Source of the DNA: Flavobacterium piscis
GTDB lineage: Bacteria; Bacteroidota; Bacteroidia; Flavobacteriales; Flavobacteriaceae
Length of the DNA stretch: 64,000 nt
NCBI RefSeq assembly: GCF_001686925.1
Contig: NZ_LVEN01000004.1
Coordinates: 1 to 64,000, forward strand
Reading direction: 5' to 3'
Part shown: one piece after another, positions 1 through 64,000 of the stretch
Numbering within the stretch: the first letter of the stretch is position 1
Layout: the number at the start of each line of letters is the position of its first letter
Made by a program: the position numbers and the translations under genes
Notes under the pieces: generated by a model
Database searches by the model: none
What the model saw: the letters and a program-made list of their open reading frames with translations, nothing else
What the model was told of the DNA's origin: nothing

Positions 1-2660
1 GGTTTTTGAGTATCTTTTACCTTTACAATTTGTGTACAAGTCTCTGTCTTTCCTGCCGCATCTTTTGCTGTCCAGGTCACTGTAGTATCTCCGATTGGGA
101 AAACTAACGGTGCATTGTTTGTTACTGTTACTGTTCCACTGCAATTATCCGATGTTGTTGGAGTTCCTAAAAGTACTCCCGATGCTGTACATAAATTTGC
201 ATCTGCTGAAACTACTACAGTTGCAGGACAAGTGATTATTGGTTTTTGGGTATCTTTTACAATTACTTTTTGGGTTGCTGTTTCTGTATTTCCGTTACCG
301 TCATTAAAATCCCATGTGATTGTATAAGTTCCTTGAGTATTATAAGTCAACGGATTTGCCGTTTTCCCTGTTATAGTTCCTGCACAATTATCTGTAGTGG
401 TTGGTGGTGTTACTGTTACAGAACACTCACCTGTAACGTCTGCCAAAACAGGTTTTAACGGTTTATCTGTATCACTAACTTTCACTGTAGAAGCAGCAGA
501 AGTTCTCTCACATCCTGTTAAAGAATTAGTGACTTTTACTTTATAATCTCCATCAGAATTCACAACTAACGTAGAAGATGTTTGACCAGAAATTACAACA
601 TTATTTTTATACCAAACATATGCTGGTGATGTGGCATTCGTTACCGCAGTTAAAGTAGTCGTAAAACAAGCAGTTAACGTTCCTGTTATCGAAGCAGTTG
701 GCAACGGATTTGGTGTAGTTAAAACACTAGCTTCATTATTATGTAAATTACTATCGGCTGTTGTAGTTGGTAACCACGCTTTATTTGTATAAATTCCGGA
801 TGCATTAACTTTTGCTGTAATTTTTAATGTATGTTTAACTCCTCCATTTACATCTCCTATACTCCAGACACCTGTTCCAGAGTCATAACTACCAACTGTT
901 TGAATTGAACTAACAAAAGAATAACCTGTAGGAAGTAAATCATTTACCGAAACTCCTGTAGCATTATTAACACCTAAATTACTTAATTCAACTGTAAATA
1001 CTACATTAGATCCCACACATGGCGTAGCAAAATCAACAGTATTTTTTACTCCTAAATCAGTACATAAAGTAACACTCACAGGTTTAGATTGTGCCTGAAT
1101 TCCACAAGCTAAAGTTGAAGCAACTGAATATGAACCGGTTTTAGTTGCTATATAAGAATCTGAATTTGCATCTGTGATTGCAACACCATTAAAATACCAT
1201 TGATATGGCGCAAAATTTGAAGGTGTCGTTAATGTAGCAGTATTATTATTACATCCACCTCCAGAAACATAAGCCATTGTAGGATCTTCAGGCTGTGCAG
1301 CAAAACTCGAGAAAAAACCTGCCATAGAGAACCCGCCTTCTTGCTGAACTATCGAAACTGTTAATTTAGCCTTACTTGCGATAGAAAGAACATCCGGTCC
1401 TCCAATTTGTTTGCTATTGAAGTTAATTAAGTACCAACCCGTTGAACCTATTTGATAACGAGCTCCGACACCAGCTATCGTTGTAATATCTTTTCCATTT
1501 ACCGTTACTGGCTCTGTCGCACTTCTTAAAAGAATATATCCAAAATAATCTAAGGTCGCTCCACGATAATTTCTAAACTTTGCTGTTTCGATAAAGTTAG
1601 ATCCTCCACATTCAGACACCGGTGCTATTGTCGAAATATCAACTTCACAGTTTTGTGCAGTCCCTGAATATACAGCAACTTTCTTATCTGCTGAAATATG
1701 AGATGCCGTAAAACTTACACCCGGAACACCATTTACAAAAGTGTAAAATTTTCCTGCTTGCGTTAAAGTAACAGTCTTACTTGATGCTAAAGTTCCATTA
1801 GCATTATAACCTTCTACTGTCAAAGTTGTATTATCTTTTGTTGCTACAACAGTAGTCTGTTCCGCTGTATCATTTCCTGTTCCACGCTCAAGAAAATATT
1901 CTGTTCCTAAAACTGATTCGGGCGGAATTTGATTGGAAGCCCCGTCACCACACCCACCAGGCATATCTATAGCAGCCGATGTATTCATAACAGCTGGATT
2001 TGACGATTCTACTAAAGTCCCCATATCCGCTTTAAACAAATAGCTTTGTCCTGCATTTAATGTAGTTACAACTTTATCATTAATCTTTATAGAAGTATTA
2101 TTAACAGTAGCCATAATACTATAAATTGGGCGTTGCTCACCAAAACTTCCAAAATTTCCTAAAGAGCCATCTCTGTAATATCCTACTCTAAACCGTATAC
2201 CAACTCCTGCATTACCAAAGCTTGTTAGGGCTGCATTTCCTTTTATGTTAGCATCTGCATTTTCATTGTCCTTATAATCATCAGATGCGATATTTCGTAC
2301 ATTGACAGATGTAGGTAAGGTACTTTCTATAATTAATCCAGCTCCATTTAAAACCTTGTTTAATGGATTCAGAGGTAGCGTTGCTGCAAACGCTTTAAAT
2401 CTATAGATAGCCGGCTCTCCTTTTTTAGCCGTTAAATTGGCCTCGACAGTACCATCGCTTCTTTTTAAAGTAATATTTACTGTCGAAGGGGAATCTGTTG
2501 CGATTACAACCTCATTGGCCTTGCTAAAGTATTGCCAAGGTGCAGGAGCTATAAAGTGTTGTGTGTAAAACTGAGCCCTTGTTTGACTGGTAATAAATAA
2601 TAATAAAACAAGAGAAATTAGTCTAAAAAATTTAGACTGACTAAGAGTAAAGTTACGCAT
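1..2660 (-). CDS. Large secreted Ig-like/HYR adhesin, N-terminal part (runs off window)
   Basis: This frame is open from an ATG at 2660 to the window edge, giving the first 886 residues of a longer protein. An N-terminal signal peptide is followed by Gln-Phe near residue 30. Residues about 30-440 resemble the IgGFc-binding-protein N-terminal domain found in many Bacteroidota surface proteins. An Ig-like segment, a DUF11-type repeat (about 535-640), another Ig-like segment and HYR-type modules (from about 730) follow. The HYR modules repeat a K(V/I)(K)DTQKP boundary, visible in DNA at 1-29 and again at 240-270. It is probably secreted and surface-exposed; such proteins often carry a type IX secretion C-terminal domain, but that end lies outside the window. 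The start is supported by the signal peptide directly after it. Substrate or ligand is unknown. Confidence 0.8.
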   Translation of the reverse strand, partial: MRNFTLSQSKFFRLISLVLLLFITSQTRAQFYTQHFIAPAPWQYFSKANEVVIATDSPSTVNITLKRSDGTVEANLTAKKGEPAIYRFKAFAATLPLNPLNKVLNGAGLIIESTLPTSVNVRNIASDDYKDNENADANIKGNAALTSFGNAGVGIRFRVGYYRDGSLGNFGSFGEQRPIYSIMATVNNTSIKINDKVVTTLNAGQSYLFKADMGTLVESSNPAVMNTSAAIDMPGGCGDGASNQIPPESVLGTEYFLERGTGNDTAEQTTVVATKDNTTLTVEGYNANGTLASSKTVTLTQAGKFYTFVNGVPGVSFTASHISADKKVAVYSGTAQNCEVDISTIAPVSECGGSNFIETAKFRNYRGATLDYFGYILLRSATEPVTVNGKDITTIAGVGARYQIGSTGWYLINFNSKQIGGPDVLSIASKAKLTVSIVQQEGGFSMAGFFSSFAAQPEDPTMAYVSGGGCNNNTATLTTPSNFAPYQWYFNGVAITDANSDSYIATKTGSYSVASTLACGIQAQSKPVSVTLCTDLGVKNTVDFATPCVGSNVVFTVELSNLGVNNATGVSVNDLLPTGYSFVSSIQTVGSYDSGTGVWSIGDVNGGVKHTLKITAKVNASGIYTNKAWLPTTTADSNLHNNEASVLTTPNPLPTASITGTLTACFTTTLTAVTNATSPAYVWYKNNVVISGQTSSTLVVNSDGDYKVKVTNSLTGCERTSAASTVKVSDTDKPLKPVLADVTGECSVTVTPPTTTDNCAGTITGKTANPLTYNTQGTYTITWDFNDGNGNTETATQKVIVKDTQKPIITCPATVVVSADANLCTASGVLLGTPTTSDNCSGTVTVTNNAPLVFPIGDTTVTWTAKDAAGKTETCTQIVKVKDTQK

Positions 2661-3146
2661 AGACAACTGTGAATTTAAGAATAAAAATATTGGATACTAG
2701 AGAACCTATTGTGGTTTCCAGAATTTGAAGCAGATACGATAAAATAAGTGAAATGGATTTTGAAAATCTTAAAAAAGTAGTTTTAGGATTTTTACAAAAA
2801 TAAAGTAGTTTTTGCGCCATAAATGTATGTAGTCAAGGCACAATAAATTGTCCTTAGGTTAAATTAGTAGTTTTGGAGGCGCGAAAGTATGCAAACACCT
2901 AATTACTAACTACTTTAGTCGACAAACTACACAGATAAACGTTGAATTACACTTTTTATCCACAAAAATTAACCTGAAGACGCAAAAAAATTAACTATTT
3001 CATAACAAAACAGCAGAAAATTCTTAATTTTTTATCATATTGTCTGTTTTTAAATAGAAACAAGATAAAAATGCAAAAAATCTTACAAATTGATACTCAA
3101 AATAAAGATTCTTAAAATAAGAAAAATGTAATTTAATTTTTAAATA
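2661..3146. other. 486-bp intergenic region, AT-rich
   Basis: No convincing gene is visible on either strand. The right half is very AT-rich and lies beyond the 3' end of queG without an obvious terminator hairpin. The left half should hold the promoter of the adhesin gene. A TATTTTTG (-7 type) match on the minus strand at 2795-2802 is the best candidate, but it has no good TTTG partner. A short imperfect palindrome (AAGGCACAAT / ATTGTCCTT) lies at about 2838-2857. Confidence 0.5.
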
Positions 3147-4073
3147 CTATTCCAAAAATCTTACATTTCGTTTTAAGCCTTCATACTTGGCTCTTTTAAT
3201 AGGGGAGTTTTTGAAAACAGCACGAAAAGTTTCTTCCGTAATCTCAATCCAATCTTTTTTAGAAAAAGAAAGCAGTTCCGGATTTGGATTAAATAAAGGT
3301 TCTGAATGAGGTTTTGAGAAGCGATTCCACGGGCAAACGTCCTGACAGGTATCACAACCAAACATCCATTCGTCAAATTTTCCTTTCATTTCGTAAGGAA
3401 TATTTTCTTTGAGTTCAATGGTGTAGTAAGAGATGCATTTGCTTCCGTCAACAATATTAGGAGCAACAATTGCCTGAGTAGGACAAGCATCAATACAAGC
3501 AGTACAAGATCCACAATGATCTGTTGTAGCATGATCGTACTCTAAATCTAAATCAAGAATAAGTTCAGCAATAAAGTAAAAAGAACCTACTTTTTGAGTT
3601 AGAAGGTTGCCACTTTTACCTATCCATCCCAAGCCGCTTTTGGCCGCCCAGGCACGATCTAAAACAGGTGCCGAATCAACAAAAGCGCGACCTGAAACAT
3701 CGCCTATATTTTCCTGAATAGAATGTAAAAATTCTTTTAGTTTCTCTTTGATTACAAAATGATAATCCTGACCATAAGCATATTTTGAAATCTTAAAACT
3801 ATCCTCAGTTTGAGTTTCTTCGGGATAATAATTTAATAAAAGCGAAACAACACTTTTGGCATCATCAACTAACAAAGTTGGATCTAAGCGTTTGTCAAAA
3901 TAATTTTCCATGTAGGCCATCTGACCATGATGATTATTGCTGAGCCATTTTTCAAGACGTGGAGCTTCTTCTTCCAGAAATCCAGCTTTAGAAATTCCAC
4001 AAGAAAGAAAACCGAGGCGTTTTGCTTCTGATTTTATAAATTTCGAATATGTCTCTTTTGCATTAATACTCAT
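3147..4073 (-). CDS. queG: Epoxyqueuosine reductase QueG
   Basis: Cytoplasmic cobalamin- and [4Fe-4S]-dependent enzyme that reduces epoxyqueuosine to queuosine in the tRNA wobble position. Two ferredoxin-like cysteine clusters are visible, [12 protein letters not shown] and [11 protein letters not shown], typical of QueG. The 308-residue length fits the family. The frame is open for another 40 codons upstream, but those lie inside the P450 gene and encode no QueG-like sequence. The start at 4073 gives residues [14 protein letters not shown] and an ATGA overlap with the P450 stop codon, implying translational coupling. It is the last gene of the ruvB-P450-queG group. A queuosine-precursor transporter gene lies elsewhere in the window (50596). 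Confidence 0.93.
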
Positions 4074-5416
4074 CTTTTCGAAAATGAAACTTCTACACCA
4101 ACAGGTTTTAATGTAATTAAAGGATTGAACAGAACTGTATCTGTACTGGATATGATCTTGTATTTTTTTACAATTTGAGCGATGGTCAAACACATTTCAT
4201 AAATAGCAAATCCCGCTCCGATGCACATTCTGGGTCCGGCACCAAATGGATAAAAATATTGCATGGAAAGTTTTTTCTGCTCTCCAAGAAATCGTTCGGG
4301 ATTAAACTCATTCGGGTTTTCCCAGTATTTTGGGTTTCGATGCAATTCGTAGAAAGAAACACCAATAAGAGTTTCTTTTTTTATATGATAACCGGCAAGT
4401 GTATCATCAGTAACATTTTGTCTATCGGTAATCCACGCAGGCGGGTACAAGCGCATTGATTCATTTAAAACGGCATTAGTATATGTCATTTTCTGTAGCT
4501 GCTCGACAAGATCATTTGTTTGAGATGCTATTGCTAAAATCTCATCAAAAACCTTTTGTTGTACTTCAGGATTTCTTCCTAAAAGATGCAGTGTAAAAGT
4601 CAAAGCATTTGCTGTGGTTTCATGTCCGGCAATAAACAAAACTTTAATTTCATCTACCAACTGACTCACAGACATCCCCTCTCCTGTATCTTCATATCGG
4701 GTTTCCAAAAGCATATTGAGCAAATCATTAATTTCTTCTTTCGAAGTCATTCTTTCTTCAATAATTTCCTGAATAATACTATTATTTTCTTCAGCCAGTT
4801 CCAGATGTTTTTTTACTTGACCGCTTAATGAAAACCACCATGCTTTATGCGGAAGTCTAATTTCTTTGATCAAGAAATTCTGGACTTCTTCAATAATGAA
4901 TTTTATTCTGTTTAATTTTTCGTCTGAAATCGAAAGCTGAAATAATGACTTCGCCACCACATTAAACGCTAACTGACTCATTACAGGAAAAAGATCAATT
5001 GGTTTTTCTTCTACTAAATCTTCTAATTCTGAAGCAATAGTCTGATTCATATTTTCAACCAATTGATTCATTTTTTGTTTATGAAATGCAGGCTGAATTA
5101 ATCTTCTTTGTTTCAACCAAAAATCTCCATCAACAGTTAAAAGTCCCTTTCCTAAATATTTTGAAAGGTATACCGATTGAAATTTTGATTTATGATAATT
5201 CTTTTGATTTTTCTGTAAAATATACTGTGCAACTTCATTATCTCTGGATAAAATTATATGTTTTGAAACACCAATTTTAAGAGAAAAAGAATCGCCGAAC
5301 TGATCAAAATATCTTTTATGAAAAGGAATCGGATTTTTACGTACACCTTCTGCATCCAAAAAGAATCTCAATATTGAAAGTCTGGTTGGATAATTATATT
5401 TTTTATTTTCAGACAT
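4070..5416 (-). CDS. Cytochrome P450
   Basis: Heme-thiolate monooxygenase of 448 residues. The I-helix oxygen-binding motif AGHETT is at about 263-268, the K-helix ExxR (ESMR) at about 330, and the heme-binding [10 protein letters not shown] has its ligand Cys at residue 398. There is no N-terminal anchor or fused reductase, so it should be soluble and need separate electron donors; none is encoded nearby. Overall layout resembles CYP102-like or fatty-acid-type bacterial P450s, but the substrate cannot be read from sequence. It starts 11 bp after ruvB and overlaps queG by 4 bp, so the three are probably co-transcribed. That neighbourhood does not suggest a biosynthetic cluster. Confidence 0.92.
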
Positions 5417-5427
5417 TTTGATCAGAA

Positions 5428-6450
5428 TTAAAACAATCCACCCTGAATGTTAGTGTTTAATTTACCTAAATGTTTATAGGCTTTATCCGTTACTTCACGA
5501 CCACGCGGTGTACGCATGATAAAACCTTCCTGAATCAAAAACGGTTCATAAACTTCTTCAATCGTCTCGCTGCTTTCAGAAACTGCAGTTGCCAGAGTCG
5601 AAAGTCCAACAGGTCCGCCTTTAAATTTATTGATTATGGTCAACAGGATTTTATTATCCATTTCATCCAATCCATGCGCATCAACATTCAGTGCTTTTAG
5701 GGCATAACGAGCAATTTCAAGATCAATAGTTCCGTTTCCTTTTATCTGTGCAAAATCACGTACTCTACGTAATAAAGCATTTGCAATACGAGGTGTACCA
5801 CGACTTCTTCCTGCTATTTCTATAGCGGCATCTAAGGAGATGGGCATTCTAAGTATAGAAGAACTTCTTTCGACAATACTAGTCAAAAGTTCTGTAGTAT
5901 AATATTGTAATCGTGATGAAATCCCAAATCGGGCACGCATTGGAGCGGTCAGCAATCCTGAACGGGTTGTAGCACCAATTAATGTAAATGGATTCAGATT
6001 GATTTGTACCGTTCTGGCATTTGGTCCGGATTCAATCATAATATCAATCTTGAAATCTTCCATTGCCGAATATAAATACTCTTCTACAATTGGACTCAAA
6101 CGGTGAATCTCATCAATGAATAAAACATCTCTTTCATCAAGATTCGTTAGCAAACCAGCTAAATCACCAGGCTTGTCTAAAACAGGACCAGAGGTAATTT
6201 TAATCCCTACTTCAAGTTCATTTGCCAGAATATTGGCTAAAGTTGTTTTTCCTAATCCGGGAGGTCCATGAAAAAGTGTATGATCAAGTGCCTCACCACG
6301 CTGATTGGCTGCAGCAACAAAAACTTTTAAATTCTCTAAAACTTGATCTTGCCCGGCAAAATCATCAAATGACAGCGGACGTAATCTTTTTTCAAGATCT
6401 AATTCTTCTGGATTGTACCCATTTGTAGTGGGATCGAGGTTCTCATTCAT
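5428..6450 (-). CDS. ruvB: Holliday junction branch migration helicase RuvB
   Basis: AAA+ motor that, with RuvA, drives branch migration of Holliday junctions during recombinational repair. The 340-residue length is standard. Walker A is GPPGLGKTT (about residues 63-71), Walker B is the DEIH stretch near 115, and sensor 1 is GATTR. The C-terminal winged-helix domain ends in [17 protein letters not shown]. It leads the operon with the P450 and queG genes. ruvA and ruvC are not in the window. Confidence 0.97.
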
Positions 6451-6454
6451 TTTA

Positions 6455-6462
6455 CAAAGATA
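6455..6462 (-). promoter_or_regulatory. Possible -7 box for ruvB operon
   Basis: TATCTTTG on the minus strand matches the Bacteroidota TANNTTTG box, but it lies only 4 bp before the ruvB ATG and has no clear -33 TTTG partner. If used, the mRNA would be nearly leaderless. Treat as weak. Confidence 0.3.
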
Positions 6463-6510
6463 GACAAAGTAATCAGTTTGTAAAATAGATAAATTTCAAA
6501 TAAAAAAAAG

Positions 6511-6607
6511 GAAATTCCAATACCTTAAGCTCTAAATAGAAATTCCAAATTCCAACAATGTTAGTATTTTTGGGATTTGGAATTTTAAAATATTGGAATT
6601 TATAAAT
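6511..6607. repeat. AATTCCAA-type dispersed intergenic repeat
   Basis: An AT-rich stretch with GAAATTCCAA and AATTCCAAATTCCAA on one side and TTTGGAATTTT and ATTGGAATTTAT on the other, forming an imperfect inverted repeat. The same word family recurs between many other genes of this window (for example 28133-28172, 46646-46746 and 59560-59618). Confidence 0.6.
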
Positions 6608-6626
6608 CATTTAGATATTATACAAA

Positions 6627-6658
6627 AAAAAAGACCCTCTTTTCAGATGGTCTTTTTT
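6627..6658 (-). terminator. Terminator of the act-cta respiratory operon
   Basis: Stem AAAAAAGACC / GGTCTTTTTT with a 12-nt loop, 9 bp beyond the ctaD stop codon. A-rich on one side and T-rich on the other, so it may work in both directions. Confidence 0.85.
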
Positions 6659-6666
6659 AAATATTT

Positions 6667-8469
6667 TTAGTGGTGTAAAACTTCTTCACCTTCTTTCATC
6701 GGTACATTTTGAGGTACAAAATCTACATCGTGATTTGGGTTACTGTAGTCATATGGCCAACGGTATACGTGAGGAATTTCTCCCGGCCAGTTACCGTGGA
6801 TATGTTCTACAGGAGTAGTCCACTCTAATGTTGTTGATTTCCATGGATTCTGAACTGCTTTCTTACCGTAGAAAATACTACTAAAGAAGTTGTACAAGAA
6901 TACTAATTGGAACGCACCTCCTACAAGAGCAAATGTTGTAATTAAAACATTCACATTTTGTAAATCATCAAATAATGGGAAGTTTGTATTTGTATAATAA
7001 CGTCTTGGTAAACCAGCTAATCCGATAAAGTGCATTGGGAAGAAAACTCCGTAAGCACAAACTGCCGTTACCCAAAAGTGAATGTAACCTAAGTTTTTGT
7101 TTAACATTCTTCCGTACATTTTAGGGAACCAGTGGTAAATACCAGCAAACATTCCGTAAAGTGCAGAGATCCCCATTACTAAGTGAAAGTGAGCAATAAC
7201 AAAGTAAGTATCGTGAACGTTAATATCTAAAGTACTATCTCCTAAGATGATTCCGGTTAAACCTCCAGTGATGAAAGTAGAAACCATTCCGATAGAGAAT
7301 AACATTGCAGGGTTGAATTGTAAGTTACCTTTCCATAAAGTTGTAATCCAGTTGAACGCTTTTACAGCAGACGGAATTGCAATCAATAAAGTTGTGAAGG
7401 TAAATACGGATCCTAAGAAAGGATTCATACCTGAAATAAACATGTGGTGACCCCAAACAATTGTAGATAAAAATGCAATTGCAAGAACTGACATAATCAT
7501 CGCTCTGTATCCGAAAATTGGTTTACGAGAGTTCGTAGCCATAATTTCAGAAACAAGTCCCATTGCTGGTAAGATTACAATATAAACCTCTGGGTGTCCT
7601 AAGAACCAAAATAAGTGCTCAAATAATACTGGAGAACCTCCTTGGTAATGTAAAACCTCTCCTGCGATATAAATATCAGACAAGAAGAATGAAGTACCAA
7701 AACTTCTGTCAAAAATCAATAATAAAGCAGCTGATAACAATACTGGGAAAGAGATAACACCAATGATCGCTGTTACGAAAAATGTCCAGATTGTAAGTGG
7801 AAGTCTAGTCATAGACATTCCTTTAGTTCTTAAGTTGATAACCGTAACGATGTAATTTAAAGATCCCATTAAAGAAGATGCAATAAAGATAGCCATAGAA
7901 ACTAACCATAAAGTCATACCTGTTCCAGATCCTGGAATTGCTTGTGGTAAGGCACTTAATGGAGGATAAATTGTCCAACCCGCAGAAGCTGGTCCAGCTT
8001 CAACAAATAGAGAAGACAACATAATCACAGCAGACAAGAAGAATAACCAGTACGAAATCATGTTCATGAATCCAGACGCCATATCTCTTGCTCCAATTTG
8101 AAGTGGAATAAGTAAGTTACTAAAAGTACCACTTAAACCAGCCGTTAGTACAAAGAATACCATGATGGTACCGTGAATTGTTACTAAAGCCAAATAAATA
8201 TCATTTGCCATTACACCATCAGGTGCAAATTTATCTCCTAATAAAACATTAAAGATTTTAAAAGACTCCTCTGGCCATGCTAATTGCATTCTAAAAAGCA
8301 AGGACATTGCAATACCAATAATACCCATGATGATACCGGTAATTAAGTATTGCTTAGCAATCATTTTATGATCAATACTAAAAATGTATTTAGTAATGAA
8401 CGTTTCTTTATGATGATGTTCGTGCTCGTGATCGTGTCCGTGATCGTGACCGTGCGCTTCTGCTGACAT
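6667..8469 (-). CDS. ctaD: Cytochrome c oxidase subunit I (aa3-type)
   Basis: Catalytic subunit of the heme-copper oxidase that reduces O2 to water in the cytoplasmic membrane. At 600 residues it carries the family signatures: a heme ligand region TIHGTIM, the CuB/Tyr motif GHPEVYI, the WGHHMF pair of CuB histidines, and HDTYFVIAHFH for the high-spin and low-spin heme ligands. Around 12 or more transmembrane segments are visible. The N-terminus has an unusual His-rich tract (HGHDHGHDHEHEHHH) before the first helix. Last gene of the operon, 31 bp after ctaC. Its genomic tie to complex III agrees with the known ACIII-aa3 supercomplex of Flavobacterium johnsoniae. Confidence 0.97.
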   Translation of the reverse strand: MSAEAHGHDHGHDHEHEHHHKETFITKYIFSIDHKMIAKQYLITGIIMGIIGIAMSLLFRMQLAWPEESFKIFNVLLGDKFAPDGVMANDIYLALVTIHGTIMVFFVLTAGLSGTFSNLLIPLQIGARDMASGFMNMISYWLFFLSAVIMLSSLFVEAGPASAGWTIYPPLSALPQAIPGSGTGMTLWLVSMAIFIASSLMGSLNYIVTVINLRTKGMSMTRLPLTIWTFFVTAIIGVISFPVLLSAALLLIFDRSFGTSFFLSDIYIAGEVLHYQGGSPVLFEHLFWFLGHPEVYIVILPAMGLVSEIMATNSRKPIFGYRAMIMSVLAIAFLSTIVWGHHMFISGMNPFLGSVFTFTTLLIAIPSAVKAFNWITTLWKGNLQFNPAMLFSIGMVSTFITGGLTGIILGDSTLDINVHDTYFVIAHFHLVMGISALYGMFAGIYHWFPKMYGRMLNKNLGYIHFWVTAVCAYGVFFPMHFIGLAGLPRRYYTNTNFPLFDDLQNVNVLITTFALVGGAFQLVFLYNFFSSIFYGKKAVQNPWKSTTLEWTTPVEHIHGNWPGEIPHVYRWPYDYSNPNHDVDFVPQNVPMKEGEEVLHH

Positions 8470-8500
8470 ATATGTGTACTTTAAATTTTCTTAATAAATA

Positions 8501-9685
8501 TTATTTCATAGCAACTTTAGCTATAGCTGCTTTCACGGTATCAATTACCGCTTTAACAGTATCTTTAGCTGTACTATCTGTAGTAGCCCCCGCTCCTTCA
8601 GCCGGTGCTTTAGCAGCTGCTGCCGCTTTAATATCCTGAGCTAAAGTAGTTTTTTCGCTTAACCATTTTTTATAATCTTCCGGAGTATCAACAACCACTT
8701 TCATTTGCATGTTGTAGTGAGAAGCTCCACAAATTTTATTACATAATAATAAATAATCAAATGTATAAGGATCTAAAGCTGTACCTCCTTTAGCAACTAA
8801 CTCAACGCTTTTTTCAGCTCTAAGTTTGTTGATGTTTGCTACTTTTTCAACCATAAACGGCAACTCTCTGTACTCAGCAGTTGTATAAGTTGGAATAAAA
8901 GCAAACTCCGTAACCATTCCTGGAACACAGTTCATTTGCGCTCTAAAGTGAGGCATATAAGCTGAGTGCAATACGTCCTGAGAACGCATTTTGAAATGTA
9001 CTTTTTTACCTTTTGGAATATGCAATTCAGAAACTACAATATCATCAGCCGAGTTTTTATCAGACATATCAACACCTAAAGTATTAATACCTTCGATCAA
9101 ACGAACATTAGCTTTTCCTAAAACATTATCATTACCCGCATATCTTGCAGTCCATTTGAACTGTTGTGCGTATAATTCAATTTCAATTACATCTTCGTCT
9201 TTATCAACAAACATGATATTGTTCCAAGCGTACAATCCGTAAAGAATTAAACAAGCTAAAACTACAGATGGAATAATACTCCAAATCGCTTCCAATTTAT
9301 TACTATCAGCAAAGAATAAAGCTTTTTTATCTTTGTGTCCTCTGTTTTTAAAAGAAAACCAATACAATAATCCTTGTGTAATAAACTGAACTACAAAAAT
9401 TAAAACCCAAGTAATATTCATTAAATTATCTACCAACAATCCGTGCTCTGAAGCAGGAGTATGAAGTGCTAAATTACCCCATTTTAGTAAACCGTAAATA
9501 GTAAATATATATATGAAAGCTAAAAAGCCAAACATAACATATCCCTGAACATTATTATCATTATCTGATGCAACCTGAGAATCGTCCGAAGAAGATCCCA
9601 CTTGAGTAAGATCAAATATCTTGGTCAATTGCCATAATGCAACTGCTAATAAAACTAAAACTATAATTACCAACAAACTTGTCAT
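8501..9685 (-). CDS. ctaC: Cytochrome c oxidase subunit II
   Basis: Electron-entry subunit with the binuclear CuA site. The CuA ligands are seen as CNKICGASHYNM near the C-terminus together with an earlier His in DVLHSAYMPHF. Three hydrophobic segments precede the periplasmic cupredoxin domain (the first at residues 1-20), one more than the usual two. The 394-residue protein ends in an Ala/Lys/Thr-rich tail of about 50 residues with no recognised domain. No fused cytochrome c domain is present, so electrons are expected to come from the complex III heme domains. It lies 19 bp after actF. Confidence 0.95.
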   Translation of the reverse strand: MTSLLVIIVLVLLAVALWQLTKIFDLTQVGSSSDDSQVASDNDNNVQGYVMFGFLAFIYIFTIYGLLKWGNLALHTPASEHGLLVDNLMNITWVLIFVVQFITQGLLYWFSFKNRGHKDKKALFFADSNKLEAIWSIIPSVVLACLILYGLYAWNNIMFVDKDEDVIEIELYAQQFKWTARYAGNDNVLGKANVRLIEGINTLGVDMSDKNSADDIVVSELHIPKGKKVHFKMRSQDVLHSAYMPHFRAQMNCVPGMVTEFAFIPTYTTAEYRELPFMVEKVANINKLRAEKSVELVAKGGTALDPYTFDYLLLCNKICGASHYNMQMKVVVDTPEDYKKWLSEKTTLAQDIKAAAAAKAPAEGAGATTDSTAKDTVKAVIDTVKAAIAKVAMK

Positions 9686-9704
9686 CTGTTTACTTCTTTA
9701 AATA

Positions 9705-11099
9705 TTAATAATGAAAATGTTTACTTTCTTCAATGAAAGGATTTCTTTTTGCTAACAAAGGAGCTTTAGTTAATGCAGTAAACACTACAAAAATAAACAA
9801 ACCTAAGAAGAAAAGTATAGATGCAATTTCAGAAATTCCAATAAACCATTTATCTCCAACTGTACCAGGCATAATCATATTAAAGAAATCTACATAGTGA
9901 CCTAGTAAGATAACAACACCTGCCATTACAATTACCCAGCTAAGACGTTTAAAGTCTGTATTGATTAATATTAATAATGGGAACACAAAGTTCATAACTA
10001 CAGCACCAAAGAATGGCAAATTGTATAATTGAATTCTTGTTACGAAGTATGTTACCTCTTCAGGAATATTAGCATACCAGATTAACATGAATTGAGAGAA
10101 CCATAAATAAGTCCAGAAAACACTAATACCAAACATAAATTTTGCTAAATCGTGAATGTGACTTGTATTTACATATTCTAAATATCCTTTTGACTTTAAA
10201 TATACAGTAACTAATGCGATTGCAGTAATACCACTTACAAAGAAAGATGCGAATACATACCATCCGAACAATGTACTAAACCAGTGTGGATCAATCGACA
10301 TAATCCAGTCCCAAGACATAATAGACTCAGACACAATAAAGAAAACTAAGAAACCAGCAGTTAGCTTAAAGTTCTTTTTGTAGTAAAGATCATCATTAGC
10401 CTCATCCTGAGCTAAACAATTTTTTCTTGAAAAGTAGTTATATAAATTCCATCCAATTAAAAATATAGCTGCTCTAATAAGCCAGAAAGGAAAGTTTAAG
10501 TAACCTGCTTTTCCAGCAATAATTTTATCATAATTTGGACTATTAGGATCTGTAACTCCTTCACCTAACCATACAAATATGTGATTAAAGTGTAATCCGC
10601 AAAGAATTAAAATGATAAAGAAAATAACAGAACCTACAGGCAAATAAGCTGTGATCCCTTGCATAACTCTAAACAAAACCGGAGACCAACCTGCCTGAGC
10701 AACTTGTTGAATAGCATAAAATGCTAAAGTTCCCATAGAAAGCAGCAAGAAGAAAATACAAGCTACGTATAAAGCTGACCAAGGCTTATTTTGCAATTGG
10801 TGCAATACGTGAGTTAAATGTTTTTCGTGCTCATCAGCAGCATTAACTTTTGCATGCTCACCACCTTTGTGCGAATCATGTGAAGCTTCAGCAGCCTCGT
10901 GATGTCCAGCTTCTTGATGTGAAGTTTCTGCTGTTGCTTCATGTGCAGCACCATGAGAACCATGTGCATCTGCAGCTAGAATTTTCTCAACTTCTTGAAT
11001 ATCTTTAGGAGCAGTTAAAAAACCATATCCAATTCCTAATATACCAAGGGCCATTAGGATGATAGAAAAAGTTTTTAATTTACTTGAAAATGTATACAT
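9705..11099 (-). CDS. actF: Alternative complex III subunit ActF
   Basis: Integral membrane subunit of the quinol:cytochrome c/oxidase oxidoreductase. About ten transmembrane helices are visible, and the family relationship is to the NrfD/PsrC-like ActC. After the first helix there is a His/Ala/Glu-rich insertion (about residues 42-95), rich in HGSHGAAHE-like words. I place the start at 11099 (MYTFSSKLKTFSII); an in-frame ATG at 11126, directly after the actE stop, would add nine residues. It sits between actE and ctaC in one transcription unit. Confidence 0.92.
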   Translation of the reverse strand: MYTFSSKLKTFSIILMALGILGIGYGFLTAPKDIQEVEKILAADAHGSHGAAHEATAETSHQEAGHHEAAEASHDSHKGGEHAKVNAADEHEKHLTHVLHQLQNKPWSALYVACIFFLLLSMGTLAFYAIQQVAQAGWSPVLFRVMQGITAYLPVGSVIFFIILILCGLHFNHIFVWLGEGVTDPNSPNYDKIIAGKAGYLNFPFWLIRAAIFLIGWNLYNYFSRKNCLAQDEANDDLYYKKNFKLTAGFLVFFIVSESIMSWDWIMSIDPHWFSTLFGWYVFASFFVSGITAIALVTVYLKSKGYLEYVNTSHIHDLAKFMFGISVFWTYLWFSQFMLIWYANIPEEVTYFVTRIQLYNLPFFGAVVMNFVFPLLILINTDFKRLSWVIVMAGVVILLGHYVDFFNMIMPGTVGDKWFIGISEIASILFFLGLFIFVVFTALTKAPLLAKRNPFIEESKHFHY

Positions 11100-11126
11100 A
11101 TCTATTACGATCAGTTTGTTCAACAA

Positions 11127-11672
11127 TTATAATTGGCTTTTTAGTTTTAGAACATAGTCAGCAACTAACCAACGTTCGTGGGCACTTAATTGATTTGCAT
11201 GTGAACCCATTGCATTTAAACCATAAGTTTCAACGTGAAAGATACTTCCTTCAGTGATTTCTCTGTCTTTATAGCTAGGTACTCCAAGAAATTTTTCTCT
11301 TTCAACCAATTTACCTTTACCGTTTCCAGTTGCACCATGACAACTGATACAGTAAATTTCGAAAAGTTCTTTTCCCTTTCCGGAATTTCTTTCGATAGAA
11401 TCCAAAGGTGATTTTAAATTAGCTTTAGCCAATTCATAACCAGCAGTTGAATTTTCATATTCATAAGGCTCAAAACCTCTATTGATACTTCCCTCTGCAG
11501 GAAGTTGTCCTTCTTTTCCTCCTTTAAATATCTTTGCCTCTGAATATGGCTCATATGCCAAAGACTCATACATATTAGGGAAATACTGATAGTTTGGTGC
11601 CGAAGTATTGTGGCATGATGAAACTAAAATAGTTATACCAACTAAAAGTGTTATTTTATATATCCTTTTCAT
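11127..11672 (-). CDS. actE: Alternative complex III subunit ActE, monoheme cytochrome c lipoprotein
   Basis: Periplasmic monoheme cytochrome c of 181 residues. A lipoprotein signal ends in LVSSC (Cys about 20), so it is probably membrane-tethered. One heme-binding CISCH motif is near residue 108 in a class I cytochrome c fold, and a distal Met is available in the GLNAMGSH segment. It passes electrons from the ActA/ActB core towards the terminal oxidase. The gene is packed 8 bp after actD. Confidence 0.93.
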   Translation of the reverse strand: MKRIYKITLLVGITILVSSCHNTSAPNYQYFPNMYESLAYEPYSEAKIFKGGKEGQLPAEGSINRGFEPYEYENSTAGYELAKANLKSPLDSIERNSGKGKELFEIYCISCHGATGNGKGKLVEREKFLGVPSYKDREITEGSIFHVETYGLNAMGSHANQLSAHERWLVADYVLKLKSQL

Positions 11673-11680
11673 AGCTACAA

Positions 11681-12205
11681 TTAATTCTTTTCAATTACTT
11701 TAACTTCAACAGCTCCTGTACCTTCGAAAAAAGAAACTAGTTCTGCTTCGTTATCATTTACGGCAATTTCCATTAAAAAATGGTCATCTGTTGTTCTTAC
11801 ATCAGGATTCTCAGCTTGTTTGAATGGCCACAATCTACTTCTCATATAAAAAGTAATAACCATTAAGTGGGCAGCAAAAAATACTGTCATTTCAAACATA
11901 ATTGGCACAAATGCAGGCATATTCTGAATGAAACTAAAACTTGGTTTTCCACCAATATCTTGTGGCCAGTCATGAATCATGATATAACTCATCATGGTTG
12001 TTGCAACAGAAATACCAACACATCCATATAAAAATGCACAAATTGCTAATCTTGTTGGTGCTAAACCCATTGCTTTATCCAATCCGTGAACTGGGAATGG
12101 AGTAAAAACCTCTTCAATATGATGATGAGCAGCTCTGGTTTTCTTTACTGCATCCATCAAAATATCATCGTCATTATAAATGGCGTATATTACTTTATTA
12201 CTCAT
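11681..12205 (-). CDS. actD: Alternative complex III subunit ActD (DUF3341)
   Basis: Small membrane subunit of 174 residues with two transmembrane helices (about 52-75 and 95-117) and the DUF3341 layout. In solved ACIII structures ActD sits beside the membrane subunits with its N-terminal domain on the cytoplasmic side. The gene overlaps actC by 8 bp, which indicates tight coupling. Confidence 0.92.
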   Translation of the reverse strand: MSNKVIYAIYNDDDILMDAVKKTRAAHHHIEEVFTPFPVHGLDKAMGLAPTRLAICAFLYGCVGISVATTMMSYIMIHDWPQDIGGKPSFSFIQNMPAFVPIMFEMTVFFAAHLMVITFYMRSRLWPFKQAENPDVRTTDDHFLMEIAVNDNEAELVSFFEGTGAVEVKVIEKN

Positions 12206-13598
12206 GATGTGTATCTTTATTTGCTCTTTCTCTAATGTAATTATCTCCTGTTCCTTTCAAAATTGTTTTTACCTCTGCCTGAGCAATTACAGGGAATGTT
12301 CTAGAGTATAATAAAAACAATACGAAGAAGAAACCTATCGTTCCGATGAAAATTCCAATATCAACAAATGTTGGTGAGAACATTGTCCAAGAAGATGGAA
12401 GGTAATCTCTATGTAAAGAAGTAACAATAATTACGAATCTTTCAAACCACATTCCGATGTTTACAACAATCGAAATAATAAATGAAAACATGATACTTGT
12501 TCTTAATTTCTTGAACCACATAAACTGTGGAGAGAAAACGTTACAAGTCATCATTGACCAATATGCCCACCAGTAAGGTCCGGTAGCTCTGTTCAAGAAC
12601 GCATATTGCTCATATTCTACTCCTGAATACCAAGCTACGAATAACTCAGTGATATACGCTACCCCAACGATAGAACCTGTAATCATGATTACAATATTCA
12701 TTAATTCGATATGTTGTAATGTAATATAAGCTTCAAGGTTAGACACTTTTCTCATAACGATCAACAAGGTGTTCACCATTGCAAATCCAGAGAATACCGC
12801 TCCGGCAACGAAGTAAGGAGGGAAAATTGTTGTATGCCATCCTGGAATTACAGAAGTAGCAAAGTCCATCGATACAATCGTGTGTACAGAAAGCACAAGA
12901 GGAGTAGCCAAACCAGCTAATACCAAAGATACTTCTTCAAAACGCTGCCAATCTTTAGCTCTACCACTCCATCCAAAACTTAGGATAGAATATACTCTTT
13001 TATTAAAAGGTGTTATTGCTCTATCACGTAGCATTGCAAAGTCAGGTAATAAACCAGTCCACCAGAAAACCAATGATACTGAAAGATACGTTGAGATTGC
13101 GAAAACGTCCCAAAGCAATGGTGAGTTAAAGTTTACCCATAATGATCCAAATTGATTTGGTATAGGTAAAACCCAGTATGCTAACCATGGACGTCCCATG
13201 TGAATAATTGGAAATAAACCTGCCTGAACTACCGAGAAGATAGTCATAGCTTCTGCAGAACGGTTAATCGCCATTCTCCAACGTTGACGGAAAAGTAATA
13301 ATACCGCAGAAATTAATGTTCCGGCGTGACCAATACCAACCCACCAAACGAAGTTCGTGATATCCCAGGCCCAACCAACTGTTTTATTTAATCCCCATGT
13401 TCCAATACCGGTAGATACGGTGTAAATTATACAACCTAACCCCCAAAGGAAGGCTATTAATGCGATTGAAAATACAATCCACCAATGTTTGTTTGCCGGA
13501 CCTTCAACAGGTGCAGCTACATCTACAGTTACATCGTGATAAGATTTATCACCTATAACTAAAGGTTTTCTAATGGGTGCTTCGTAGTGAGACGACAT
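12198..13598 (-). CDS. actC: Alternative complex III subunit ActC (NrfD-like quinol-binding subunit)
   Basis: Integral membrane protein of 466 residues with about ten helices, of the NrfD/PsrC family. In characterised ACIII it forms the quinol oxidation site next to the ActB iron-sulfur domain. It lies 34 bp after actB and overlaps actD. Confidence 0.95.
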   Translation of the reverse strand: MSSHYEAPIRKPLVIGDKSYHDVTVDVAAPVEGPANKHWWIVFSIALIAFLWGLGCIIYTVSTGIGTWGLNKTVGWAWDITNFVWWVGIGHAGTLISAVLLLFRQRWRMAINRSAEAMTIFSVVQAGLFPIIHMGRPWLAYWVLPIPNQFGSLWVNFNSPLLWDVFAISTYLSVSLVFWWTGLLPDFAMLRDRAITPFNKRVYSILSFGWSGRAKDWQRFEEVSLVLAGLATPLVLSVHTIVSMDFATSVIPGWHTTIFPPYFVAGAVFSGFAMVNTLLIVMRKVSNLEAYITLQHIELMNIVIMITGSIVGVAYITELFVAWYSGVEYEQYAFLNRATGPYWWAYWSMMTCNVFSPQFMWFKKLRTSIMFSFIISIVVNIGMWFERFVIIVTSLHRDYLPSSWTMFSPTFVDIGIFIGTIGFFFVLFLLYSRTFPVIAQAEVKTILKGTGDNYIRERANKDTHHE

Positions 13599-13632
13599 AA
13601 TCCTTTATATGTTTCTTAATTAATAATTTATT

Positions 13633-16600
13633 CTAAGTATTTCTAACTTTAACATGGTAAACCACATTAGGTTTTGTTCCAACATGCTCTAATAAGTGGT
13701 ATGATCTATCATCAGCAGCTAATTTAGCCACTTTACTTTCAGCATCATTAACATCACCAAATATCATTGCTCCAGAAGAACAAGCATTTGAACATGCTGT
13801 CTGGAATTCACCATCAGCAACCGGACGACCTTCATTTTTAGCTTTTAGCTTAGTCGCCTGTGTCATTTGAATACACATAGAACATTTTTCCATAACTCCA
13901 CGAGAACGAACGTTTACATCTGGATTTAATACCATACGTCCTAAATCATCATTCATGTGGTAATCGAATTCACTGTTTTTGTTGTACAAGAACCAGTTGA
14001 AACGACGTACTTTATACGGACAGTTGTTTGCACAATAACGAGTACCAACACATCTGTTGTATGCCATATGATTTTGACCTTCACGACCGTGAGATGTTGC
14101 AGCAACCGGACAAACTGTTTCACACGGTGCGTGGTTACAGTGTTGACACATTACTGGCTGGAAAGATACTTGTGGATTATCTCCAGGTTTTTCCATTTCA
14201 TTAAATGTAGATAATGAACTAGACAAACCAGCGATATTCTCTTTTCTTTCGTTATCACCTTCAAAAGTACTTTCAGAAGAATAATATCTGTCAATACGCA
14301 ACCAGTGCATATCGCGGCTTCTTCTTACTTCTGCTTTACCTACAACTGGCACGTTGTTTTCAGCGTGACAAGCAATAACACATGCTCCACAACCTGTACA
14401 AGCGTTTAAGTCAATAGAAAGGTTAAAGTGATGTCCCGTAGAACGATCAAATGATTCCCATAAATCGACAGTTGTAGCTTTTACTTCTTCGTGATCCAAA
14501 GATACCATTGGTTGTTCGTTCCAACGTTCCGGATCCTCAGAATTAAAGGTTTTAAGAGACGTTTCTTTAATAATATCTCCTCTTCCCATTAATGTTTTCT
14601 GTCCCTGAACACAAGCGAACTCATGAACTCCATTTGCTTTCGCAATAGTAACAGATTGAACACTTTTGAAATTTTTATATAAAGCGTAAGCATTTAAACC
14701 TACCTGCATTTCATCTTTTAAAGCCGCTTTACGACCATAACCTAAAGCTAAACCAACTGTTCCAACTGCTTGTCCTGGCTGAACAATAACCGGTACGTTT
14801 TCTAATTTTAAACCATCAGCAGTAGTAATTGTAGCATAACTTCCGTTTAAACCTCCGTTAGCAACAATTTCATTTGTTAAGTTGTACTTCTTAGCATCAG
14901 CGTTAGAAACAGTTACGTAATTATCCCAAGAAACTCTTGTGATTGGATCAGGAAACTCTTGCAACCAAGGGTTGTTAGCTTGTTGTCCATCACCCATACC
15001 TGTTTTAGTATATAATACCAACTCGAACTCTCCAGCAGATTTTGAATTTGCAACGCCACTTGCAGCAGCAGCATAATCAATAGATCCGGCAGATAAAGCC
15101 GATGAACCAATTACAAAAACACCATCATGTAAAACTTTATTCCAAGAAGAACCTGCAATTACTGAAGCCGAATTAGCTTTAATATAATCATAGAAGTTTC
15201 CAGGAGTTCCGTTTAATGATAATAAAACGTCTTGAAATTGTTTTGTATTAAATATAGGACGAATAGTTGGCTGAGTCAAACTATAAGTTCCCTTTGTAAT
15301 TACAACATCTCCCCATGCCTCTAAATAATGAGGAACCGGAGCAGCAATTGTTGTTATAGATGCAGTCTCATCTTCTTTTAAAGAAAAAGCAACTGACGTT
15401 TTTACTTTTTTCAATCCAGATACAAAAGAAGCTGAATCAGCTAATGTATAAACCGGATTAATTCCGCTCATTATTAAAGTATGAACACTTCCAGCATTCA
15501 TATCTTTTACCAATTGAGATACAACCGCATTAGATCCTTTTCTAATTTGTCTTGTACCTACAGTAGTAAAAGCTTCACTAGCTAACACCTGATTGATAGC
15601 TAAAACTAATAATTGAGCATTTTTATCTTCAATCCCAGAAACTAAAACTCCTTTAGAACCAGCAAGTTTTAATTGCTGAGCAGCTTTAGTTGCTTCATCT
15701 TTAAATTTAGCATCTAAAGAAACAGCAACAGAAGAACCTGTGATAATGTTATAAATTTGAACTAAAGCTTGTTTTTGATTTGCAGTACTCATAGGAATAC
15801 GCTTATCAGCAGCAGCTCCAGACAATGTCATGTTTGATTCGAACTGAAAGTGACGAGACATTTTTTTAGATCCGGTAGGTCCTGCCGGAATTCTACCTTG
15901 TGCATATCCTGCATCATAACCTCCACCTTGCCAATCTCCTAAGAAATCAGCACCAACAGAAACAATTAAAGAAGCTTTTGAAAAATCATAATCAACAAGA
16001 GCTCTTTCACCGTAAACTGTTTCAAATGCATCTAATGCGTCAGATGAAGAAACTGCATCATAAACAACATGTTTTGCATTAGGGTTTTTAGCGATAAATT
16101 CACCGATTAATTTTTCAGTAGATGGACTCGCTAAAGTATTTGTCAACAATACCACTTGCCCGCCTTTTGCTTTTGCTTCAGCAAGACTTGATTTTATTCT
16201 CAAATCAACAGCAGACCAGCTACCATTTTTTCCGTCCAATTTAGGCTCCTTCAAACGCATACTGTCATATAATGACAGGATAGACGCATGAATTCTAGCA
16301 TTGGCTGAAAACTTAGATCCAGAAATAGTATTGTTATCAATTTTAATTGGACGACCCTCACGAGTTTTTACTAATAAGTTAGCAAAATCAAAACCATCAA
16401 AAACAGTTGTTGCATAATAATCAGCAACTCCAGGAATGATTTGTTCTGGTTGTAACACATAAGGTATAGACTTGTGAACAGGACCTTCGCAGGCTGCAAG
16501 CGTAACCGCTGCAGTACTAAATCCTACGTACTTTAAAAAGTCACGACGTGAAGTTCCAGATTGAGCTAAAGCATCTGCATTTCCTAAGAATTCTTCAGTA

Positions 16601-16698
16601 GGAATTTCTTCAACAAATTCGTTATTTCTAAGCGCCTCAACAATAGAACTATTCTCTAGTTCTTCAACACTTTTCCAGTATTTTTTGTTTGATGACAT
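13633..16698 (-). CDS. actB: Alternative complex III subunit ActB, iron-sulfur/molybdopterin-like fusion
   Basis: Periplasmic 1021-residue subunit. The N-terminal region has a twin-arginine motif SRRDFLK followed by a hydrophobic stretch ending in LAAC, which fits Tat export and lipid attachment. Residues about 75-720 resemble a molybdopterin oxidoreductase fold, which in ACIII lacks the cofactor. The C-terminal third is ferredoxin-like with four Cys clusters, beginning CTGCGACVIACH, CQHCNHAPCETVCP, CVGTRYCANNCP and CSMCIQM. It carries electrons from quinol in ActC to the ActA hemes. It is flanked by actA and actC at 32 and 34 bp. Confidence 0.96.
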   Translation of the reverse strand: MSSNKKYWKSVEELENSSIVEALRNNEFVEEIPTEEFLGNADALAQSGTSRRDFLKYVGFSTAAVTLAACEGPVHKSIPYVLQPEQIIPGVADYYATTVFDGFDFANLLVKTREGRPIKIDNNTISGSKFSANARIHASILSLYDSMRLKEPKLDGKNGSWSAVDLRIKSSLAEAKAKGGQVVLLTNTLASPSTEKLIGEFIAKNPNAKHVVYDAVSSSDALDAFETVYGERALVDYDFSKASLIVSVGADFLGDWQGGGYDAGYAQGRIPAGPTGSKKMSRHFQFESNMTLSGAAADKRIPMSTANQKQALVQIYNIITGSSVAVSLDAKFKDEATKAAQQLKLAGSKGVLVSGIEDKNAQLLVLAINQVLASEAFTTVGTRQIRKGSNAVVSQLVKDMNAGSVHTLIMSGINPVYTLADSASFVSGLKKVKTSVAFSLKEDETASITTIAAPVPHYLEAWGDVVITKGTYSLTQPTIRPIFNTKQFQDVLLSLNGTPGNFYDYIKANSASVIAGSSWNKVLHDGVFVIGSSALSAGSIDYAAAASGVANSKSAGEFELVLYTKTGMGDGQQANNPWLQEFPDPITRVSWDNYVTVSNADAKKYNLTNEIVANGGLNGSYATITTADGLKLENVPVIVQPGQAVGTVGLALGYGRKAALKDEMQVGLNAYALYKNFKSVQSVTIAKANGVHEFACVQGQKTLMGRGDIIKETSLKTFNSEDPERWNEQPMVSLDHEEVKATTVDLWESFDRSTGHHFNLSIDLNACTGCGACVIACHAENNVPVVGKAEVRRSRDMHWLRIDRYYSSESTFEGDNERKENIAGLSSSLSTFNEMEKPGDNPQVSFQPVMCQHCNHAPCETVCPVAATSHGREGQNHMAYNRCVGTRYCANNCPYKVRRFNWFLYNKNSEFDYHMNDDLGRMVLNPDVNVRSRGVMEKCSMCIQMTQATKLKAKNEGRPVADGEFQTACSNACSSGAMIFGDVNDAESKVAKLAADDRSYHLLEHVGTKPNVVYHVKVRNT

Positions 16699-16730
16699 TG
16701 TATATAAATATTAAAATCTTAATAATTCGA

Positions 16731-18059
16731 TTAATAGTGGCATTTACCGCATTCTAAACCTCCCATTTGCGCTGCAGTCAATTTTTCTACACCGTATTTT
16801 TTAGAAAGTTCAGCATGAATTTTATCATAGTAAGCATTACCTTCCATCTTAACATCAGTTTTTCTATGGCAATCAATACACCATCCCATTGTTAATTTAG
16901 AATATTGCTTCATGATCTCAAATTCCTGCACTGGACCGTGACAAGTTTGACATTCAACTCCTGCAACATTAACGTGTTGAGAGTGGTTGAAGTAAACAAA
17001 ATCAGGAAGATTATGAATACGAACCCATTTTACAGGCTGCGTTTTTCCCGTATACTCCTGCTTAGCTTTATCCCAGCCAACAGCATCATATAATTTTTGG
17101 ATTTGAGCATCGTAAAATGCTTTGCTGTACTCAGGAGTAGCAGTAGTTTCAGCAACTTCAGAAATATTTTTATGACAGTTCATACAAACATTCAAAGATG
17201 GAATACCAGCTGTTTTACTTACACGAGCAGCAGAGTGACAATATTTACAATTGATTTCGTTATCACCAGCGTGAATTTTATGAGAATAGTGAATTGGCTG
17301 AATTGGTTCATAATTTTGATCAACACCTACTTGCATTAAGTATGCATAAACAAAATAACCACTTGCCAACAACAAGAATATAGAAGTAACTAAAACCAGG
17401 AATTGGTTTTTAGCGAAAGCTTTCCAGATTGGAGTTCTCGCTTCTTTGGGAGCAACTACAATACCATTATTACTTGCTACTTTAGTCAATACTTTGTTCA
17501 CCATGAACAACATAACCACTAAGATAGCCATTACAAGAGCAAGAGCTCCTAAGATAATGTTATTTGAAATTCCACCGCCTTCAACTTTTTCCCCAGGAGG
17601 AACAGTTCCAGGAGCACCAGCCGCAGGCTCAGCTTTTACTTCAGAAGTATAAGCAATAATGTTGTCAATATCACCTGTTGATAATTGAGGAAAAGAAGTC
17701 ATTACTGACTTGTTGTGCTCTTCAAATAATTTAACTGCAACAGGATCCCCTGATTTAATCATTTCAGAGCTGTTATGCACCCACTTGTAAATCCATGCCA
17801 TATCGTGTTTGGCAGCAACCCCTCTTAGGGCCGGACCTGTTGACTTAGCATCTAATTTGTGACATGCAGCGCAATTTGCATTAAAAAGTTCTTTCCCTTT
17901 TACTGGATCACCACCTCCAGCAGCAGCCGGAGCAGCAGCTTCAGGCGCCGCCGGAGCAGCAGCTTCTTGAGCAAATGAAGTTAGGGAGAAAATTAACGTT
18001 AGCGATAAGCTAAGTAATAATTTTCTTGAGATCGAATTATGGTTACCCACCTTTTTCAT
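16731..18059 (-). CDS. actA: Alternative complex III subunit ActA, hexaheme cytochrome c
   Basis: First gene of the respiratory operon, 442 residues. A signal peptide is followed by an Ala/Pro-rich linker and a monoheme class I domain (CAACH near residue 60). A transmembrane helix (about 165-190) and a second one near 220-240 follow, then the five-heme cytochrome domain with CKYCH, CMNCH, CQTCH, CIDCH and CGKCH. That makes six CXXCH motifs, one more than the plain pentaheme ActA, because a monoheme domain is fused at the front. It accepts electrons from ActB in the periplasm. Confidence 0.94.
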   Translation of the reverse strand: MKKVGNHNSISRKLLLSLSLTLIFSLTSFAQEAAAPAAPEAAAPAAAGGGDPVKGKELFNANCAACHKLDAKSTGPALRGVAAKHDMAWIYKWVHNSSEMIKSGDPVAVKLFEEHNKSVMTSFPQLSTGDIDNIIAYTSEVKAEPAAGAPGTVPPGEKVEGGGISNNIILGALALVMAILVVMLFMVNKVLTKVASNNGIVVAPKEARTPIWKAFAKNQFLVLVTSIFLLLASGYFVYAYLMQVGVDQNYEPIQPIHYSHKIHAGDNEINCKYCHSAARVSKTAGIPSLNVCMNCHKNISEVAETTATPEYSKAFYDAQIQKLYDAVGWDKAKQEYTGKTQPVKWVRIHNLPDFVYFNHSQHVNVAGVECQTCHGPVQEFEIMKQYSKLTMGWCIDCHRKTDVKMEGNAYYDKIHAELSKKYGVEKLTAAQMGGLECGKCHY

Positions 18060-18146
18060 ATAGTATAATAATTATCTACTAATTTTTGGTATGATTTTTT
18101 CTATATCAAATCAACGAAAAACTAATACCTTCTTTTAAAACTTGCA

Positions 18147-18176
18147 CAAAAATACGACTTATGAACTATTCTCAAA
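18147..18176 (-). promoter_or_regulatory. Promoter of the act-cta operon
   Basis: On the minus strand TTTG (18176-18173), an 18-bp spacer and TATTTTTG (18154-18147) match the Bacteroidota housekeeping promoter. The implied transcript starts near 18140, giving an actA leader of about 80 nt. Confidence 0.7.
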
Positions 18177-18278
18177 ACCTTAAAATACTCTTAAATATCA
18201 ATTTATATCAATTCTAAATAATATTAAAATTTTATATACAAACTTTAAATAGTAATTTCGCGTAAAAACCATCACATT

Positions 18279-18668
18279 ATGAGAATTTTAACCCCTTCAA
18301 AAAGAGTTTTCTTAACATTAACAATGATCACTTTAGCATATAATATTCATGCTCAAGACCAAAATTTAATAGTAAATCAAGATCCCAAATTTGAGCAATT
18401 GTTGAGTGAAAAACGAAAAATTAACACGTCAATAAATACAAACGATACTTACAAAATTCAAATCTTTAGCGGTAAAAGCGAAGAAGCAAAGAAAACGTTA
18501 TCGGATTTTAAAAGAGAATTTAGTGCTATTGACGGAACAATAATTTTCAATACACCAAACTACAAAGTAATGGTAGGAAATTTCAAAACAAGAATAGAGG
18601 CCGAACGTAATTTAGCCGACATTAAAAAGAGATTCAAAAGTGTCTTTTTAATCAAACCGGGCAAGTAA
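18279..18668 (+). CDS. Exported SPOR-domain protein
   Basis: 129 residues with a signal peptide cleaved near HAQ (about residue 26). The C-terminal 70 residues form a SPOR domain: YKIQIFSG, a helix with EEAKKTL, YKVMVGNF, EAERNLADIKK and a final strand VFLIKP. SPOR domains bind denuded glycan strands of peptidoglycan. With only a short linker and no catalytic domain, it is probably a small periplasmic cell-wall-associated protein. It is transcribed divergently from the act operon and followed by its own terminator. Confidence 0.85.
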   Translation: MRILTPSKRVFLTLTMITLAYNIHAQDQNLIVNQDPKFEQLLSEKRKINTSINTNDTYKIQIFSGKSEEAKKTLSDFKREFSAIDGTIIFNTPNYKVMVGNFKTRIEAERNLADIKKRFKSVFLIKPGK

Positions 18669-18685
18669 AAGCAATTATCAAACAT

Positions 18686-18716
18686 AAAAAAAGCGAGATT
18701 CTATCTCGCTTTTTTT
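18686..18716 (+). terminator. Terminator of the SPOR gene
   Basis: Stem AGCGAGA / TCTCGCT followed by a run of seven T, 18 bp after the stop codon; A-rich upstream side suggests it can act in both directions. Confidence 0.85.
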
Positions 18717-18913
18717 ATTTATTCTATACAAAGTCTTTAATTTCAAAAGAACAAAAAGCTCAAGCCTTTATCCTTGCTAACTCAAACAATACACCCAACA
18801 TTAATTTCTCGACAATATCCCCACAGGAGTCAAAAACACCCCTTTAAAACTTAATACAATATTTAAGACACAGATATGAAATTTAAAAAAAGTACAAATC
18901 AATTAACAGCAAC

Positions 18914-18944
18914 AAAAAAAGCTCCAATTTTCATTGAAGCTTTA
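18914..18944 (-). terminator. Terminator of the DUF4920 gene
   Basis: On the minus strand, stem AAGCTTCAAT / ATTGGAGCTT (one G-T pair) followed by seven T, 12 bp beyond the stop codon. Confidence 0.8.
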
Positions 18945-18955
18945 CTATATAAGGG

Positions 18956-19465
18956 CTAATTCACTACCTTTATTCCATTTGCCAGAAACCTTATTTCTTC
19001 TTTTGGTACCGTAATAGCATCTATCTCTGATTGCGATTTTTTAGCATCTTTAGCATAGTGTTTAAGTTCCTTTACAGATGTTATTTCTTTTTCAGCATTC
19101 CCTTCTAAAACAACATTTTTTCCTTTCAATGCTGTAGGAACAAAAAAAGCATAATCTTTCATTTTTACAAAAAACGAAGAACCATCATCTGTTTTAAGAG
19201 TCACCCAACATCCTTTTTTCGGACAAACATCAGTAACGACTCCTTTTACAGTAACATTATCTGCCTTTTTATCTCGTTTTAGTTTACTTTCTAATTCATT
19301 AATCGAAATTGCTTTACCTTCAGATATTTTAGACACATCAGCACCATAATAATCCCCAACTAAAGCATTACCCGATGGTGGTCCTTTTTTCTCTACAGCT
19401 TCCTGAGAGAAAGACTGACTCGAAATACTTATAAAAATAACAACAGCGTATATTAATCGTTTCAT
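18956..19465 (-). CDS. Exported DUF4920 protein
   Basis: 169 residues with a signal peptide (cleavage near SFSQ, about residue 20). The rest matches the DUF4920 family, with its conserved VCPKKGCW stretch at about 80-87 and a compact beta-rich pattern like an OB-fold. The two close cysteines could bind a metal or form a disulfide. Function is unknown; it is expected in the periplasm or at the cell surface. It forms a single-gene unit between two terminators. Two TATTTTTG-like sequences lie just upstream (19468-19475 and 19483-19490) without clear -33 partners. Confidence 0.8.
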   Translation of the reverse strand: MKRLIYAVVIFISISSQSFSQEAVEKKGPPSGNALVGDYYGADVSKISEGKAISINELESKLKRDKKADNVTVKGVVTDVCPKKGCWVTLKTDDGSSFFVKMKDYAFFVPTALKGKNVVLEGNAEKEITSVKELKHYAKDAKKSQSEIDAITVPKEEIRFLANGIKVVN

Positions 19466-19572
19466 ACAAAAATAGTTTTCCCAAAAATAATATTAAAATT
19501 TGAAACATTTTAAATATCTTATTCTTAAATATAAATTAGCTACGCAAGCCTTTTCACAGACAAATATAACCA

Positions 19573-19604
19573 CAAAAAAAGTCCCAATTTTCATTGGGAC
19601 TTTA
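19573..19604 (-). terminator. Terminator of the rimP-nusA-infB operon
   Basis: Perfect 8-bp stem GTCCCAAT / ATTGGGAC followed by seven T on the minus strand, about 20 bp after the infB stop. Confidence 0.88.
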
Positions 19605-19622
19605 AAATATATTTATTGAATA

Positions 19623-22508
19623 TTATTTCAATTTCTTTTTGATTGCAACTTCATGGTACGCTTCAATAACATCTCTTTCTTCGATATCATTGTAACCTTT
19701 GATCTGAATACCACAATCGTATCCTTTAGAAACTTCTTTAACATCATCTTTGAAACGTTTTAATGCAACAAGTTCTCCTGTATGCACCACTACTCCTTCT
19801 CTGATAACTCTAATTTTAGAACTTCTCATGATTTTACCATCCATCACCATACAACCTGCGATTGAACCCACTTTAGAAATTTTGAAGATCTCACGGATCT
19901 CAGCAGTTCCTAAAATTTCTTCTTTCATCTCTGGAGCTAACATTCCTTCCATCGCATCTTTCAAGTCATCGATAGCAGCGTAGATAATAGAATAATAACG
20001 GATATCGATTTCTTCTTTATCTGCAAGTTGTCTCGCATTTCCTGCAGGACGAACGTTAAATCCGATAATAATCGCATCAGAAGCAGAAGCCAACATAACG
20101 TCAGTTTCAGTAATTGCTCCAACACCTTTATGGATAATATTAATTTGAACTTCTTCTGTAGAAAGTTTAGAGAACGAATCTGATAATGCTTCAACAGATC
20201 CATCAACGTCTCCTTTAAGAATAACGTTCAATTCTTTAAACTGACCAAGGGCAATACGACGTCCAATTTCATCAAGTGTAATATGACGTTGTGTACGTAC
20301 AGATTGTTCACGCATTAATTGAGAACGTTTAGATGCAATTTGTTTTGCTTCTTTTTCATCTTCAAATACATTGAATTTATCACCCGCAGTTGCAGCGCCA
20401 TCAAGACCTAATACTGATACCGGAGTCGAAGGACCTGCTTCTTTAACAATATGTCCGCGTTCGTCATGCATAGCTTTAATTTTACCATGATGCTTACCAG
20501 CCAACATATAATCCCCAACTTTTAAAGTTCCGTGTTGAACTAAAATTGTTGACACATATCCTTTTCCTTTATCTAAGAAAGCCTCAACTACAGTTCCCTG
20601 AGCTGCTTTATTTGGATTCGATTTTAAATCTAAAATTTCAGCTTCTAATAAAACTTTCTCTAATAATTCTTTTACACCTGTTCCGACTTTTGCAGAAATA
20701 TCATGTGACTGAATTTTTCCACCCCAATCTTCAACAAGTAAATTCATACTAGCCAAACGCTCTTTAATTTTCTCAACATTCGCATTTGGTTTATCAATTT
20801 TATTGATTGCAAATATAATTGGCACTCCCGCAGCTTGTGCGTGAGAAATTGCTTCTTTTGTTTGTGGCATGATATCATCATCTGCAGCAACAACAATAAT
20901 AGCGATATCGGTAACCTGAGCTCCACGTGCACGCATCGCGGTAAACGCCTCGTGACCTGGTGTATCTAAGAACGCGATTTTTTGACCATTATCTAAAGTT
21001 ACTCCGTATGCTCCAATATGTTGTGTAATACCTCCAGACTCACCAGCGATAACATTTTCTTTACGAATATAATCCAGCAAAGATGTTTTACCGTGATCGA
21101 CGTGACCCATTACAGTAACAATTGGCGCTCTAACTACTAAATCTTCTTCTTTATCTTCAATTACCTCAATGGCATCTTCGATATCAACTGTAATAAACTC
21201 AACTTCGTAACCAAATTCATCTGCTACAATAGTTAATGTTTCAGCATCTAAACGTTGATTCATGGTTACCATGATTCCAAGAGACATACAAGTTCCAATT
21301 ACTTTAGTAATCGGCACATCCATCATGATTGCAATTTCACCTACAGTAACAAATTCAGTAACTTTAATAGTTTTACTTCCTTCGTCAATAGCTCTTTGCT
21401 CTTCATCAGATTTCTGACGGTGTGTATCCCTTTTGTCTCTTCTGTATTTAGCAGCTTTTGATTTTCCACCTTTACCCTGAAGTTTTTCAAGAGTTTCTCT
21501 AATTTGGTTTTTTACTTCCTCTTCAGTTGGCTCAACTTTAGCAACAATTGCAGGACGGTTACCTTTTACAAAACCTGGTCTTGCACTTCTGTTTGCATTA
21601 AAACCTCCACCACCGGTATTAGGTGTAATTTTATTAGGATTTGGAGTTCCCGGCGCATGACCTGTAGCAGGTTTTGGCGCACCTGGAGTTCCTGGTTTAG
21701 GAGCAATTCTTTTACGCTTATTTTTATTAGCGTTATTATTTGCACCTGGGGCTCCTGGTTTATTAGGAGTTATTTTTGGATCTTCTTTCTTTTTCTTAGG
21801 TTTATTAAATTGAGATAAATCAATTGTTTGACCTGTAAGAGTAGTTCCAGATAATTTTTGATATTGTGTAGTGATCGTTTCCTCTGCAGTTGCCGGATCA
21901 GTTGAAACAACTGGTTCCTGAGCTACTTTAGGAGTTTCTGCTTTCACTTCTTTTACTTCTTTTTTCTCTGTAATAATAGGCTTTTCTACCTTTTTCTCTT
22001 CAGAAACAACAGGAACCACTGGTTCAGGCTGTACAATTTCTTTCTGAACAGGTTTTTCTGGTTGAGTTGGAGCAACAACAACTTTTGCCTCCTCTACCTT
22101 AACTGGTTCTTCAGCAGGAGGAGAAACAACAGTAGGTTTTTTTGGATTTAAATCAATTTTACCAACCTGAACAGGTCCGGTTACAACAGCTCTCGCTTTT
22201 ATAACCTCTTGTTGCTTTTGGCGTTCCTCGTCTTGTCTGCGTTTGTCCTCAATTTCTTTTTCACGCTCTACACGCAAAGCTTCTTTTTCTTTTCTTTTCT
22301 CTTCACCCACTTCTTTAGAAGCTTCTTTGTTCCCCTTATCGCCCGCAAATTGGCTTTGTAGGATATTAAATTCGCTATCAGAAATTTTCGCATTTGGATT
22401 TGCATCAATAGCAATTCCCTTATCTTTTAGATAATCAACAGCTCTTTCTAACGAAATATTTAATTCCCTTAAAACCTTGTTTATTCTTATTACTCTCTCT
22501 TCAGACAT
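19623..22508 (-). CDS. infB: Translation initiation factor IF-2
   Basis: GTPase that places initiator tRNA on the 30S subunit. At 961 residues it has the IF2_N domain at the start, a long Lys/Glu/Pro-rich variable region (about 60-350), the G domain and the C-terminal initiator-tRNA-binding domains. GTPase motifs are GHVDHGKTS (G1), DTPGHEAF (G3) and NKIDK (G4). It closes the rimP-nusA-infB operon, 48 bp after nusA. Confidence 0.98.
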
Positions 22509-22556
22509 ATAACCTTTTTATTATTACCTTTTTCGTTGTGTTGTTAGAGCAGATAA

Positions 22557-23804
22557 CTAGCTATCAAACTCTTCTTTTAGTATTTTCATAACATCAAGAA
22601 TCGTTTCCTCTTCTAAATCTGTTCTTCTTACTAAATCTTCTACTTCTTGCTTCAGGATACTTCTAGCTGTATCTAAACCAATTTTTGCAAATTCTTCGAT
22701 AACCCAGCCTTCAATTTCATCTGAAAACTCAGTTAATTCAACGTCATCATCTTCGCCACTAGCAACATCACCTTCTCTGATAACATCTAGCTCGTAGCCT
22801 GTTAGCTGACCCGCTAATTTTATATTATGACCACCTCTACCAATTGCTTTAGAAACTTCTTCTAATTTCAAGAAAACTTCGGCTCTTTTATTTTCTTCAT
22901 CAATTTTGATTGAAGAAACTTTTGCAGGGCTCAATGCTCTTGTAATAAACAATTGAATATTACTTGTATAGTTGATTACATCGATATTTTCGTTTCCTAA
23001 CTCACGAACAATTCCGTGAATACGAGATCCTTTCATACCAACACAAGCTCCAACAGGATCAATTCTATCATCATAAGAATCTACCGCTACTTTTGCTTTT
23101 TCACCTGGAATACGTACTACGTTTTTAACAGTGATCAAACCGTCAAATACTTCAGGAATTTCTTGTTCAAATAATTTCTCTAAAAACTTCTCAGAAGTTC
23201 TAGACATAATAATTTGAGGTTTATTTCCTTTTAATTCAACGCTTTCAATGATTCCGCGAACGTTATCTCCTTTACGGAAAAAGTCAGATGGAATTTGTTT
23301 TTCTTTTGGAAGCACAATTTCATTTCCTTCATCATCGACCAAAATTACAACTCTTGGGCGAACATGGTGCACTTCGGCAGTATAAATATCACCAATAATA
23401 TCTTTAAATTGCTTGTAAAGATTGGTATTATCGTGTTCGTGAATTTTAGATATTAAGTTTTGGCGCAAAGCTAAAATAGCTCTTCTTCCTAAATCAATCA
23501 ATTTAACCTCTTCAGAAACTTCTTCTCCAATTTCAAAATCCGCTTCGATCAATCTTGCTTCAGTCAAAGTAATTTCTTCATTTTCAAAATCAAGATCTTC
23601 GTCAGCAACAATTACTCTTCGTCTCCATATTTCCATATCTCCTTTATCAGGATTTATGATAATATCGAAGTTATCATCAGAACCGTATTTTTTCTTTAAT
23701 GCATTTCTAAACACGTCCTCTAAAATTGCCATAAGCGTTACACGATCAATAAGTTTATTATCTTTAAACTCTGAGAATGAATCGATTAATGCTAAATTTT
23801 CCAT
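22557..23804 (-). CDS. nusA: Transcription termination/antitermination factor NusA
   Basis: RNA-polymerase-binding factor of 415 residues. It has the N-terminal polymerase-binding domain, an S1 domain (about 130-200) and two KH domains (GMKGSRIHGIVREL and GRGGHNIKLA). It lacks the C-terminal acidic repeats of the E. coli protein, as is usual outside proteobacteria. It lies 13 bp after rimP. NusA autoregulation of its own operon is known in E. coli; the leader hairpin before rimP here makes a similar circuit conceivable. Confidence 0.97.
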   Translation of the reverse strand: MENLALIDSFSEFKDNKLIDRVTLMAILEDVFRNALKKKYGSDDNFDIIINPDKGDMEIWRRRVIVADEDLDFENEEITLTEARLIEADFEIGEEVSEEVKLIDLGRRAILALRQNLISKIHEHDNTNLYKQFKDIIGDIYTAEVHHVRPRVVILVDDEGNEIVLPKEKQIPSDFFRKGDNVRGIIESVELKGNKPQIIMSRTSEKFLEKLFEQEIPEVFDGLITVKNVVRIPGEKAKVAVDSYDDRIDPVGACVGMKGSRIHGIVRELGNENIDVINYTSNIQLFITRALSPAKVSSIKIDEENKRAEVFLKLEEVSKAIGRGGHNIKLAGQLTGYELDVIREGDVASGEDDDVELTEFSDEIEGWVIEEFAKIGLDTARSILKQEVEDLVRRTDLEEETILDVMKILKEEFDS

Positions 23805-23817
23805 GCGAATTCTTTAA

Positions 23818-24282
23818 TTAAAATGTTACTGTAACAATTGCCTCTTTAATTTCTGTATAAGGTATTTGTTGCTCTTTTTGAACTGTTTCTTTTCCTTTTC
23901 CTACTTTTTTCGGTTCTCTTGCCTGCCAAGACAAAATTATAAAAACATCGTTAGCTTCTACTAATTCTGCTTCAATTTTTTCATTATTTGTAGTAACAAT
24001 CAATGTTCTACCAATATTTTTTATGTATTGTCTTGTCATTTTCAATGGCGATCCTACTCCAACCGATGCTACTTCAAGCGAAAAATCCTGTTCTTCACGA
24101 TCCAGATTATTCTCGATTGCACGACTTACATCAATACAATCCTGCAACGCCACTCCATTATCCCCGTCTAAACCTACACTAATCTTGAAAGAGTCTGAGA
24201 TAGCCAGATCAATCAAAAAGATTGAGGGCTTTTCTAAAAGAGCCTCTGCTATTAATCCGTTTACTTTTTCTTTAAATGTCAT
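23818..24282 (-). CDS. rimP: Ribosome maturation factor RimP
   Basis: 30S maturation factor of about 154 residues. It contains the conserved [20 protein letters not shown] region and a C-terminal Sm-like domain. I start it at 24282 ([17 protein letters not shown]). An in-frame ATG at 24318 would add 12 residues, but those codons lie within a strong terminator-like hairpin of the leader and look non-coding. First gene of the rimP-nusA-infB operon. Confidence 0.93.
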
Positions 24283-24290
24283 AATTTTAT

Positions 24291-24316
24291 AAAAAGAGGG
24301 GACACTTAGTCCCCTC
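24291..24316 (-). promoter_or_regulatory. Terminator-like hairpin in the rimP leader (candidate attenuator)
   Basis: On the minus strand GAGGGGAC, a 5-nt loop and GTCCCCTC form a perfect 8-bp GC-rich stem followed directly by TTTTT. It lies between the predicted promoter and the rimP ATG at 24282, so it would interrupt its own operon unless bypassed. Confidence 0.7.
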
Positions 24317-24344
24317 ATTATTTAGATTTTAATAAATAACGGTG

Positions 24345-24373
24345 CAAATATAGTGTTTTTTTTATAAATCAAA
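24345..24373 (-). promoter_or_regulatory. Promoter of rimP-nusA-infB
   Basis: Minus-strand TTTG (24373-24370), 17-bp spacer and TATATTTG (24352-24345), a full match to the Bacteroidota consensus. The implied transcript start near 24338 gives a leader of about 55 nt. Confidence 0.75.
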
Positions 24374-24382
24374 ATAAATAGA

Positions 24383-24409
24383 TTGCTCTAAAAATATTTC
24401 TTATCTTTA
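24383..24409 (+). promoter_or_regulatory. Possible promoter of the universal stress gene
   Basis: TTG (24383-24385), 16 bp, then TATCTTTA (24402-24409), one mismatch from TANNTTTG, about 50 bp before the ATG. Weak match. Confidence 0.35.
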
Positions 24410-24457
24410 TAATAGCATTAAAACAACAGAATTTTACATTATTTAACCCAAAAAACT

Positions 24458-25282
24458 ATGAAACGAATTCTAGTACCTACCGACTTTTCTGATCACGCAG
24501 AAAATGCCTTAAAAGTTGCTGCACAAATTGCCAAAAAAAACGATTCTGAAATTATCATTTTGCATATGCTTGAATTACCAAGCCAAATGAACGATGCAAT
24601 ATTAGGCGGAGCAAGTATTCCTGAAACAATGCTTTTTATGAAAAAAGCCAATGAAATGCTTGACGAAGTCTCATCAAAACCTTATTTAGACGGGATTTCG
24701 ATAACTGAAATTGTAAAAATGGACAAACCTATCCATGGCATCTCACAAGTAAGCAAAGACTATAACATCGATTTAATTGTTATGGGATCTCACGGCTCAT
24801 CAGGAATTGAAGAATTACTAATTGGTTCTAATACTGAAAAAGTAGTTCGCAACTCAGAAATCCCAGTTTTAGTGATCAAAAAAGACATTCCAAATTTTAA
24901 TATATCCAATATTGTTTTTGCGTCAGATTTTTCCGACGAAACAAAAAAAAGCTTTGAAAAATTCGTAAGCATCACTAAACTTTTTGAAGCAAAAATACAT
25001 CTTGTTACAATTTGCACACCCAACAGTTTTAAACCAACCCATGCAGCACAAAAAGCGATGACAGACTTTACTTCTGAATTTAACCTGACAGATTATCAAA
25101 CACATATTTATAACGATACTAATATCGAAAAAGGAATTATCAATTTCTCTAACAGTATAAACGCAGACATTATTGGAATGAGCACACATGGAAGAACAGG
25201 TTTCGCACACTTCTTTAACGGAAGCATCAGTGAAGGTCTGGTAAATCATGCCGTAAGACCTGTAATCACATTTAAGATTTAA
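24458..25282 (+). CDS. Universal stress protein with two Usp domains
   Basis: 274 residues made of two tandem UspA domains (about 1-145 and 150-274). Each starts with a beta strand and a DFS motif (PTDFSDHA, ASDFSDET) and ends with the nucleotide-binding glycine pattern (GSHGSSGIEELLIGS, STHGRTGFAHFFNGS). Such proteins bind ATP or AMP and respond to starvation and stress; the exact role here is unknown. Cytoplasmic, single-gene unit followed by a terminator. Confidence 0.92.
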   Translation: MKRILVPTDFSDHAENALKVAAQIAKKNDSEIIILHMLELPSQMNDAILGGASIPETMLFMKKANEMLDEVSSKPYLDGISITEIVKMDKPIHGISQVSKDYNIDLIVMGSHGSSGIEELLIGSNTEKVVRNSEIPVLVIKKDIPNFNISNIVFASDFSDETKKSFEKFVSITKLFEAKIHLVTICTPNSFKPTHAAQKAMTDFTSEFNLTDYQTHIYNDTNIEKGIINFSNSINADIIGMSTHGRTGFAHFFNGSISEGLVNHAVRPVITFKI

Positions 25283-25302
25283 AAAAAATTATCATATTTC
25301 TT

Positions 25303-25336
25303 AAAAAAAGCTTCTCAATCGAGAGGCTTTTTTTTA
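25303..25336 (+). terminator. Terminator of the universal stress gene
   Basis: Stem AGCTTCTC / GAGAGGCT (one wobble pair), loop AATC, eight T. Almost the same hairpin is used after both tRNA-Gln genes. Confidence 0.85.
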
Positions 25337-25468
25337 TAAACATCAATTTATTTTCTAATAAAAAACTTTTTCGTGAGCTTTTCAACAAAGTTACTTTGAG
25401 CTTTCCAACAAAGTCAGCGCCATTCTTAATCCAGATCTTTGTCAAATAAAAATCATAAATAATACAAC

Positions 25469-26884
25469 ATGAAAACAATAGACAAGATTTACATTAACGG
25501 AGAATTTATTACTCCCGAAGGAACCGAATATTTTGACTTAATAAGCCCAACAACAAACGAACAACTAGGAAAAGTACTTTTAGGAAATGAAAAAGACACA
25601 CAAAATGCCATAGCTGCCGCCAAAGAATCCTTTAAAACCTTCTCTAAAACCACAGCTACAGAAAGAATTCACTACTTAAAAAACATACAGACTTCGATCG
25701 AAAAAAGAAAAGAAGAATTCATTAGCGTAATGATTGAGGAATATGGAGGAACAAAGCAATTTGCAACAACCAGCTACGCTTATATGCTAAAAAGTTTTGA
25801 GTCCGCAATTCAATTATTAAACACCTACGATTTTACCAAAACAATGGGAAATTCCGAAGTTCAAATGACACCACTTGGCGTTGTTGGCATCATTATTCCG
25901 TGGAATTCAAGTAATGGCTTTATTTGCAGTAAACTATCGACAGCTATAGCAGCAGGATGCACAACTGTAATAAAACCGAGCGAAATGAGCGCACAACAAA
26001 CTCAATTGATTACCGAATGCCTTCATGAAGCAGGATTACCAAAAGGCGTTTTTAACATTGTAAACGGACTGGGAGAAATTGTTGGAGCAGAAATAAGCCG
26101 CAATCCGGATATTGCCAAAATCTCATTTACCGGATCTACAAATGTTGGAAAAATCATTGCTAAAGAAGCCGTAAATACTATGAAGAGAGTTACTCTCGAA
26201 CTCGGCGGAAAATCCCCTAATATCATTCTGGATGACGCTAATTTCTCAGAAGCAATTCCGCTCGCTGTAATCGCCGCTTATATGAATAGCGGACAAGCAT
26301 GTATTGCCGGAACAAGATTACTCGTACCGGAAAATCGACTTGAAGAAGTCAAAAAACAAATAAAGGAAGTAGTATCTAATACTATTGTTGGCGATCCAAA
26401 AAACGACACAACAGCTGTTGGTCCAATGGTCAGTGCAAAACAATACGAACGTGTTCAAAATTATATCCAAACCGGGATAAACGAAGGAGCAGAAGTTTTG
26501 ATTGGAGGCTTAGGAAAACCTGAAGGATTAGAAAGAGGGAACTTTGTAAAACCAACTGTTTTTATAAACGTAAACAATCAGATGCGAATTGCAAGAGAAG
26601 AAATTTTCGGTCCTGTTTTATCTATTATAACATATAAAACCGAAGAAGAAGCAATAGAAATAGCCAACGATACTACATACGGATTACAAGCTTATGTAAG
26701 TTCATCTGATGAAAAAAGAGCCCACAAAGTTGCCTCGCAAATAAATGCTGGACGTGTGCAAATAAACGGAATCGGACATGATCCTATGGCTCCGTTTGGC
26801 GGATTTAAACAATCCGGAATAGGCAGGGAATTTGGAATACCAGGCCTTGAAGCTTATCTTGAACCAAAAGCTTTAATTCGATAA
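25469..26884 (+). CDS. NAD(P)+-dependent aldehyde dehydrogenase
   Basis: 471-residue member of the ALDH superfamily, oxidising an aldehyde to a carboxylate in the cytoplasm. The catalytic Glu region is LELGGKSP, the nucleophile Cys is in NSGQACIAG, and the C-terminal PFGGFKQSGIGREFG is typical. The cofactor-binding IIPWNSS motif is present. Substrate cannot be assigned. An AraC-type regulator follows 64 bp downstream on the same strand, separated by a terminator-like hairpin, and may respond to a related compound. Confidence 0.92.
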   Translation: MKTIDKIYINGEFITPEGTEYFDLISPTTNEQLGKVLLGNEKDTQNAIAAAKESFKTFSKTTATERIHYLKNIQTSIEKRKEEFISVMIEEYGGTKQFATTSYAYMLKSFESAIQLLNTYDFTKTMGNSEVQMTPLGVVGIIIPWNSSNGFICSKLSTAIAAGCTTVIKPSEMSAQQTQLITECLHEAGLPKGVFNIVNGLGEIVGAEISRNPDIAKISFTGSTNVGKIIAKEAVNTMKRVTLELGGKSPNIILDDANFSEAIPLAVIAAYMNSGQACIAGTRLLVPENRLEEVKKQIKEVVSNTIVGDPKNDTTAVGPMVSAKQYERVQNYIQTGINEGAEVLIGGLGKPEGLERGNFVKPTVFINVNNQMRIAREEIFGPVLSIITYKTEEEAIEIANDTTYGLQAYVSSSDEKRAHKVASQINAGRVQINGIGHDPMAPFGGFKQSGIGREFGIPGLEAYLEPKALIR

Positions 26885-26893
26885 ATAATCCAG

Positions 26894-26935
26894 GATCCGG
26901 AACATCTTCTTTGATAAAGATTTCCGGATCTTTTA
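26894..26935 (+). terminator. Terminator of the aldehyde dehydrogenase gene
   Basis: Outer stem GATCCGGAA / TTCCGGATC with an inner ATCTT / AAGAT pairing, followed by TTTT, 9 bp after the stop codon. Confidence 0.75.
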
Positions 26936-26948
26936 GTAACTTTACGTT

Positions 26949-27755
26949 ATGACAGCAAAATCAAATACAAAACCTCAAATACTGTACTCCTGCTATTATT
27001 CACGCAGCCGCGAAGGAGAGAATTTCATACCGGAACATGTATTTAGCTACCAGATTTCGGGAGAAATGATCGCTTCTGATAGCAAGAATACTTACATTTC
27101 AAAAGAAGGTGATTTTCGTTTTAGCAGAAGAAATCATTTGGCAAAATTCGTTAAAATTCCGCCCGAAGGAGGAGAATTCAAAACAATATCCCTTTTCTTA
27201 GATCAGGAAATTTTACGCGAAATAAGTGCCGAATACAATTTCAAAATCAACAAAAGATCCGATTCTGAAGCCATGATTTCATTAGCTCCAAATCCGCTTT
27301 ATAAATCTTTCATGGATTCGCTGATTTCTTATCTTGAAGTTGAACAAGATAAAAACGAAGCTTTATTTAATTTAAAAATAAAAGAAGCTGTACATCTTTT
27401 ACTTAAAGTAAATCCAGAACTGAAAGATATTTTATTCGATTTTAATGAGCCCGGCAAAATTGACCTTGAAGCATTCATGAATAAAAACTTTCATTTTAAT
27501 GTACACCTTACCCGTTTTGCTTATCTCACCGGAAGAAGTTTAGCAACTTTTAAAAGAGATTTTCAAAAAGTATTTCAGGAAACACCCGGAAAGTGGTTAC
27601 TCAACAAAAGATTACAAGAAGCTTATTATTTAATTAATCAGGGGAAATCGCCATCTGAAGTTTATATTGGAGTAGGCTTTGAAGACTTGTCTCATTTTTC
27701 ATTTTCATTTAAAAAGAAATTTGGCATTGTTCCGTCTTCTTTACTATTGAAATAA
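26949..27755 (+). CDS. AraC-family transcriptional regulator
   Basis: 268 residues with an N-terminal effector-type domain and a C-terminal AraC DNA-binding domain. The two helix-turn-helix units are seen as RSLATFKRDFQKVFQETPGKW and VYIGVGFEDLSHFSFSFKKKFG, the second being the family signature. Start at 26949 follows the terminator of the dehydrogenase by 14 bp. It probably regulates the dehydrogenase or itself; inducer unknown. Confidence 0.9.
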   Translation: MTAKSNTKPQILYSCYYSRSREGENFIPEHVFSYQISGEMIASDSKNTYISKEGDFRFSRRNHLAKFVKIPPEGGEFKTISLFLDQEILREISAEYNFKINKRSDSEAMISLAPNPLYKSFMDSLISYLEVEQDKNEALFNLKIKEAVHLLLKVNPELKDILFDFNEPGKIDLEAFMNKNFHFNVHLTRFAYLTGRSLATFKRDFQKVFQETPGKWLLNKRLQEAYYLINQGKSPSEVYIGVGFEDLSHFSFSFKKKFGIVPSSLLLK

Positions 27756-27929
27756 AACTATTATATAAATTCCAATTTTTAAAATCCCAAATTCCAAACT
27801 ATATAAATTGAGAAACAATGATGAGCCTTGTTCTTAGGATTAAAACCTCGAACTATTGATAAAACACAAATTTCACAATATTCACCTATTACCGGATCAA
27901 CAAGAAAACCTGTGGATATAGAAAAAAAA

Positions 27930-28068
27930 TTACCACGGAGAACGCAAAGTTTTTTAGATATACTAAGTTTAGAAAAACACAAAGTTCGCAAAGCTGTATA
28001 TTGATTTAGCTTTGCGAACTCTGTGTTAAGACATTATTAGATAAAATCTTTGTTTCTCTGCGGTAAAA
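27930..28068. repeat. Nested inverted repeat (CTTTGCGAACT family)
   Basis: Inner arms at 27977-27995 and 28008-28026 are 19 bp with one mismatch (AGCTTTGCGAACT core) around a 12-nt loop. Outer arms at about 27930-27955 and 28043-28068 pair imperfectly (TTACCACGGAGAA against TTCTCTGCGGTAA). The whole could fold into one long interrupted hairpin. Confidence 0.75.
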
Positions 28069-28132
28069 ACAGTCAGCACTTGTAAGCTACTCCACAACAG
28101 TTAGCGTTGATCCCTATTCCCCCTCTATTCCA

Positions 28133-28172
28133 GAAATTGGAATTTGGAATTTTCAAAATTGGAATTTCCAAA
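28133..28172. repeat. GGAATTT-type dispersed repeat
   Basis: Three copies of TTGGAATTT within 40 bp, related to the elements at 6511, 46646 and 59560. Confidence 0.5.
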
Positions 28173-28186
28173 AAAGTTTAACGCAT

Positions 28187-28216
28187 AAAAAAAGCCTCTC
28201 GATTGAGAGGCTTTTT
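28187..28216 (-). terminator. Terminator of downstream tRNA-Gln copy
   Basis: Perfect 8-bp stem AGCCTCTC / GAGAGGCT, 4-nt loop, T-run on the minus strand, 4 bp beyond the tRNA 3' end. Confidence 0.85.
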
Positions 28217-28219
28217 ATG

Positions 28220-28290
28220 TTGGTCTACAAGGACTCGAACCTTGAAAGACTGCACCAAAAACAGTTGTGTTACCATTACACCATAGACCA
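28220..28290 (-). tRNA. tRNA-Gln (TTG), copy 1
   Basis: Acceptor stem TGGTCTA / TAGACCA, T-arm AAGGTTCGAGTCCTT, and anticodon stem ACTGT / GCAGT around loop TTTTGGT give anticodon TTG. No CCA is encoded. Identical in sequence to the copy at 28388-28458. Confidence 0.92.
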
Positions 28291-28311
28291 GTAAGAATGC
28301 TTACGCGAATG

Positions 28312-28341
28312 CAAATTTAAAGCTTTTTTTAGTTTGCACAA
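28312..28341 (-). promoter_or_regulatory. Promoter of tRNA-Gln copy 1
   Basis: Minus-strand TTG (28341-28339), 19-bp spacer, TAAATTTG (28319-28312), about 22 bp before the tRNA. Confidence 0.65.
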
Positions 28342-28354
28342 CTTTTTTTTTGAA

Positions 28355-28384
28355 TAAAAAAGCCTCTCGATTGAGAGGCTTTTT
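28355..28384 (-). terminator. Terminator of upstream tRNA-Gln copy
   Basis: Same hairpin as at 28187-28216, duplicated together with the tRNA. Confidence 0.85.
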
Positions 28385-28387
28385 ATG

Positions 28388-28458
28388 TTGGTCTACAAGG
28401 ACTCGAACCTTGAAAGACTGCACCAAAAACAGTTGTGTTACCATTACACCATAGACCA
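28388..28458 (-). tRNA. tRNA-Gln (TTG), copy 2
   Basis: Same 71-nt sequence as copy 1, offset by 168 bp. It has its own promoter and terminator, so each copy is a complete transcription unit. Confidence 0.92.
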
Positions 28459-28478
28459 GCGTTGCTGTTAAGCGAGTG

Positions 28479-28509
28479 CAAATTTAAAGCTTTTTTTAGT
28501 TTGCGCAAA
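28479..28509 (-). promoter_or_regulatory. Promoter of tRNA-Gln copy 2
   Basis: Minus-strand TTTG (28509-28506), 19-bp spacer, TAAATTTG (28486-28479), 20 bp before the tRNA. Confidence 0.7.
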
Positions 28510-28703
28510 CTTTTTGATAAAAAAAATTCGTTTTTTTTCGTTTTTTCTTCTCTTCAACTCCTAATATTTCTACAAGTATTTCACAAACAACACATTACTT
28601 ACAACAAATACTTTTGTAGATTTTTATGTTAATGCTCTTCGCTTTCAACAAAAAAACATTTTCTTTGTAAGATAGAAAACATATATAATTATAACACCTA
28701 AAT

Positions 28704-31700
28704 ATGGCACAATTCAATTTCAATAAATGGAATACAATTATTGGTTGGTTTGCATTTGCAATCGCTTTAACTACCTATACACTAACTGTTGAACCAACTA
28801 TGAGCTTTTGGGATTGTGGCGAATATATTGCCACAGCAGCGAAACTAGAAGTTGGTCACCCACCCGGAGCTCCTTTATTCCAGATGATGGGCGCATTTTT
28901 CGCCATGTTTGCCATTGATGCACAACATGTTGCAGTAATGGTCAATATGATGTCGGTTTTTTCAAGTGCATTTACTATTTTGTTTATGTTTTGGTCTTCC
29001 TCAATGATTTTGAAAAAGATTATAGAACGTTTTTCAGAAATTAACCAAAACAATTCAGTTGTTATATTAGGAAGTTCTTTTGTTGGAGCCCTAGCCTATA
29101 CTTTCTCCGACAGTTTCTGGTTTAATGCCGTTGAAGCCGAAGTTTATGCCATGGCTTCTTTATTGATCGCATTACTTTTCTGGCTTGGCCTTCGTTGGGA
29201 GCAAGACATGGACAAACCTAAAGGAAACAAATGGTTATTAGTTATATCACTAGTTGTAGGGCTTTCGTTTGGAGTTCACTTTATGGCTTTATTGACTATT
29301 CCTTCAATAGGTTTTCTTTACTACTTTAAACATTACGAAAAAGTTACCATCAAAAACTTTCTTATTGCCAATGTGGTGGTAATTGGGATTTTATTATTCA
29401 TTTTCAAATTGCTTTTACCATTAACTATGGAAGCATTTGCTGATACTGAAGTTTTCATGGTAAATAACTTTGGATTACCATTTAATTCAGGAACCCTATT
29501 TGTTGCCCTAATTTTAATTGCTTTCTTTTATTTTGGATTAAAATACACGAAACAAAAAGGATTAGTTTTCTATAATACCATTATACTTTGCATCTTATTT
29601 ATCTTTATTGGTTTCTCAACCTGGATGATGTTACCGGTTCGTGCTAATGCAAATCCTGTAATTAACGAGAACAAACCATCGGATGCTGCAGAAGTTTTAG
29701 CTTATTATAATCGTGAACAATACGGTGTAAATCCTTTGTTTTACGGCCCTCAATACACAGAAGTTTTTGCTGGTCTTGATGCAAAAAATCCGTATTCAGA
29801 TAAAAAACCTAACTACGAAAGAGATTATAAAACCGGTAAATATATCATTACCAATAATTTTAAAAACGCTAGTCAAAATTCAGACGACAATCAAAAAGCG
29901 CTTTTACCGAGAATGTGGAGTACTGAAACAGGGCACATTCAAAATTATATCAGCTTTACAAATCCTCCTAAATTCAAAATAAATCCTAATTATGATTACG
30001 AACAGGATTTAGGAAAATACGGAATTGATGCCAGCCAATTAAGCGAAGAGGAATACAACAAGGCTACAGCACAATTGCGTAATGAAGTCGAAAAAACAAT
30101 TTCTGAATTCAGAAACGCTTATGCTCAAAAACAAATTGACAACGAAGGTTACGTTAAATTTTTAAAAAGCTATGGCGATTATTTAATCATCGAAAAACCA
30201 ACTGCAGTAGATAATTTCAGCTTTATGTTCGAATACCAATTTGGATACATGTACTGGAGATATTTGATGTGGAATTTCGTTGGACGCCAAAGTGATGTTC
30301 AGGGTAAATATGACAATCTTGACGGAAACTGGATTAGCGGAATCAAAGCTCTTGATTCCTTGCATCTTGGTTCTCAGGACAATTTACCATCAGACGTGTT
30401 AAACAACAAAGGAAGAAACGTTTATTTCTTCCTGCCTTTTATTTTAGGCCTTATTGGATTAATGTATCATGCCAACAAAGACCTTAAGAGCTTTTATGTT
30501 CTTTTAGCGTTGTTCTTATTTACTGGTATTGCATTGAAAATATACCTAAACGAGCGACCTTTTGAACCTCGAGAAAGAGATTATGCACTTGTAGGATCTT
30601 TTTATGTGTTTGCCATCTGGATAGGTTTTGGAGTTTATTCACTATATGAAACTATTCAAAAATACATTGTTCCTAAAATTGCAGGACCGGTTATTATTGC
30701 TGCAAGTTTATTAGCTGCTCCTGTTTTAATGGCAGCTCAAAACTGGGACGATCACGACAGATCAGGAAAATACACGGCCGTTGCAATGGCAAAAGCTTAT
30801 TTAAATTCGTGCGATAAAGATGCTATTTTATTTACAATTGGCGACAATGACACTTTCCCATTATGGTATGCTCAGGAAATTGAAGGTATTAGAACCGATG
30901 TTAAAATTGTAAATACAAGTTTATTTATGACAGATTGGTATATCGATCAAATGAAAGCAAAAGCTTACGAGTCTGATCCTTTACCAATATCTTTTACACA
31001 TGATCAGTATGTGGGTGATAATCTGGATTACGTAGCCCATATACCAAAAATTGAGACCCGTTGGAACATTAAAGATTTTATTGATTTTATTAAAAATCCA
31101 AAATCAACTGTAGGTTTACAAAACGGACAAACAATTCATTTTTATCCAACAAATAAAATCAGACTTAATGTTGATAAAGAAGCCATCATTAAAAATAAAG
31201 TTGTTAATCCTAAATACAACGATTCTATCGTACCTTATATGGACATTGACATCAAAGGAAGTGCGTTATATAAAAACCGCCTAATGATGCTGGATATTTT
31301 AGCGAATAACAACTGGAAAAGACCAATTTATTTTAGTGGAGGTGCTTTTGACGATGAAGATTATTTATGGCTAAAAGACTATTTACAGCTGGACGGAATG
31401 GTGTACAAATTAGTTCCTATTAAAAACACACCTTCAAAAGATGGCGGACCTATGGACATGGGACAAATTGACGCTGATAAAATGTACGACATTGTAATGA
31501 AATGGGATTGGGGAAACAGTAATGGTAATATTTATCACGATCCTGAAACCAGAAGAAACAGTATTACATACCGCACCAATTTATCCCGTTTAATGAACCA
31601 GCTTATCGCAGAAGGTAAAATTGATAAAGCGAAGAATATTATCAATCTGGCAATAACAAAAATGCCTTTAGACAAATTTGGATATTACTCGTTAGTAGAA

Positions 31701-31982
31701 CCATTTGCAGGAGGATATTATAAAGTTGGCGAAACGGCAAAAGCACAAGATTTGCTGAATAAACTAGTTAACAAATACAAAGAAGAACTAAACTATTATG
31801 CAACACTTACGCCTGGCGACCAAACTGACTTAGCGATTGACATCATTACTGATATTGAGCGTTACAGAAGTTTATTGCAAGTGATGAAAGAAAATAAAGA
31901 TCTCGCTTTCTACGAGAAACATAAAGTAACATTTAATACTTATGTAAATGTTTTTGAACGTTTTGGAAGAGAAAAAGAATAA
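28704..31982 (+). CDS. DUF2723 membrane protein, probable protein O-glycosyltransferase
   Basis: 1092-residue integral membrane protein. The DUF2723 domain fills the first third, with the conserved WDCGEYIATAAKLEVGHPPGAP-type region at about residues 35-55. A long hydrophilic loop (about 320-540) is followed by more helices (about 575-690) and a large soluble C-terminal part (NDTFPLWYAQE, RRNSITYRTNL). Human TMEM260, which carries the same domain, is a protein O-mannosyltransferase, and Bacteroidota perform O-mannosylation of exported proteins. The transferase assignment is by family only. A polysaccharide deacetylase gene follows. Confidence 0.85.
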   Translation: MAQFNFNKWNTIIGWFAFAIALTTYTLTVEPTMSFWDCGEYIATAAKLEVGHPPGAPLFQMMGAFFAMFAIDAQHVAVMVNMMSVFSSAFTILFMFWSSSMILKKIIERFSEINQNNSVVILGSSFVGALAYTFSDSFWFNAVEAEVYAMASLLIALLFWLGLRWEQDMDKPKGNKWLLVISLVVGLSFGVHFMALLTIPSIGFLYYFKHYEKVTIKNFLIANVVVIGILLFIFKLLLPLTMEAFADTEVFMVNNFGLPFNSGTLFVALILIAFFYFGLKYTKQKGLVFYNTIILCILFIFIGFSTWMMLPVRANANPVINENKPSDAAEVLAYYNREQYGVNPLFYGPQYTEVFAGLDAKNPYSDKKPNYERDYKTGKYIITNNFKNASQNSDDNQKALLPRMWSTETGHIQNYISFTNPPKFKINPNYDYEQDLGKYGIDASQLSEEEYNKATAQLRNEVEKTISEFRNAYAQKQIDNEGYVKFLKSYGDYLIIEKPTAVDNFSFMFEYQFGYMYWRYLMWNFVGRQSDVQGKYDNLDGNWISGIKALDSLHLGSQDNLPSDVLNNKGRNVYFFLPFILGLIGLMYHANKDLKSFYVLLALFLFTGIALKIYLNERPFEPRERDYALVGSFYVFAIWIGFGVYSLYETIQKYIVPKIAGPVIIAASLLAAPVLMAAQNWDDHDRSGKYTAVAMAKAYLNSCDKDAILFTIGDNDTFPLWYAQEIEGIRTDVKIVNTSLFMTDWYIDQMKAKAYESDPLPISFTHDQYVGDNLDYVAHIPKIETRWNIKDFIDFIKNPKSTVGLQNGQTIHFYPTNKIRLNVDKEAIIKNKVVNPKYNDSIVPYMDIDIKGSALYKNRLMMLDILANNNWKRPIYFSGGAFDDEDYLWLKDYLQLDGMVYKLVPIKNTPSKDGGPMDMGQIDADKMYDIVMKWDWGNSNGNIYHDPETRRNSITYRTNLSRLMNQLIAEGKIDKAKNIINLAITKMPLDKFGYYSLVEPFAGGYYKVGETAKAQDLLNKLVNKYKEELNYYATLTPGDQTDLAIDIITDIERYRSLLQVMKENKDLAFYEKHKVTFNTYVNVFERFGREKE

Positions 31983-32006
31983 TAATATACGAAAAACATA
32001 GCAATT

Positions 32007-32050
32007 AAAAAAATGCAGCGCAACTTGATAAATAGCGCTGCATTTTTTAT
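32007..32050 (+). terminator. Terminator of the DUF2723 gene
   Basis: Stem AAATGCAGCGC / GCGCTGCATTT with T-run, 25 bp after the stop codon. Confidence 0.88.
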
Positions 32051-32077
32051 TTTTACATATCTGTAAAACAAATTAAA

Positions 32078-32713
32078 ATGAGCTTTTATTGGGTAAAAAC
32101 AAATTCATTCATCAAAAGGGTATTTTCTAAGTACTGTTGGGACATCCCAAATAACGAAAAGAAAATATACCTCACCTTTGATGACGGCCCAACTCCCGAG
32201 ATTACAGACTGGGTTTTATCTGAATTAAAAAAGTTCGATGCAAAAGCTACTTTTTTTTGTATAGGAAAAAACATAAAAGCCAATCTGGCATTATTTGAAA
32301 AGCTGCTCACAGACGGACATGCTATAGGCAACCATACCATGAACCATGTAAATGGATGGAAAAGCAACAATGACGATTATATTGAAAACGTTAAGAATTG
32401 TGCTGCTGTTCTGGAAGAAGAAAAAACATGCAATATGATATTTCGCCCGCCTTACGGGAAAATCAAAAAAGCACAATCTAAAATTCTGAGAAAATTAGGC
32501 TATAAAATAATTATGTGGGATGTTTTGAGCGCTGATTTTGACCAGACTATTACTCCTGAAAAGTGCCTTGAAAACGTTACTAAAAATGTAAAATCAGGAA
32601 GTGTGATTGTATTTCACGACAGCATAAAAGCTTCGCCTAATTTAAAATTTGCCCTGCCTAAAACGTTACACTTTTTAAAGGAAAATGGCTATACATTTGA
32701 TATTATTCACTAA
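32078..32713 (+). CDS. Polysaccharide deacetylase (NodB family)
   Basis: 211-residue carbohydrate esterase family 4 protein. Catalytic motif 1 TFDDGP is at about residues 29-34, motif 2 GNHTMNH holds the metal-binding histidines, motif 3 is RPPYGK, and VFHDS lies near the C-terminus. No clear signal peptide is visible, so it may act in the cytoplasm or be membrane-associated. It removes N-acetyl groups from a glycan; the substrate is unknown. Confidence 0.9.
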   Translation: MSFYWVKTNSFIKRVFSKYCWDIPNNEKKIYLTFDDGPTPEITDWVLSELKKFDAKATFFCIGKNIKANLALFEKLLTDGHAIGNHTMNHVNGWKSNNDDYIENVKNCAAVLEEEKTCNMIFRPPYGKIKKAQSKILRKLGYKIIMWDVLSADFDQTITPEKCLENVTKNVKSGSVIVFHDSIKASPNLKFALPKTLHFLKENGYTFDIIH

Positions 32714-32738
32714 ATAACATCAAATAAAAAGTAGTATT

Positions 32739-33041
32739 TTATTGATTGAATTGCTCCTGGACAATTCCGATAATGGTATTTGCATCAAGTTCACCTGATT
32801 GTCTCCAGATCATTTGCCCTTCTTTATAAATCATTAAAGTAGGTAATCCTTTTATACGTAAGGCTTCTGCTAATTCCTGATTTTTATCGACATCAATTTT
32901 AATCACTTTGGCTTTATCGCCTAGTGCAGCCGCAACATCCTTAATAACAGGATGCATCGATACAGATGATTCGTTCCAATCGGTGTAAAAATCAATTAAC
33001 ACCGGAACCTGAGCATTTATAAGTTCTCCAAATTTTGACAT
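32739..33041 (-). CDS. Thioredoxin-fold protein lacking both active-site cysteines
   Basis: 100 residues with a complete thioredoxin fold: VLIDFYTDW strand, KVIKIDVDKNQELAEALRI, and the cis-Pro loop KGLPTLMIYKEGQ (Pro 67). Where thioredoxin has WCGPC, this protein has W22-N-E-S-S26, so both catalytic cysteines are replaced, and there is no Cys anywhere in the chain. It therefore cannot act as a dithiol oxidoreductase. A chaperone, binding or structural role is possible, but nothing nearby indicates a partner. No signal peptide, so cytoplasmic. A TACATTTG box at 33094-33101 may belong to its promoter. Confidence 0.85.
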   Translation of the reverse strand: MSKFGELINAQVPVLIDFYTDWNESSVSMHPVIKDVAAALGDKAKVIKIDVDKNQELAEALRIKGLPTLMIYKEGQMIWRQSGELDANTIIGIVQEQFNQ

Positions 33042-33115
33042 AAAACCAAAAATTTAATTCTTTTTTATTCTGTTAAAAAGAGATAATTATATACAAATGT
33101 AGCATTTTTAACGAA

Positions 33116-34351
33116 TTAAGCCACATTGTTCCCTTTTTTTAGTTCAATCACTGTAATTTCAGGCATAATACCTACTCGTCCCGGATAAGCGTGAAAACCA
33201 AATCCGCGATTTACATAAACGTAACGGCCAACATTTTCGTATAATCCTGCCCATTGTTTGTAAATGTACTGAGCTAAACTCCACTTAAAATATCCTGGAA
33301 TTTCAATTCCAAATTGCATACCATGTGTATGGCCTGCCAAAGTTAAATGAAAGTTTTTAGGATGATTTTTAATCTCATATTCCCAATGACTCGGATCGTG
33401 ACTCATTAATACCTTAAAATCATCCTGATGTACGTTTTGAGACGCTTTGTTTAAATCTCCTGCCTTTTTAAAATTATGCCCCCAATTCTCTACTCCAATA
33501 AGTGCAATTTTATCATCACCTTTTTGAATATAAGTATGTTCGTTTAATAAAAGTTCAAATCCAATTTGTCCGTAAAGACTTTTTATTTCTTTGAAGTTTT
33601 CGTCTTTTTCTTTTTCAGAAGGCCAAGTAACATATTCGCCATAATCATGATTTCCTAAAACTGAAAACTTCCCATATTTAAAATCTTTTATTCTGTTGAA
33701 AGTTTCTAACCACGGATGCATTTCTTTCGCATGGGTGTTTACAATATCTCCTGTAAATAAAATCATATCCGCTTCCTGCTCATTAATCAAATCAATAGCA
33801 TAATTTATTTTATCAGGATTATCAAAACTCCCGCTATGAACATCCGAAATCTGAGTAATTTTAAATCCATCAAAAGCATCCGGCAAATCAGGAAAATAAA
33901 TCGTCTGCCTGAAAACTTTAAAATTATATTTCCCTTCAAAAATTCCGTAAATCAATGATAAAAAAGGAACGGCAGCCAAACCCAATGCTATCTGGCTAAC
34001 AAACTTTCGCCTGTTTGGCATCATCTCTGAACGAGGCGTATTATACATGAAATAATTCAGGATGCTTGCCCCTATTCTAAAAATATCTTCTCCAAACATC
34101 ACAAGAGTCAAAACTATTTTTGGCACATAAACCAATAACATCAACCCCATTGTAAACATGGTTTGCTTGGTTTGCCCAACAGAACGATCAAATTGCGTAA
34201 AAGAGTAAATGATAAAAATTAAAAGCAGTAAACTTATAATTTGATAACTAATCAAAACCCATCTCAATTTTACTAAGGTACGAAAGGCTTGATAAGAATA
34301 GAACTCAATAAATAAAAAAAGAGCACATAGAATTACAAAACGAATGATCAT
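33116..34351 (-). CDS. Membrane-anchored metallophosphoesterase
   Basis: 411 residues. Four hydrophobic segments occupy the first 150 residues, followed by a calcineurin-like phosphoesterase domain with metal-binding motifs DVHSGS, TGDIVN, LGNHDYGEY and GHTHG in order. The layout is that of the YkuE/YaeI-like family, some of which act on lipid or UDP-sugar phosphates. The catalytic domain follows the last helix; side of the membrane and substrate are not certain. Confidence 0.9.
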   Translation of the reverse strand: MIIRFVILCALFLFIEFYSYQAFRTLVKLRWVLISYQIISLLLLIFIIYSFTQFDRSVGQTKQTMFTMGLMLLVYVPKIVLTLVMFGEDIFRIGASILNYFMYNTPRSEMMPNRRKFVSQIALGLAAVPFLSLIYGIFEGKYNFKVFRQTIYFPDLPDAFDGFKITQISDVHSGSFDNPDKINYAIDLINEQEADMILFTGDIVNTHAKEMHPWLETFNRIKDFKYGKFSVLGNHDYGEYVTWPSEKEKDENFKEIKSLYGQIGFELLLNEHTYIQKGDDKIALIGVENWGHNFKKAGDLNKASQNVHQDDFKVLMSHDPSHWEYEIKNHPKNFHLTLAGHTHGMQFGIEIPGYFKWSLAQYIYKQWAGLYENVGRYVYVNRGFGFHAYPGRVGIMPEITVIELKKGNNVA

Positions 34352-34428
34352 TATTTATAGTTTTAAGCAAAGTAACAAAGAATGAAATTTCTATTGCTTT
34401 TTATTATCAAAAATTTAACTCAAATAAC

Positions 34429-34461
34429 AAAAAGCTGATAGATTTCTCTACCAGCTTTTTC
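34429..34461 (-). terminator. Terminator of small exported protein 1
   Basis: Minus-strand stem AAAAAGCTG / CAGCTTTTT around a 14-nt loop. The loop and stem are nearly the same as in the hairpin at 36920-36951 downstream of paralogue 2. Confidence 0.82.
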
Positions 34462-34523
34462 TCTACCAAATTTTTTAAAACCTTTATAATCCACAACACG
34501 GTTTACATCAAACCAGTATTGTT

Positions 34524-34712
34524 TTATTTTTTAGCTTCTGGCTTTGCTGCTTCTGCTTTTACTTCCGCTTTTTTCGCTTTTTTGTCTGCTTTTTTCTCTT
34601 TTTTAGGAGCTTTTGCTTCTTTTGCCGGAGTTGTTTGAGCTGGAGTTGTTTGAGCGCTTACCATTGCAGTTGTTCCTAAAACAGCTACTGCTAACATTAC
34701 TAATTTTTTCAT
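34524..34712 (-). CDS. Small exported Lys/Ala-rich protein, paralogue 1
   Basis: 62-residue precursor: signal peptide MKKLVMLAVAVLGTTAMVSA, then a mature peptide of about 42 residues made almost only of Lys, Ala, Glu, Pro and Thr, with no cysteine. I start it at 34712 because this Met aligns with the starts of paralogues 2 and 3; an in-frame ATG at 34745 would add 11 residues. It sits just after the histidine kinase gene but has its own promoter with the shared 18-bp operator. The composition recalls the acid-shock protein Asr of enterobacteria, but this is analogy only. Function unknown. Confidence 0.85.
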   Translation of the reverse strand: MKKLVMLAVAVLGTTAMVSAQTTPAQTTPAKEAKAPKKEKKADKKAKKAEVKAEAAKPEAKK

Positions 34713-34756
34713 GATTGAAGTTTTTATGATTATTAATATTTTCATTTATTATACCT

Positions 34757-34792
34757 CAAAGATATATACGCTAAATGAAGACAAAATGAAGA
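34757..34792 (-). promoter_or_regulatory. Promoter and tandem operator of paralogue 1
   Basis: On the minus strand TCTTCATTTTGTCTTCAT (34792-34775) is followed after 10 bp by TATCTTTG (34764-34757). The operator is a direct repeat of TCTTCAT with 11-bp spacing. The TTTG between the two half-sites is placed 17 bp from TATCTTTG and so serves as the -33 box. The same sequence and spacing occur at 37502-37537. A transcript start near 34750 leaves a leader of about 38 nt. Confidence 0.8.
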
Positions 34793-34818
34793 TTGAACGA
34801 CTTTGAAAAAATTAACTT

Positions 34819-36156
34819 TTAATTGTGTTTTAAAACTTCCGGAAACAACAACATAAAGGTTGTACCTTCATTTACAGCAGAAGAAACTTTTATCTCGATA
34901 TGATGAAAAGATGCAATACTATCCGCAATCGCAAGCCCTAACCCCTGACCTTCCTGATCTGAACTAATTCTGGCAAACCTGTTGAATATATTTTCGATTT
35001 GAGAAGAATTCATTCCTATACCAGAATCTGCAATCGAAATAAAGTAACGATCCTCTAAAAAACCATCTGTAACAATAATGCTTCCCGTTGGTTTATTGTA
35101 TTTTATGGCATTAGTTACCAAATTATAAATCAAAATATGAATCAGAGTTTTATTTCCTGTGAAGATATAATCATGCTGCATTTTGTTTAAAAACCGAATT
35201 TCCCTGTCATCAATTCGATCTTGTAAATCTTCCTGAAGATCCCTAATTATTTCATGAAATTTCACATCTTCATTTGCCTCGTATTGATTGTTTTCGATGC
35301 GGGAAATCAACAATAAGTTATTGATGATTTTTTTTAGCATATCTAAAGTTCTTAACGAACCTGCGATTTTATCGAAAGCATTATCATCAAGAGAATCATT
35401 TTGAAGCAAATTCTCGAACTTGTTTTTAAGCAAAGCAATGGGCGTAAGCAACTCATGAGAAACATTCGATATAAATTGTTTTTCTTTTTTAAAAAGCTCT
35501 GCAATACGATCCATCATCTGGTTTAAAACAAAATCGAGTTCCCTAAAATCCCTTGATCTCGCTTTTATTGGCGTATGATCAAAAGCCTCTGGTTCGTTGA
35601 CTCGCCTTATTTTGGTATCAATAATTTTATAGAAAGGCTTCAGTAAATATTCGATATAAAAAGTATCTGCCAAAAAGGTAATCAGCAGGATAACTACAAA
35701 AACAATTATAATAAAAAATCGAATAATAAATGTAAGGTCATTTATTTCAGCAAGACTGCTTCCTATTTCTAAATTATAACCCTGATTACCGAAAGTAAAA
35801 TGATATTGCAAAATTCTATATTCATTTTCTTCACCTTCAATAATGCGATATTCATTAGTAAAAACAGCTTTCTTTTTGGCAATTTTTACCGGTGATTTAG
35901 AAAGCACTAAAAACTCACTATGTAGTGTAGAAAATTGCGAATAGGTTTCTGTCGAATCATCAGAATTTTCGATAAAATCATTTATCTCATTTTGATCTAA
36001 ATGCTGTATGAATTTTTGTTTTTTTTCCAGTAATCCGTTATTAATATGCCTGTAAACAACATTTTCGACCAGAATGGGCAACATTAGCCATAAAACCAAA
36101 ATCACCAACAACCTTGTTAGTGCATTAAAAATAGCCAACTGATGCTTTATCTTCAC
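34819..36156 (-). CDS. Sensor histidine kinase
   Basis: 445 residues: transmembrane helix at about 13-33, periplasmic sensor domain of about 110 residues, second helix at about 142-165, a short HAMP-like segment, then HisKA and HATPase domains. The phosphorylated His is H234 in SNVSHELLTP. The N box is NLVTNAIKYN and the G boxes are DSGIGM and GQGLGLA. It is transcribed 10 bp after its partner regulator. The signal is unknown; the sensor domain has no recognisable fold or metal-binding motif. No terminator separates it from paralogue 1, so read-through is possible. Confidence 0.95.
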   Translation of the reverse strand: MKIKHQLAIFNALTRLLVILVLWLMLPILVENVVYRHINNGLLEKKQKFIQHLDQNEINDFIENSDDSTETYSQFSTLHSEFLVLSKSPVKIAKKKAVFTNEYRIIEGEENEYRILQYHFTFGNQGYNLEIGSSLAEINDLTFIIRFFIIIVFVVILLITFLADTFYIEYLLKPFYKIIDTKIRRVNEPEAFDHTPIKARSRDFRELDFVLNQMMDRIAELFKKEKQFISNVSHELLTPIALLKNKFENLLQNDSLDDNAFDKIAGSLRTLDMLKKIINNLLLISRIENNQYEANEDVKFHEIIRDLQEDLQDRIDDREIRFLNKMQHDYIFTGNKTLIHILIYNLVTNAIKYNKPTGSIIVTDGFLEDRYFISIADSGIGMNSSQIENIFNRFARISSDQEGQGLGLAIADSIASFHHIEIKVSSAVNEGTTFMLLFPEVLKHN

Positions 36157-36166
36157 AATATTTTAT

Positions 36167-36841
36167 TTACTCATTAATACGATAACCAACATTTCTAACG
36201 GTTTCGAACCAATCGATAGCAGTATGTTTGTCGAGTTTTTTTCGAAGATTTCGAACATGAACATCAATAAAATTAGAATCTGAATTGACCTCCAGAATAT
36301 CGCCCCAAATATGCTCTGTCAATTGCAGCCTGGTGATTACACGATTTTTGTTTAAAACCAAATACTGAAAAATATCAAATTCTTTTTTAGTAAGACTGAT
36401 GGGAGTATTATCATAACTAACCTTATAATCCTGAAGCTGCAACAAAAAACCATGAATACTTAAACTGTTTACAGTAAAACCATGAATTCTGCGAATTACG
36501 GCAAATAAACGAGCACTAAGTTCTGTTAATGCAAACGGTTTAGTCAAATAATCATCTGCACCAAGATGCAGTCCATTTATTCTGTCATCCAACTCTCCCC
36601 TCGCCGTAAGTACAATAACTGCAATTTTTGATTTTGTTTTTCGAACCGTTTGCAAAACCTCAAATCCATCTCCGTCAGGCAAACCAAGATCCAGAAGCAT
36701 AGCATCATAATCGTTACTATTTACTTCTTCAAGGGCATCGGCACAATTATGAGCAATCTTGCAAACGTAACCTACGTTGCATAAAAAATCATAAACTTCG
36801 ACAGCTAGTTCCTTATTATCTTCAACAATTAAAATATTCAT
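36167..36841 (-). CDS. OmpR-family response regulator
   Basis: 224 residues: receiver domain with acidic pocket VEDN and phosphoacceptor D51 (LLDLGLPDGDG), conserved Thr in VLTARGE and Lys in LTKPFA. The winged-helix DNA-binding domain follows (LTKKEFDIFQYL, DVHVRNLRKKLD). Regulators of this class bind direct repeats spaced about 10-11 bp. Such a repeat lies upstream of paralogues 1 and 3, so those genes are its likely targets. I do not see the repeat upstream of the regulator itself (36842-36919). Confidence 0.95.
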   Translation of the reverse strand: MNILIVEDNKELAVEVYDFLCNVGYVCKIAHNCADALEEVNSNDYDAMLLDLGLPDGDGFEVLQTVRKTKSKIAVIVLTARGELDDRINGLHLGADDYLTKPFALTELSARLFAVIRRIHGFTVNSLSIHGFLLQLQDYKVSYDNTPISLTKKEFDIFQYLVLNKNRVITRLQLTEHIWGDILEVNSDSNFIDVHVRNLRKKLDKHTAIDWFETVRNVGYRINE

Positions 36842-36919
36842 AACTGAGCATTTAAGCGCAAATAAATTTAAGCAATTCTAAAAAACATTATTGCGCATTA
36901 TTAAAAAATTAACGAATCA

Positions 36920-36951
36920 AAAAAAGCTGATAAATTTCTTTACCAGCTTTC
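36920..36951 (-). terminator. Terminator of small exported protein 2
   Basis: Minus-strand stem AAAGCTG / CAGCTTT followed by a T-run, nearly identical in stem and loop to the terminator at 34429-34461. Confidence 0.8.
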
Positions 36952-37029
36952 TCCATCTGCATTCTCATAATCATTACTTCTGTTTTGCCTCCTTACAATT
37001 CTTTGAAAGCAAAACAAAAACAACTTTCA

Positions 37030-37212
37030 TTATTTCACCTTAGCTGCCTCTGCTTTAGGAGCCTCTGCTTTTGCTTTTTTATCAGCTTTGTTTTTGTGGT
37101 GTTTTGTAGCTTTAACTTCTTTTGCAGGAGCTGCCTGAGTGGGAGCTGTTTGTGCACTTACCATTGCAGTTGTTCCTAAAACTGCTACTAATAACATCAA
37201 TAAATTTTTCAT
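37030..37212 (-). CDS. Small exported Lys/Ala-rich protein, paralogue 2
   Basis: 60-residue precursor with signal peptide MKNLLMLLVAVLGTTAMVSA, then about 40 mature residues rich in Lys and Ala, including KATKHHKNKADKKAKAE. Its signal peptide differs from that of paralogue 1 at few positions. It follows paralogue 3 by 49 bp without its own operator, so the two are probably co-transcribed. It ends before a terminator and the response regulator gene. The His pair and Lys/Ala words resemble Asr-type periplasmic proteins. Function unknown. Confidence 0.85.
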   Translation of the reverse strand: MKNLLMLLVAVLGTTAMVSAQTAPTQAAPAKEVKATKHHKNKADKKAKAEAPKAEAAKVK

Positions 37213-37261
37213 GATTTCTAAATTTAAATTAATTAACCTTTTATTTTACAATAACCTTTTC

Positions 37262-37459
37262 TTATTTTTTTACTTTAGCTGTCTCTACCTTTGTAGCTTC
37301 ACTTTTTTCTGATTTTACTTTTTTATCAGATTTAGATTTTGGGTGTTTTACAGCTTTAACTTCTTTTGCAGGAGTTGCTTTAACATCTTTTGCAGGAAAA
37401 GCACTTACCATAACACTTGTGCCAAAAACTGCTACTAATAACATCAATAAATTTCTCAT
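37262..37459 (-). CDS. Small exported Lys/Ala-rich protein, paralogue 3
   Basis: 65-residue precursor with signal peptide MRNLLMLLVAVFGTSVMVSA, then about 45 mature residues rich in Lys, Ala, Val and Ser, with no cysteine. It differs most from the other two: it lacks the QT(A/T)P start of the mature chain and has repeated PAK(D/E)VKA words. First gene of a two-gene unit with paralogue 2, driven by the operator promoter at 37502-37537. Function unknown. Confidence 0.85.
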   Translation of the reverse strand: MRNLLMLLVAVFGTSVMVSAFPAKDVKATPAKEVKAVKHPKSKSDKKVKSEKSEATKVETAKVKK

Positions 37460-37501
37460 GATTTCTACTATTTAAAAATTAATACCTTTTATTTTATAGA
37501 T

Positions 37502-37537
37502 CAAATGTACCCCTGTAATATGAAGACAAAATGAAGA
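37502..37537 (-). promoter_or_regulatory. Promoter and tandem operator of paralogues 3 and 2
   Basis: Minus-strand TCTTCATTTTGTCTTCAT (37537-37520), 10 bp, then TACATTTG (37509-37502). The 18-bp operator is identical to that upstream of paralogue 1 and at the same distance, while the surrounding sequence differs. Implied leader about 37 nt. Confidence 0.8.
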
Positions 37538-37633
37538 AATCATCTCATATAAATATTTTAACTTGACATTAACTATTGGGTGCTTTTCCACCATATTATT
37601 ACTATAAATTCATTTAATTTCACGAACAAAATG

Positions 37634-37680
37634 GTAGACGCGATACTGTGCGTCGCTACAACTCCGCAGTTCTCTGCGGA
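37634..37680. repeat. Degenerate GACGCAC palindrome plus short hairpin
   Basis: 37634-37659 (GTAGACGCG ... CGTCGCTAC) is a decayed copy of the palindrome that is intact at 53243-53262. It is followed by a perfect hairpin TCCGCAG / CTGCGGA at 37663-37680. Both lie in the leader region before polA. Confidence 0.5.
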
Positions 37681-37786
37681 ACGTACGCTACTAAAATGTA
37701 CTTATATTACTTATATGGTAAAAAATTTCTTTTTTGATTATTTTTTGATACCCAATTGTTTATTTTTACAGACTAATATTTTTTTT

Positions 37787-40633
37787 ATGTCAACTCAAAA
37801 ACGTCTTTTTCTTCTCGATGCTTATGCTTTAATATTTCGTGGCTATTATGCCTTCATAAAAAATCCGCGAATTAATTCTAAAGGAATGGATACATCCGCG
37901 ATTATGGGATTCATGAACTCTCTTTTGGATGTTATAAAACGTGAAAAACCAGATCATTTAGCCGTAGCTTTTGATAAAGAAGGAAGTCAGGTACGAACCG
38001 AAATGTATTCTGATTATAAAGCCAATCGTGATGCAACTCCTGAAGCAATTAAAATTGCTATTCCATATATCCAGGATTTATTGAGAGCCATGCACATTCC
38101 GATTATCGAAATGGCAGGTTGTGAAGCCGACGATTTGATTGGAACAATTGCCAAACAAGCCGAAAAAGAAAACTATAAAGTTTTTATGGTCACTCCAGAT
38201 AAGGATTTTGCTCAATTGGTTTCTGAAAATATATTCATGTACAAACCAGCCCGTATGGGAAATGGTATTGAAATTTGGGGCGTTCCTGAAGTTTTGGCAA
38301 AATTTGAAATCGAAAAACCGGAACAAGTAATTGATTTTCTTGGGATGATGGGAGATGCTGTCGATAACATTCCGGGATTACCAGGAGTTGGCGAAGTAAC
38401 GGCCAAAAAATTCCTGAAAGAATTTGGTTCGATGGAAAACCTTCTTGAAAACACACATTTACTGAAAGGTAAAATGAAAGAGAATATCGAAGCCAATAAA
38501 GAAAAAGGAATTTTATCTAAAAAACTGGCTACTATAATATGTGACTGCGATGTTGTTTTTAATGAAGATGACTATGAACTTTCACGTCCCGATATCGAAA
38601 AAACCGACGCTATTTTTCAGGAATTGGAATTTAGAAGAATGGCCGAACAATTTGATAATTTATTTAAAGTAGGTGGCGGAAACGAACTGGCAAATGCAGG
38701 CCAGCCTTCGGATGCTAAGTTGTATAAAAAACCGCAGCCTAAAAACGACGATCAGTTTGATTTGTTTGGAGGCGGTGCCACAACAGATGAAAGTACAGAA
38801 GAAAGAACTTCATTCTATAATACTTTAGAAAACACACCTCACTCCTATCAAGCTGTCGAAGGCGATTTAGGAATTAAATTATTGATCCAAAATCTACAAA
38901 AGCAAACTGCTGTTTGTTTTGATACTGAAACTACCGGTCTGGATGCTTTACATGCTGAATTGGTAGGAATCTCTTTTGCTTATGAAAAAGGAAAAGCATT
39001 TTACGTTCCGTTTCCGGAAAGCCAGGAAGAAGCTCAGATTTTAGTAGATAAATTCAAACCGTTTTTTGAAAATGAAAATATCGAAAAAATTGGTCAAAAC
39101 TTAAAATATGATTTAAAGATCCTTTCTAATTATGGCGTTGTTGTAAAAGGAAAGCTTTTTGACACCATGATTGCGCATTATCTGATTAATCCGGATATGC
39201 GTCATAATATGGATATTTTAGCGGAAACGTATTTGAAATATTCACCAAAATCAATTGAAACATTAATTGGTAAAAAAGGAAAAAATCAAATCACAATGCG
39301 TGACGTTGCTCTTGAAGAAATCAAGGAATATGCTGCAGAAGATGCCGATATTACATTACAATTAAAAGAACTTTTTACTGCCGAATTAGACAAAACCGAA
39401 ACTAAGAAGTTATTTGATGAAATCGAAATTCCATTAGTAAGCGTTCTGGCTGATATGGAAACAGAAGGAATTCGTTTAGATGTGGAGTTTTTAAGCATCA
39501 TGTCTAAAGAAATGGACATTGAAATTAAATCTCTGGAAGAAAAAATATACGAAACCGCCGGCGAGAAATTCAACCTTGCTTCTCCAAAACAATTAGGAGA
39601 TATTTTATTTGATAAATTAAAAATTGGCGGAGCAAAACAAAAGAAAACTAAAACCGGTCAGTATGCCACTGGCGAAGAGGTTTTGACTTATTTAGCCAAT
39701 GATAACCCAATTGTAAAACAAATTCTCGATTGGCGCCAGATGGTAAAACTACAAAGCACTTATATTTTGGCTTTGCCAGAACAAGTAGACAAAAAAACAT
39801 TACGCGTTCATACGGATTATATGCAAACTGTTGCCGCCACGGGACGTTTGAGTTCGAATAATCCAAACTTGCAAAACATACCAATTCGTACAGAAAGAGG
39901 TCGTCAGATTCGTAAAGCTTTCGTAGCCCGCGATGAAAACCATACTTTAATCTCTGCGGATTACTCTCAGATAGAATTAAGAATTATTGCTGCGTTAAGT
40001 GGCGAAGAAAATATGATTGCCGCTTTCCAGAACGGAGAAGACATTCACAAGGCAACTGCAGCAAAAGTTTTTGATGTTCCTTTGGATGAAGTTTCGCGCG
40101 AACAAAGAAGCAACGCTAAAACAGTAAACTTCGGAATCATATATGGTGTTTCTGCTTTTGGGTTAAGCAATCAAACTTCATTATCACGCAGCGAAAGTGC
40201 TGCCTTAATCGAAGCTTATTACAAAACTTATCCAAGATTAAAATCTTATATTAACGAACAAATAGAATTTGCACGCGAAAAAGGATACGTACAAACAATT
40301 TTAGGCCGTCGCCGATATTTAAAAGATATCAACTCAGCGAATGCCGTAGTAAGAAGTGCTGCCGAACGAAATGCTGTAAATGCACCAATTCAGGGAAGTG
40401 CTGCCGATGTGATTAAAATCGCGATGATCAACATCCATAAAAAATTAAAAGAGGAAAACTGGAAATCAAGAATGTTGCTTCAGGTACATGATGAGCTTGT
40501 GTTTGATGTTCACAATGATGAACTCGAAAAAATTCAGCCTATGATCAAACACGAAATGGAAAATGCATTTATGATGAGTGTTCCTTTAGATGTTGAACTT
40601 GGTTTGGGTAAAGATTGGCTAGAGGCGCATTAA
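37787..40633 (+). CDS. polA: DNA polymerase I
   Basis: 948-residue repair and Okazaki-fragment polymerase. The N-terminal 5' nuclease domain begins RLFLLDAYALIFRGYYAF and carries the EADD metal site and the GLPGVGEVTA helix-hairpin-helix. The 3'-5' exonuclease domain keeps its DTETTG motif I, so proofreading is probably active. Polymerase motif A is DYSQIELR, the O-helix RSNAKTVNFGIIYG, and motif C is VHDELV. The frame is open 69 codons upstream, but that stretch contains an intergenic repeat and no family sequence, so I start at 37787. Confidence 0.96.
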   Translation: MSTQKRLFLLDAYALIFRGYYAFIKNPRINSKGMDTSAIMGFMNSLLDVIKREKPDHLAVAFDKEGSQVRTEMYSDYKANRDATPEAIKIAIPYIQDLLRAMHIPIIEMAGCEADDLIGTIAKQAEKENYKVFMVTPDKDFAQLVSENIFMYKPARMGNGIEIWGVPEVLAKFEIEKPEQVIDFLGMMGDAVDNIPGLPGVGEVTAKKFLKEFGSMENLLENTHLLKGKMKENIEANKEKGILSKKLATIICDCDVVFNEDDYELSRPDIEKTDAIFQELEFRRMAEQFDNLFKVGGGNELANAGQPSDAKLYKKPQPKNDDQFDLFGGGATTDESTEERTSFYNTLENTPHSYQAVEGDLGIKLLIQNLQKQTAVCFDTETTGLDALHAELVGISFAYEKGKAFYVPFPESQEEAQILVDKFKPFFENENIEKIGQNLKYDLKILSNYGVVVKGKLFDTMIAHYLINPDMRHNMDILAETYLKYSPKSIETLIGKKGKNQITMRDVALEEIKEYAAEDADITLQLKELFTAELDKTETKKLFDEIEIPLVSVLADMETEGIRLDVEFLSIMSKEMDIEIKSLEEKIYETAGEKFNLASPKQLGDILFDKLKIGGAKQKKTKTGQYATGEEVLTYLANDNPIVKQILDWRQMVKLQSTYILALPEQVDKKTLRVHTDYMQTVAATGRLSSNNPNLQNIPIRTERGRQIRKAFVARDENHTLISADYSQIELRIIAALSGEENMIAAFQNGEDIHKATAAKVFDVPLDEVSREQRSNAKTVNFGIIYGVSAFGLSNQTSLSRSESAALIEAYYKTYPRLKSYINEQIEFAREKGYVQTILGRRRYLKDINSANAVVRSAAERNAVNAPIQGSAADVIKIAMINIHKKLKEENWKSRMLLQVHDELVFDVHNDELEKIQPMIKHEMENAFMMSVPLDVELGLGKDWLEAH

Positions 40634-40642
40634 AAAACCAAA

Positions 40643-41776
40643 ATGAAAAAGAAGACAATAAAGTATTCCATTATAACAGCGATTGTCTTGTTTTTAATAT
40701 ACAAGCTCAATGTTAGCTTAGCATTGGGCATGGATACTTTTTTAATAAACAGTTTGCCTTCTAAAGAATTGCCTTCCCAATATAAAGAGTATAAAAATTT
40801 ACATGAGGTTAAGAACTTTAGTAATCATAAAATAATACTATTTGGAAAAAGCAAAGGATATTATCCCAATATCGACTTTCAAATACTTGAAATTTCGAAA
40901 GGAGAAATAATACTTAAACTCATCACCAAAACAGAACCTTACGATCATGGAGGAGGAAATAAAGGTGATAATTTTTTAAACACCGTATTTAAAATGGACT
41001 CCTACGGAAACATTTCAGATACTTTAAATTATAAAACTTCATCGTCAAATCAATCCGAGTTTGGCGATGTTGTTTTACTCAATAAACAAATAGTAAACAA
41101 AGATCTGCTCTATTACCAAACTTGGCCAACTGATGGAAACAAAGCAAAAAAAGCTTTTATCCCTATAAACAAAGACCTAAAGTGGGATGCTGAAAAACTA
41201 TCAAAATATTATCATGATAGTGTTTTACCTAATTGTATTTACTTAGACAATTTTTACGCCTGGAGAGATAAGTCCATACCTGTTGACAAAAGATCATCGA
41301 TCATTTATTTTGCAAACAATCAATGGTATATACTATATGGTGTGGAATCTAAAATATCCGATGATGCACAAAAACAAAGCTTTAATCTAAACAAAAAAGT
41401 TACTAACGAAAATGCACTCGGCAAAATACCAAACGATAAAATACTGTTTAAATATTTCCAAAAATTAGATTACAATTCAAATGTCATGGGACGAACCCAA
41501 GCGAATGATACTTATACGTACTATTACTGGAATGGGATCGCCTATATTGATATACCTTTTGCGAATGACACGCTAAAATTCAAAAAAGAAGATATTTTTA
41601 TCGATGATTATGACACCAAAGAAAAATCAATCTACGATACTGTAAAAGACAATCAAAAAGAATTGGAAAAAAGTTTAAAATCAGAATATGGGTTTTATAC
41701 TAACACTGATTTACAATTTACTTTGCTCCAAGATAAAAAAGACAATAGCTTATACCTTATTAAGAAAACAAAATAA
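40643..41776 (+). CDS. Unknown protein with N-terminal membrane anchor
   Basis: 377 residues that I do not recognise. Residues about 8-28 form a hydrophobic segment (signal anchor or uncleaved signal peptide). The rest is hydrophilic, rich in Lys, Asn, Asp and Tyr, with predicted beta-rich stretches. There are no transmembrane segments after the first and no obvious catalytic motif. It starts 9 bp after the polA stop, so it is probably co-transcribed, though it need not be functionally linked. A terminator follows 15 bp downstream. Confidence 0.75.
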   Translation: MKKKTIKYSIITAIVLFLIYKLNVSLALGMDTFLINSLPSKELPSQYKEYKNLHEVKNFSNHKIILFGKSKGYYPNIDFQILEISKGEIILKLITKTEPYDHGGGNKGDNFLNTVFKMDSYGNISDTLNYKTSSSNQSEFGDVVLLNKQIVNKDLLYYQTWPTDGNKAKKAFIPINKDLKWDAEKLSKYYHDSVLPNCIYLDNFYAWRDKSIPVDKRSSIIYFANNQWYILYGVESKISDDAQKQSFNLNKKVTNENALGKIPNDKILFKYFQKLDYNSNVMGRTQANDTYTYYYWNGIAYIDIPFANDTLKFKKEDIFIDDYDTKEKSIYDTVKDNQKELEKSLKSEYGFYTNTDLQFTLLQDKKDNSLYLIKKTK

Positions 41777-41783
41777 AGTATTA

Positions 41784-41819
41784 TAAAAAAAACCATTCGT
41801 TGCGGCGAATGGTTTTTTG
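41784..41819. terminator. Bidirectional terminator between the unknown gene and lacI-type gene
   Basis: Stem AACCATTCG / CGAATGGTT with A-run before and T-run after, between two convergent genes. Confidence 0.88.
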
Positions 41820-41822
41820 TTT

Positions 41823-42848
41823 TTATTTTTTTCTTGTAGACTCTCGTTCTTTCAACTTCGTCTTAATAACGATAGTTTCATAATCAGAAGTCTCATCTTC
41901 CTTTTCTTCTAAACGTTTGATCAATTGTTTGGCGGCAACTTCTCCAATTTCAATTCCGTGTTGACTTACAGTTGTTAAACTTGGTGACAGACGTCTTGAA
42001 GCTAAAATTCCGTCAGCAAATCCTATAATCGAAATATCTTCAGGCACTTTATATCCTTTTTTCAAGCTGACACGTAAAGCGGCAACTGAATCATTTTCAT
42101 CCAAAGCAAAAATAGCATCGATTTTGTTGTCGAAAATGGCATCAATTTTAGCTTTCATATCATCTTCAGAATCCGTACGAAGAATAATTTTCTCATTTAC
42201 CGGAATATTATTATCAGCCAAAGCTTTCAAATATCCGTCAGCTCTCAATTTTCCAACGCTTAAATTATCAACAGAAGAAATTAAGGCAATATTTTTACAT
42301 CCTAAATTGATTAAATGCTGTGTCGAGTTCAAAGCCGAATCGAAATCATCAACTACCACTTTATCACATTCTACTTCATCAGCAATACGGTCAAACATTA
42401 CAATTGGAGTTCCGTCATTTATAATAGCAGAGAAATGACTATAATCCTGAAGTTTTTGTGCTTCCTGAGAAACCGAAAGAATAAATCCGTCGATGGTTCC
42501 GTTGCTCAGCATTTCCAGCGTATGAATTTCTTTTTCTAAAGATTCATTCGAAATACACGTAATCACATTATATCCTTTTTTATCGGCCACTTTTTCGATA
42601 CCACTAAAAACCTTTGCAAAAAAGGAGTTTAATATATTAGGTATAATTACACCTATTGTTTTGGTTTTACGATTCTTTAAATTCAGACCAATAACATTCG
42701 GTTTATAATTTTTGAGTTTGGCATACTCCTTAATCTTCACCTTCGTTTGCTCACTAATTTCCGGACTGTCATTTAACGCCTTAGAAACCGTAGATACAGA
42801 AACGCCTAATTCTTTCGCAATTTGTTTTAGAGTTGCTTTAGCTTTCAT
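41823..42848 (-). CDS. LacI-family transcriptional regulator
   Basis: 341 residues. The N-terminal helix-turn-helix ATLKQIAKELGVSVSTVSKAL is followed by the hinge and a periplasmic-binding-protein-like effector domain (IGVIIPNILNSFF, VVDDFDSALNSTQHL, IIGFADG). Such regulators usually control sugar use, but no transporter or glycoside hydrolase genes lie next to it here, so the target is unknown. Confidence 0.93.
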   Translation of the reverse strand: MKAKATLKQIAKELGVSVSTVSKALNDSPEISEQTKVKIKEYAKLKNYKPNVIGLNLKNRKTKTIGVIIPNILNSFFAKVFSGIEKVADKKGYNVITCISNESLEKEIHTLEMLSNGTIDGFILSVSQEAQKLQDYSHFSAIINDGTPIVMFDRIADEVECDKVVVDDFDSALNSTQHLINLGCKNIALISSVDNLSVGKLRADGYLKALADNNIPVNEKIILRTDSEDDMKAKIDAIFDNKIDAIFALDENDSVAALRVSLKKGYKVPEDISIIGFADGILASRRLSPSLTTVSQHGIEIGEVAAKQLIKRLEEKEDETSDYETIVIKTKLKERESTRKK

Positions 42849-42874
42849 TTAAAAATAATTTTATGTAATTAATA

Positions 42875-42907
42875 CAAATATAGTAGAATTACCTAAAATA
42901 AAACAAA
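42875..42907 (-). promoter_or_regulatory. Possible promoter of the LacI-type gene
   Basis: Minus-strand TTTG (42907-42904), 21-bp spacer, TATATTTG (42882-42875), about 27 bp before the ATG. Confidence 0.5.
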
Positions 42908-42996
42908 AAACACCCACCAGTATTTCAATTTACAAGGTCTTTTTAAAATAATTTTAAAATACTGCGATTTTTTAAAACCGCATCTCATAAAATTTC

Positions 42997-43023
42997 GTTA
43001 ATAACTTAATACATGTTATTAAC
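42997..43023 (+). promoter_or_regulatory. Dyad symmetry before the ferritin-like pair
   Basis: GTTAATAAC, 9 bp, GTTATTAAC: two 9-bp arms forming a perfect inverted repeat, ending 20 bp before the first ferritin-like gene. No TANNTTTG box is visible there, so this may be an operator or part of an alternative promoter. Confidence 0.5.
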
Positions 43024-43043
43024 CTTTTTAAAAAACCTAGATT

Positions 43044-43790
43044 ATGAAAAACGAAGTTAAAATTCATGAAGTTGACCCTTCATTGAATAACAGAAGGAGC
43101 TTCCTTAAGCTCAGCGGGCTAACATTAGTTAGTGCAGGTTTGGTTTTAGCTGGTTGCAGCGATAATGACAATGATAACGATATGGAAGATACATCGTTAC
43201 CCGGAGTTAGAAATGGTGTCTTTGATTTAGGCTCTGGAGATTTTGGAGTATTAACTTATGCTTATGCTCTTGAACAACTTGAAGCCGATTTTTATACTAA
43301 AGTTGTAAATGCAACAAGTTTTAATGCAACTTTCAATCCTATTGAACGTCAGGTTTTAACCGACTTGTATCATCACGAAGTAGTTCATAGAGATTTTTTT
43401 AAAGCTGCCTTAACCGGAGCACTTCCGGATCCGAGCTCCCAATTACTTCCTACGTTAGGTTTTAACTACGGATCTCTTAATTTCAACAGCCGCACCGAAG
43501 TTCTGGCAACGGCCAAAGCTCTTGAAGATACCGGAGTTGCCGCCTATAATGGAGCCGGAAAATTAATCAAAAGTGCTGACTACTTATTATTAGCCGGGAA
43601 AATTGTTTCGGTCGAAGCCAGACATGCTTCGGCTATCAGAAGTTTAATCAATCCTAATTCTAAGGATTTTGCCGGTGATGATATTGTTACGGCATCAAAT
43701 GGTTTAGATGTTGCTAAAGATCCTTCAAAAATTCTTCCAATTGCCGGAGGATTTATTACCACAAAATTTTCTGCCAAATATTTACCTTAA
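43044..43790 (+). CDS. Ferritin-like domain lipoprotein 1
   Basis: 248 residues. A twin-arginine motif RRSFLK (about 16-21) and hydrophobic stretch end in the lipobox LAGC, followed by an Asn/Asp-rich linker, so this is probably a Tat-exported lipoprotein. The remainder is a four-helix ferritin-like domain with carboxylate/His motifs: EQLEADFY, HHEVVHRDFF, ALEDTGVAAY and EARHASAIR. Relatives are annotated as ferritin-like or desiccation-related proteins; whether it binds a di-iron centre is untested. Forms a pair with the next gene, 26 bp downstream. Confidence 0.85.
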   Translation: MKNEVKIHEVDPSLNNRRSFLKLSGLTLVSAGLVLAGCSDNDNDNDMEDTSLPGVRNGVFDLGSGDFGVLTYAYALEQLEADFYTKVVNATSFNATFNPIERQVLTDLYHHEVVHRDFFKAALTGALPDPSSQLLPTLGFNYGSLNFNSRTEVLATAKALEDTGVAAYNGAGKLIKSADYLLLAGKIVSVEARHASAIRSLINPNSKDFAGDDIVTASNGLDVAKDPSKILPIAGGFITTKFSAKYLP

Positions 43791-43816
43791 TCTTAACTAG
43801 CTAAAACTTAGAAATT

Positions 43817-44629
43817 ATGAATATTTTAAAATTTATAGAAACCTTTACTGATGATAGTTTAATGAGAAGCACTGGATCAAGAAGAGACAGTTTTAATCAG
43901 TTTGGAAACATAGGAAAAACATTGGCATATGCATCAATACCATTCGGGTTATCTGCAATGGCAAACAAAGCATTAGCAAAAGATATTACAGCAACACCTG
44001 CAACCCCAATAGGCGCTTTGCAGTTTGCTTTGACTTTAGAATATCTGGAAAACGAATTTTACGCCATGGCATTAGATTCAGGAGTAATTCCCGCATCAGA
44101 AAACGGAGGCAGGGATTTAAAGGTTTTCCAGCAAATAGCAGCACACGAATCCAGTCATGTTAAATTTTTAATTGCAGGACTAGGCGGAACAGCAAGCGCC
44201 AATTTTGTTCCAAAGCCTACTTTTGACTTTACCGTTGGCGGTACATTTGATCCGTTTGGTGACTATCCAACCTTTTTAGCATTGGCTCAGGCTTTTGAAG
44301 ATACAGGCGTAAGAGCCTACAAAGGTCAGGCAGGAAATTTAATTACTACACCTGACTTATTAACTGCCGCATTACAAATACATTCTGTAGAAGCACGTCA
44401 TGCATCCGAGGTACGCCGGTTACGTGGATTAAAAGGATGGATTTCTAATGACGAAAGAGGCGCAGGAATGCCAGCCGCAACTCAAGCTGTCTACGCTGGC
44501 GAAGGAGTAACCATGCAGGCAGGATTTAATACAGCCGCAGCATTTGGAGCAGCAGCAGGATCAGAAGCTTATGATGAGCCACTTACGACACAACAAGTTG
44601 TTGACATTGCAAATTTATTTATTGTTTAA
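43817..44629 (+). CDS. Ferritin-like domain protein 2
   Basis: 270 residues, a paralogue of the preceding protein. The N-terminus has SRRDSF and a moderately hydrophobic stretch (about 33-50) that could be a degenerate Tat signal; there is no lipobox. The ferritin-like motifs repeat in order: LEYLENEFYAMAL, HESSHVKFLI, AFEDTGVRAY and EARHASEVRR. The C-terminal 60 residues are Gly/Ala-rich. The two proteins may act together in the periplasm, but no reaction is known to me. Confidence 0.85.
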   Translation: MNILKFIETFTDDSLMRSTGSRRDSFNQFGNIGKTLAYASIPFGLSAMANKALAKDITATPATPIGALQFALTLEYLENEFYAMALDSGVIPASENGGRDLKVFQQIAAHESSHVKFLIAGLGGTASANFVPKPTFDFTVGGTFDPFGDYPTFLALAQAFEDTGVRAYKGQAGNLITTPDLLTAALQIHSVEARHASEVRRLRGLKGWISNDERGAGMPAATQAVYAGEGVTMQAGFNTAAAFGAAAGSEAYDEPLTTQQVVDIANLFIV

Positions 44630-44649
44630 CAAAATAATTCTAAATATTG

Positions 44650-44687
44650 AACCACCTTCGCGTTATTGTGAAGGTGGTTTTTTTTTA
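44650..44687 (+). terminator. Terminator of the ferritin-like pair
   Basis: Perfect 10-bp stem AACCACCTTC / GAAGGTGGTT followed by T-run. Confidence 0.9.
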
Positions 44688-44747
44688 TTGTTTTAAATAT
44701 AAAACTGATGCCCTGATTTTCAGCAGATAAAATATTCTTTTCAGGTA

Positions 44748-44778
44748 TTTGGTTTTAAAATAATTAATTGTACTTTTG
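44748..44778 (+). promoter_or_regulatory. Promoter of the rplM operon
   Basis: TTTG (44748-44751), 19-bp spacer and TACTTTTG (44771-44778). The transcript should start near 44784, within or next to the hairpin at 44779-44798. Confidence 0.75.
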
Positions 44779-44798
44779 CATCCCCTTTATTGGGGATG
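44779..44798 (+). promoter_or_regulatory. 5'-end hairpin in the rplM leader
   Basis: CATCCCC / GGGGATG around TTTATT, at the expected very 5' end of the rplM-rpsI transcript. It could be a ribosomal-protein leader element or simply protect the mRNA end. Confidence 0.5.
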
Positions 44799-44821
44799 GA
44801 ATGTTTAATTAAAATAATATT

Positions 44822-45277
44822 ATGGACGCATTAAGCTACAAAACGGTTTCAGCTAGCAAAGCCACTGTAACTAAAGAGTGGATTGTTGTTGACGCTGAAG
44901 GTCATAACTTAGGACGTCTTGCTTCAAAGGTTGCAATGATCTTAAGAGGTAAGTACAAGCCTAGTTACACACCGCACGTTGACTGTGGAGATAACGTAAT
45001 TGTTATCAACTCAGAAAAAATTAACCTTACAGGTACAAAAATGAATGACAAAATTTACATGCGTCATACAGGTTACCCAGGAGGACAAAGAACTTTAACT
45101 GCTAAAGTATTGCAATCTAAAAACCCTGCATTACTAGTAGAAAAAGCTGTAAAAGGAATGTTACCTAAAAACAAATTAGGAGCTGAACTTTTTAGAAATC
45201 TAAATGTTGTTGTAGGACCTGAGCACAAACAAGGAGCTCAAAAACCTAGAACTGTTAACCTAAACGATCTTAAGTAA
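44822..45277 (+). CDS. rplM: Ribosomal protein L13
   Basis: 151-residue 50S subunit protein with the family stretches WIVVDAEGHNLGRLASKVA and HTGYPGGQR. The stop codon overlaps the rpsI start by 1 bp (TAATG), the usual rplM-rpsI pair. Confidence 0.98.
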   Translation: MDALSYKTVSASKATVTKEWIVVDAEGHNLGRLASKVAMILRGKYKPSYTPHVDCGDNVIVINSEKINLTGTKMNDKIYMRHTGYPGGQRTLTAKVLQSKNPALLVEKAVKGMLPKNKLGAELFRNLNVVVGPEHKQGAQKPRTVNLNDLK

Positions 45278-45663
45278 TGGGAGTTATTCACAAAATCGGT
45301 AGAAGAAAAACCGCTGTTGCACGTGTATATGTTTCTGAAGGAACAGGAAAAATCACTGTAAACAAAAAAGAATTCGCAACTTACTTTCCAACTGCAACTT
45401 TACAATACAAAGTTTTACAACCAATGTCTATGACAGAAAATGTAAACAACTTTGACGTTAAAGTAAACGTTTACGGAGGTGGTTCAACTGGTCAGGCAGA
45501 AGCTGTAAGAATGGCATTAGCACGCGTTATGTGTGAAGTAAATGCTGAAAACAGAGCTATCTTAAAACCAGAAGGTTTATTAACAAGAGATCCAAGAATG
45601 GTTGAACGTAAGAAATTCGGTCAGAAGAAAGCTCGTAAGAGATTCCAATTCTCTAAACGTTAA
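45277..45663 (+). CDS. rpsI: Ribosomal protein S9
   Basis: 128-residue 30S subunit protein with GRRKTAVARVY near the N-terminus and the basic C-terminal tail KKARKRFQFSKR that reaches the P-site tRNA. Translationally coupled to rplM. Confidence 0.98.
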   Translation: MGVIHKIGRRKTAVARVYVSEGTGKITVNKKEFATYFPTATLQYKVLQPMSMTENVNNFDVKVNVYGGGSTGQAEAVRMALARVMCEVNAENRAILKPEGLLTRDPRMVERKKFGQKKARKRFQFSKR

Positions 45664-45671
45664 TATTACCT

Positions 45672-45810
45672 GTCTTGTACAATGGTACAAGACTCTCAAT
45701 TATTTATTGAAATTAAAAAACACAGTTGTTGTTGCTCTCCTACCGAGGTAGGAAATAGTTTAGCATCTAAATGTATAAAGCCTGGGAAACCGCCATTTAT
45801 ACATTGCTAA
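45672..45810 (+). promoter_or_regulatory. Structured leader upstream of rpsB (candidate S2 leader)
   Basis: Three stems lie in the 173-bp gap before rpsB. First, GTCTTGTAC / GTACAAGAC (45672-45693, 9 bp, loop AATG), which has no strong T-run. Second, CCTAC / GTAGG (45739-45752). Third, a nested stem with TTAGCA / TGCTAA (45760-45765, 45805-45810) outside and TGTATAAA / TTTATACA (45772-45779, 45796-45803) inside, around a G/C-rich 16-nt loop. Such structure before rpsB suggests autogenous control by S2. Confidence 0.55.
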
Positions 45811-45836
45811 TCAACAGAACGTAAACTAGTACAAAA

Positions 45837-46637
45837 ATGGCAAACAAAATAGAAGTAAAAGACTTACTAGAAGCAGGTGTTCACTTTGGACACATGACTA
45901 GAAAATGGGACCCAAATATGGCCCCTTACATTTATATGGAGCGTAATGGTATTCACATTATCAATCTATATAAAACTGCAGCAAAAATTGAAGAGGCTAA
46001 TGAAGCTTTGAAAAAAATCGCTGCATCAGGTAGAAAAATCTTATTCGTAGCTACCAAAAAACAAGCAAAAGACATCGTTGCTGAAAAAGCAAAAGCTGCA
46101 AACATGCCTTACATCACTGAAAGATGGCCTGGTGGAATGCTAACTAACTTTGTTACTATCAGAAAGGCAGTTAAAAAAATGTCTTCTATTGATAAAATGA
46201 AGAAAGATGGTACTTTCATGACGTTATCTAAAAAAGAGCGTTTGCAAGTTGATCGTCTACGTGCTAAATTAGAGAAAAACTTAGGTTCAATCGCTGACAT
46301 GTCTAGACTACCAGCTGCATTGTTCGTAGTAGATATCAAAGCTGAACATATCGCAATAAAAGAAGCACAAAAATTAAACATTCCAGTTTTCGCAATGGTT
46401 GATACGAATTCTGACCCAAGAGAGGTTGATTACGTTATTCCTGCAAATGATGATGCTTCTAAATCAATTGACAAAATTTTATCTTTAGTTACTGCTGCTG
46501 TAATCGACGGTCTTTCTGACAGAGGTTCTGAAAAAGAAACTGAAGCTACAACAGAAGAAGCTGCTGCTCCTGCTGCTGTAGAAGCTGCTCCTGCTGCGCC
46601 AGCTGTTGAAGCTGCTGCACCTGCAACTGAAGAATAA
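45837..46637 (+). CDS. rpsB: Ribosomal protein S2
   Basis: 266-residue 30S subunit protein with AGVHFGHMTRKWDPNM and ERWPGGMLTNF signatures. After residue 232 it has an Ala/Glu/Pro-rich tail of about 30 residues encoded by repeated GCTGCT-like codons; this low-complexity tail is not part of the conserved S2 fold. It precedes tsf, the common rpsB-tsf order. Confidence 0.97.
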   Translation: MANKIEVKDLLEAGVHFGHMTRKWDPNMAPYIYMERNGIHIINLYKTAAKIEEANEALKKIAASGRKILFVATKKQAKDIVAEKAKAANMPYITERWPGGMLTNFVTIRKAVKKMSSIDKMKKDGTFMTLSKKERLQVDRLRAKLEKNLGSIADMSRLPAALFVVDIKAEHIAIKEAQKLNIPVFAMVDTNSDPREVDYVIPANDDASKSIDKILSLVTAAVIDGLSDRGSEKETEATTEEAAAPAAVEAAPAAPAVEAAAPATEE

Positions 46638-46645
46638 ATCAAATT

Positions 46646-46746
46646 TAAATTCCAAATTTTAAATTCTAAAATCCAACCACAAATTAAAAACGTTATGTTG
46701 ATAATTTAATAAAATTGGAATTTAGAATTTAAAAGATGGAATTTTT
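46646..46746. repeat. AATTCCAA-type inverted repeat between rpsB and tsf
   Basis: Two AT-rich arms of about 32 bp (AAATTCCAAATTTTAAATTC on the left, its imperfect complement with TTGGAATTTAGAATTT on the right) flank 30 bp. It occupies most of the rpsB-tsf gap. Confidence 0.65.
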
Positions 46747-46773
46747 ACTTTTAACATTAAAATTCAAAATATT

Positions 46774-47736
46774 ATGGCAACAATTACTGCTGCAGACGTA
46801 AATAAATTAAGACAATCTACAGGTGCCGGAATGATGGACTGTAAAAAAGCTTTAGTTGAAGCTGATGGAGATTTCGATAAAGCTATACAAGTCCTTAGAG
46901 AAAAAGGACAAAAAGTTGCTGCTAACCGTTCTGACCGTGACTCATCTGAAGGAGCTGCTGTTTCTTTTATCAATGCTGACAATACTAAAGGAGCTATCAT
47001 CACTTTAAACTGCGAAACTGATTTCGTAGGTAAAAATGAAGCTTTCGTAACTTTGGCTAAAGAATTAGTAGAAAGAGCTATTAACTTCTCTTCTAAAGAA
47101 GAATTTTTAGCTTCAGATTTCAACGGAATTACTGTTGCTGAAAAATTAATCGAGCAAACTGGTGTTATCGGTGAAAAAATCGAAATCGGTGGTTTTGAAA
47201 TTTTAGAAGGTGCTTTCGTTGGATCTTATGTTCACGTTAACAAAATTGCTGCATTAACTGCAATTTCTGCTGCAATTCCTAATGCTGACGTTTTAACTAA
47301 AGATGTTTCTATGCAAGTTGCTTCTATGGGAGCTGATACATTATCTTACAAAGATTTTGATCCTGCTTTCGTTGAATCTGAACTTGCTGCTCGTATTGCT
47401 GTAATCGAAAAGGATAACGAAGAAGCAAAACGTTTAGGAAAAACTTTAAAAAATGTTCCTAAATATATTTCTTACTCTCAATTGACTGAAGAAGTTTTAA
47501 AACAAGCTGAAGAAGATGCTAAAGCTGAATTAAAAGCTGAAGGTAAACCAGAGCAAATTTGGGACAAAATCATCCCAGGAAAAGTTCAACGTTTCATCTC
47601 TGACAATACTACTTTAGATCAGGAAAAAGCTTTGTTAGATCAAAACTTTATCAAAGACGATAGTAAAAAAGTTGGTGATTACGTTAAAGGATACAACGTT
47701 GAAATCACAGGTTTCAAAAGAGTTACTTTAGGTTAA
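46774..47736 (+). CDS. tsf: Translation elongation factor Ts
   Basis: Nucleotide-exchange factor for EF-Tu, 320 residues, longer than the E. coli protein. It begins with the UBA-like domain VNKLRQSTGAGMMDCKKAL, followed by the first subdomain signature LNCETDFVGKNEAF, and ends GFKRVTLG. Followed by a strong terminator. Confidence 0.97.
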   Translation: MATITAADVNKLRQSTGAGMMDCKKALVEADGDFDKAIQVLREKGQKVAANRSDRDSSEGAAVSFINADNTKGAIITLNCETDFVGKNEAFVTLAKELVERAINFSSKEEFLASDFNGITVAEKLIEQTGVIGEKIEIGGFEILEGAFVGSYVHVNKIAALTAISAAIPNADVLTKDVSMQVASMGADTLSYKDFDPAFVESELAARIAVIEKDNEEAKRLGKTLKNVPKYISYSQLTEEVLKQAEEDAKAELKAEGKPEQIWDKIIPGKVQRFISDNTTLDQEKALLDQNFIKDDSKKVGDYVKGYNVEITGFKRVTLG

Positions 47737-47752
47737 TATATTATTTCAATAT

Positions 47753-47791
47753 AAAAAGCCCTGAATATTCATTTATTCAGGGCTTTTTTTT
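47753..47791 (+). terminator. Terminator of tsf
   Basis: Stem AAAAGCCCTGAAT / ATTCAGGGCTTTT with T-run, 17 bp after the stop codon. Confidence 0.92.
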
Positions 47792-48245
47792 GTTTTAATA
47801 ATTCTTGTCTTCACTTAGGTTTATAAGATTATTAAAGAGGCTGCAATTTAAGGTTTACATCAAAACAGGAGAACTTTTCCAATGTTTTAAACAAATAGTA
47901 CAAGGAACTTGTACTTAATCTTTGAAAAAGTTTTTTTACTTGTAAACTTCCCAAACATAGCCCGTGGTTTCAACCACGGAGTGCAATATTATCACGCTTC
48001 GTATCGTGATCCCGTGGTTGAAACCACGGGCTATGTTTGAAGATAGAAATTAAATTAGGTTACAACTTTGTCATTTATGAAATGACAAAAATGCGCATAC
48101 AAACTGTAAAATTGGGTTTTCAAAAAGTTGCTTACACTCTTGATTTAAAACTTTTACAAAGCTTAACAAACCTGATAGACTTGCTACTAAAATCTTTATA
48201 ATCCACAAATCTGTGGCAAAAAATTCAACACCAAACTCCAAAAAA
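47792..48245. other. Gene-free region between tsf and the M3 peptidase
   Basis: I see no convincing gene. The stretch holds the large palindromic element at 47952-48039 and a short hairpin TTTGTCATT / AATGACAAA at about 48068-48090. The only sizeable minus-strand frame (48071-48280) runs through the downstream terminator and this hairpin. Confidence 0.6.
47952..48039. repeat. REP-like compound palindrome
   Basis: Outer arms 47952-47979 and 48012-48039 are perfect 28-bp inverted repeats. Each arm is itself partly palindromic (CCGTGGTTTCAACCACGG), and the centre holds a third hairpin ATCACG / CGTGAT (47991-48010). The 88-bp unit can fold as one long stem or as three hairpins. Layout resembles REP/BIME elements that are mobilised by REP-associated transposases. 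Confidence 0.85.
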
Positions 48246-48290
48246 AATCCCCGAATAATTACATTATCCGGGGACTTCAATTTAAAATTT
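48246..48290 (-). terminator. Terminator of the M3 peptidase gene
   Basis: Minus-strand stem TCCCCG / CGGGGA extended by ATAAT / ATTAT, followed by seven T. Confidence 0.88.
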
Positions 48291-48297
48291 AATCTTA

Positions 48298-50415
48298 TTA
48301 TTTTTTATCCTTAATCGGGAAATTTCTAGCACGCATTAAAGCATCAGATTTAGGAGCTCTTCCTCTAAAGTTTTCATAAGCTTTCTCCTGATCAATAGTA
48401 TTTCCAATACTAAAAACATTATCATAAAGACGTTTTGCCACTTCTTTATCATAAGGCCCTTTACCTTCTGTAAAAGCTTCATAAGCATCTGCATTAATTA
48501 CATCTGCCCATAAGTAGCTATAGTATCCTGCAGCATATCCATCACCAGAGAAAATATGCCCAAACTGAGGAATTCTGTGACGCATTACAATTTCAGATGG
48601 CATATGAAGCGCTTCTAAAGTCTCTTTTTCAAATTTATGAGGATCAATAGGCGAAGTCGTTAAATGAAGCTTCATATCAATCAATGAGCTCGAAATGGTT
48701 TCTACAGTAGAAAAACCTTCACCAAAATTAGAAGCTTTTTCAATTCTTTCTACCAATGATTGCGGCAATGGCTGATTTGTTTTATAATGTAAAGCAAACT
48801 TATTCAATACCTCAGGAGTAGCCAGCCAATGCTCCAACAACTGAGATGGAAATTCTACATAGTCTCTTGCAACAGATGTTCCTGCCAAACTAGGATACGT
48901 TACATTAGAACATAATCCGTGAAGCGCATGTCCGAATTCATGAAACAAAGTCGTAGCATCTTCCCACGAAATCAAAACCGGTTCGTTGGCAGTTCCCTTT
49001 ATAAAATTACAATTGTTAGAAACGATTGTAAGAACCTCACCATCCATTTTTTGCTGATCACGGTAAGCATTCATCCAGGCACCAGAACGTTTTCCTGCAC
49101 GAGCATAAGGATCAAAATACCATAATCCAACCACTTTACCCGTGATCTTATTACTTACTTCCCAAACACGAACGTCAGGGTGATAAACAGGAACATTGGT
49201 AATTTGTTTAAAGCTTAAATTAAATAATTCACCCGCAACCCAAAACATACCTTCACGTAAGTTTTCTAACTGCAAGTAAGGCTTAACTTCATTTTGATCT
49301 AAATCGTATTTTACTTTTCTAACTTTTTCAGCATAATAACGGTAATCCCAAGGCTGAATTTTAAATTTACCACCTTCAGCATCCACAATTTTCTGCATTT
49401 CTGCAACGTCCTGATGTACTTTTTCTACAGCAGGCTCCCAAACTGACAACATTAAATCTAAAGTTTTTTTAGGATCTTTTGCCATTTTGTTAGACAAACT
49501 CCAGTCAGCAAATGTTGGGAATCCTAATAAGTTTGCTTTTTGCGTACGCAATTGCAAAATAGATACAAGTGTTGCATTGTTATCGTTTGCATTACCATTA
49601 TCACCACGTTTTACAAAAATATCAAATGCTTTTTCTCTTAAATCTCTACGAGTTGAGAAAGTTAAAAATGGCTCAATAGAAGAACGTGTATTTGCCACAC
49701 AGCCCATTACATCCAATTTTCTGCTTTTTGCCTCAGCGATTGCAGCATTTTTTACTTCAGCCGGAAGACCATCAAAATCGCTTTCTGTTTTTAAAGCCAC
49801 ATATTGATTGTGTTCTTCTGCCAATAAATTTTGGCTGAATTTTGTAAAAAGACTTGCTAATTCCTGATTAATCTTCGCAACTTTTTCTTTGTCTTTTTCA
49901 TTTAATTTTGCTCCTTCACGAACAAAATCAGTATAATACAACCAAATTAAACGTTGTTGTTCACTCGTAAGTTTTTTGCTTTCTTTTGAATTATACAACG
50001 TCTCTATTTTGGCAAATAATTTTTTATTTTGCAATACTTTATCATTGAAAGCAGACAGCTTAGGAGACATTTCTGTTTCAACTGCATCAAATTCAGGAGT
50101 ACTTAAAGTAGAACCATAAATTCCGTAAACCGTATAAATTCGGGATATTGTTTTACCTGAACGCTCTAAAGCAGCAATAGTATTATCAAAAGTTGGCGCT
50201 TTTGGATTATTTGCGATAGCATCAACCTCATTTAGTTTTTCCTGAATCGCAAATTCAAGTGCCGGTTTAAAATTAGAAACCTTGTATTCATTAAAAGCAG
50301 GAACTCCTCCGTAAGGTCCAGTCCATTTTTTAAGCAATGGATTATCAGAATTGTTTTGCGCAGTGGCCGTAAATAAAGTTGTTCCCATGAGAAAAATTGT
50401 CATTAATCTTTTCAT
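48298..50415 (-). CDS. dcp: M3 family metallopeptidase, exported (peptidyl-dipeptidase Dcp type)
   Basis: 705-residue zinc peptidase. A signal peptide (MKRLMTIFLMGTTLFTATAQ) indicates export to the periplasm. The active site is HEFGHALHGL at about residue 490 with a downstream Glu in the EFPSQLLEHW stretch. Overall pattern is that of Dcp/oligopeptidase A enzymes that cut short peptides. I start at 50415; an ATG two codons upstream (50421) is equally possible. Single-gene unit with a TACATTTG box at 50460-50467 upstream. Confidence 0.93.
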   Translation of the reverse strand: MKRLMTIFLMGTTLFTATAQNNSDNPLLKKWTGPYGGVPAFNEYKVSNFKPALEFAIQEKLNEVDAIANNPKAPTFDNTIAALERSGKTISRIYTVYGIYGSTLSTPEFDAVETEMSPKLSAFNDKVLQNKKLFAKIETLYNSKESKKLTSEQQRLIWLYYTDFVREGAKLNEKDKEKVAKINQELASLFTKFSQNLLAEEHNQYVALKTESDFDGLPAEVKNAAIAEAKSRKLDVMGCVANTRSSIEPFLTFSTRRDLREKAFDIFVKRGDNGNANDNNATLVSILQLRTQKANLLGFPTFADWSLSNKMAKDPKKTLDLMLSVWEPAVEKVHQDVAEMQKIVDAEGGKFKIQPWDYRYYAEKVRKVKYDLDQNEVKPYLQLENLREGMFWVAGELFNLSFKQITNVPVYHPDVRVWEVSNKITGKVVGLWYFDPYARAGKRSGAWMNAYRDQQKMDGEVLTIVSNNCNFIKGTANEPVLISWEDATTLFHEFGHALHGLCSNVTYPSLAGTSVARDYVEFPSQLLEHWLATPEVLNKFALHYKTNQPLPQSLVERIEKASNFGEGFSTVETISSSLIDMKLHLTTSPIDPHKFEKETLEALHMPSEIVMRHRIPQFGHIFSGDGYAAGYYSYLWADVINADAYEAFTEGKGPYDKEVAKRLYDNVFSIGNTIDQEKAYENFRGRAPKSDALMRARNFPIKDKK

Positions 50416-50566
50416 TATCATTAATTTGATTTAAAATAAAATAAAACATGTTATTGTTTCAAATGTAACCAAAAATCAGCATTCGAAGTAAAATTTTAAC
50501 TTTCAGATTAGCATCGTACTCAACTTAATTAATAATTATCCATTTCCTGTTATTAAAGAAATAGTT

Positions 50567-50574
50567 TAAATTTG
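50567..50574 (+). promoter_or_regulatory. -7 box of the transporter operon
   Basis: TAAATTTG matches TANNTTTG; the -33 box is unclear. It lies 22 bp before the ATG at 50596 and argues against a TTG start at 50572, which would overlap it. Confidence 0.5.
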
Positions 50575-50595
50575 ACCCATCATTTACCACATCAC

Positions 50596-51258
50596 ATGTT
50601 TAAAACCCGAAAAGAAATTGTTTTTGTAGTCCTTGCAGGCATTTTTATAACCAATGCCGTTGTAGCTGAACTCATTGGAGGAAAATTAATTCAAATTGGT
50701 CCATTTGTTATGAGCATTGGTATTTTGCCCTGGCCAATCGTTTTTTTAACCACAGATTTAATCAATGAATATTTTGGCGAGAAAGGCGTAAAAAAACTGT
50801 CTTTTATAACAGCATGTTTAATTGCTTATGCTTTCCTACTATTATTTATGGCCATTGTAATTCCGGCTGCAAAAGGAATTAGCCCTGTAAACGACGAACA
50901 ATTTCAGGCTGTCTTTGGTCAGAGTATGTGGATTATAGTAGGTAGCTTAATTGCTTTTATGGCATCTCAGCTAATAGATGTCTGGATATTTTGGTTCTTT
51001 AAAAGACGAACAGGAGAAAGAAAGATATGGCTCAGAACAACGGGATCAACTGTGATTTCGCAGCTATTTGATTCTTTTATCGTTCTTGGAATCGCCTTTT
51101 GGTTACCCGGAAAAATTAACTTCGAAACTTTTATATCATCCGGACTAACAGGCTATATTTTTAAACTTTCAGTCGCTGTTTTGTTAACTCCGCTAATTTA
51201 TCTGGGACATCATTTAATAAAAAAATATCTTAAAGAGGACCCTAATAATAAAGAATAA
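50596..51258 (+). CDS. Queuosine precursor transporter (YhhQ/VUT family)
   Basis: 220-residue membrane protein with six hydrophobic segments. It has the family stretches ELIGGKLI, FLTTDLINEYFGEKGVKK and the C-terminal part of the DUF165/VUT fold. E. coli YhhQ imports preQ0/preQ1, precursors of queuosine. I start at the ATG 50596 (MFKTRKEIVF); a TTG start at 50572 would sit in the promoter box. The gene heads a group with a lipoprotein and tag. Confidence 0.85.
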   Translation: MFKTRKEIVFVVLAGIFITNAVVAELIGGKLIQIGPFVMSIGILPWPIVFLTTDLINEYFGEKGVKKLSFITACLIAYAFLLLFMAIVIPAAKGISPVNDEQFQAVFGQSMWIIVGSLIAFMASQLIDVWIFWFFKRRTGERKIWLRTTGSTVISQLFDSFIVLGIAFWLPGKINFETFISSGLTGYIFKLSVAVLLTPLIYLGHHLIKKYLKEDPNNKE

Positions 51259-51272
51259 AACTACCTTGTAGT

Positions 51273-51947
51273 ATGAAAATGACAATTGCCATCTTACTTT
51301 TTTCGATAGCCTATTTTTTTACAGGCTGTGGCAACGACGCAAAAAACATATCTAAAAAAGAAAAAACCCATCCTGTAAATAAATTAGAACCAGTTTCGGC
51401 AAAAATCTTTAAGAAAACAGCACTCAAAACGGCAGTTCTTCCAAATTCCCAAAAAAAACATACCAATTCTAAAAAGAATATTCTTTCTGAAGAAGAAAAT
51501 GAATTAAAACCGCAAATTCAAAATCAGCACATTGCAAATAATAATACATTAGATTTCAGCGAAGAGGCAAACAAAACCTTAATGACTTTTGTGAATTTAC
51601 GCAAAATACTTTCCGGAAGTAAAATTGGACAAACTTTAACCCAGGAACAACTGACTCAACAATTCGAAATTCCGCAAGAAGCCGTTAAACTGGTAAAAAG
51701 CATCACAAAAACCGATGATGATGAAATTGCCGTAAAATGGCGTTCGACATGGTTTATAGAAAAAGTCTCCGATGCTAAATTCAAGGATGGCCTCATGAAA
51801 ATCACTTTCAAAGCCAATAAATTATACACTTCAGGAACTGCAATAGGCATTAAATACGACAAAAAAATTTATAATGAGTTGGTCATCATTGGCCGTTCTG
51901 CTTACATTCCCGGCGTAAAAGGATACAGCTGGCAAATAGGAAAATAA
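51273..51947 (+). CDS. Putative lipoprotein of unknown function
   Basis: 224 residues. Signal peptide with lipobox FTGC (Cys about 19), then a Lys/Asn/Gln-rich unstructured region to about residue 95, then a C-terminal domain of about 120 residues that looks globular (KSITKTDDDEIAVKWRST, GIKYDKKIYNELVIIG). I do not recognise the domain. It starts 14 bp after the transporter gene and overlaps tag by 1 bp, so it is probably co-transcribed with both. Confidence 0.8.
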   Translation: MKMTIAILLFSIAYFFTGCGNDAKNISKKEKTHPVNKLEPVSAKIFKKTALKTAVLPNSQKKHTNSKKNILSEEENELKPQIQNQHIANNNTLDFSEEANKTLMTFVNLRKILSGSKIGQTLTQEQLTQQFEIPQEAVKLVKSITKTDDDEIAVKWRSTWFIEKVSDAKFKDGLMKITFKANKLYTSGTAIGIKYDKKIYNELVIIGRSAYIPGVKGYSWQIGK

Positions 51948-52513
51948 TGGAAGACAAAATAAGATGCGGTTGGTGTTCTGCCAGCGATTTATACAAAAAA
52001 TACCATGACGAAGAATGGGGCAGACCCGTTTACGACGATGCATCATTATTCGAATTTTTAATTTTAGAAACTTTTCAGGCAGGTTTAAGCTGGATCACTA
52101 TTTTAAATAAAAGAGAGAATTTCAGAGCCGCTTTCGATCATTTCGATTATAAAAAAATAGCCCATTATCCCGAAGAAAAAATTGAATCCCTTTTGCAAGA
52201 CAGCGGAATCATTCGCAATAAACTTAAAATTCGCGCCACCATTTCAAACGCACATGCCTTTATGAAAGTGCAGGAAGAATTTGGAAGTTTCTCTAATTAT
52301 ATCTGGAAATTCACCAACGGAAAACCAATCGACAACAACCCTAAAACACTAAAAGACGTCCCTGCCACTACTCCACTTTCAGACGAAATTAGCAAAGATC
52401 TAAAAAAAAGAGGCTTTAAATTCGTAGGCTCGACCGTAATTTACGCTCAAATGCAAGCCACCGGAATGGTCAACGATCACGTCGAAGATTGCTTTACCCG
52501 AAAGGGAAAATAG
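51947..52513 (+). CDS. tag: DNA-3-methyladenine glycosylase I
   Basis: 188-residue base-excision repair enzyme that removes 3-methyladenine. It begins with the zinc-binding and substrate region RCGWCSASDLYKKYHDEEWG and has FETFQAGLSW-type residues (ILETFQAGLSWITIL), with a C-terminal GFKFVGSTVIYAQMQATGMVNDH. The C-terminal DHVEDC contributes further zinc ligands. Stop/start overlap of 1 bp with the upstream lipoprotein gene. Confidence 0.95.
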   Translation: MEDKIRCGWCSASDLYKKYHDEEWGRPVYDDASLFEFLILETFQAGLSWITILNKRENFRAAFDHFDYKKIAHYPEEKIESLLQDSGIIRNKLKIRATISNAHAFMKVQEEFGSFSNYIWKFTNGKPIDNNPKTLKDVPATTPLSDEISKDLKKRGFKFVGSTVIYAQMQATGMVNDHVEDCFTRKGK

Positions 52514-52550
52514 TCACAGTATTTAGTCACAGTATTTAGTCTCAGTCACA

Positions 52551-52615
52551 GTCTCGGTTTTCAGTTTTTAGAGCTTAATTTTTTAAGTTAAAGACTGAAA
52601 ACTGAAAACCGAGAC
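52551..52615. repeat. Perfect 18-bp inverted repeat upstream of the thiamine operon
   Basis: Arms GTCTCGGTTTTCAGTTTT (52551-52568) and its exact complement (52598-52615) around a 29-nt AT-rich centre. It is preceded by a tandem GTCACAGTATTTA repeat (about 52513-52538). It may act as a terminator for tag. Confidence 0.75.
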
Positions 52616-52636
52616 TGAAAACTTTAAAAAAAACAT

Positions 52637-52644
52637 TATATTTG
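52637..52644 (+). promoter_or_regulatory. -7 box of the thiamine operon
   Basis: TATATTTG, exact match to TANNTTTG, about 10 bp before the riboswitch begins; -33 box unclear. Confidence 0.55.
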
Positions 52645-52654
52645 CTTCACACTT

Positions 52655-52735
52655 TAGGGGTGTCTGCTAATAAGCAGGCTGAGATTTTACCCTCTGAACC
52701 TGATCTAGTTCATACTAGCGTAGGGAAAAGTAAGA
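52655..52735 (+). promoter_or_regulatory. TPP riboswitch
   Basis: Thiamine pyrophosphate aptamer with the conserved GGGGTG ... GCAGGCTGAGA segment and the CTCTGAACCTGATCT ... ATACTAGCGTAGGGAA segment in the right order and spacing. It controls the thi operon that begins with thiS 96 bp downstream. No terminator with a T-run follows it, so control of translation or mRNA access is more likely; a short hairpin GCGCAT / ATGCGC at 52746-52761 lies in between. Confidence 0.95.
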
Positions 52736-52830
52736 TGACTTCTGCGCGCATTTTTATGCGCAATTGTAGCCATTCCTAGAGTAGAGACGCACTATTGTGT
52801 ATCATCAAAAAACTCTAAAATTCAGAAGGA

Positions 52831-53037
52831 ATGGAACTAAAAATCAACCAACAAATCAAAAAATTCAATGCTGAATCGCTTAGCGTTCAATCATTGCTCG
52901 ATCTCGAAATTCCCCACAAACAAAACGGAATCGCCGTTGCCATTAACAATACCGTTGTTCCAAAAATAAACTGGAACGAACATCTCGTACACGAAACCGA
53001 CGAAATTTTAATTATTTCAGCAACGCAAGGAGGATAA
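52831..53037 (+). CDS. thiS: Sulfur carrier protein ThiS
   Basis: 68-residue ubiquitin-like protein ending in the required Gly-Gly (ISATQGG). Its C-terminus is adenylated by ThiF and loaded with sulfur for thiazole synthesis by ThiG. First gene of the thiamine operon. Confidence 0.95.
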
Positions 53038-53040
53038 CAG

Positions 53041-53190
53041 GCTGCCTAAACGGGCTATCCGTTGCAAGTCCGCAGTCGTCAACCAAAAAAATATAGTCTT
53101 AGTAAAGCTTCCGCTGGTCGCTTTCCTAATCCTTATTTTTTACGGTTTCTTCCTTTACGGGCTTTCCACTTCTATCCCTGGCAGAAAAAA
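53041..53190. repeat. CGGGCTATCCGTTGCA intergenic element
   Basis: Non-coding stretch between thiS and thiC with CGGGCTATCCGTTGCAAG near the start and ACGGGCTTTCC near the end, separated by CTTCCGCTGGTCGC. From memory, words like GCAACGGATAGCCCG recur between genes in Flavobacterium and relatives. Boundaries are approximate. Confidence 0.45.
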
Positions 53191-53242
53191 TAAATTCCAA
53201 AAATTAAATTCCAAATTCCAATTACTCAAGAAACACCAAAAA

Positions 53243-53262
53243 AGACGCACTGCTGTGCGTCT
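53243..53262. repeat. AGACGCAC palindrome
   Basis: AGACGCAC TGCT GTGCGTCT, a perfect 8-bp hairpin. Degenerate relatives are at 37634-37659 and 52781-52803 (GTAGAGACGCACTATTGTG). Confidence 0.7.
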
Positions 53263-53292
53263 CTACATAAAACATAATCTTCATCAACCTGA

Positions 53293-55143
<1,851 letters not shown>

Positions 55144-55175
55144 GAATATAGAGAAAAGAACAAAGAGGAAAGACT

Positions 55176-55766
55176 ATGATTGTAATTACAAATCCTTCTG
55201 CTATTGCAAATGAAATCAGCACTATCGAATCTTTATTTGAAGAAGGATTGTCTTTGCTTCATATTCGGAAACCTGATTTTTCTGAACTTGAAATGGCACA
55301 ATTTATTCATATAATAAGATTAGAATTCCGCTCTAAATTGGTTTTGCACAATCATCATGAATTAGCAGAAGATTTTGGGATTAGCAGAATTCATTTTTCT
55401 GAAAAAAACAGACGAAATATTTTTTCAATTAGTTCAGATCAAAAGATTTTGTCAACATCAACACATTCTATTGAAGATTTCAATTCTTTAAAAAATGATT
55501 TTGATTATGCATTTTTAAGTCCTGTTTTTACAAGTATTTCTAAAGAAAATTATCATCCAAAAACCAATCTTTTTGAAGCTTTAAAACGAAGAACAAATCA
55601 CAAAATAAAAGTGATCGCTTTAGGCGGAATTGATGCTAAAAACATCAAAGAAACATTAGAAAATGGTTTTGATGATATAGCACTTTTAGGAACAATCTGG
55701 AATAATGAAAACCCAATAAAACAATTCAAATTATGTCAACAAATCGCCCAATCGCACTTAGTATAG
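55176..55766 (+). CDS. ThiE/TenI-like protein, divergent
   Basis: 196 residues of the thiamine phosphate synthase/TenI superfamily (TIM barrel): LLHIRKPDFSE, LVLHNHHELAEDFGISRIHFSE, DYAFLSPVF, IALGGIDAKNI. A true ThiE is encoded two genes later, and this copy lacks several canonical ThiE residues, for example the QLR and NDR motifs. It could be a thiazole tautomerase like TenI of Bacillus subtilis or a second synthase. It overlaps thiD by 34 bp. Confidence 0.82.
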   Translation: MIVITNPSAIANEISTIESLFEEGLSLLHIRKPDFSELEMAQFIHIIRLEFRSKLVLHNHHELAEDFGISRIHFSEKNRRNIFSISSDQKILSTSTHSIEDFNSLKNDFDYAFLSPVFTSISKENYHPKTNLFEALKRRTNHKIKVIALGGIDAKNIKETLENGFDDIALLGTIWNNENPIKQFKLCQQIAQSHLV

Positions 55767-56485
55767 CAGGTTTTGACCCCATTGGTGGTGCAGGTGTTTT
55801 GGCGGATATCAAAACATTTGAGCAACATCAGGTGACCGGATTTGCCATCACAACGGCGAATACTATTCAGACTGAAAATGAGTTTTTTGAAATTGAATGG
55901 ACTGATTTGAATTTTGTTACCCGATCAATTGAGACTTTATTCCAAAACTATAAAATCAAAGCAGTAAAAATTGGGATTGTTCCTTCGTTAGATTATTTAA
56001 ACCAAATTCTTTCGACAATAAAAACAGTATCTCCAATAACGCAAATTGTTTGGGATCCGGTTTTAAAATCAACTACAAATTTCAACTTCATCGCAATTGA
56101 AAACCAATTGGAGTTGAATAAAATACTATCCAAAATTGATTTGATTACACCCAACTATAATGAAGCAAAAATTTTATTTCCAGATTTTATTTCGAATCAA
56201 CTTGGGCTTCAAAAAGGAATTCCATGCGCTATTTTATTAAAAGGCGGGCATAATCCTATTGAAATTGGAACCGATCGATTATTTCTGAAAAATGAAATTA
56301 TCGATTTACTTCCGTCTAATAAAAAATGCTTTGAAAAACACGGTTCTGGCTGTGTTTTATCCTCTGCCATTGCCTCAAATCTGGCTTTAAATAAAACGCT
56401 AACAGAAGCTTGTAAAAATGCGAAAACCTACATAGAAAAATTCCTGAGTTCAAATTCAACTTTAATCGGACATCATTATGTATAA
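55733..56485 (+). CDS. thiD: Hydroxymethylpyrimidine/phosphomethylpyrimidine kinase ThiD
   Basis: 250-residue ribokinase-fold enzyme that phosphorylates HMP and HMP-P. Signatures: SIAGFDPIGGAGVLADIKTF at the N-terminus and the anion-hole/ATP motif KHGSGCVLSSAIASNL near the C-terminus (usually GTGC; here GSGC). The start overlaps the preceding gene by 34 bp and its stop overlaps thiE by 8 bp. Confidence 0.94.
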   Translation: MSTNRPIALSIAGFDPIGGAGVLADIKTFEQHQVTGFAITTANTIQTENEFFEIEWTDLNFVTRSIETLFQNYKIKAVKIGIVPSLDYLNQILSTIKTVSPITQIVWDPVLKSTTNFNFIAIENQLELNKILSKIDLITPNYNEAKILFPDFISNQLGLQKGIPCAILLKGGHNPIEIGTDRLFLKNEIIDLLPSNKKCFEKHGSGCVLSSAIASNLALNKTLTEACKNAKTYIEKFLSSNSTLIGHHYV

Positions 56486-57116
56486 CAAATTACAATACAT
56501 CTCACAAGGCAATACAATCGAAGAACAATTGTACAATATTCATCAGGCACTCGACGCAGGATGTGATTGGGTGCAAATGCGATTTAAGCAACAAACTGAA
56601 AAAGATACATTCGCTCTGGCCGAAGCGGTAAAATTTTTATGCGAAGAATATCTCGCCAATTTTATTGTAAACGACAATCTCTATCTCGCTCAGCAAATTG
56701 CTGCCGACGGAGTTCACTTGGGCTTAACCGATATGAATATTGCAGAAGCACGAGCTATTTTAGGCAACACTAAAATTATTGGAGGAACGGCAAATACTTT
56801 TGAAGACATTGAAGATCATGTAAAAAATGGCTGTAACTATATTGGTTTGGGACCTTTTAGATTTACAGAAACCAAAGAAAAACTAAGTCCGATTTTAGGA
56901 TTATCAGGCTATTCTAAAATCATTCACAAACTAAAAGATAATAAAATCCAAATTCCCATTTACGCTATTGGAGGAATTACATTAAACGATATAAATCCGT
57001 TAATGGAAACAGGAATTCATGGTATTGCCGTTTCCGGTATGATCACGAATAATGATCAAAAAAAGAGATTAATTCAACAACTAAACGAAAAGTTATATGC
57101 AAACGTCATTGTTTAA
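56478..57116 (+). CDS. thiE: Thiamine phosphate synthase ThiE
   Basis: 212-residue TIM-barrel enzyme joining HMP pyrophosphate and thiazole phosphate. The expected motifs are present: [54 protein letters not shown] and AIGGITL. It overlaps thiD by 8 bp and thiG by 20 bp. Confidence 0.94.
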
Positions 57117-57873
57117 AATTGGAGACAAAACCTTAACCTCCCGCCTATTTTTAGGAACCGGAAAATTTGGTTCGAACCTTGAAATGGAAGAAGCCATTTT
57201 AGCATCAGGAAGTGAATTAGTAACTGTTGCCCTAAAACGCATCGATTTAGAAACCGAAACCGATGCTATTTTATCGCATTTACACCACCCAAATATTCAT
57301 TTATTGCCGAATACTTCGGGCGCGAGAAATGCCAAAGAAGCTGTTTTTGCTGCTCAATTGGCCAGAGAAGCTTTAGAAACAAATTGGTTAAAGCTAGAGA
57401 TTCATCCCGATCCAAAATACTTAATGCCGGATCCTATAGAAACTTTAAAAGCAACCGAAGAACTGGCTAAACTTGGTTTCTTTGTTTTGCCTTATATTCA
57501 TGCCGATCCTGTTTTGTGTAAACATTTAGAAAATGTGGGAACAACTGCTGTAATGCCTTTGGGCTCACCAATTGGCAGTAATAAAGGTCTTAAAACAATA
57601 GATTTCCTGGAGATTATAATCGAACAAAGCAATGTTCCCGTAATTGTTGATGCCGGAATTGGCGCACCATCTGACGCTGCAAAAGCAATGGAAATTGGTG
57701 CCGATGCTGTTTTGGTCAATACTGCAATTGCCGTTGCAGGAAACCCAAAATTAATGGCAGAAGCTTTTGCAGCAGCTGTTATTGCAGGACGAAAAGCATT
57801 TGAAGCCCGAATTGCTCATCAACAAAATTATGCCGTGGCTTCTAGTCCTTTGACTTCTTTTTTATATGACTAG
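57097..57873 (+). CDS. thiG: Thiazole synthase ThiG
   Basis: 258-residue enzyme forming the thiazole ring from deoxyxylulose phosphate, dehydroglycine and ThiS thiocarboxylate. Signatures: [10 protein letters not shown], the Schiff-base Lys in [19 protein letters not shown] and [23 protein letters not shown] (split here for length only). It starts within the thiE end. Confidence 0.96.
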
Positions 57874-57882
57874 TTTTTAATC

Positions 57883-57966
57883 TCTCGCAGATTTGGCAGA
57901 TTGAGCAGATTTATAAAATTTAGCAAAATGCAAAAAAAATCTGCTCAATCTGCCAAATCTGCGAGA
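57883..57966. repeat. Perfect 30-bp inverted repeat after thiG
   Basis: Arms 57883-57912 and 57937-57966 (CTCGCAGATTTGGCAGATTG within) are exact complements around a 24-nt AT-rich loop, a stem of 30 bp. It lies between thiG and the GxxExxY gene and could stop or slow transcription there. Confidence 0.85.
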
Positions 57967-58030
57967 AAATTATTTTTTTATATAAAGTAGGAAATTTCAT
58001 TAAATTTGATTTAAAGTTAAAATCATTATT

Positions 58031-58408
58031 ATGTCCGAAAATGAAATTTCATATAAAATACGAGGTGCTATTTTTACAGTTTATAATACTTTAGGTCCCG
58101 GATTATTAGAATCAATTTACGAAAGCGCTTTATATTATCAATTAAATAAGGATGGATTAAACACCATCAAACAAGTTAATCTACCCGTTAAATATGATAA
58201 CGTAGAATTAGATATCACTTTTCGATTAGATCTATTGGTTGAAGACAAAGTAATTGTTGAATTGAAATCTGTTGATGAATTGAAATCCATTCACTTTAAA
58301 CAATTAAATACTTATTTAAAACTAACAAATAAAAAACTCGGGTTATTAGTCAATTTTAATTGCACAAATATTCTAGATAATATACATCGAGTCGCAAATA
58401 AAATCTAA
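58031..58408 (+). CDS. GxxExxY protein (PD-(D/E)XK nuclease-like)
   Basis: 125-residue protein of the GxxExxY family: the name motif is GLLESIY (about residues 24-30), followed by strands with FRLDLLVEDKVIVELKS, whose D ... ExK pattern fits a PD-(D/E)XK nuclease-like core. Function of the family is not established. It sits inside the thiamine operon between thiG and thiH but with 157 bp in front, a TAAATTTG box at 58001-58008 and a long inverted repeat, so it may be an insertion with its own promoter. Confidence 0.88.
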   Translation: MSENEISYKIRGAIFTVYNTLGPGLLESIYESALYYQLNKDGLNTIKQVNLPVKYDNVELDITFRLDLLVEDKVIVELKSVDELKSIHFKQLNTYLKLTNKKLGLLVNFNCTNILDNIHRVANKI

Positions 58409-58446
58409 TCTATCTGATAAATCTGCGTGAAAAAACCACAATCTAA

Positions 58447-59559
58447 ATGAAAACATTCAAATCTATTTTTGAACAATACGACTGGAATACCATTCAATCT
58501 AAAATATACAAAACAACTTCTCAGGATGTCGAACGAGCTTTGGCAAAAAACAAACGCAATCTCGATGATTTTTTAGTTTTGATTTCTCCTGTAGCACAAA
58601 ATTATTTAGAGCAAATGGCACAGCAATGCCATGAAATCACTAAAAAACGTTTCGGCAAAACCATCCAAATGTATGCACCACTTTATTTAAGCAACGAATG
58701 TCAAAACATTTGTACGTATTGCGGCTTTAGTTTAGATAATAAAATCAAACGGAAAACGCTTTCTGATGCTGAAATAAAACTCGAAGTCGAAGCACTAAAA
58801 AATACAGGTTTCGATCACGTTTTATTGGTTACGGGCGAAGCAAATTATACTGTAAACATTAATTATTTCCTGAATGCAATTGACTTAATACGAAAAGAGT
58901 TTTCGATTATTTCTGTAGAAGTTCAGCCACTTTCTACCGAAGATTATAAACGTTTGCATGAAGCAGGTGTGTATTCCGTTTTAGTGTATCAGGAAACGTA
59001 TCATCAGGAAGTATACAAAAAATACCATACCAAAGGTAAAAAATCAAATTTCGATTATAGACTCGAAACGCCTGACCGAATTGGAACCGCCGGAATACAT
59101 AAGATAGGTTTAGGCGTTTTATTAGGTTTGGAAGATTGGCGAACGGATAGTTTTTTTAATGCTTTGCATCTGGATTATCTCCAAAAGAAATACTGGCAAA
59201 CGAAATATTCCGTTTCTTTTCCCAGATTACGTCCTGCCGAAGGTATTATCGAACCCAATTTTATTATGGACGATAAAGATTTAACCCAATTGATTTGTGC
59301 CTATCGATTGTGGAATGAAGATCTTGAAATTTCGATTTCGACCCGAGAAAATGAAAAATTCAGAAACAACATTATCCCGATTGGAGTTACGAGTATGAGT
59401 GCCGGATCTAAAACAAATCCCGGAGGTTATGTAGTTGATCCGCAATCTTTAGAACAATTTGAAATTAGCGACGAAAGATCGGCTAAAGAAATCGCTGAAG
59501 TCATAACAAATTCAGGTTACGAACCGGTTTGGAAGGATTGGGATAAATGTTATGGGTAA
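58447..59559 (+). CDS. thiH: 2-iminoacetate synthase ThiH
   Basis: 370-residue radical-SAM enzyme that cleaves tyrosine to give dehydroglycine for ThiG. The cluster motif is CQNICTYC (CxxxCxxC), at about residue 85. Further signatures: LLVTGEAN, VEVQPLS, VYQETYHQEVY and the C-terminal SMSAGSKTNPGGY. Presence of ThiH and absence of thiO indicate the tyrosine-lyase route for the glycine imine. Confidence 0.95.
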   Translation: MKTFKSIFEQYDWNTIQSKIYKTTSQDVERALAKNKRNLDDFLVLISPVAQNYLEQMAQQCHEITKKRFGKTIQMYAPLYLSNECQNICTYCGFSLDNKIKRKTLSDAEIKLEVEALKNTGFDHVLLVTGEANYTVNINYFLNAIDLIRKEFSIISVEVQPLSTEDYKRLHEAGVYSVLVYQETYHQEVYKKYHTKGKKSNFDYRLETPDRIGTAGIHKIGLGVLLGLEDWRTDSFFNALHLDYLQKKYWQTKYSVSFPRLRPAEGIIEPNFIMDDKDLTQLICAYRLWNEDLEISISTRENEKFRNNIIPIGVTSMSAGSKTNPGGYVVDPQSLEQFEISDERSAKEIAEVITNSGYEPVWKDWDKCYG

Positions 59560-59618
59560 AGAAATTCCAATTTTTAAATTTCAAATTCCAACAATCTAAA
59601 ATCTAAAATCTAAAATTT
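59560..59618. repeat. AATTCCAA-type repeat between thiH and thiF
   Basis: AAATTCCAATTTTTAAATTT and repeated AATCTAAAATCTAAAAT; member of the same AT-rich family as 6511-6607 and 46646-46746. Confidence 0.5.
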
Positions 59619-59623
59619 CCAAA

Positions 59624-60334
59624 ATGAGCATTATTCAAGAATTTCTCCGTTACAACAGACAAACTATATTACCCGAAATTGGCGATGAAGGTCAGGAAAA
59701 ACTAAAAAAAGCAAAAGTTTTAGTAATTGGTGCAGGCGGTTTAGGCTGTCCCATTTTGCAATATATTTCAACTGCAGGAGTTGGATTTATAGGAATTATG
59801 GATTTTGATATTATCGAAATTCATAATCTACATCGCCAAATTTTATATACTGAAAATGAAATTGGTCAGGAAAAAGCGGCTGTTGCAAAATATGTAATTT
59901 CAAAGCTAAATCCTTTGATCGAAGTAATTGCAATTAGAGAAAAACTGACTACTGAAAATGCCGAAAAAATAATTCAGCAGTATGATATTGTAGTAGATGG
60001 TTCGGATAATTTTGCAACGCGATATCTGGTAAATGATACTTGTGTTGCTTTACAAAAACCATTGGTTTACGGAAGTATTCTAAAATTTGAAGGTCAAGTT
60101 GCAGTTTTCAATCACAATGGCAGTAAAAATTTACGTGATTTATTTCCTGAAATGCCAGATCCAAAAGATGTTCCGAATTGTAATTTGAATGGCGTTTTGG
60201 GTACTCTTCCGGGGATTATTGGAACTATGATGGCGCACGAAACCTTAAAATTAATTCTGGAATTAACTGCTTTAAAAAATGAATTGGTACTTTTTAATAC
60301 ATTAAACTGGAACTTTACAAAACTGAATTTCTAG
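59624..60334 (+). CDS. thiF: ThiF/MoeB-family sulfur carrier adenylyltransferase
   Basis: 236-residue E1-like enzyme. ATP-binding GAGGLGCP at about residues 37-44, HNLHRQILY with the catalytic Arg, and DGSDNFATRYLVND. The crossover-loop cysteine appears as PNCNLNGVLGTLPG. No CXXC zinc pairs and no rhodanese domain are present, so it is the short form. From its position last in the operon it should adenylate ThiS. Its 3' end overlaps the convergent MOSC gene by 4 bp, with no terminator between them. Confidence 0.9.
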   Translation: MSIIQEFLRYNRQTILPEIGDEGQEKLKKAKVLVIGAGGLGCPILQYISTAGVGFIGIMDFDIIEIHNLHRQILYTENEIGQEKAAVAKYVISKLNPLIEVIAIREKLTTENAEKIIQQYDIVVDGSDNFATRYLVNDTCVALQKPLVYGSILKFEGQVAVFNHNGSKNLRDLFPEMPDPKDVPNCNLNGVLGTLPGIIGTMMAHETLKLILELTALKNELVLFNTLNWNFTKLNF

Positions 60335-61125
60335 AAGACAATTTCATCGCCAACACTGATAATTCCCGAATTTAAACTCACAACATTGGTTCCGAATAAA
60401 ACAGAATTATTCACTACTCGATATTTACTTAAGGTTTTGAGAGGTTCTTTTTTTAATTTACTATTATCAGGATCATTATTCACCATAATACATCTTTCGC
60501 ATGTTTTTATATTTTTAAAATTTACTTCTCCAATTTTAAAAGTGGTGAAATCATCCTCTTCATGAGGAATTTCTGTACTTATTACGAGGTTAGGGCGAAA
60601 TCTTAAAACGGTAATTTTATCTGTTAATTTTTCGTTTAGAAAATCCAAGCTTTGACTTCCTATCATTAAATACGGATAACCATCAGCAAGACTTACATTG
60701 AAAGTTTCTTTTAATTTTGAACTTTCATGTTTACGATCTCCGTTTTTGATGATTTTAACCAATTTACATTCAAAACCCAAATGTTCGCTAAACCATTTTG
60801 AAGTTGATGCATTCACTTCTATAACTTCGCTCTTATCATCCCAAACATTCACTTCTATCGAATGATCTAAATGTTCTTGAATAGAAAATTCATGCTTTTG
60901 ATCCTTAAAAGTAATGCTGATTTTTTTTCCTGAAATCTTCGGATAGAACTGACTCATAATGCGATGTTCTCTCTGCGTAATCATTTGATTATCCGCATCA
61001 ATTAACATCCATCTTCGATCGTTTTCGAATCCCATTTCTTCAGCCAAAGCTTCTTGGCAACTAATTCCGGCTAAACTTTTTATCGGATAGATATAGATTT
61101 CTTTTACACTATAAATTGCACTCAT
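60331..61125 (-). CDS. MOSC domain protein
   Basis: 264 residues: N-terminal MOSC beta-barrel domain (IYIYPIKSLAGISCQEALAEE, FENDRRWMLID) and C-terminal MOSC domain with a conserved Cys in KTCERCIMVNNDP. Related to mitochondrial amidoxime-reducing components and YiiM/YcbX, which bind molybdenum cofactor. Substrate unknown. Start overlaps the aat stop by 1 bp (TAATG). Confidence 0.9.
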   Translation of the reverse strand: MSAIYSVKEIYIYPIKSLAGISCQEALAEEMGFENDRRWMLIDADNQMITQREHRIMSQFYPKISGKKISITFKDQKHEFSIQEHLDHSIEVNVWDDKSEVIEVNASTSKWFSEHLGFECKLVKIIKNGDRKHESSKLKETFNVSLADGYPYLMIGSQSLDFLNEKLTDKITVLRFRPNLVISTEIPHEEDDFTTFKIGEVNFKNIKTCERCIMVNNDPDNSKLKKEPLKTLSKYRVVNNSVLFGTNVVSLNSGIISVGDEIVF

Positions 61126-61766
61126 TATTCCTTATTTTCTATAATAGACATAAATTCTTCACGATCGATTTCGCGGCAACCTAAACTTTCTAAATGCGGA
61201 TTGTAAACCTGACAATCTAAAAGTTTGTAATTTTCTTTTTGTAAATAATTTACTAAAGCAATAAAAGCAACTTTTGAAGCATTTGACACTTTCGAAAACA
61301 TACTTTCTCCACAAAAAACATGTCCTAAGTCGATCCCATATAAACCGCCAACCAAAACCTCATCCTGCCAAACCTCAACAGATTTTGCAATTCCCTGTTC
61401 ATTCAGTTTGCAATAGGCATCGATCATTTCGTTTGAAATCCAGGTTCCGTTTTGACCATCGCGTTTTATGTTCTGGCAATTCGAAATAACCTCTTTAAAG
61501 TTCTGATTCAACGTAACTTTAAATTGATTTCTGTTCAAAATATTCCGCATACTTTTAGATACAATCAATTCATCCAAAAACAAAACCATTCTGGGATCCG
61601 GCGACCACCAAAGAATTGGATCACCTTCATTAAACCAAGGGAAAATTCCGCTTTTGTAAGCTAACTTTAATCGTTCTGGATCTAAGTCACCGCCAATGGC
61701 CAGAATGCCTTCTTCATCGGCTTCTGAAACGGGAGGAAAAAATAAATCGTTGAATACGTAATACAT
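61125..61766 (-). CDS. aat: Leucyl/phenylalanyl-tRNA-protein transferase
   Basis: 213-residue N-end-rule enzyme that adds Leu or Phe to proteins with N-terminal Arg or Lys, marking them for ClpAP via ClpS. Signatures: GILAIGGDLDPERL, YKSGIFPWF, WWSPDPRMVL and GGLYGIDLGHVFCGESMF. Upstream of the MOSC gene and translationally coupled to it. Confidence 0.95.
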   Translation of the reverse strand: MYYVFNDLFFPPVSEADEEGILAIGGDLDPERLKLAYKSGIFPWFNEGDPILWWSPDPRMVLFLDELIVSKSMRNILNRNQFKVTLNQNFKEVISNCQNIKRDGQNGTWISNEMIDAYCKLNEQGIAKSVEVWQDEVLVGGLYGIDLGHVFCGESMFSKVSNASKVAFIALVNYLQKENYKLLDCQVYNPHLESLGCREIDREEFMSIIENKE

Positions 61767-61820
61767 GTTTTTAAAAATTCCAATTTTTTAAATTCCAAAT
61801 TCCAAGTGCTGATTAGAAAA

Positions 61821-61851
61821 CCTTTGTCAAAGTTTAAAACTTTGACAAAGG
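61821..61851. repeat. CCTTTGTCAAAGTTT palindrome
   Basis: CCTTTGTCAAAGTTT and its exact complement flank a single A; a perfect 15-bp-arm palindrome of 31 bp. Confidence 0.8.
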
Positions 61852-61879
61852 TCTGCACGTAATAACTCTGTTCAATGTT

Positions 61880-61979
61880 GTCATTTCGACCGAAGGGAGA
61901 AATCACACTAGAAACTCCACAATCAAAATCATCAATCTTTGTCGAATTACGTGTGTGATTTCCCTTCGGTCGAAATGAC
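61880..61979. repeat. GTCATTTCGACCGAAGGGA inverted repeat
   Basis: Left arm 61880-61908 and right arm 61953-61979 pair over 27 bp with a 2-nt bulge (the left arm has an extra GA) around a 44-nt centre. From memory, GTCATTTCGA-type repeats are frequent between genes of Bacteroidota. Confidence 0.8.
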
Positions 61980-62068
61980 AAAAACTGAGATTAAAACAAA
62001 ATTCCAAACCCCAATTAACACATTTACATGAATTGGAATTTGGAATTTATTTTTTGAATTTTAAACGC

Positions 62069-62440
62069 TTAGAAAGGTAAATCGTCTGGTTCGTCTTCGT
62101 TTAAGTTTGTTGCCGGAGCAAAAGTTTCAGCAGTTGGCATTGCCGGAGTTTGTCCAGGTCCTTCTGGTGCTAATCTTTCGATTCTCCAACCTTGAATACT
62201 ATTGAAATATCTGGTTTCTCCTTGTGGATTAACCCATTCTCTTCCTCTTAAATTGATAGAAACTTTTACTGCCTCTCCTTGTTTGTAGCTACTTAATAAA
62301 TCGCATTTATCTTGTGTAAATTCGATCAAAATATGCTGTGGATACTGCTCATCTGTGGTAACAACCAACTCTCTTTTTTTGAATGCAGCACTAACTTGTT
62401 GCTCTGGGTTCACCACTTTTACTTTTCCTGTAACTTCCAT
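62069..62440 (-). CDS. DUF3127 protein, OB-fold-like with SSB-type acidic tail
   Basis: 123 residues. The DUF3127 core spans about 1-85 (MEVTGKVKVVNPEQQVS, FKKRELVVTT, GREWVNPQGETRYFNSIQGW), a beta-rich pattern resembling an OB fold. A Pro/Thr/Ala linker is followed by an acidic end DEPDDLPF, which looks like the C-terminal protein-interaction tip of single-stranded DNA-binding protein SSB. A nucleic-acid role is plausible but unproven. 29 bp after the flavin reductase gene, probably in one unit. Confidence 0.82.
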   Translation of the reverse strand: MEVTGKVKVVNPEQQVSAAFKKRELVVTTDEQYPQHILIEFTQDKCDLLSSYKQGEAVKVSINLRGREWVNPQGETRYFNSIQGWRIERLAPEGPGQTPAMPTAETFAPATNLNEDEPDDLPF

Positions 62441-62469
62441 CTTCTTCTATATTAATTATTGTTTCTTTT

Positions 62470-63345
62470 CTATTTTTTTGCTAAAAGCACTTTCCATGCC
62501 GATGAAATATCATCTTTATTCAAATATTTTTTGGCTTCTAAATGTACCTTTTCCTGATCATCGGAACTTAATACTCCTTTCACCGAAAAGTTTTCTTTCA
62601 CAAATATACTAACTTCTTCCGTTGTAGGCAAGGCTTCAATATTACCTAATTTCCCGAGATCATTTCCGTTAAAAACGGGGCTTTCCCTGATATAATTAGG
62701 GATTATATCTACACCAACACCTAATGTTGTAAGAGGTTTTGGCACTTCAAAAAGTCCCTGATTAGATCTTGAATACCAATTACTTCCTAATCTTGAAACC
62801 AGATCAATTTTATGCTGATCGATAGCTCCGTTTTCATCTAAAATTGCTTCGTGAATATGCATTTTTACCACCTCACAAAGAATCAAATTGCCCGCTCCGC
62901 CCTGATCTCCTAACGGAATAATCTGCGTGACTTTGCACTCAAACTGCACCGGCGACTCTTTTACGCGATACGGTTTTACTAAATCTGACGGAATTTGCGT
63001 TAGTCCGGCTTTGATAAACTCGTTTACACCTTCTCCATATTCGGTACTTGCCAAGGAGGTTTGCTGCACCATATCATAATTCACAACATTTATCACCACT
63101 TCGCGAGTTGCCTCTGCATTGATCAACGTGTGTTTTACAGTATTATCGCGTACGCGGCGTGCCGGCGAAAAAACCAAAATTGGCGGATTGGTACTGAACA
63201 CATTAAAGAAACTAAATGGCGACAAATTTGGGATTCCTTTTGCACTAATAGTACTTGCAAAGGCAATAGGCCTTGGCCCCACAGCGCTTTGCAAATAGCC
63301 CTGCAGTTTTGCCGTTGGAATTTCTTTTGGATCGATGCTAATCAT
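62470..63345 (-). CDS. Flavin reductase family protein
   Basis: About 291 residues. The N-terminal 200 residues are a FMN-binding split-barrel domain (YLQSAVGPRPIAFASTISAKGIPNLSPFSFFNVFS). The C-terminal 90 residues have no domain I recognise. It may reduce free flavin or act as an oxidoreductase; partner unknown. I prefer the start at 63345 (MISIDPKEIPTAKL) because the ATG at 63372 would lie at or within a few bases of the predicted transcript start. Confidence 0.85.
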   Translation of the reverse strand: MISIDPKEIPTAKLQGYLQSAVGPRPIAFASTISAKGIPNLSPFSFFNVFSTNPPILVFSPARRVRDNTVKHTLINAEATREVVINVVNYDMVQQTSLASTEYGEGVNEFIKAGLTQIPSDLVKPYRVKESPVQFECKVTQIIPLGDQGGAGNLILCEVVKMHIHEAILDENGAIDQHKIDLVSRLGSNWYSRSNQGLFEVPKPLTTLGVGVDIIPNYIRESPVFNGNDLGKLGNIEALPTTEEVSIFVKENFSVKGVLSSDDQEKVHLEAKKYLNKDDISSAWKVLLAKK

Positions 63346-63383
63346 AGATTTTTCTTTTTGACCAAATCTCATTTCGGTTAATG

Positions 63384-63411
63384 CAAAAGTAGAGAAATCG
63401 TTTTTGTCAAA
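63384..63411 (-). promoter_or_regulatory. Promoter of the flavin reductase operon
   Basis: Minus-strand TTTG (63411-63408), 16-bp spacer, TACTTTTG (63391-63384). Confidence 0.6.
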
Positions 63412-63506
63412 GAAATAGTTTTAGATTTAAAAACAAAAAATCTTTAGCCGTTTATAAAATATTAAATGTGTTTATTTCGTTATATTTATACCTCAAAAAA
63501 TAATTT

Positions 63507-64000
63507 ATGTCTTTTTCTGAAAGAAGAAATACTACTCGTTGGATTATTATTTTCATTTCCTTTTTAATCATTTCTTTGATTCTTTGGAACACTTATACTT
63601 TTTTCCAAATTTTCAAAAATGAAGAGCGAATAAAGATGAATCTTTGGGCAAATGCTTCAAAAACGCTTATCAATGCTGATGAAAATACCGACTTGGATTT
63701 ACCGCTTGAGATAATAAACAACAATAATTCTGTTCCTGTTATGCTCACGATGTATGGCAAAGTAATTAGCTCAAAGAATATCCCTGATGAAATTATTGAA
63801 GATAAAGATAAATTGTCAGCGTACTTAGCCAATTTAAAAAATGAGAATGAACCTATTCTCATTGAATATGCTCCGGGAAAACAACAGCAGGTTTACTATG
63901 GAAATTCTGCATTACTAAAGAAACTCAAGTATTATCCGGTTGCTTTATTGCTGATTATCTTTTTGTTTGGTGCTTTGATTTACAACTTTTACAAAAGTAC
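63507..64000 (+). CDS. Probable sensor histidine kinase, N-terminal part (runs off window)
   Basis: The frame opens at an ATG at 63507 and is open to the window edge (164 residues). Transmembrane helix at about 12-32 (WIIIFISFLIISLILW), a periplasmic sensor domain of about 110 residues and a second helix at about 140-160 (YYPVALLLIIFLFGALIY). This arrangement, with LWANASKTLI after the first helix, is that of membrane-bound sensor kinases of flavobacteria, but the kinase domains lie outside the window, so this rests on layout only. Confidence 0.6.
   Translation, partial: MSFSERRNTTRWIIIFISFLIISLILWNTYTFFQIFKNEERIKMNLWANASKTLINADENTDLDLPLEIINNNNSVPVMLTMYGKVISSKNIPDEIIEDKDKLSAYLANLKNENEPILIEYAPGKQQQVYYGNSALLKKLKYYPVALLLIIFLFGALIYNFYKS

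Follow-up and report, generated by a model that had tools for sequence, protein, structure and literature searches.

The genes of a two-component system and three small-protein genes were found on the minus strand of the window (the whole 64-kb stretch of DNA that was analyzed), at the positions that a first-pass annotation of the sequence had given. One gene of the pair (36167..36841) encoded an OmpR/PhoB-type response regulator, and the adjacent gene (34819..36156), which had a GTG start, encoded a membrane sensor histidine kinase. The receiver (Response_reg) and winged-helix (Trans_reg_C) domains of the regulator and the HisKA and HATPase_c domains of the kinase were above the Pfam cut-offs, which placed the pair in the OmpR/PhoB family of two-component systems. 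The best NCBIfam model for the regulator was the PmrA equivalog, with a score (185.7 bits) below the cut-off of 330 bits. The model nearest to the kinase was PorY, and the score (256.9 bits) was again below the cut-off (350 bits). Because another kinase in the genome passed the PorY cut-off with 425.6 bits, we rejected the idea that the PorY-like kinase at this locus was PorY itself.

The sensor domain of the kinase was acidic, with a net charge of -6 over residues 35-140. A Foldseek search with a model of the periplasmic domain (pLDDT 72.9) gave no match at an E value of ≤0.001, and a Pfam scan of 37 sensor domains returned nothing credible. Further structure comparison favored PAS/Cache-type sensor domains (TlpB, KinD, WalK, and CusS), which suggested that the domain is perhaps PAS/Cache-like; the best Z score, 7.4, was too low for naming a ligand. 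Confidence in the whole-kinase model was low (mean pLDDT 67.6).

The upstream cassette consisted of the genes for SP3 (37262..37459; 65 amino acids) and SP2 (37030..37212; 60 amino acids), and the downstream cassette carried the gene for SP1 (34524..34712; 62 amino acids). All three proteins had a signal-peptide-like start and are predicted to be exported. SP1 and SP2 were Lys/Ala-rich, as initially described for all three, whereas SP3 was Lys-rich and less Ala-rich (33% K, 13% A). The SP1 start was conserved among relatives; an alternative 73-amino-acid open reading frame would begin only a few bases past the predicted transcription start. Pfam and NCBIfam scans of SP1 to SP3 yielded weak, unrelated matches only. 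Intrinsic-terminator-like hairpins of the same type followed SP2 (36923..36950, minus strand, separating the cassette from the regulator gene) and SP1 (34431..34458, minus strand), and these two hairpins were the sole matches of their type in the genome at ≤3 mismatches.

An exact copy of an 18-bp tandem operator, TCTTCAT-TTTG-TCTTCAT, preceded each cassette on the minus strand (37520..37537 upstream and 34775..34792 downstream). As originally proposed, exactly 10 bp lay between each copy and a -7 promoter box, which was TACATTTG (37502..37509) for the upstream cassette and TATCTTTG (34757..34764) for the downstream cassette. TCTTCAT-N4-TCTTCAT had no exact copies in the 5.9-Mb genome other than these two. 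Based on the base composition of the 64-kb window, the chance expectation per genome was 0.15 for the operator alone and 1e-4 for the operator plus the -7 box, and a chance origin of the sites was therefore rejected. When ≤3 mismatches were allowed, the window contained 15 operator matches versus 15.2 expected by chance; thus, operator sites on their own were informative only when they were exact or nearly so. A search with a slightly looser operator plus the -7 box at ≤3 mismatches found seven matches in the genome (two with 0, one with 2, and four with 3 mismatches), and the backwards control of this search found three.

The distances from operator to ATG in the two cassettes were 78 and 80 bp. 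Because the operators, these distances, the signal-peptide-like starts, and the terminators correspond, the two promoters look like parts of old duplicates of one cassette. The first-pass annotation had argued from differing flanking DNA that the match was more than a recent copy of the region; recent copying was indeed disfavored (see below), but the surroundings do correspond and the cassettes appear to be duplicated.

We looked for the operator in 150 Flavobacterium genomes, 40 of which contained the kinase. The site plus the -7 box was present in 37 of the 40 kinase-positive genomes and in 0 of the 110 kinase-negative genomes (Fisher p of ~5e-32, ignoring shared ancestry; owing to the relatedness of the genomes, these counts do not represent independent events). 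The motif was not scattered, since all 58 exact operator-plus-box sites in the 150 genomes adjoined this kinase gene. It was also conserved in the relatives that keep the locus: at ≤1 mismatch, an operator was found just after the kinase gene in 40/40 loci and before the regulator in 36/40. As far as sequence can show, neither of two outcomes that the first-pass annotation had named as refuting, a scattered motif or its loss from relatives with the locus, was thus observed. The stretch read at the remaining four loci (L043, L066, L069, and L070) contained no upstream site at ≤1 mismatch. In total, the 40 loci yielded 78 tandem sites ahead of target promoters, head to tail and repeating at about 11 bp, which we regard as putative binding sites. 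CTTCAT was retained in 77 and 76 of the 78 half-sites, and CTTCAT-N5-CTTCAT is a better operator unit than TCTTCAT-N4-TCTTCAT.

The sites and their geometry were inherited together with the kinase and the small proteins. Specifically, the small-protein family (E value of ≤1e-4) was detected in 38/40 kinase-positive and 0/110 kinase-negative genomes, with every listed match at the locus, and the two genomes that this search missed (G111 and G120) hold diverged small proteins. In G111 and G065, the upstream target was a PepSY-like protein and the site was still found with the kinase; in the case of G111, this was so even though the locus had other neighbors.

The spacing of the operator relative to the promoter was nearly fixed. 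TANNTTTG, which is the -7 consensus (PMC6847099), started 28 bp past the operator start in 74 of the 78 sites; the other four had TAATTTTA (two sites) or TAATTTCG (one site) at the box position or a box that was shifted by 1 bp (one site). With transcription predicted to start 4 to 5 nucleotides past the -7 box, the operator would lie at about -40 to -23. On these positions, the promoters would have a class II layout, in which the activator's box overlaps the upstream promoter element at a fixed spacing from the -10/-7 box. The TTTG between the half-sites, which the first reading of the sequence had taken for a -33 element, was present in both sites in the window but was kept in only 38/78 sites and is thus not needed as a -33 element. 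Its lack of conservation is weak evidence for activator dependence because a -33 element is generally little evident in Flavobacterium johnsoniae promoters (PMC6847099). A conserved distal GTTAA element was found at 37558..37562 (minus strand; 24 to 20 bp 5' of the operator) in the upstream cassette and at 34812..34816 (minus strand; directly past the kinase stop codon) in the downstream cassette, which is near -64 to -60 relative to the predicted transcription start.

As a whole, the results are very probably best explained by a PmrA/PhoB-type regulator that binds the tandem site and activates the small-protein cassettes. We infer from sequence both that the regulator is the protein that binds the sites and that the effect is activation rather than repression. 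The kinase would sense an envelope signal and phosphorylate the regulator, and the phosphorylated dimer would bind the two CTTCAT half-sites, head to tail and 11 bp apart. The -7 box used by the main sigma factor of Bacteroidota is distinct, and its -33 element is weak (PMC6847099); the bound regulator may stand in for this weak element and recruit polymerase, a class II activation like that by PhoB at asr. The targets would be cassettes with an operator-gene-terminator order that encode small basic proteins for export, with three genes in two cassettes in the window.

Three known systems resemble parts of this proposed circuit. Like the regulator described here, that of the enterobacterial PmrAB (BasRS) system is of the OmpR/PhoB type. 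BasR was the second-best PDB relative of our regulator, part of the recognition helix is common to the two proteins, and the helix retains the equivalents of PmrA Asn188, His193, and Asn196. The helix stretch SDSNFIDVHVRNLR was invariant in the 40 regulators compared, which were 73-100% identical to the one in the window. The differences are that the regulator falls short of the PmrA cut-off, that the kinase is nearer PorY than PmrB, that the sigma factor and promoter are of another type, and that the targets are small basic proteins, whereas PmrA targets are lipid A modification genes. PmrA half-sites are direct hexamers of the CTTAAT/CTTAAG type that are five bp apart (PMC3973317); the length and spacing are the same here, but CTTCAT differs by one base. 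In the case of the PorY system, the gene next to the kinase described here encodes an OmpR-type regulator and not PorX.

Asr of Escherichia coli is a small basic exported protein that buffers or coats the envelope, and by likeness to it the SP proteins probably do the same. Unlike the RstBA/PhoRB-asr arrangement, the locus encodes one regulator beside its target genes, and SP1, SP2, and SP3 had no listed match to the Pfam Asr family at E values up to 1, although HMMER filters can hide weak matches. The PhoB box of the asr promoter is reported to overlie the -35 region (-39 to -22) with a 9-bp spacer to the -10 box, and an RstA box is located farther upstream, at -77 to -55 (PMC9026648). The operator position, the 10-bp spacer, and the distal element described above resemble this layout. 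As a further difference, the RstA box is a TACA repeat. Literature searches for PmrA activation structures and for Asr protein function found nothing. No publication on this kinase/regulator/small-protein system was found among the papers listed either; by title and abstract, the 10 of 201 matches listed in one search concern community surveys and detection.

The same sites could be bound by the regulator to repress the small-protein genes, with the operator blocking polymerase until a signal arrives. This is conceivable because both promoters have the operator over the -33 region and sequence by itself does not reveal whether regulation is positive or negative, but we consider it unlikely: a head-to-tail repeat that lies 10 bp from the -7 box is reminiscent of an activator site such as the PhoB box of asr (PMC9026648), and fewer than half of the sites (see above) retain the TTTG on which a promoter without an activator might rely. 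We give still less credence to the idea that the operator is read by a DNA-binding protein encoded elsewhere and that the two-component genes are merely neighbors. Ten other regulators in the genome match the regulator over nearly its whole length, and two of them, the paralogous regulators L166 and L172, also retain the helix His, but none of the 10 has the same recognition helix sequence. Moreover, the operator goes with the kinase, also in G111 with its other neighbors. The kinase family of the sibling PorY-type system was present in 16/40 kinase-positive and 24/110 kinase-negative genomes and thus did not track the site, so we rejected regulation by that system.

Least credible of all is that the motif is functionless and that the sites are identical merely through recent copying of the cassette. 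The cassettes share a gene family, an operator, and a terminator type and hence are duplicates; however, in 14 divergent loci (kinase identity of <72%; 26 sites), the core columns were 98% identical pairwise, whereas pairwise identity was 43-50% in the N3 spacer and in the 10 bp that separate the operator from the -7 box, as well as in the leader and in the flank on the upstream side. Recent copying was rejected on this basis.

If the adjacent regulator activates the cassettes, a family of small basic proteins that has no name would gain a likely regulator. To our knowledge, few response-regulator operators in Bacteroidota are as well defined; in 150 genomes, this short, nearly invariant operator with its fixed spacing was found only beside its own regulator. 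Because it has these properties and is present in F. johnsoniae strain CI04, activation at a Bacteroidota-type promoter is directly testable with a two-promoter reporter. With its signal known, the operator-promoter would serve as a ready inducible part, and the circuit is unusually clean and testable.

In many Flavobacterium species, the complete circuit seems to form a single self-contained, inherited unit, since the kinase/regulator pair carries its own control site before the adjacent small-protein genes; the earlier description of a self-contained module held for the strong sites and did not hold beyond them. A broader and more speculative possibility is a Flavobacterium-specific, fully self-contained envelope-stress circuit of one kinase, one activator, and duplicated cassettes as an independent parallel of asr on a Bacteroidota promoter. 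The basic proteins might then shield the envelope or neutralize it and might exert feedback on the sensor domain, which is acidic, and the circuit might also drive an RNA without an open reading frame just before the regulator gene in two of the genomes read. Autoregulation was not evident in the window because there was no operator directly before the regulator gene, which was preceded by the terminator-like hairpin. An alignment of the region upstream of the regulator gene (25/40 loci) likewise contained no operator; it suggested a conserved GTTAA and, close to the start codon, a degenerate box of the -7 type.

All features of the locus lay on the minus strand of the window. The upstream operator (a tandem TCTTCAT-N4-TCTTCAT repeat, 37537-37520) and its -7 box (37509-37502), both located by motif search, preceded the small-protein genes SP3 (37459-37262) and SP2 (37212-37030), and a terminator-like hairpin (36950-36923) separated SP2 from the gene for an OmpR-type response regulator (36841-36167), which was followed by a histidine kinase gene (36156-34819). 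The same search placed a second, downstream operator (34792-34775) and -7 box (34764-34757) ahead of the SP1 gene (34712-34524) and a second terminator-like hairpin (34458-34431). The divergent upstream neighbor was presumably polA, and the downstream neighbor was a metallophosphoesterase gene.

The two tandem sites reported in the first-pass annotation were present and were the sole exact copies of TCTTCATN4TCTTCAT in the 5.9-Mb genome, with 0.15 copies expected from the base composition of the window; the motif was not scattered at random, an outcome that the annotation had named as refuting its inference. At up to 3 mismatches, operators in the window were no more frequent than chance, so only near-exact sites are informative. 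When a slightly looser operator plus the -7 box was allowed up to 3 mismatches across the genome, we obtained seven matches: the window pair without mismatches, one match with 2, and four with 3. The backwards control gave three, and there was thus no indication of a broader group of strong sites.

We scanned 150 Flavobacterium genomes, as the annotation had proposed, and found operator-N10-TANNTTTG in 37 of them (58 sites in total), while the backwards control was absent from all 150. An ortholog of the kinase, sharing 53-100% identity (E at most 6e-145), was present in 40 of the 150; the next match had an E of 8e-42, and the rest among the matches listed were 24-32% identical. All 37 motif-positive genomes were kinase-positive, and the kinase-positive genomes lacking an exact match (G014, G044, and G120) carried one-mismatch sites. 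At one mismatch or fewer, the 40 kinase loci held 78 sites (59 exact), leaving out a two-mismatch match at locus L066. Forty sites lay after the kinase, one in every locus, and 38 lay before the regulator in 36 loci, two of which had two sites each; hence, the motif was not lost in relatives that keep the locus. All of these counts are inflated by the relatedness of the genomes. A family sample of 349 genomes included 346 from other genera, and searches of these 346 gave no match to a strict form of the motif or to the kinase (E at most 1e-50). Among the best 80 of 113 named loci, which overlap the 150-genome set and are not independent of it, 78 had a site on both sides at one mismatch or fewer; L100, whose sequence ends early upstream, had the downstream site only, and the downstream site of L111 differed from the motif at two positions, each of them the outer T of the repeat. 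The named loci included F. johnsoniae CI04, F. pectinovorum, F. hibernum, and F. aquidurense, and all titles were Flavobacterium or Flavobacteriaceae except one labelled [Flexibacter]. A search of open literature, which takes in few subscription journals, found no paper on this two-component/operator system.

Both operators were also present in G111, despite different neighbors: no polA or phosphoesterase gene lay within about 2 kb on each side of that locus. A sibling regulator/kinase pair in the genome that holds the window (L196, G000 C1 181760-183695), whose regulator was 39% identical to that of the window, had no match in either whole-genome motif search (exact, or looser operator plus -7 box). 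We take the genes adjoining this pair to encode a TonB-linked receptor and a PAP2 phosphatase. The sibling kinase scored over the PorY cutoff, and its place beside an OmpR-type regulator bears on PorY annotation in Flavobacterium. Kinases over this cutoff occurred in 40 genomes of the 150-genome set: 16 among the 40 that have the window kinase and 24 among the 110 that lack it. Because some genomes had two, a given kinase is not necessarily orthologous to that of the sibling pair.

The CTTCAT hexamers were kept in 77 and 76 of the 78 sites, and the outer T and the spacer were variable; thus, the unit is CTTCAT-N5-CTTCAT. The N4 spacer was TTTG in 38 sites and TTAA in 15, with other sequences in the remaining 25. 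The annotation's -33 TTTG element between the half-sites was therefore not borne out, being kept in only 38 of the 78. TANNTTTG stood 10 bp after the operator in 74 sites. Among the 26 sites of the 14 most divergent loci, pairwise identity was 98% in the core columns and 94% in the -7 box, compared to 50% in the N3 spacer, 48% in the 10-bp gap, 43% in the leader, and 45% in the upstream flank. A distal GTTAA (68% among the same 26 sites) lay about 24-19 bp upstream of the operator in most of the 78 sites, including both in the window (37558-37562 and 34812-34816), and formed part of a AAAGTTAAACTTT-like inverted repeat. We consider it a possible UP element, second regulator site, or second dimer site.

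The recognition-helix stretch SDSNFIDVHVRNLR was invariant in the 40 regulator orthologs and differed in all ten further near-full-length relatives encoded by the genome, two of which (L166 and L172) retained its His. The nearest NCBIfam model was PmrA, with a score below the cutoff, and BasR/PmrA was the second-best match in the PDB. PMC3973317 describes K. pneumoniae PmrA bound head to tail to CTTAAT and CCTAAG with five bp between them, Salmonella PmrA boxes of CTTAAG and XTTAAT, and specific contacts in a docking model by Lys153, Thr187, Asn188, His193, and His195. In our alignment, Thr187, Asn188, His193, and His195 correspond to Ser, Asn, His, and Arg, respectively, in the window regulator.

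SP1-SP3 were 60-65 aa long with signal-peptide-like starts (recognized by eye), and their mature parts, counted from residue 21, were 28-33% lysine with a net charge of +7 to +9. In its own genome, SP1 matched SP2, SP3, and, weakly, one protein elsewhere (E 0.0085). The family occurred in 38 of the 150 genomes (E at most 1e-4), all kinase-positive, and among the matches listed every member was at the kinase/operator locus; diverged small proteins were found there in G111 and G120, which are outside the 38. The upstream operator in G111 and G065 preceded a 155- or 164-aa PepSY-like protein, respectively (L044:2143-2610 and L063:1704-2198), instead of a Lys/Ala-rich one. Both had a signal-peptide-like start, and their PepSY_like matches (E 6.8e-6 and 0.011; 26.7 and 16.5 bits) were below the Pfam cutoff of 28.3.

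Asr is a small basic exported protein. PMC6847099 reports that most F. johnsoniae transcription starts fall 4-5 nt past the -7 box and that a -33 element is hardly visible genome-wide; at that distance, the operator would span about -40 to -23 relative to the predicted start. According to PMC9026648, the asr promoter carries a PhoB box that covers the -35 element (-39 to -22; 9-bp spacer) and an RstA box farther upstream (-77 to -55). The window promoters have a similar layout, with a distal element of their own near -64 to -60. Because the layouts are alike, yet no Asr family match for SP1-SP3 was among those listed, the comparison supports a circuit that would work like asr rather than membership in Asr.

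The hairpin GCTGGTARAGAAATYTATCAGC occurred in its own genome only after SP1 and SP2 (up to 3 mismatches), and it folded as a strong hairpin. A simple pattern detected such a hairpin after both cassettes (promoter, small-protein gene or genes, and hairpin) in 21 of the 40 loci and after a single cassette in 9; in one further locus (L071) the hit was of another kind, and 9 loci yielded no hit. The stem changed on both sides (GGTAGAG/CTATC, GAAAGAG/CTTTC, and GGCAGAG/CTGCC, among others). It therefore appears that each set of promoter, gene, and terminator was duplicated as a unit; the regulator/kinase pair accordingly has its own start or relies on read-through. G133 and G082 carried a third operator and promoter 154 bp before the regulator gene (L046:1999-2151 and L048:2325-2477), with no ATG-started ORF of at least 35 aa in between and a terminator-like hairpin just ahead of the regulator start codon. 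Over a 60-nt stretch that includes the hairpin, the presumed RNAs were identical at 59 positions, versus 83% identity for the regulator genes; the transcript is a candidate small RNA, attenuator, or remnant cassette.

The periplasmic domain of the kinase may be PAS/Cache-like, as its modeled structure suggests (best Z 7.4, short of the value that the tool rates as safe). The kinase at L090 (Flavobacterium sp. Leaf82) had its stop at codon 442, with 443 codons aligned, and so fell a few residues short of the 445-aa window kinase. Between the upstream operator and polA, a GC-richer short stretch (37630-37693) containing GCGATACTGTGCGTCGCTAC stood out by eye from the AT-rich sequence around it and may represent a small repeat element.
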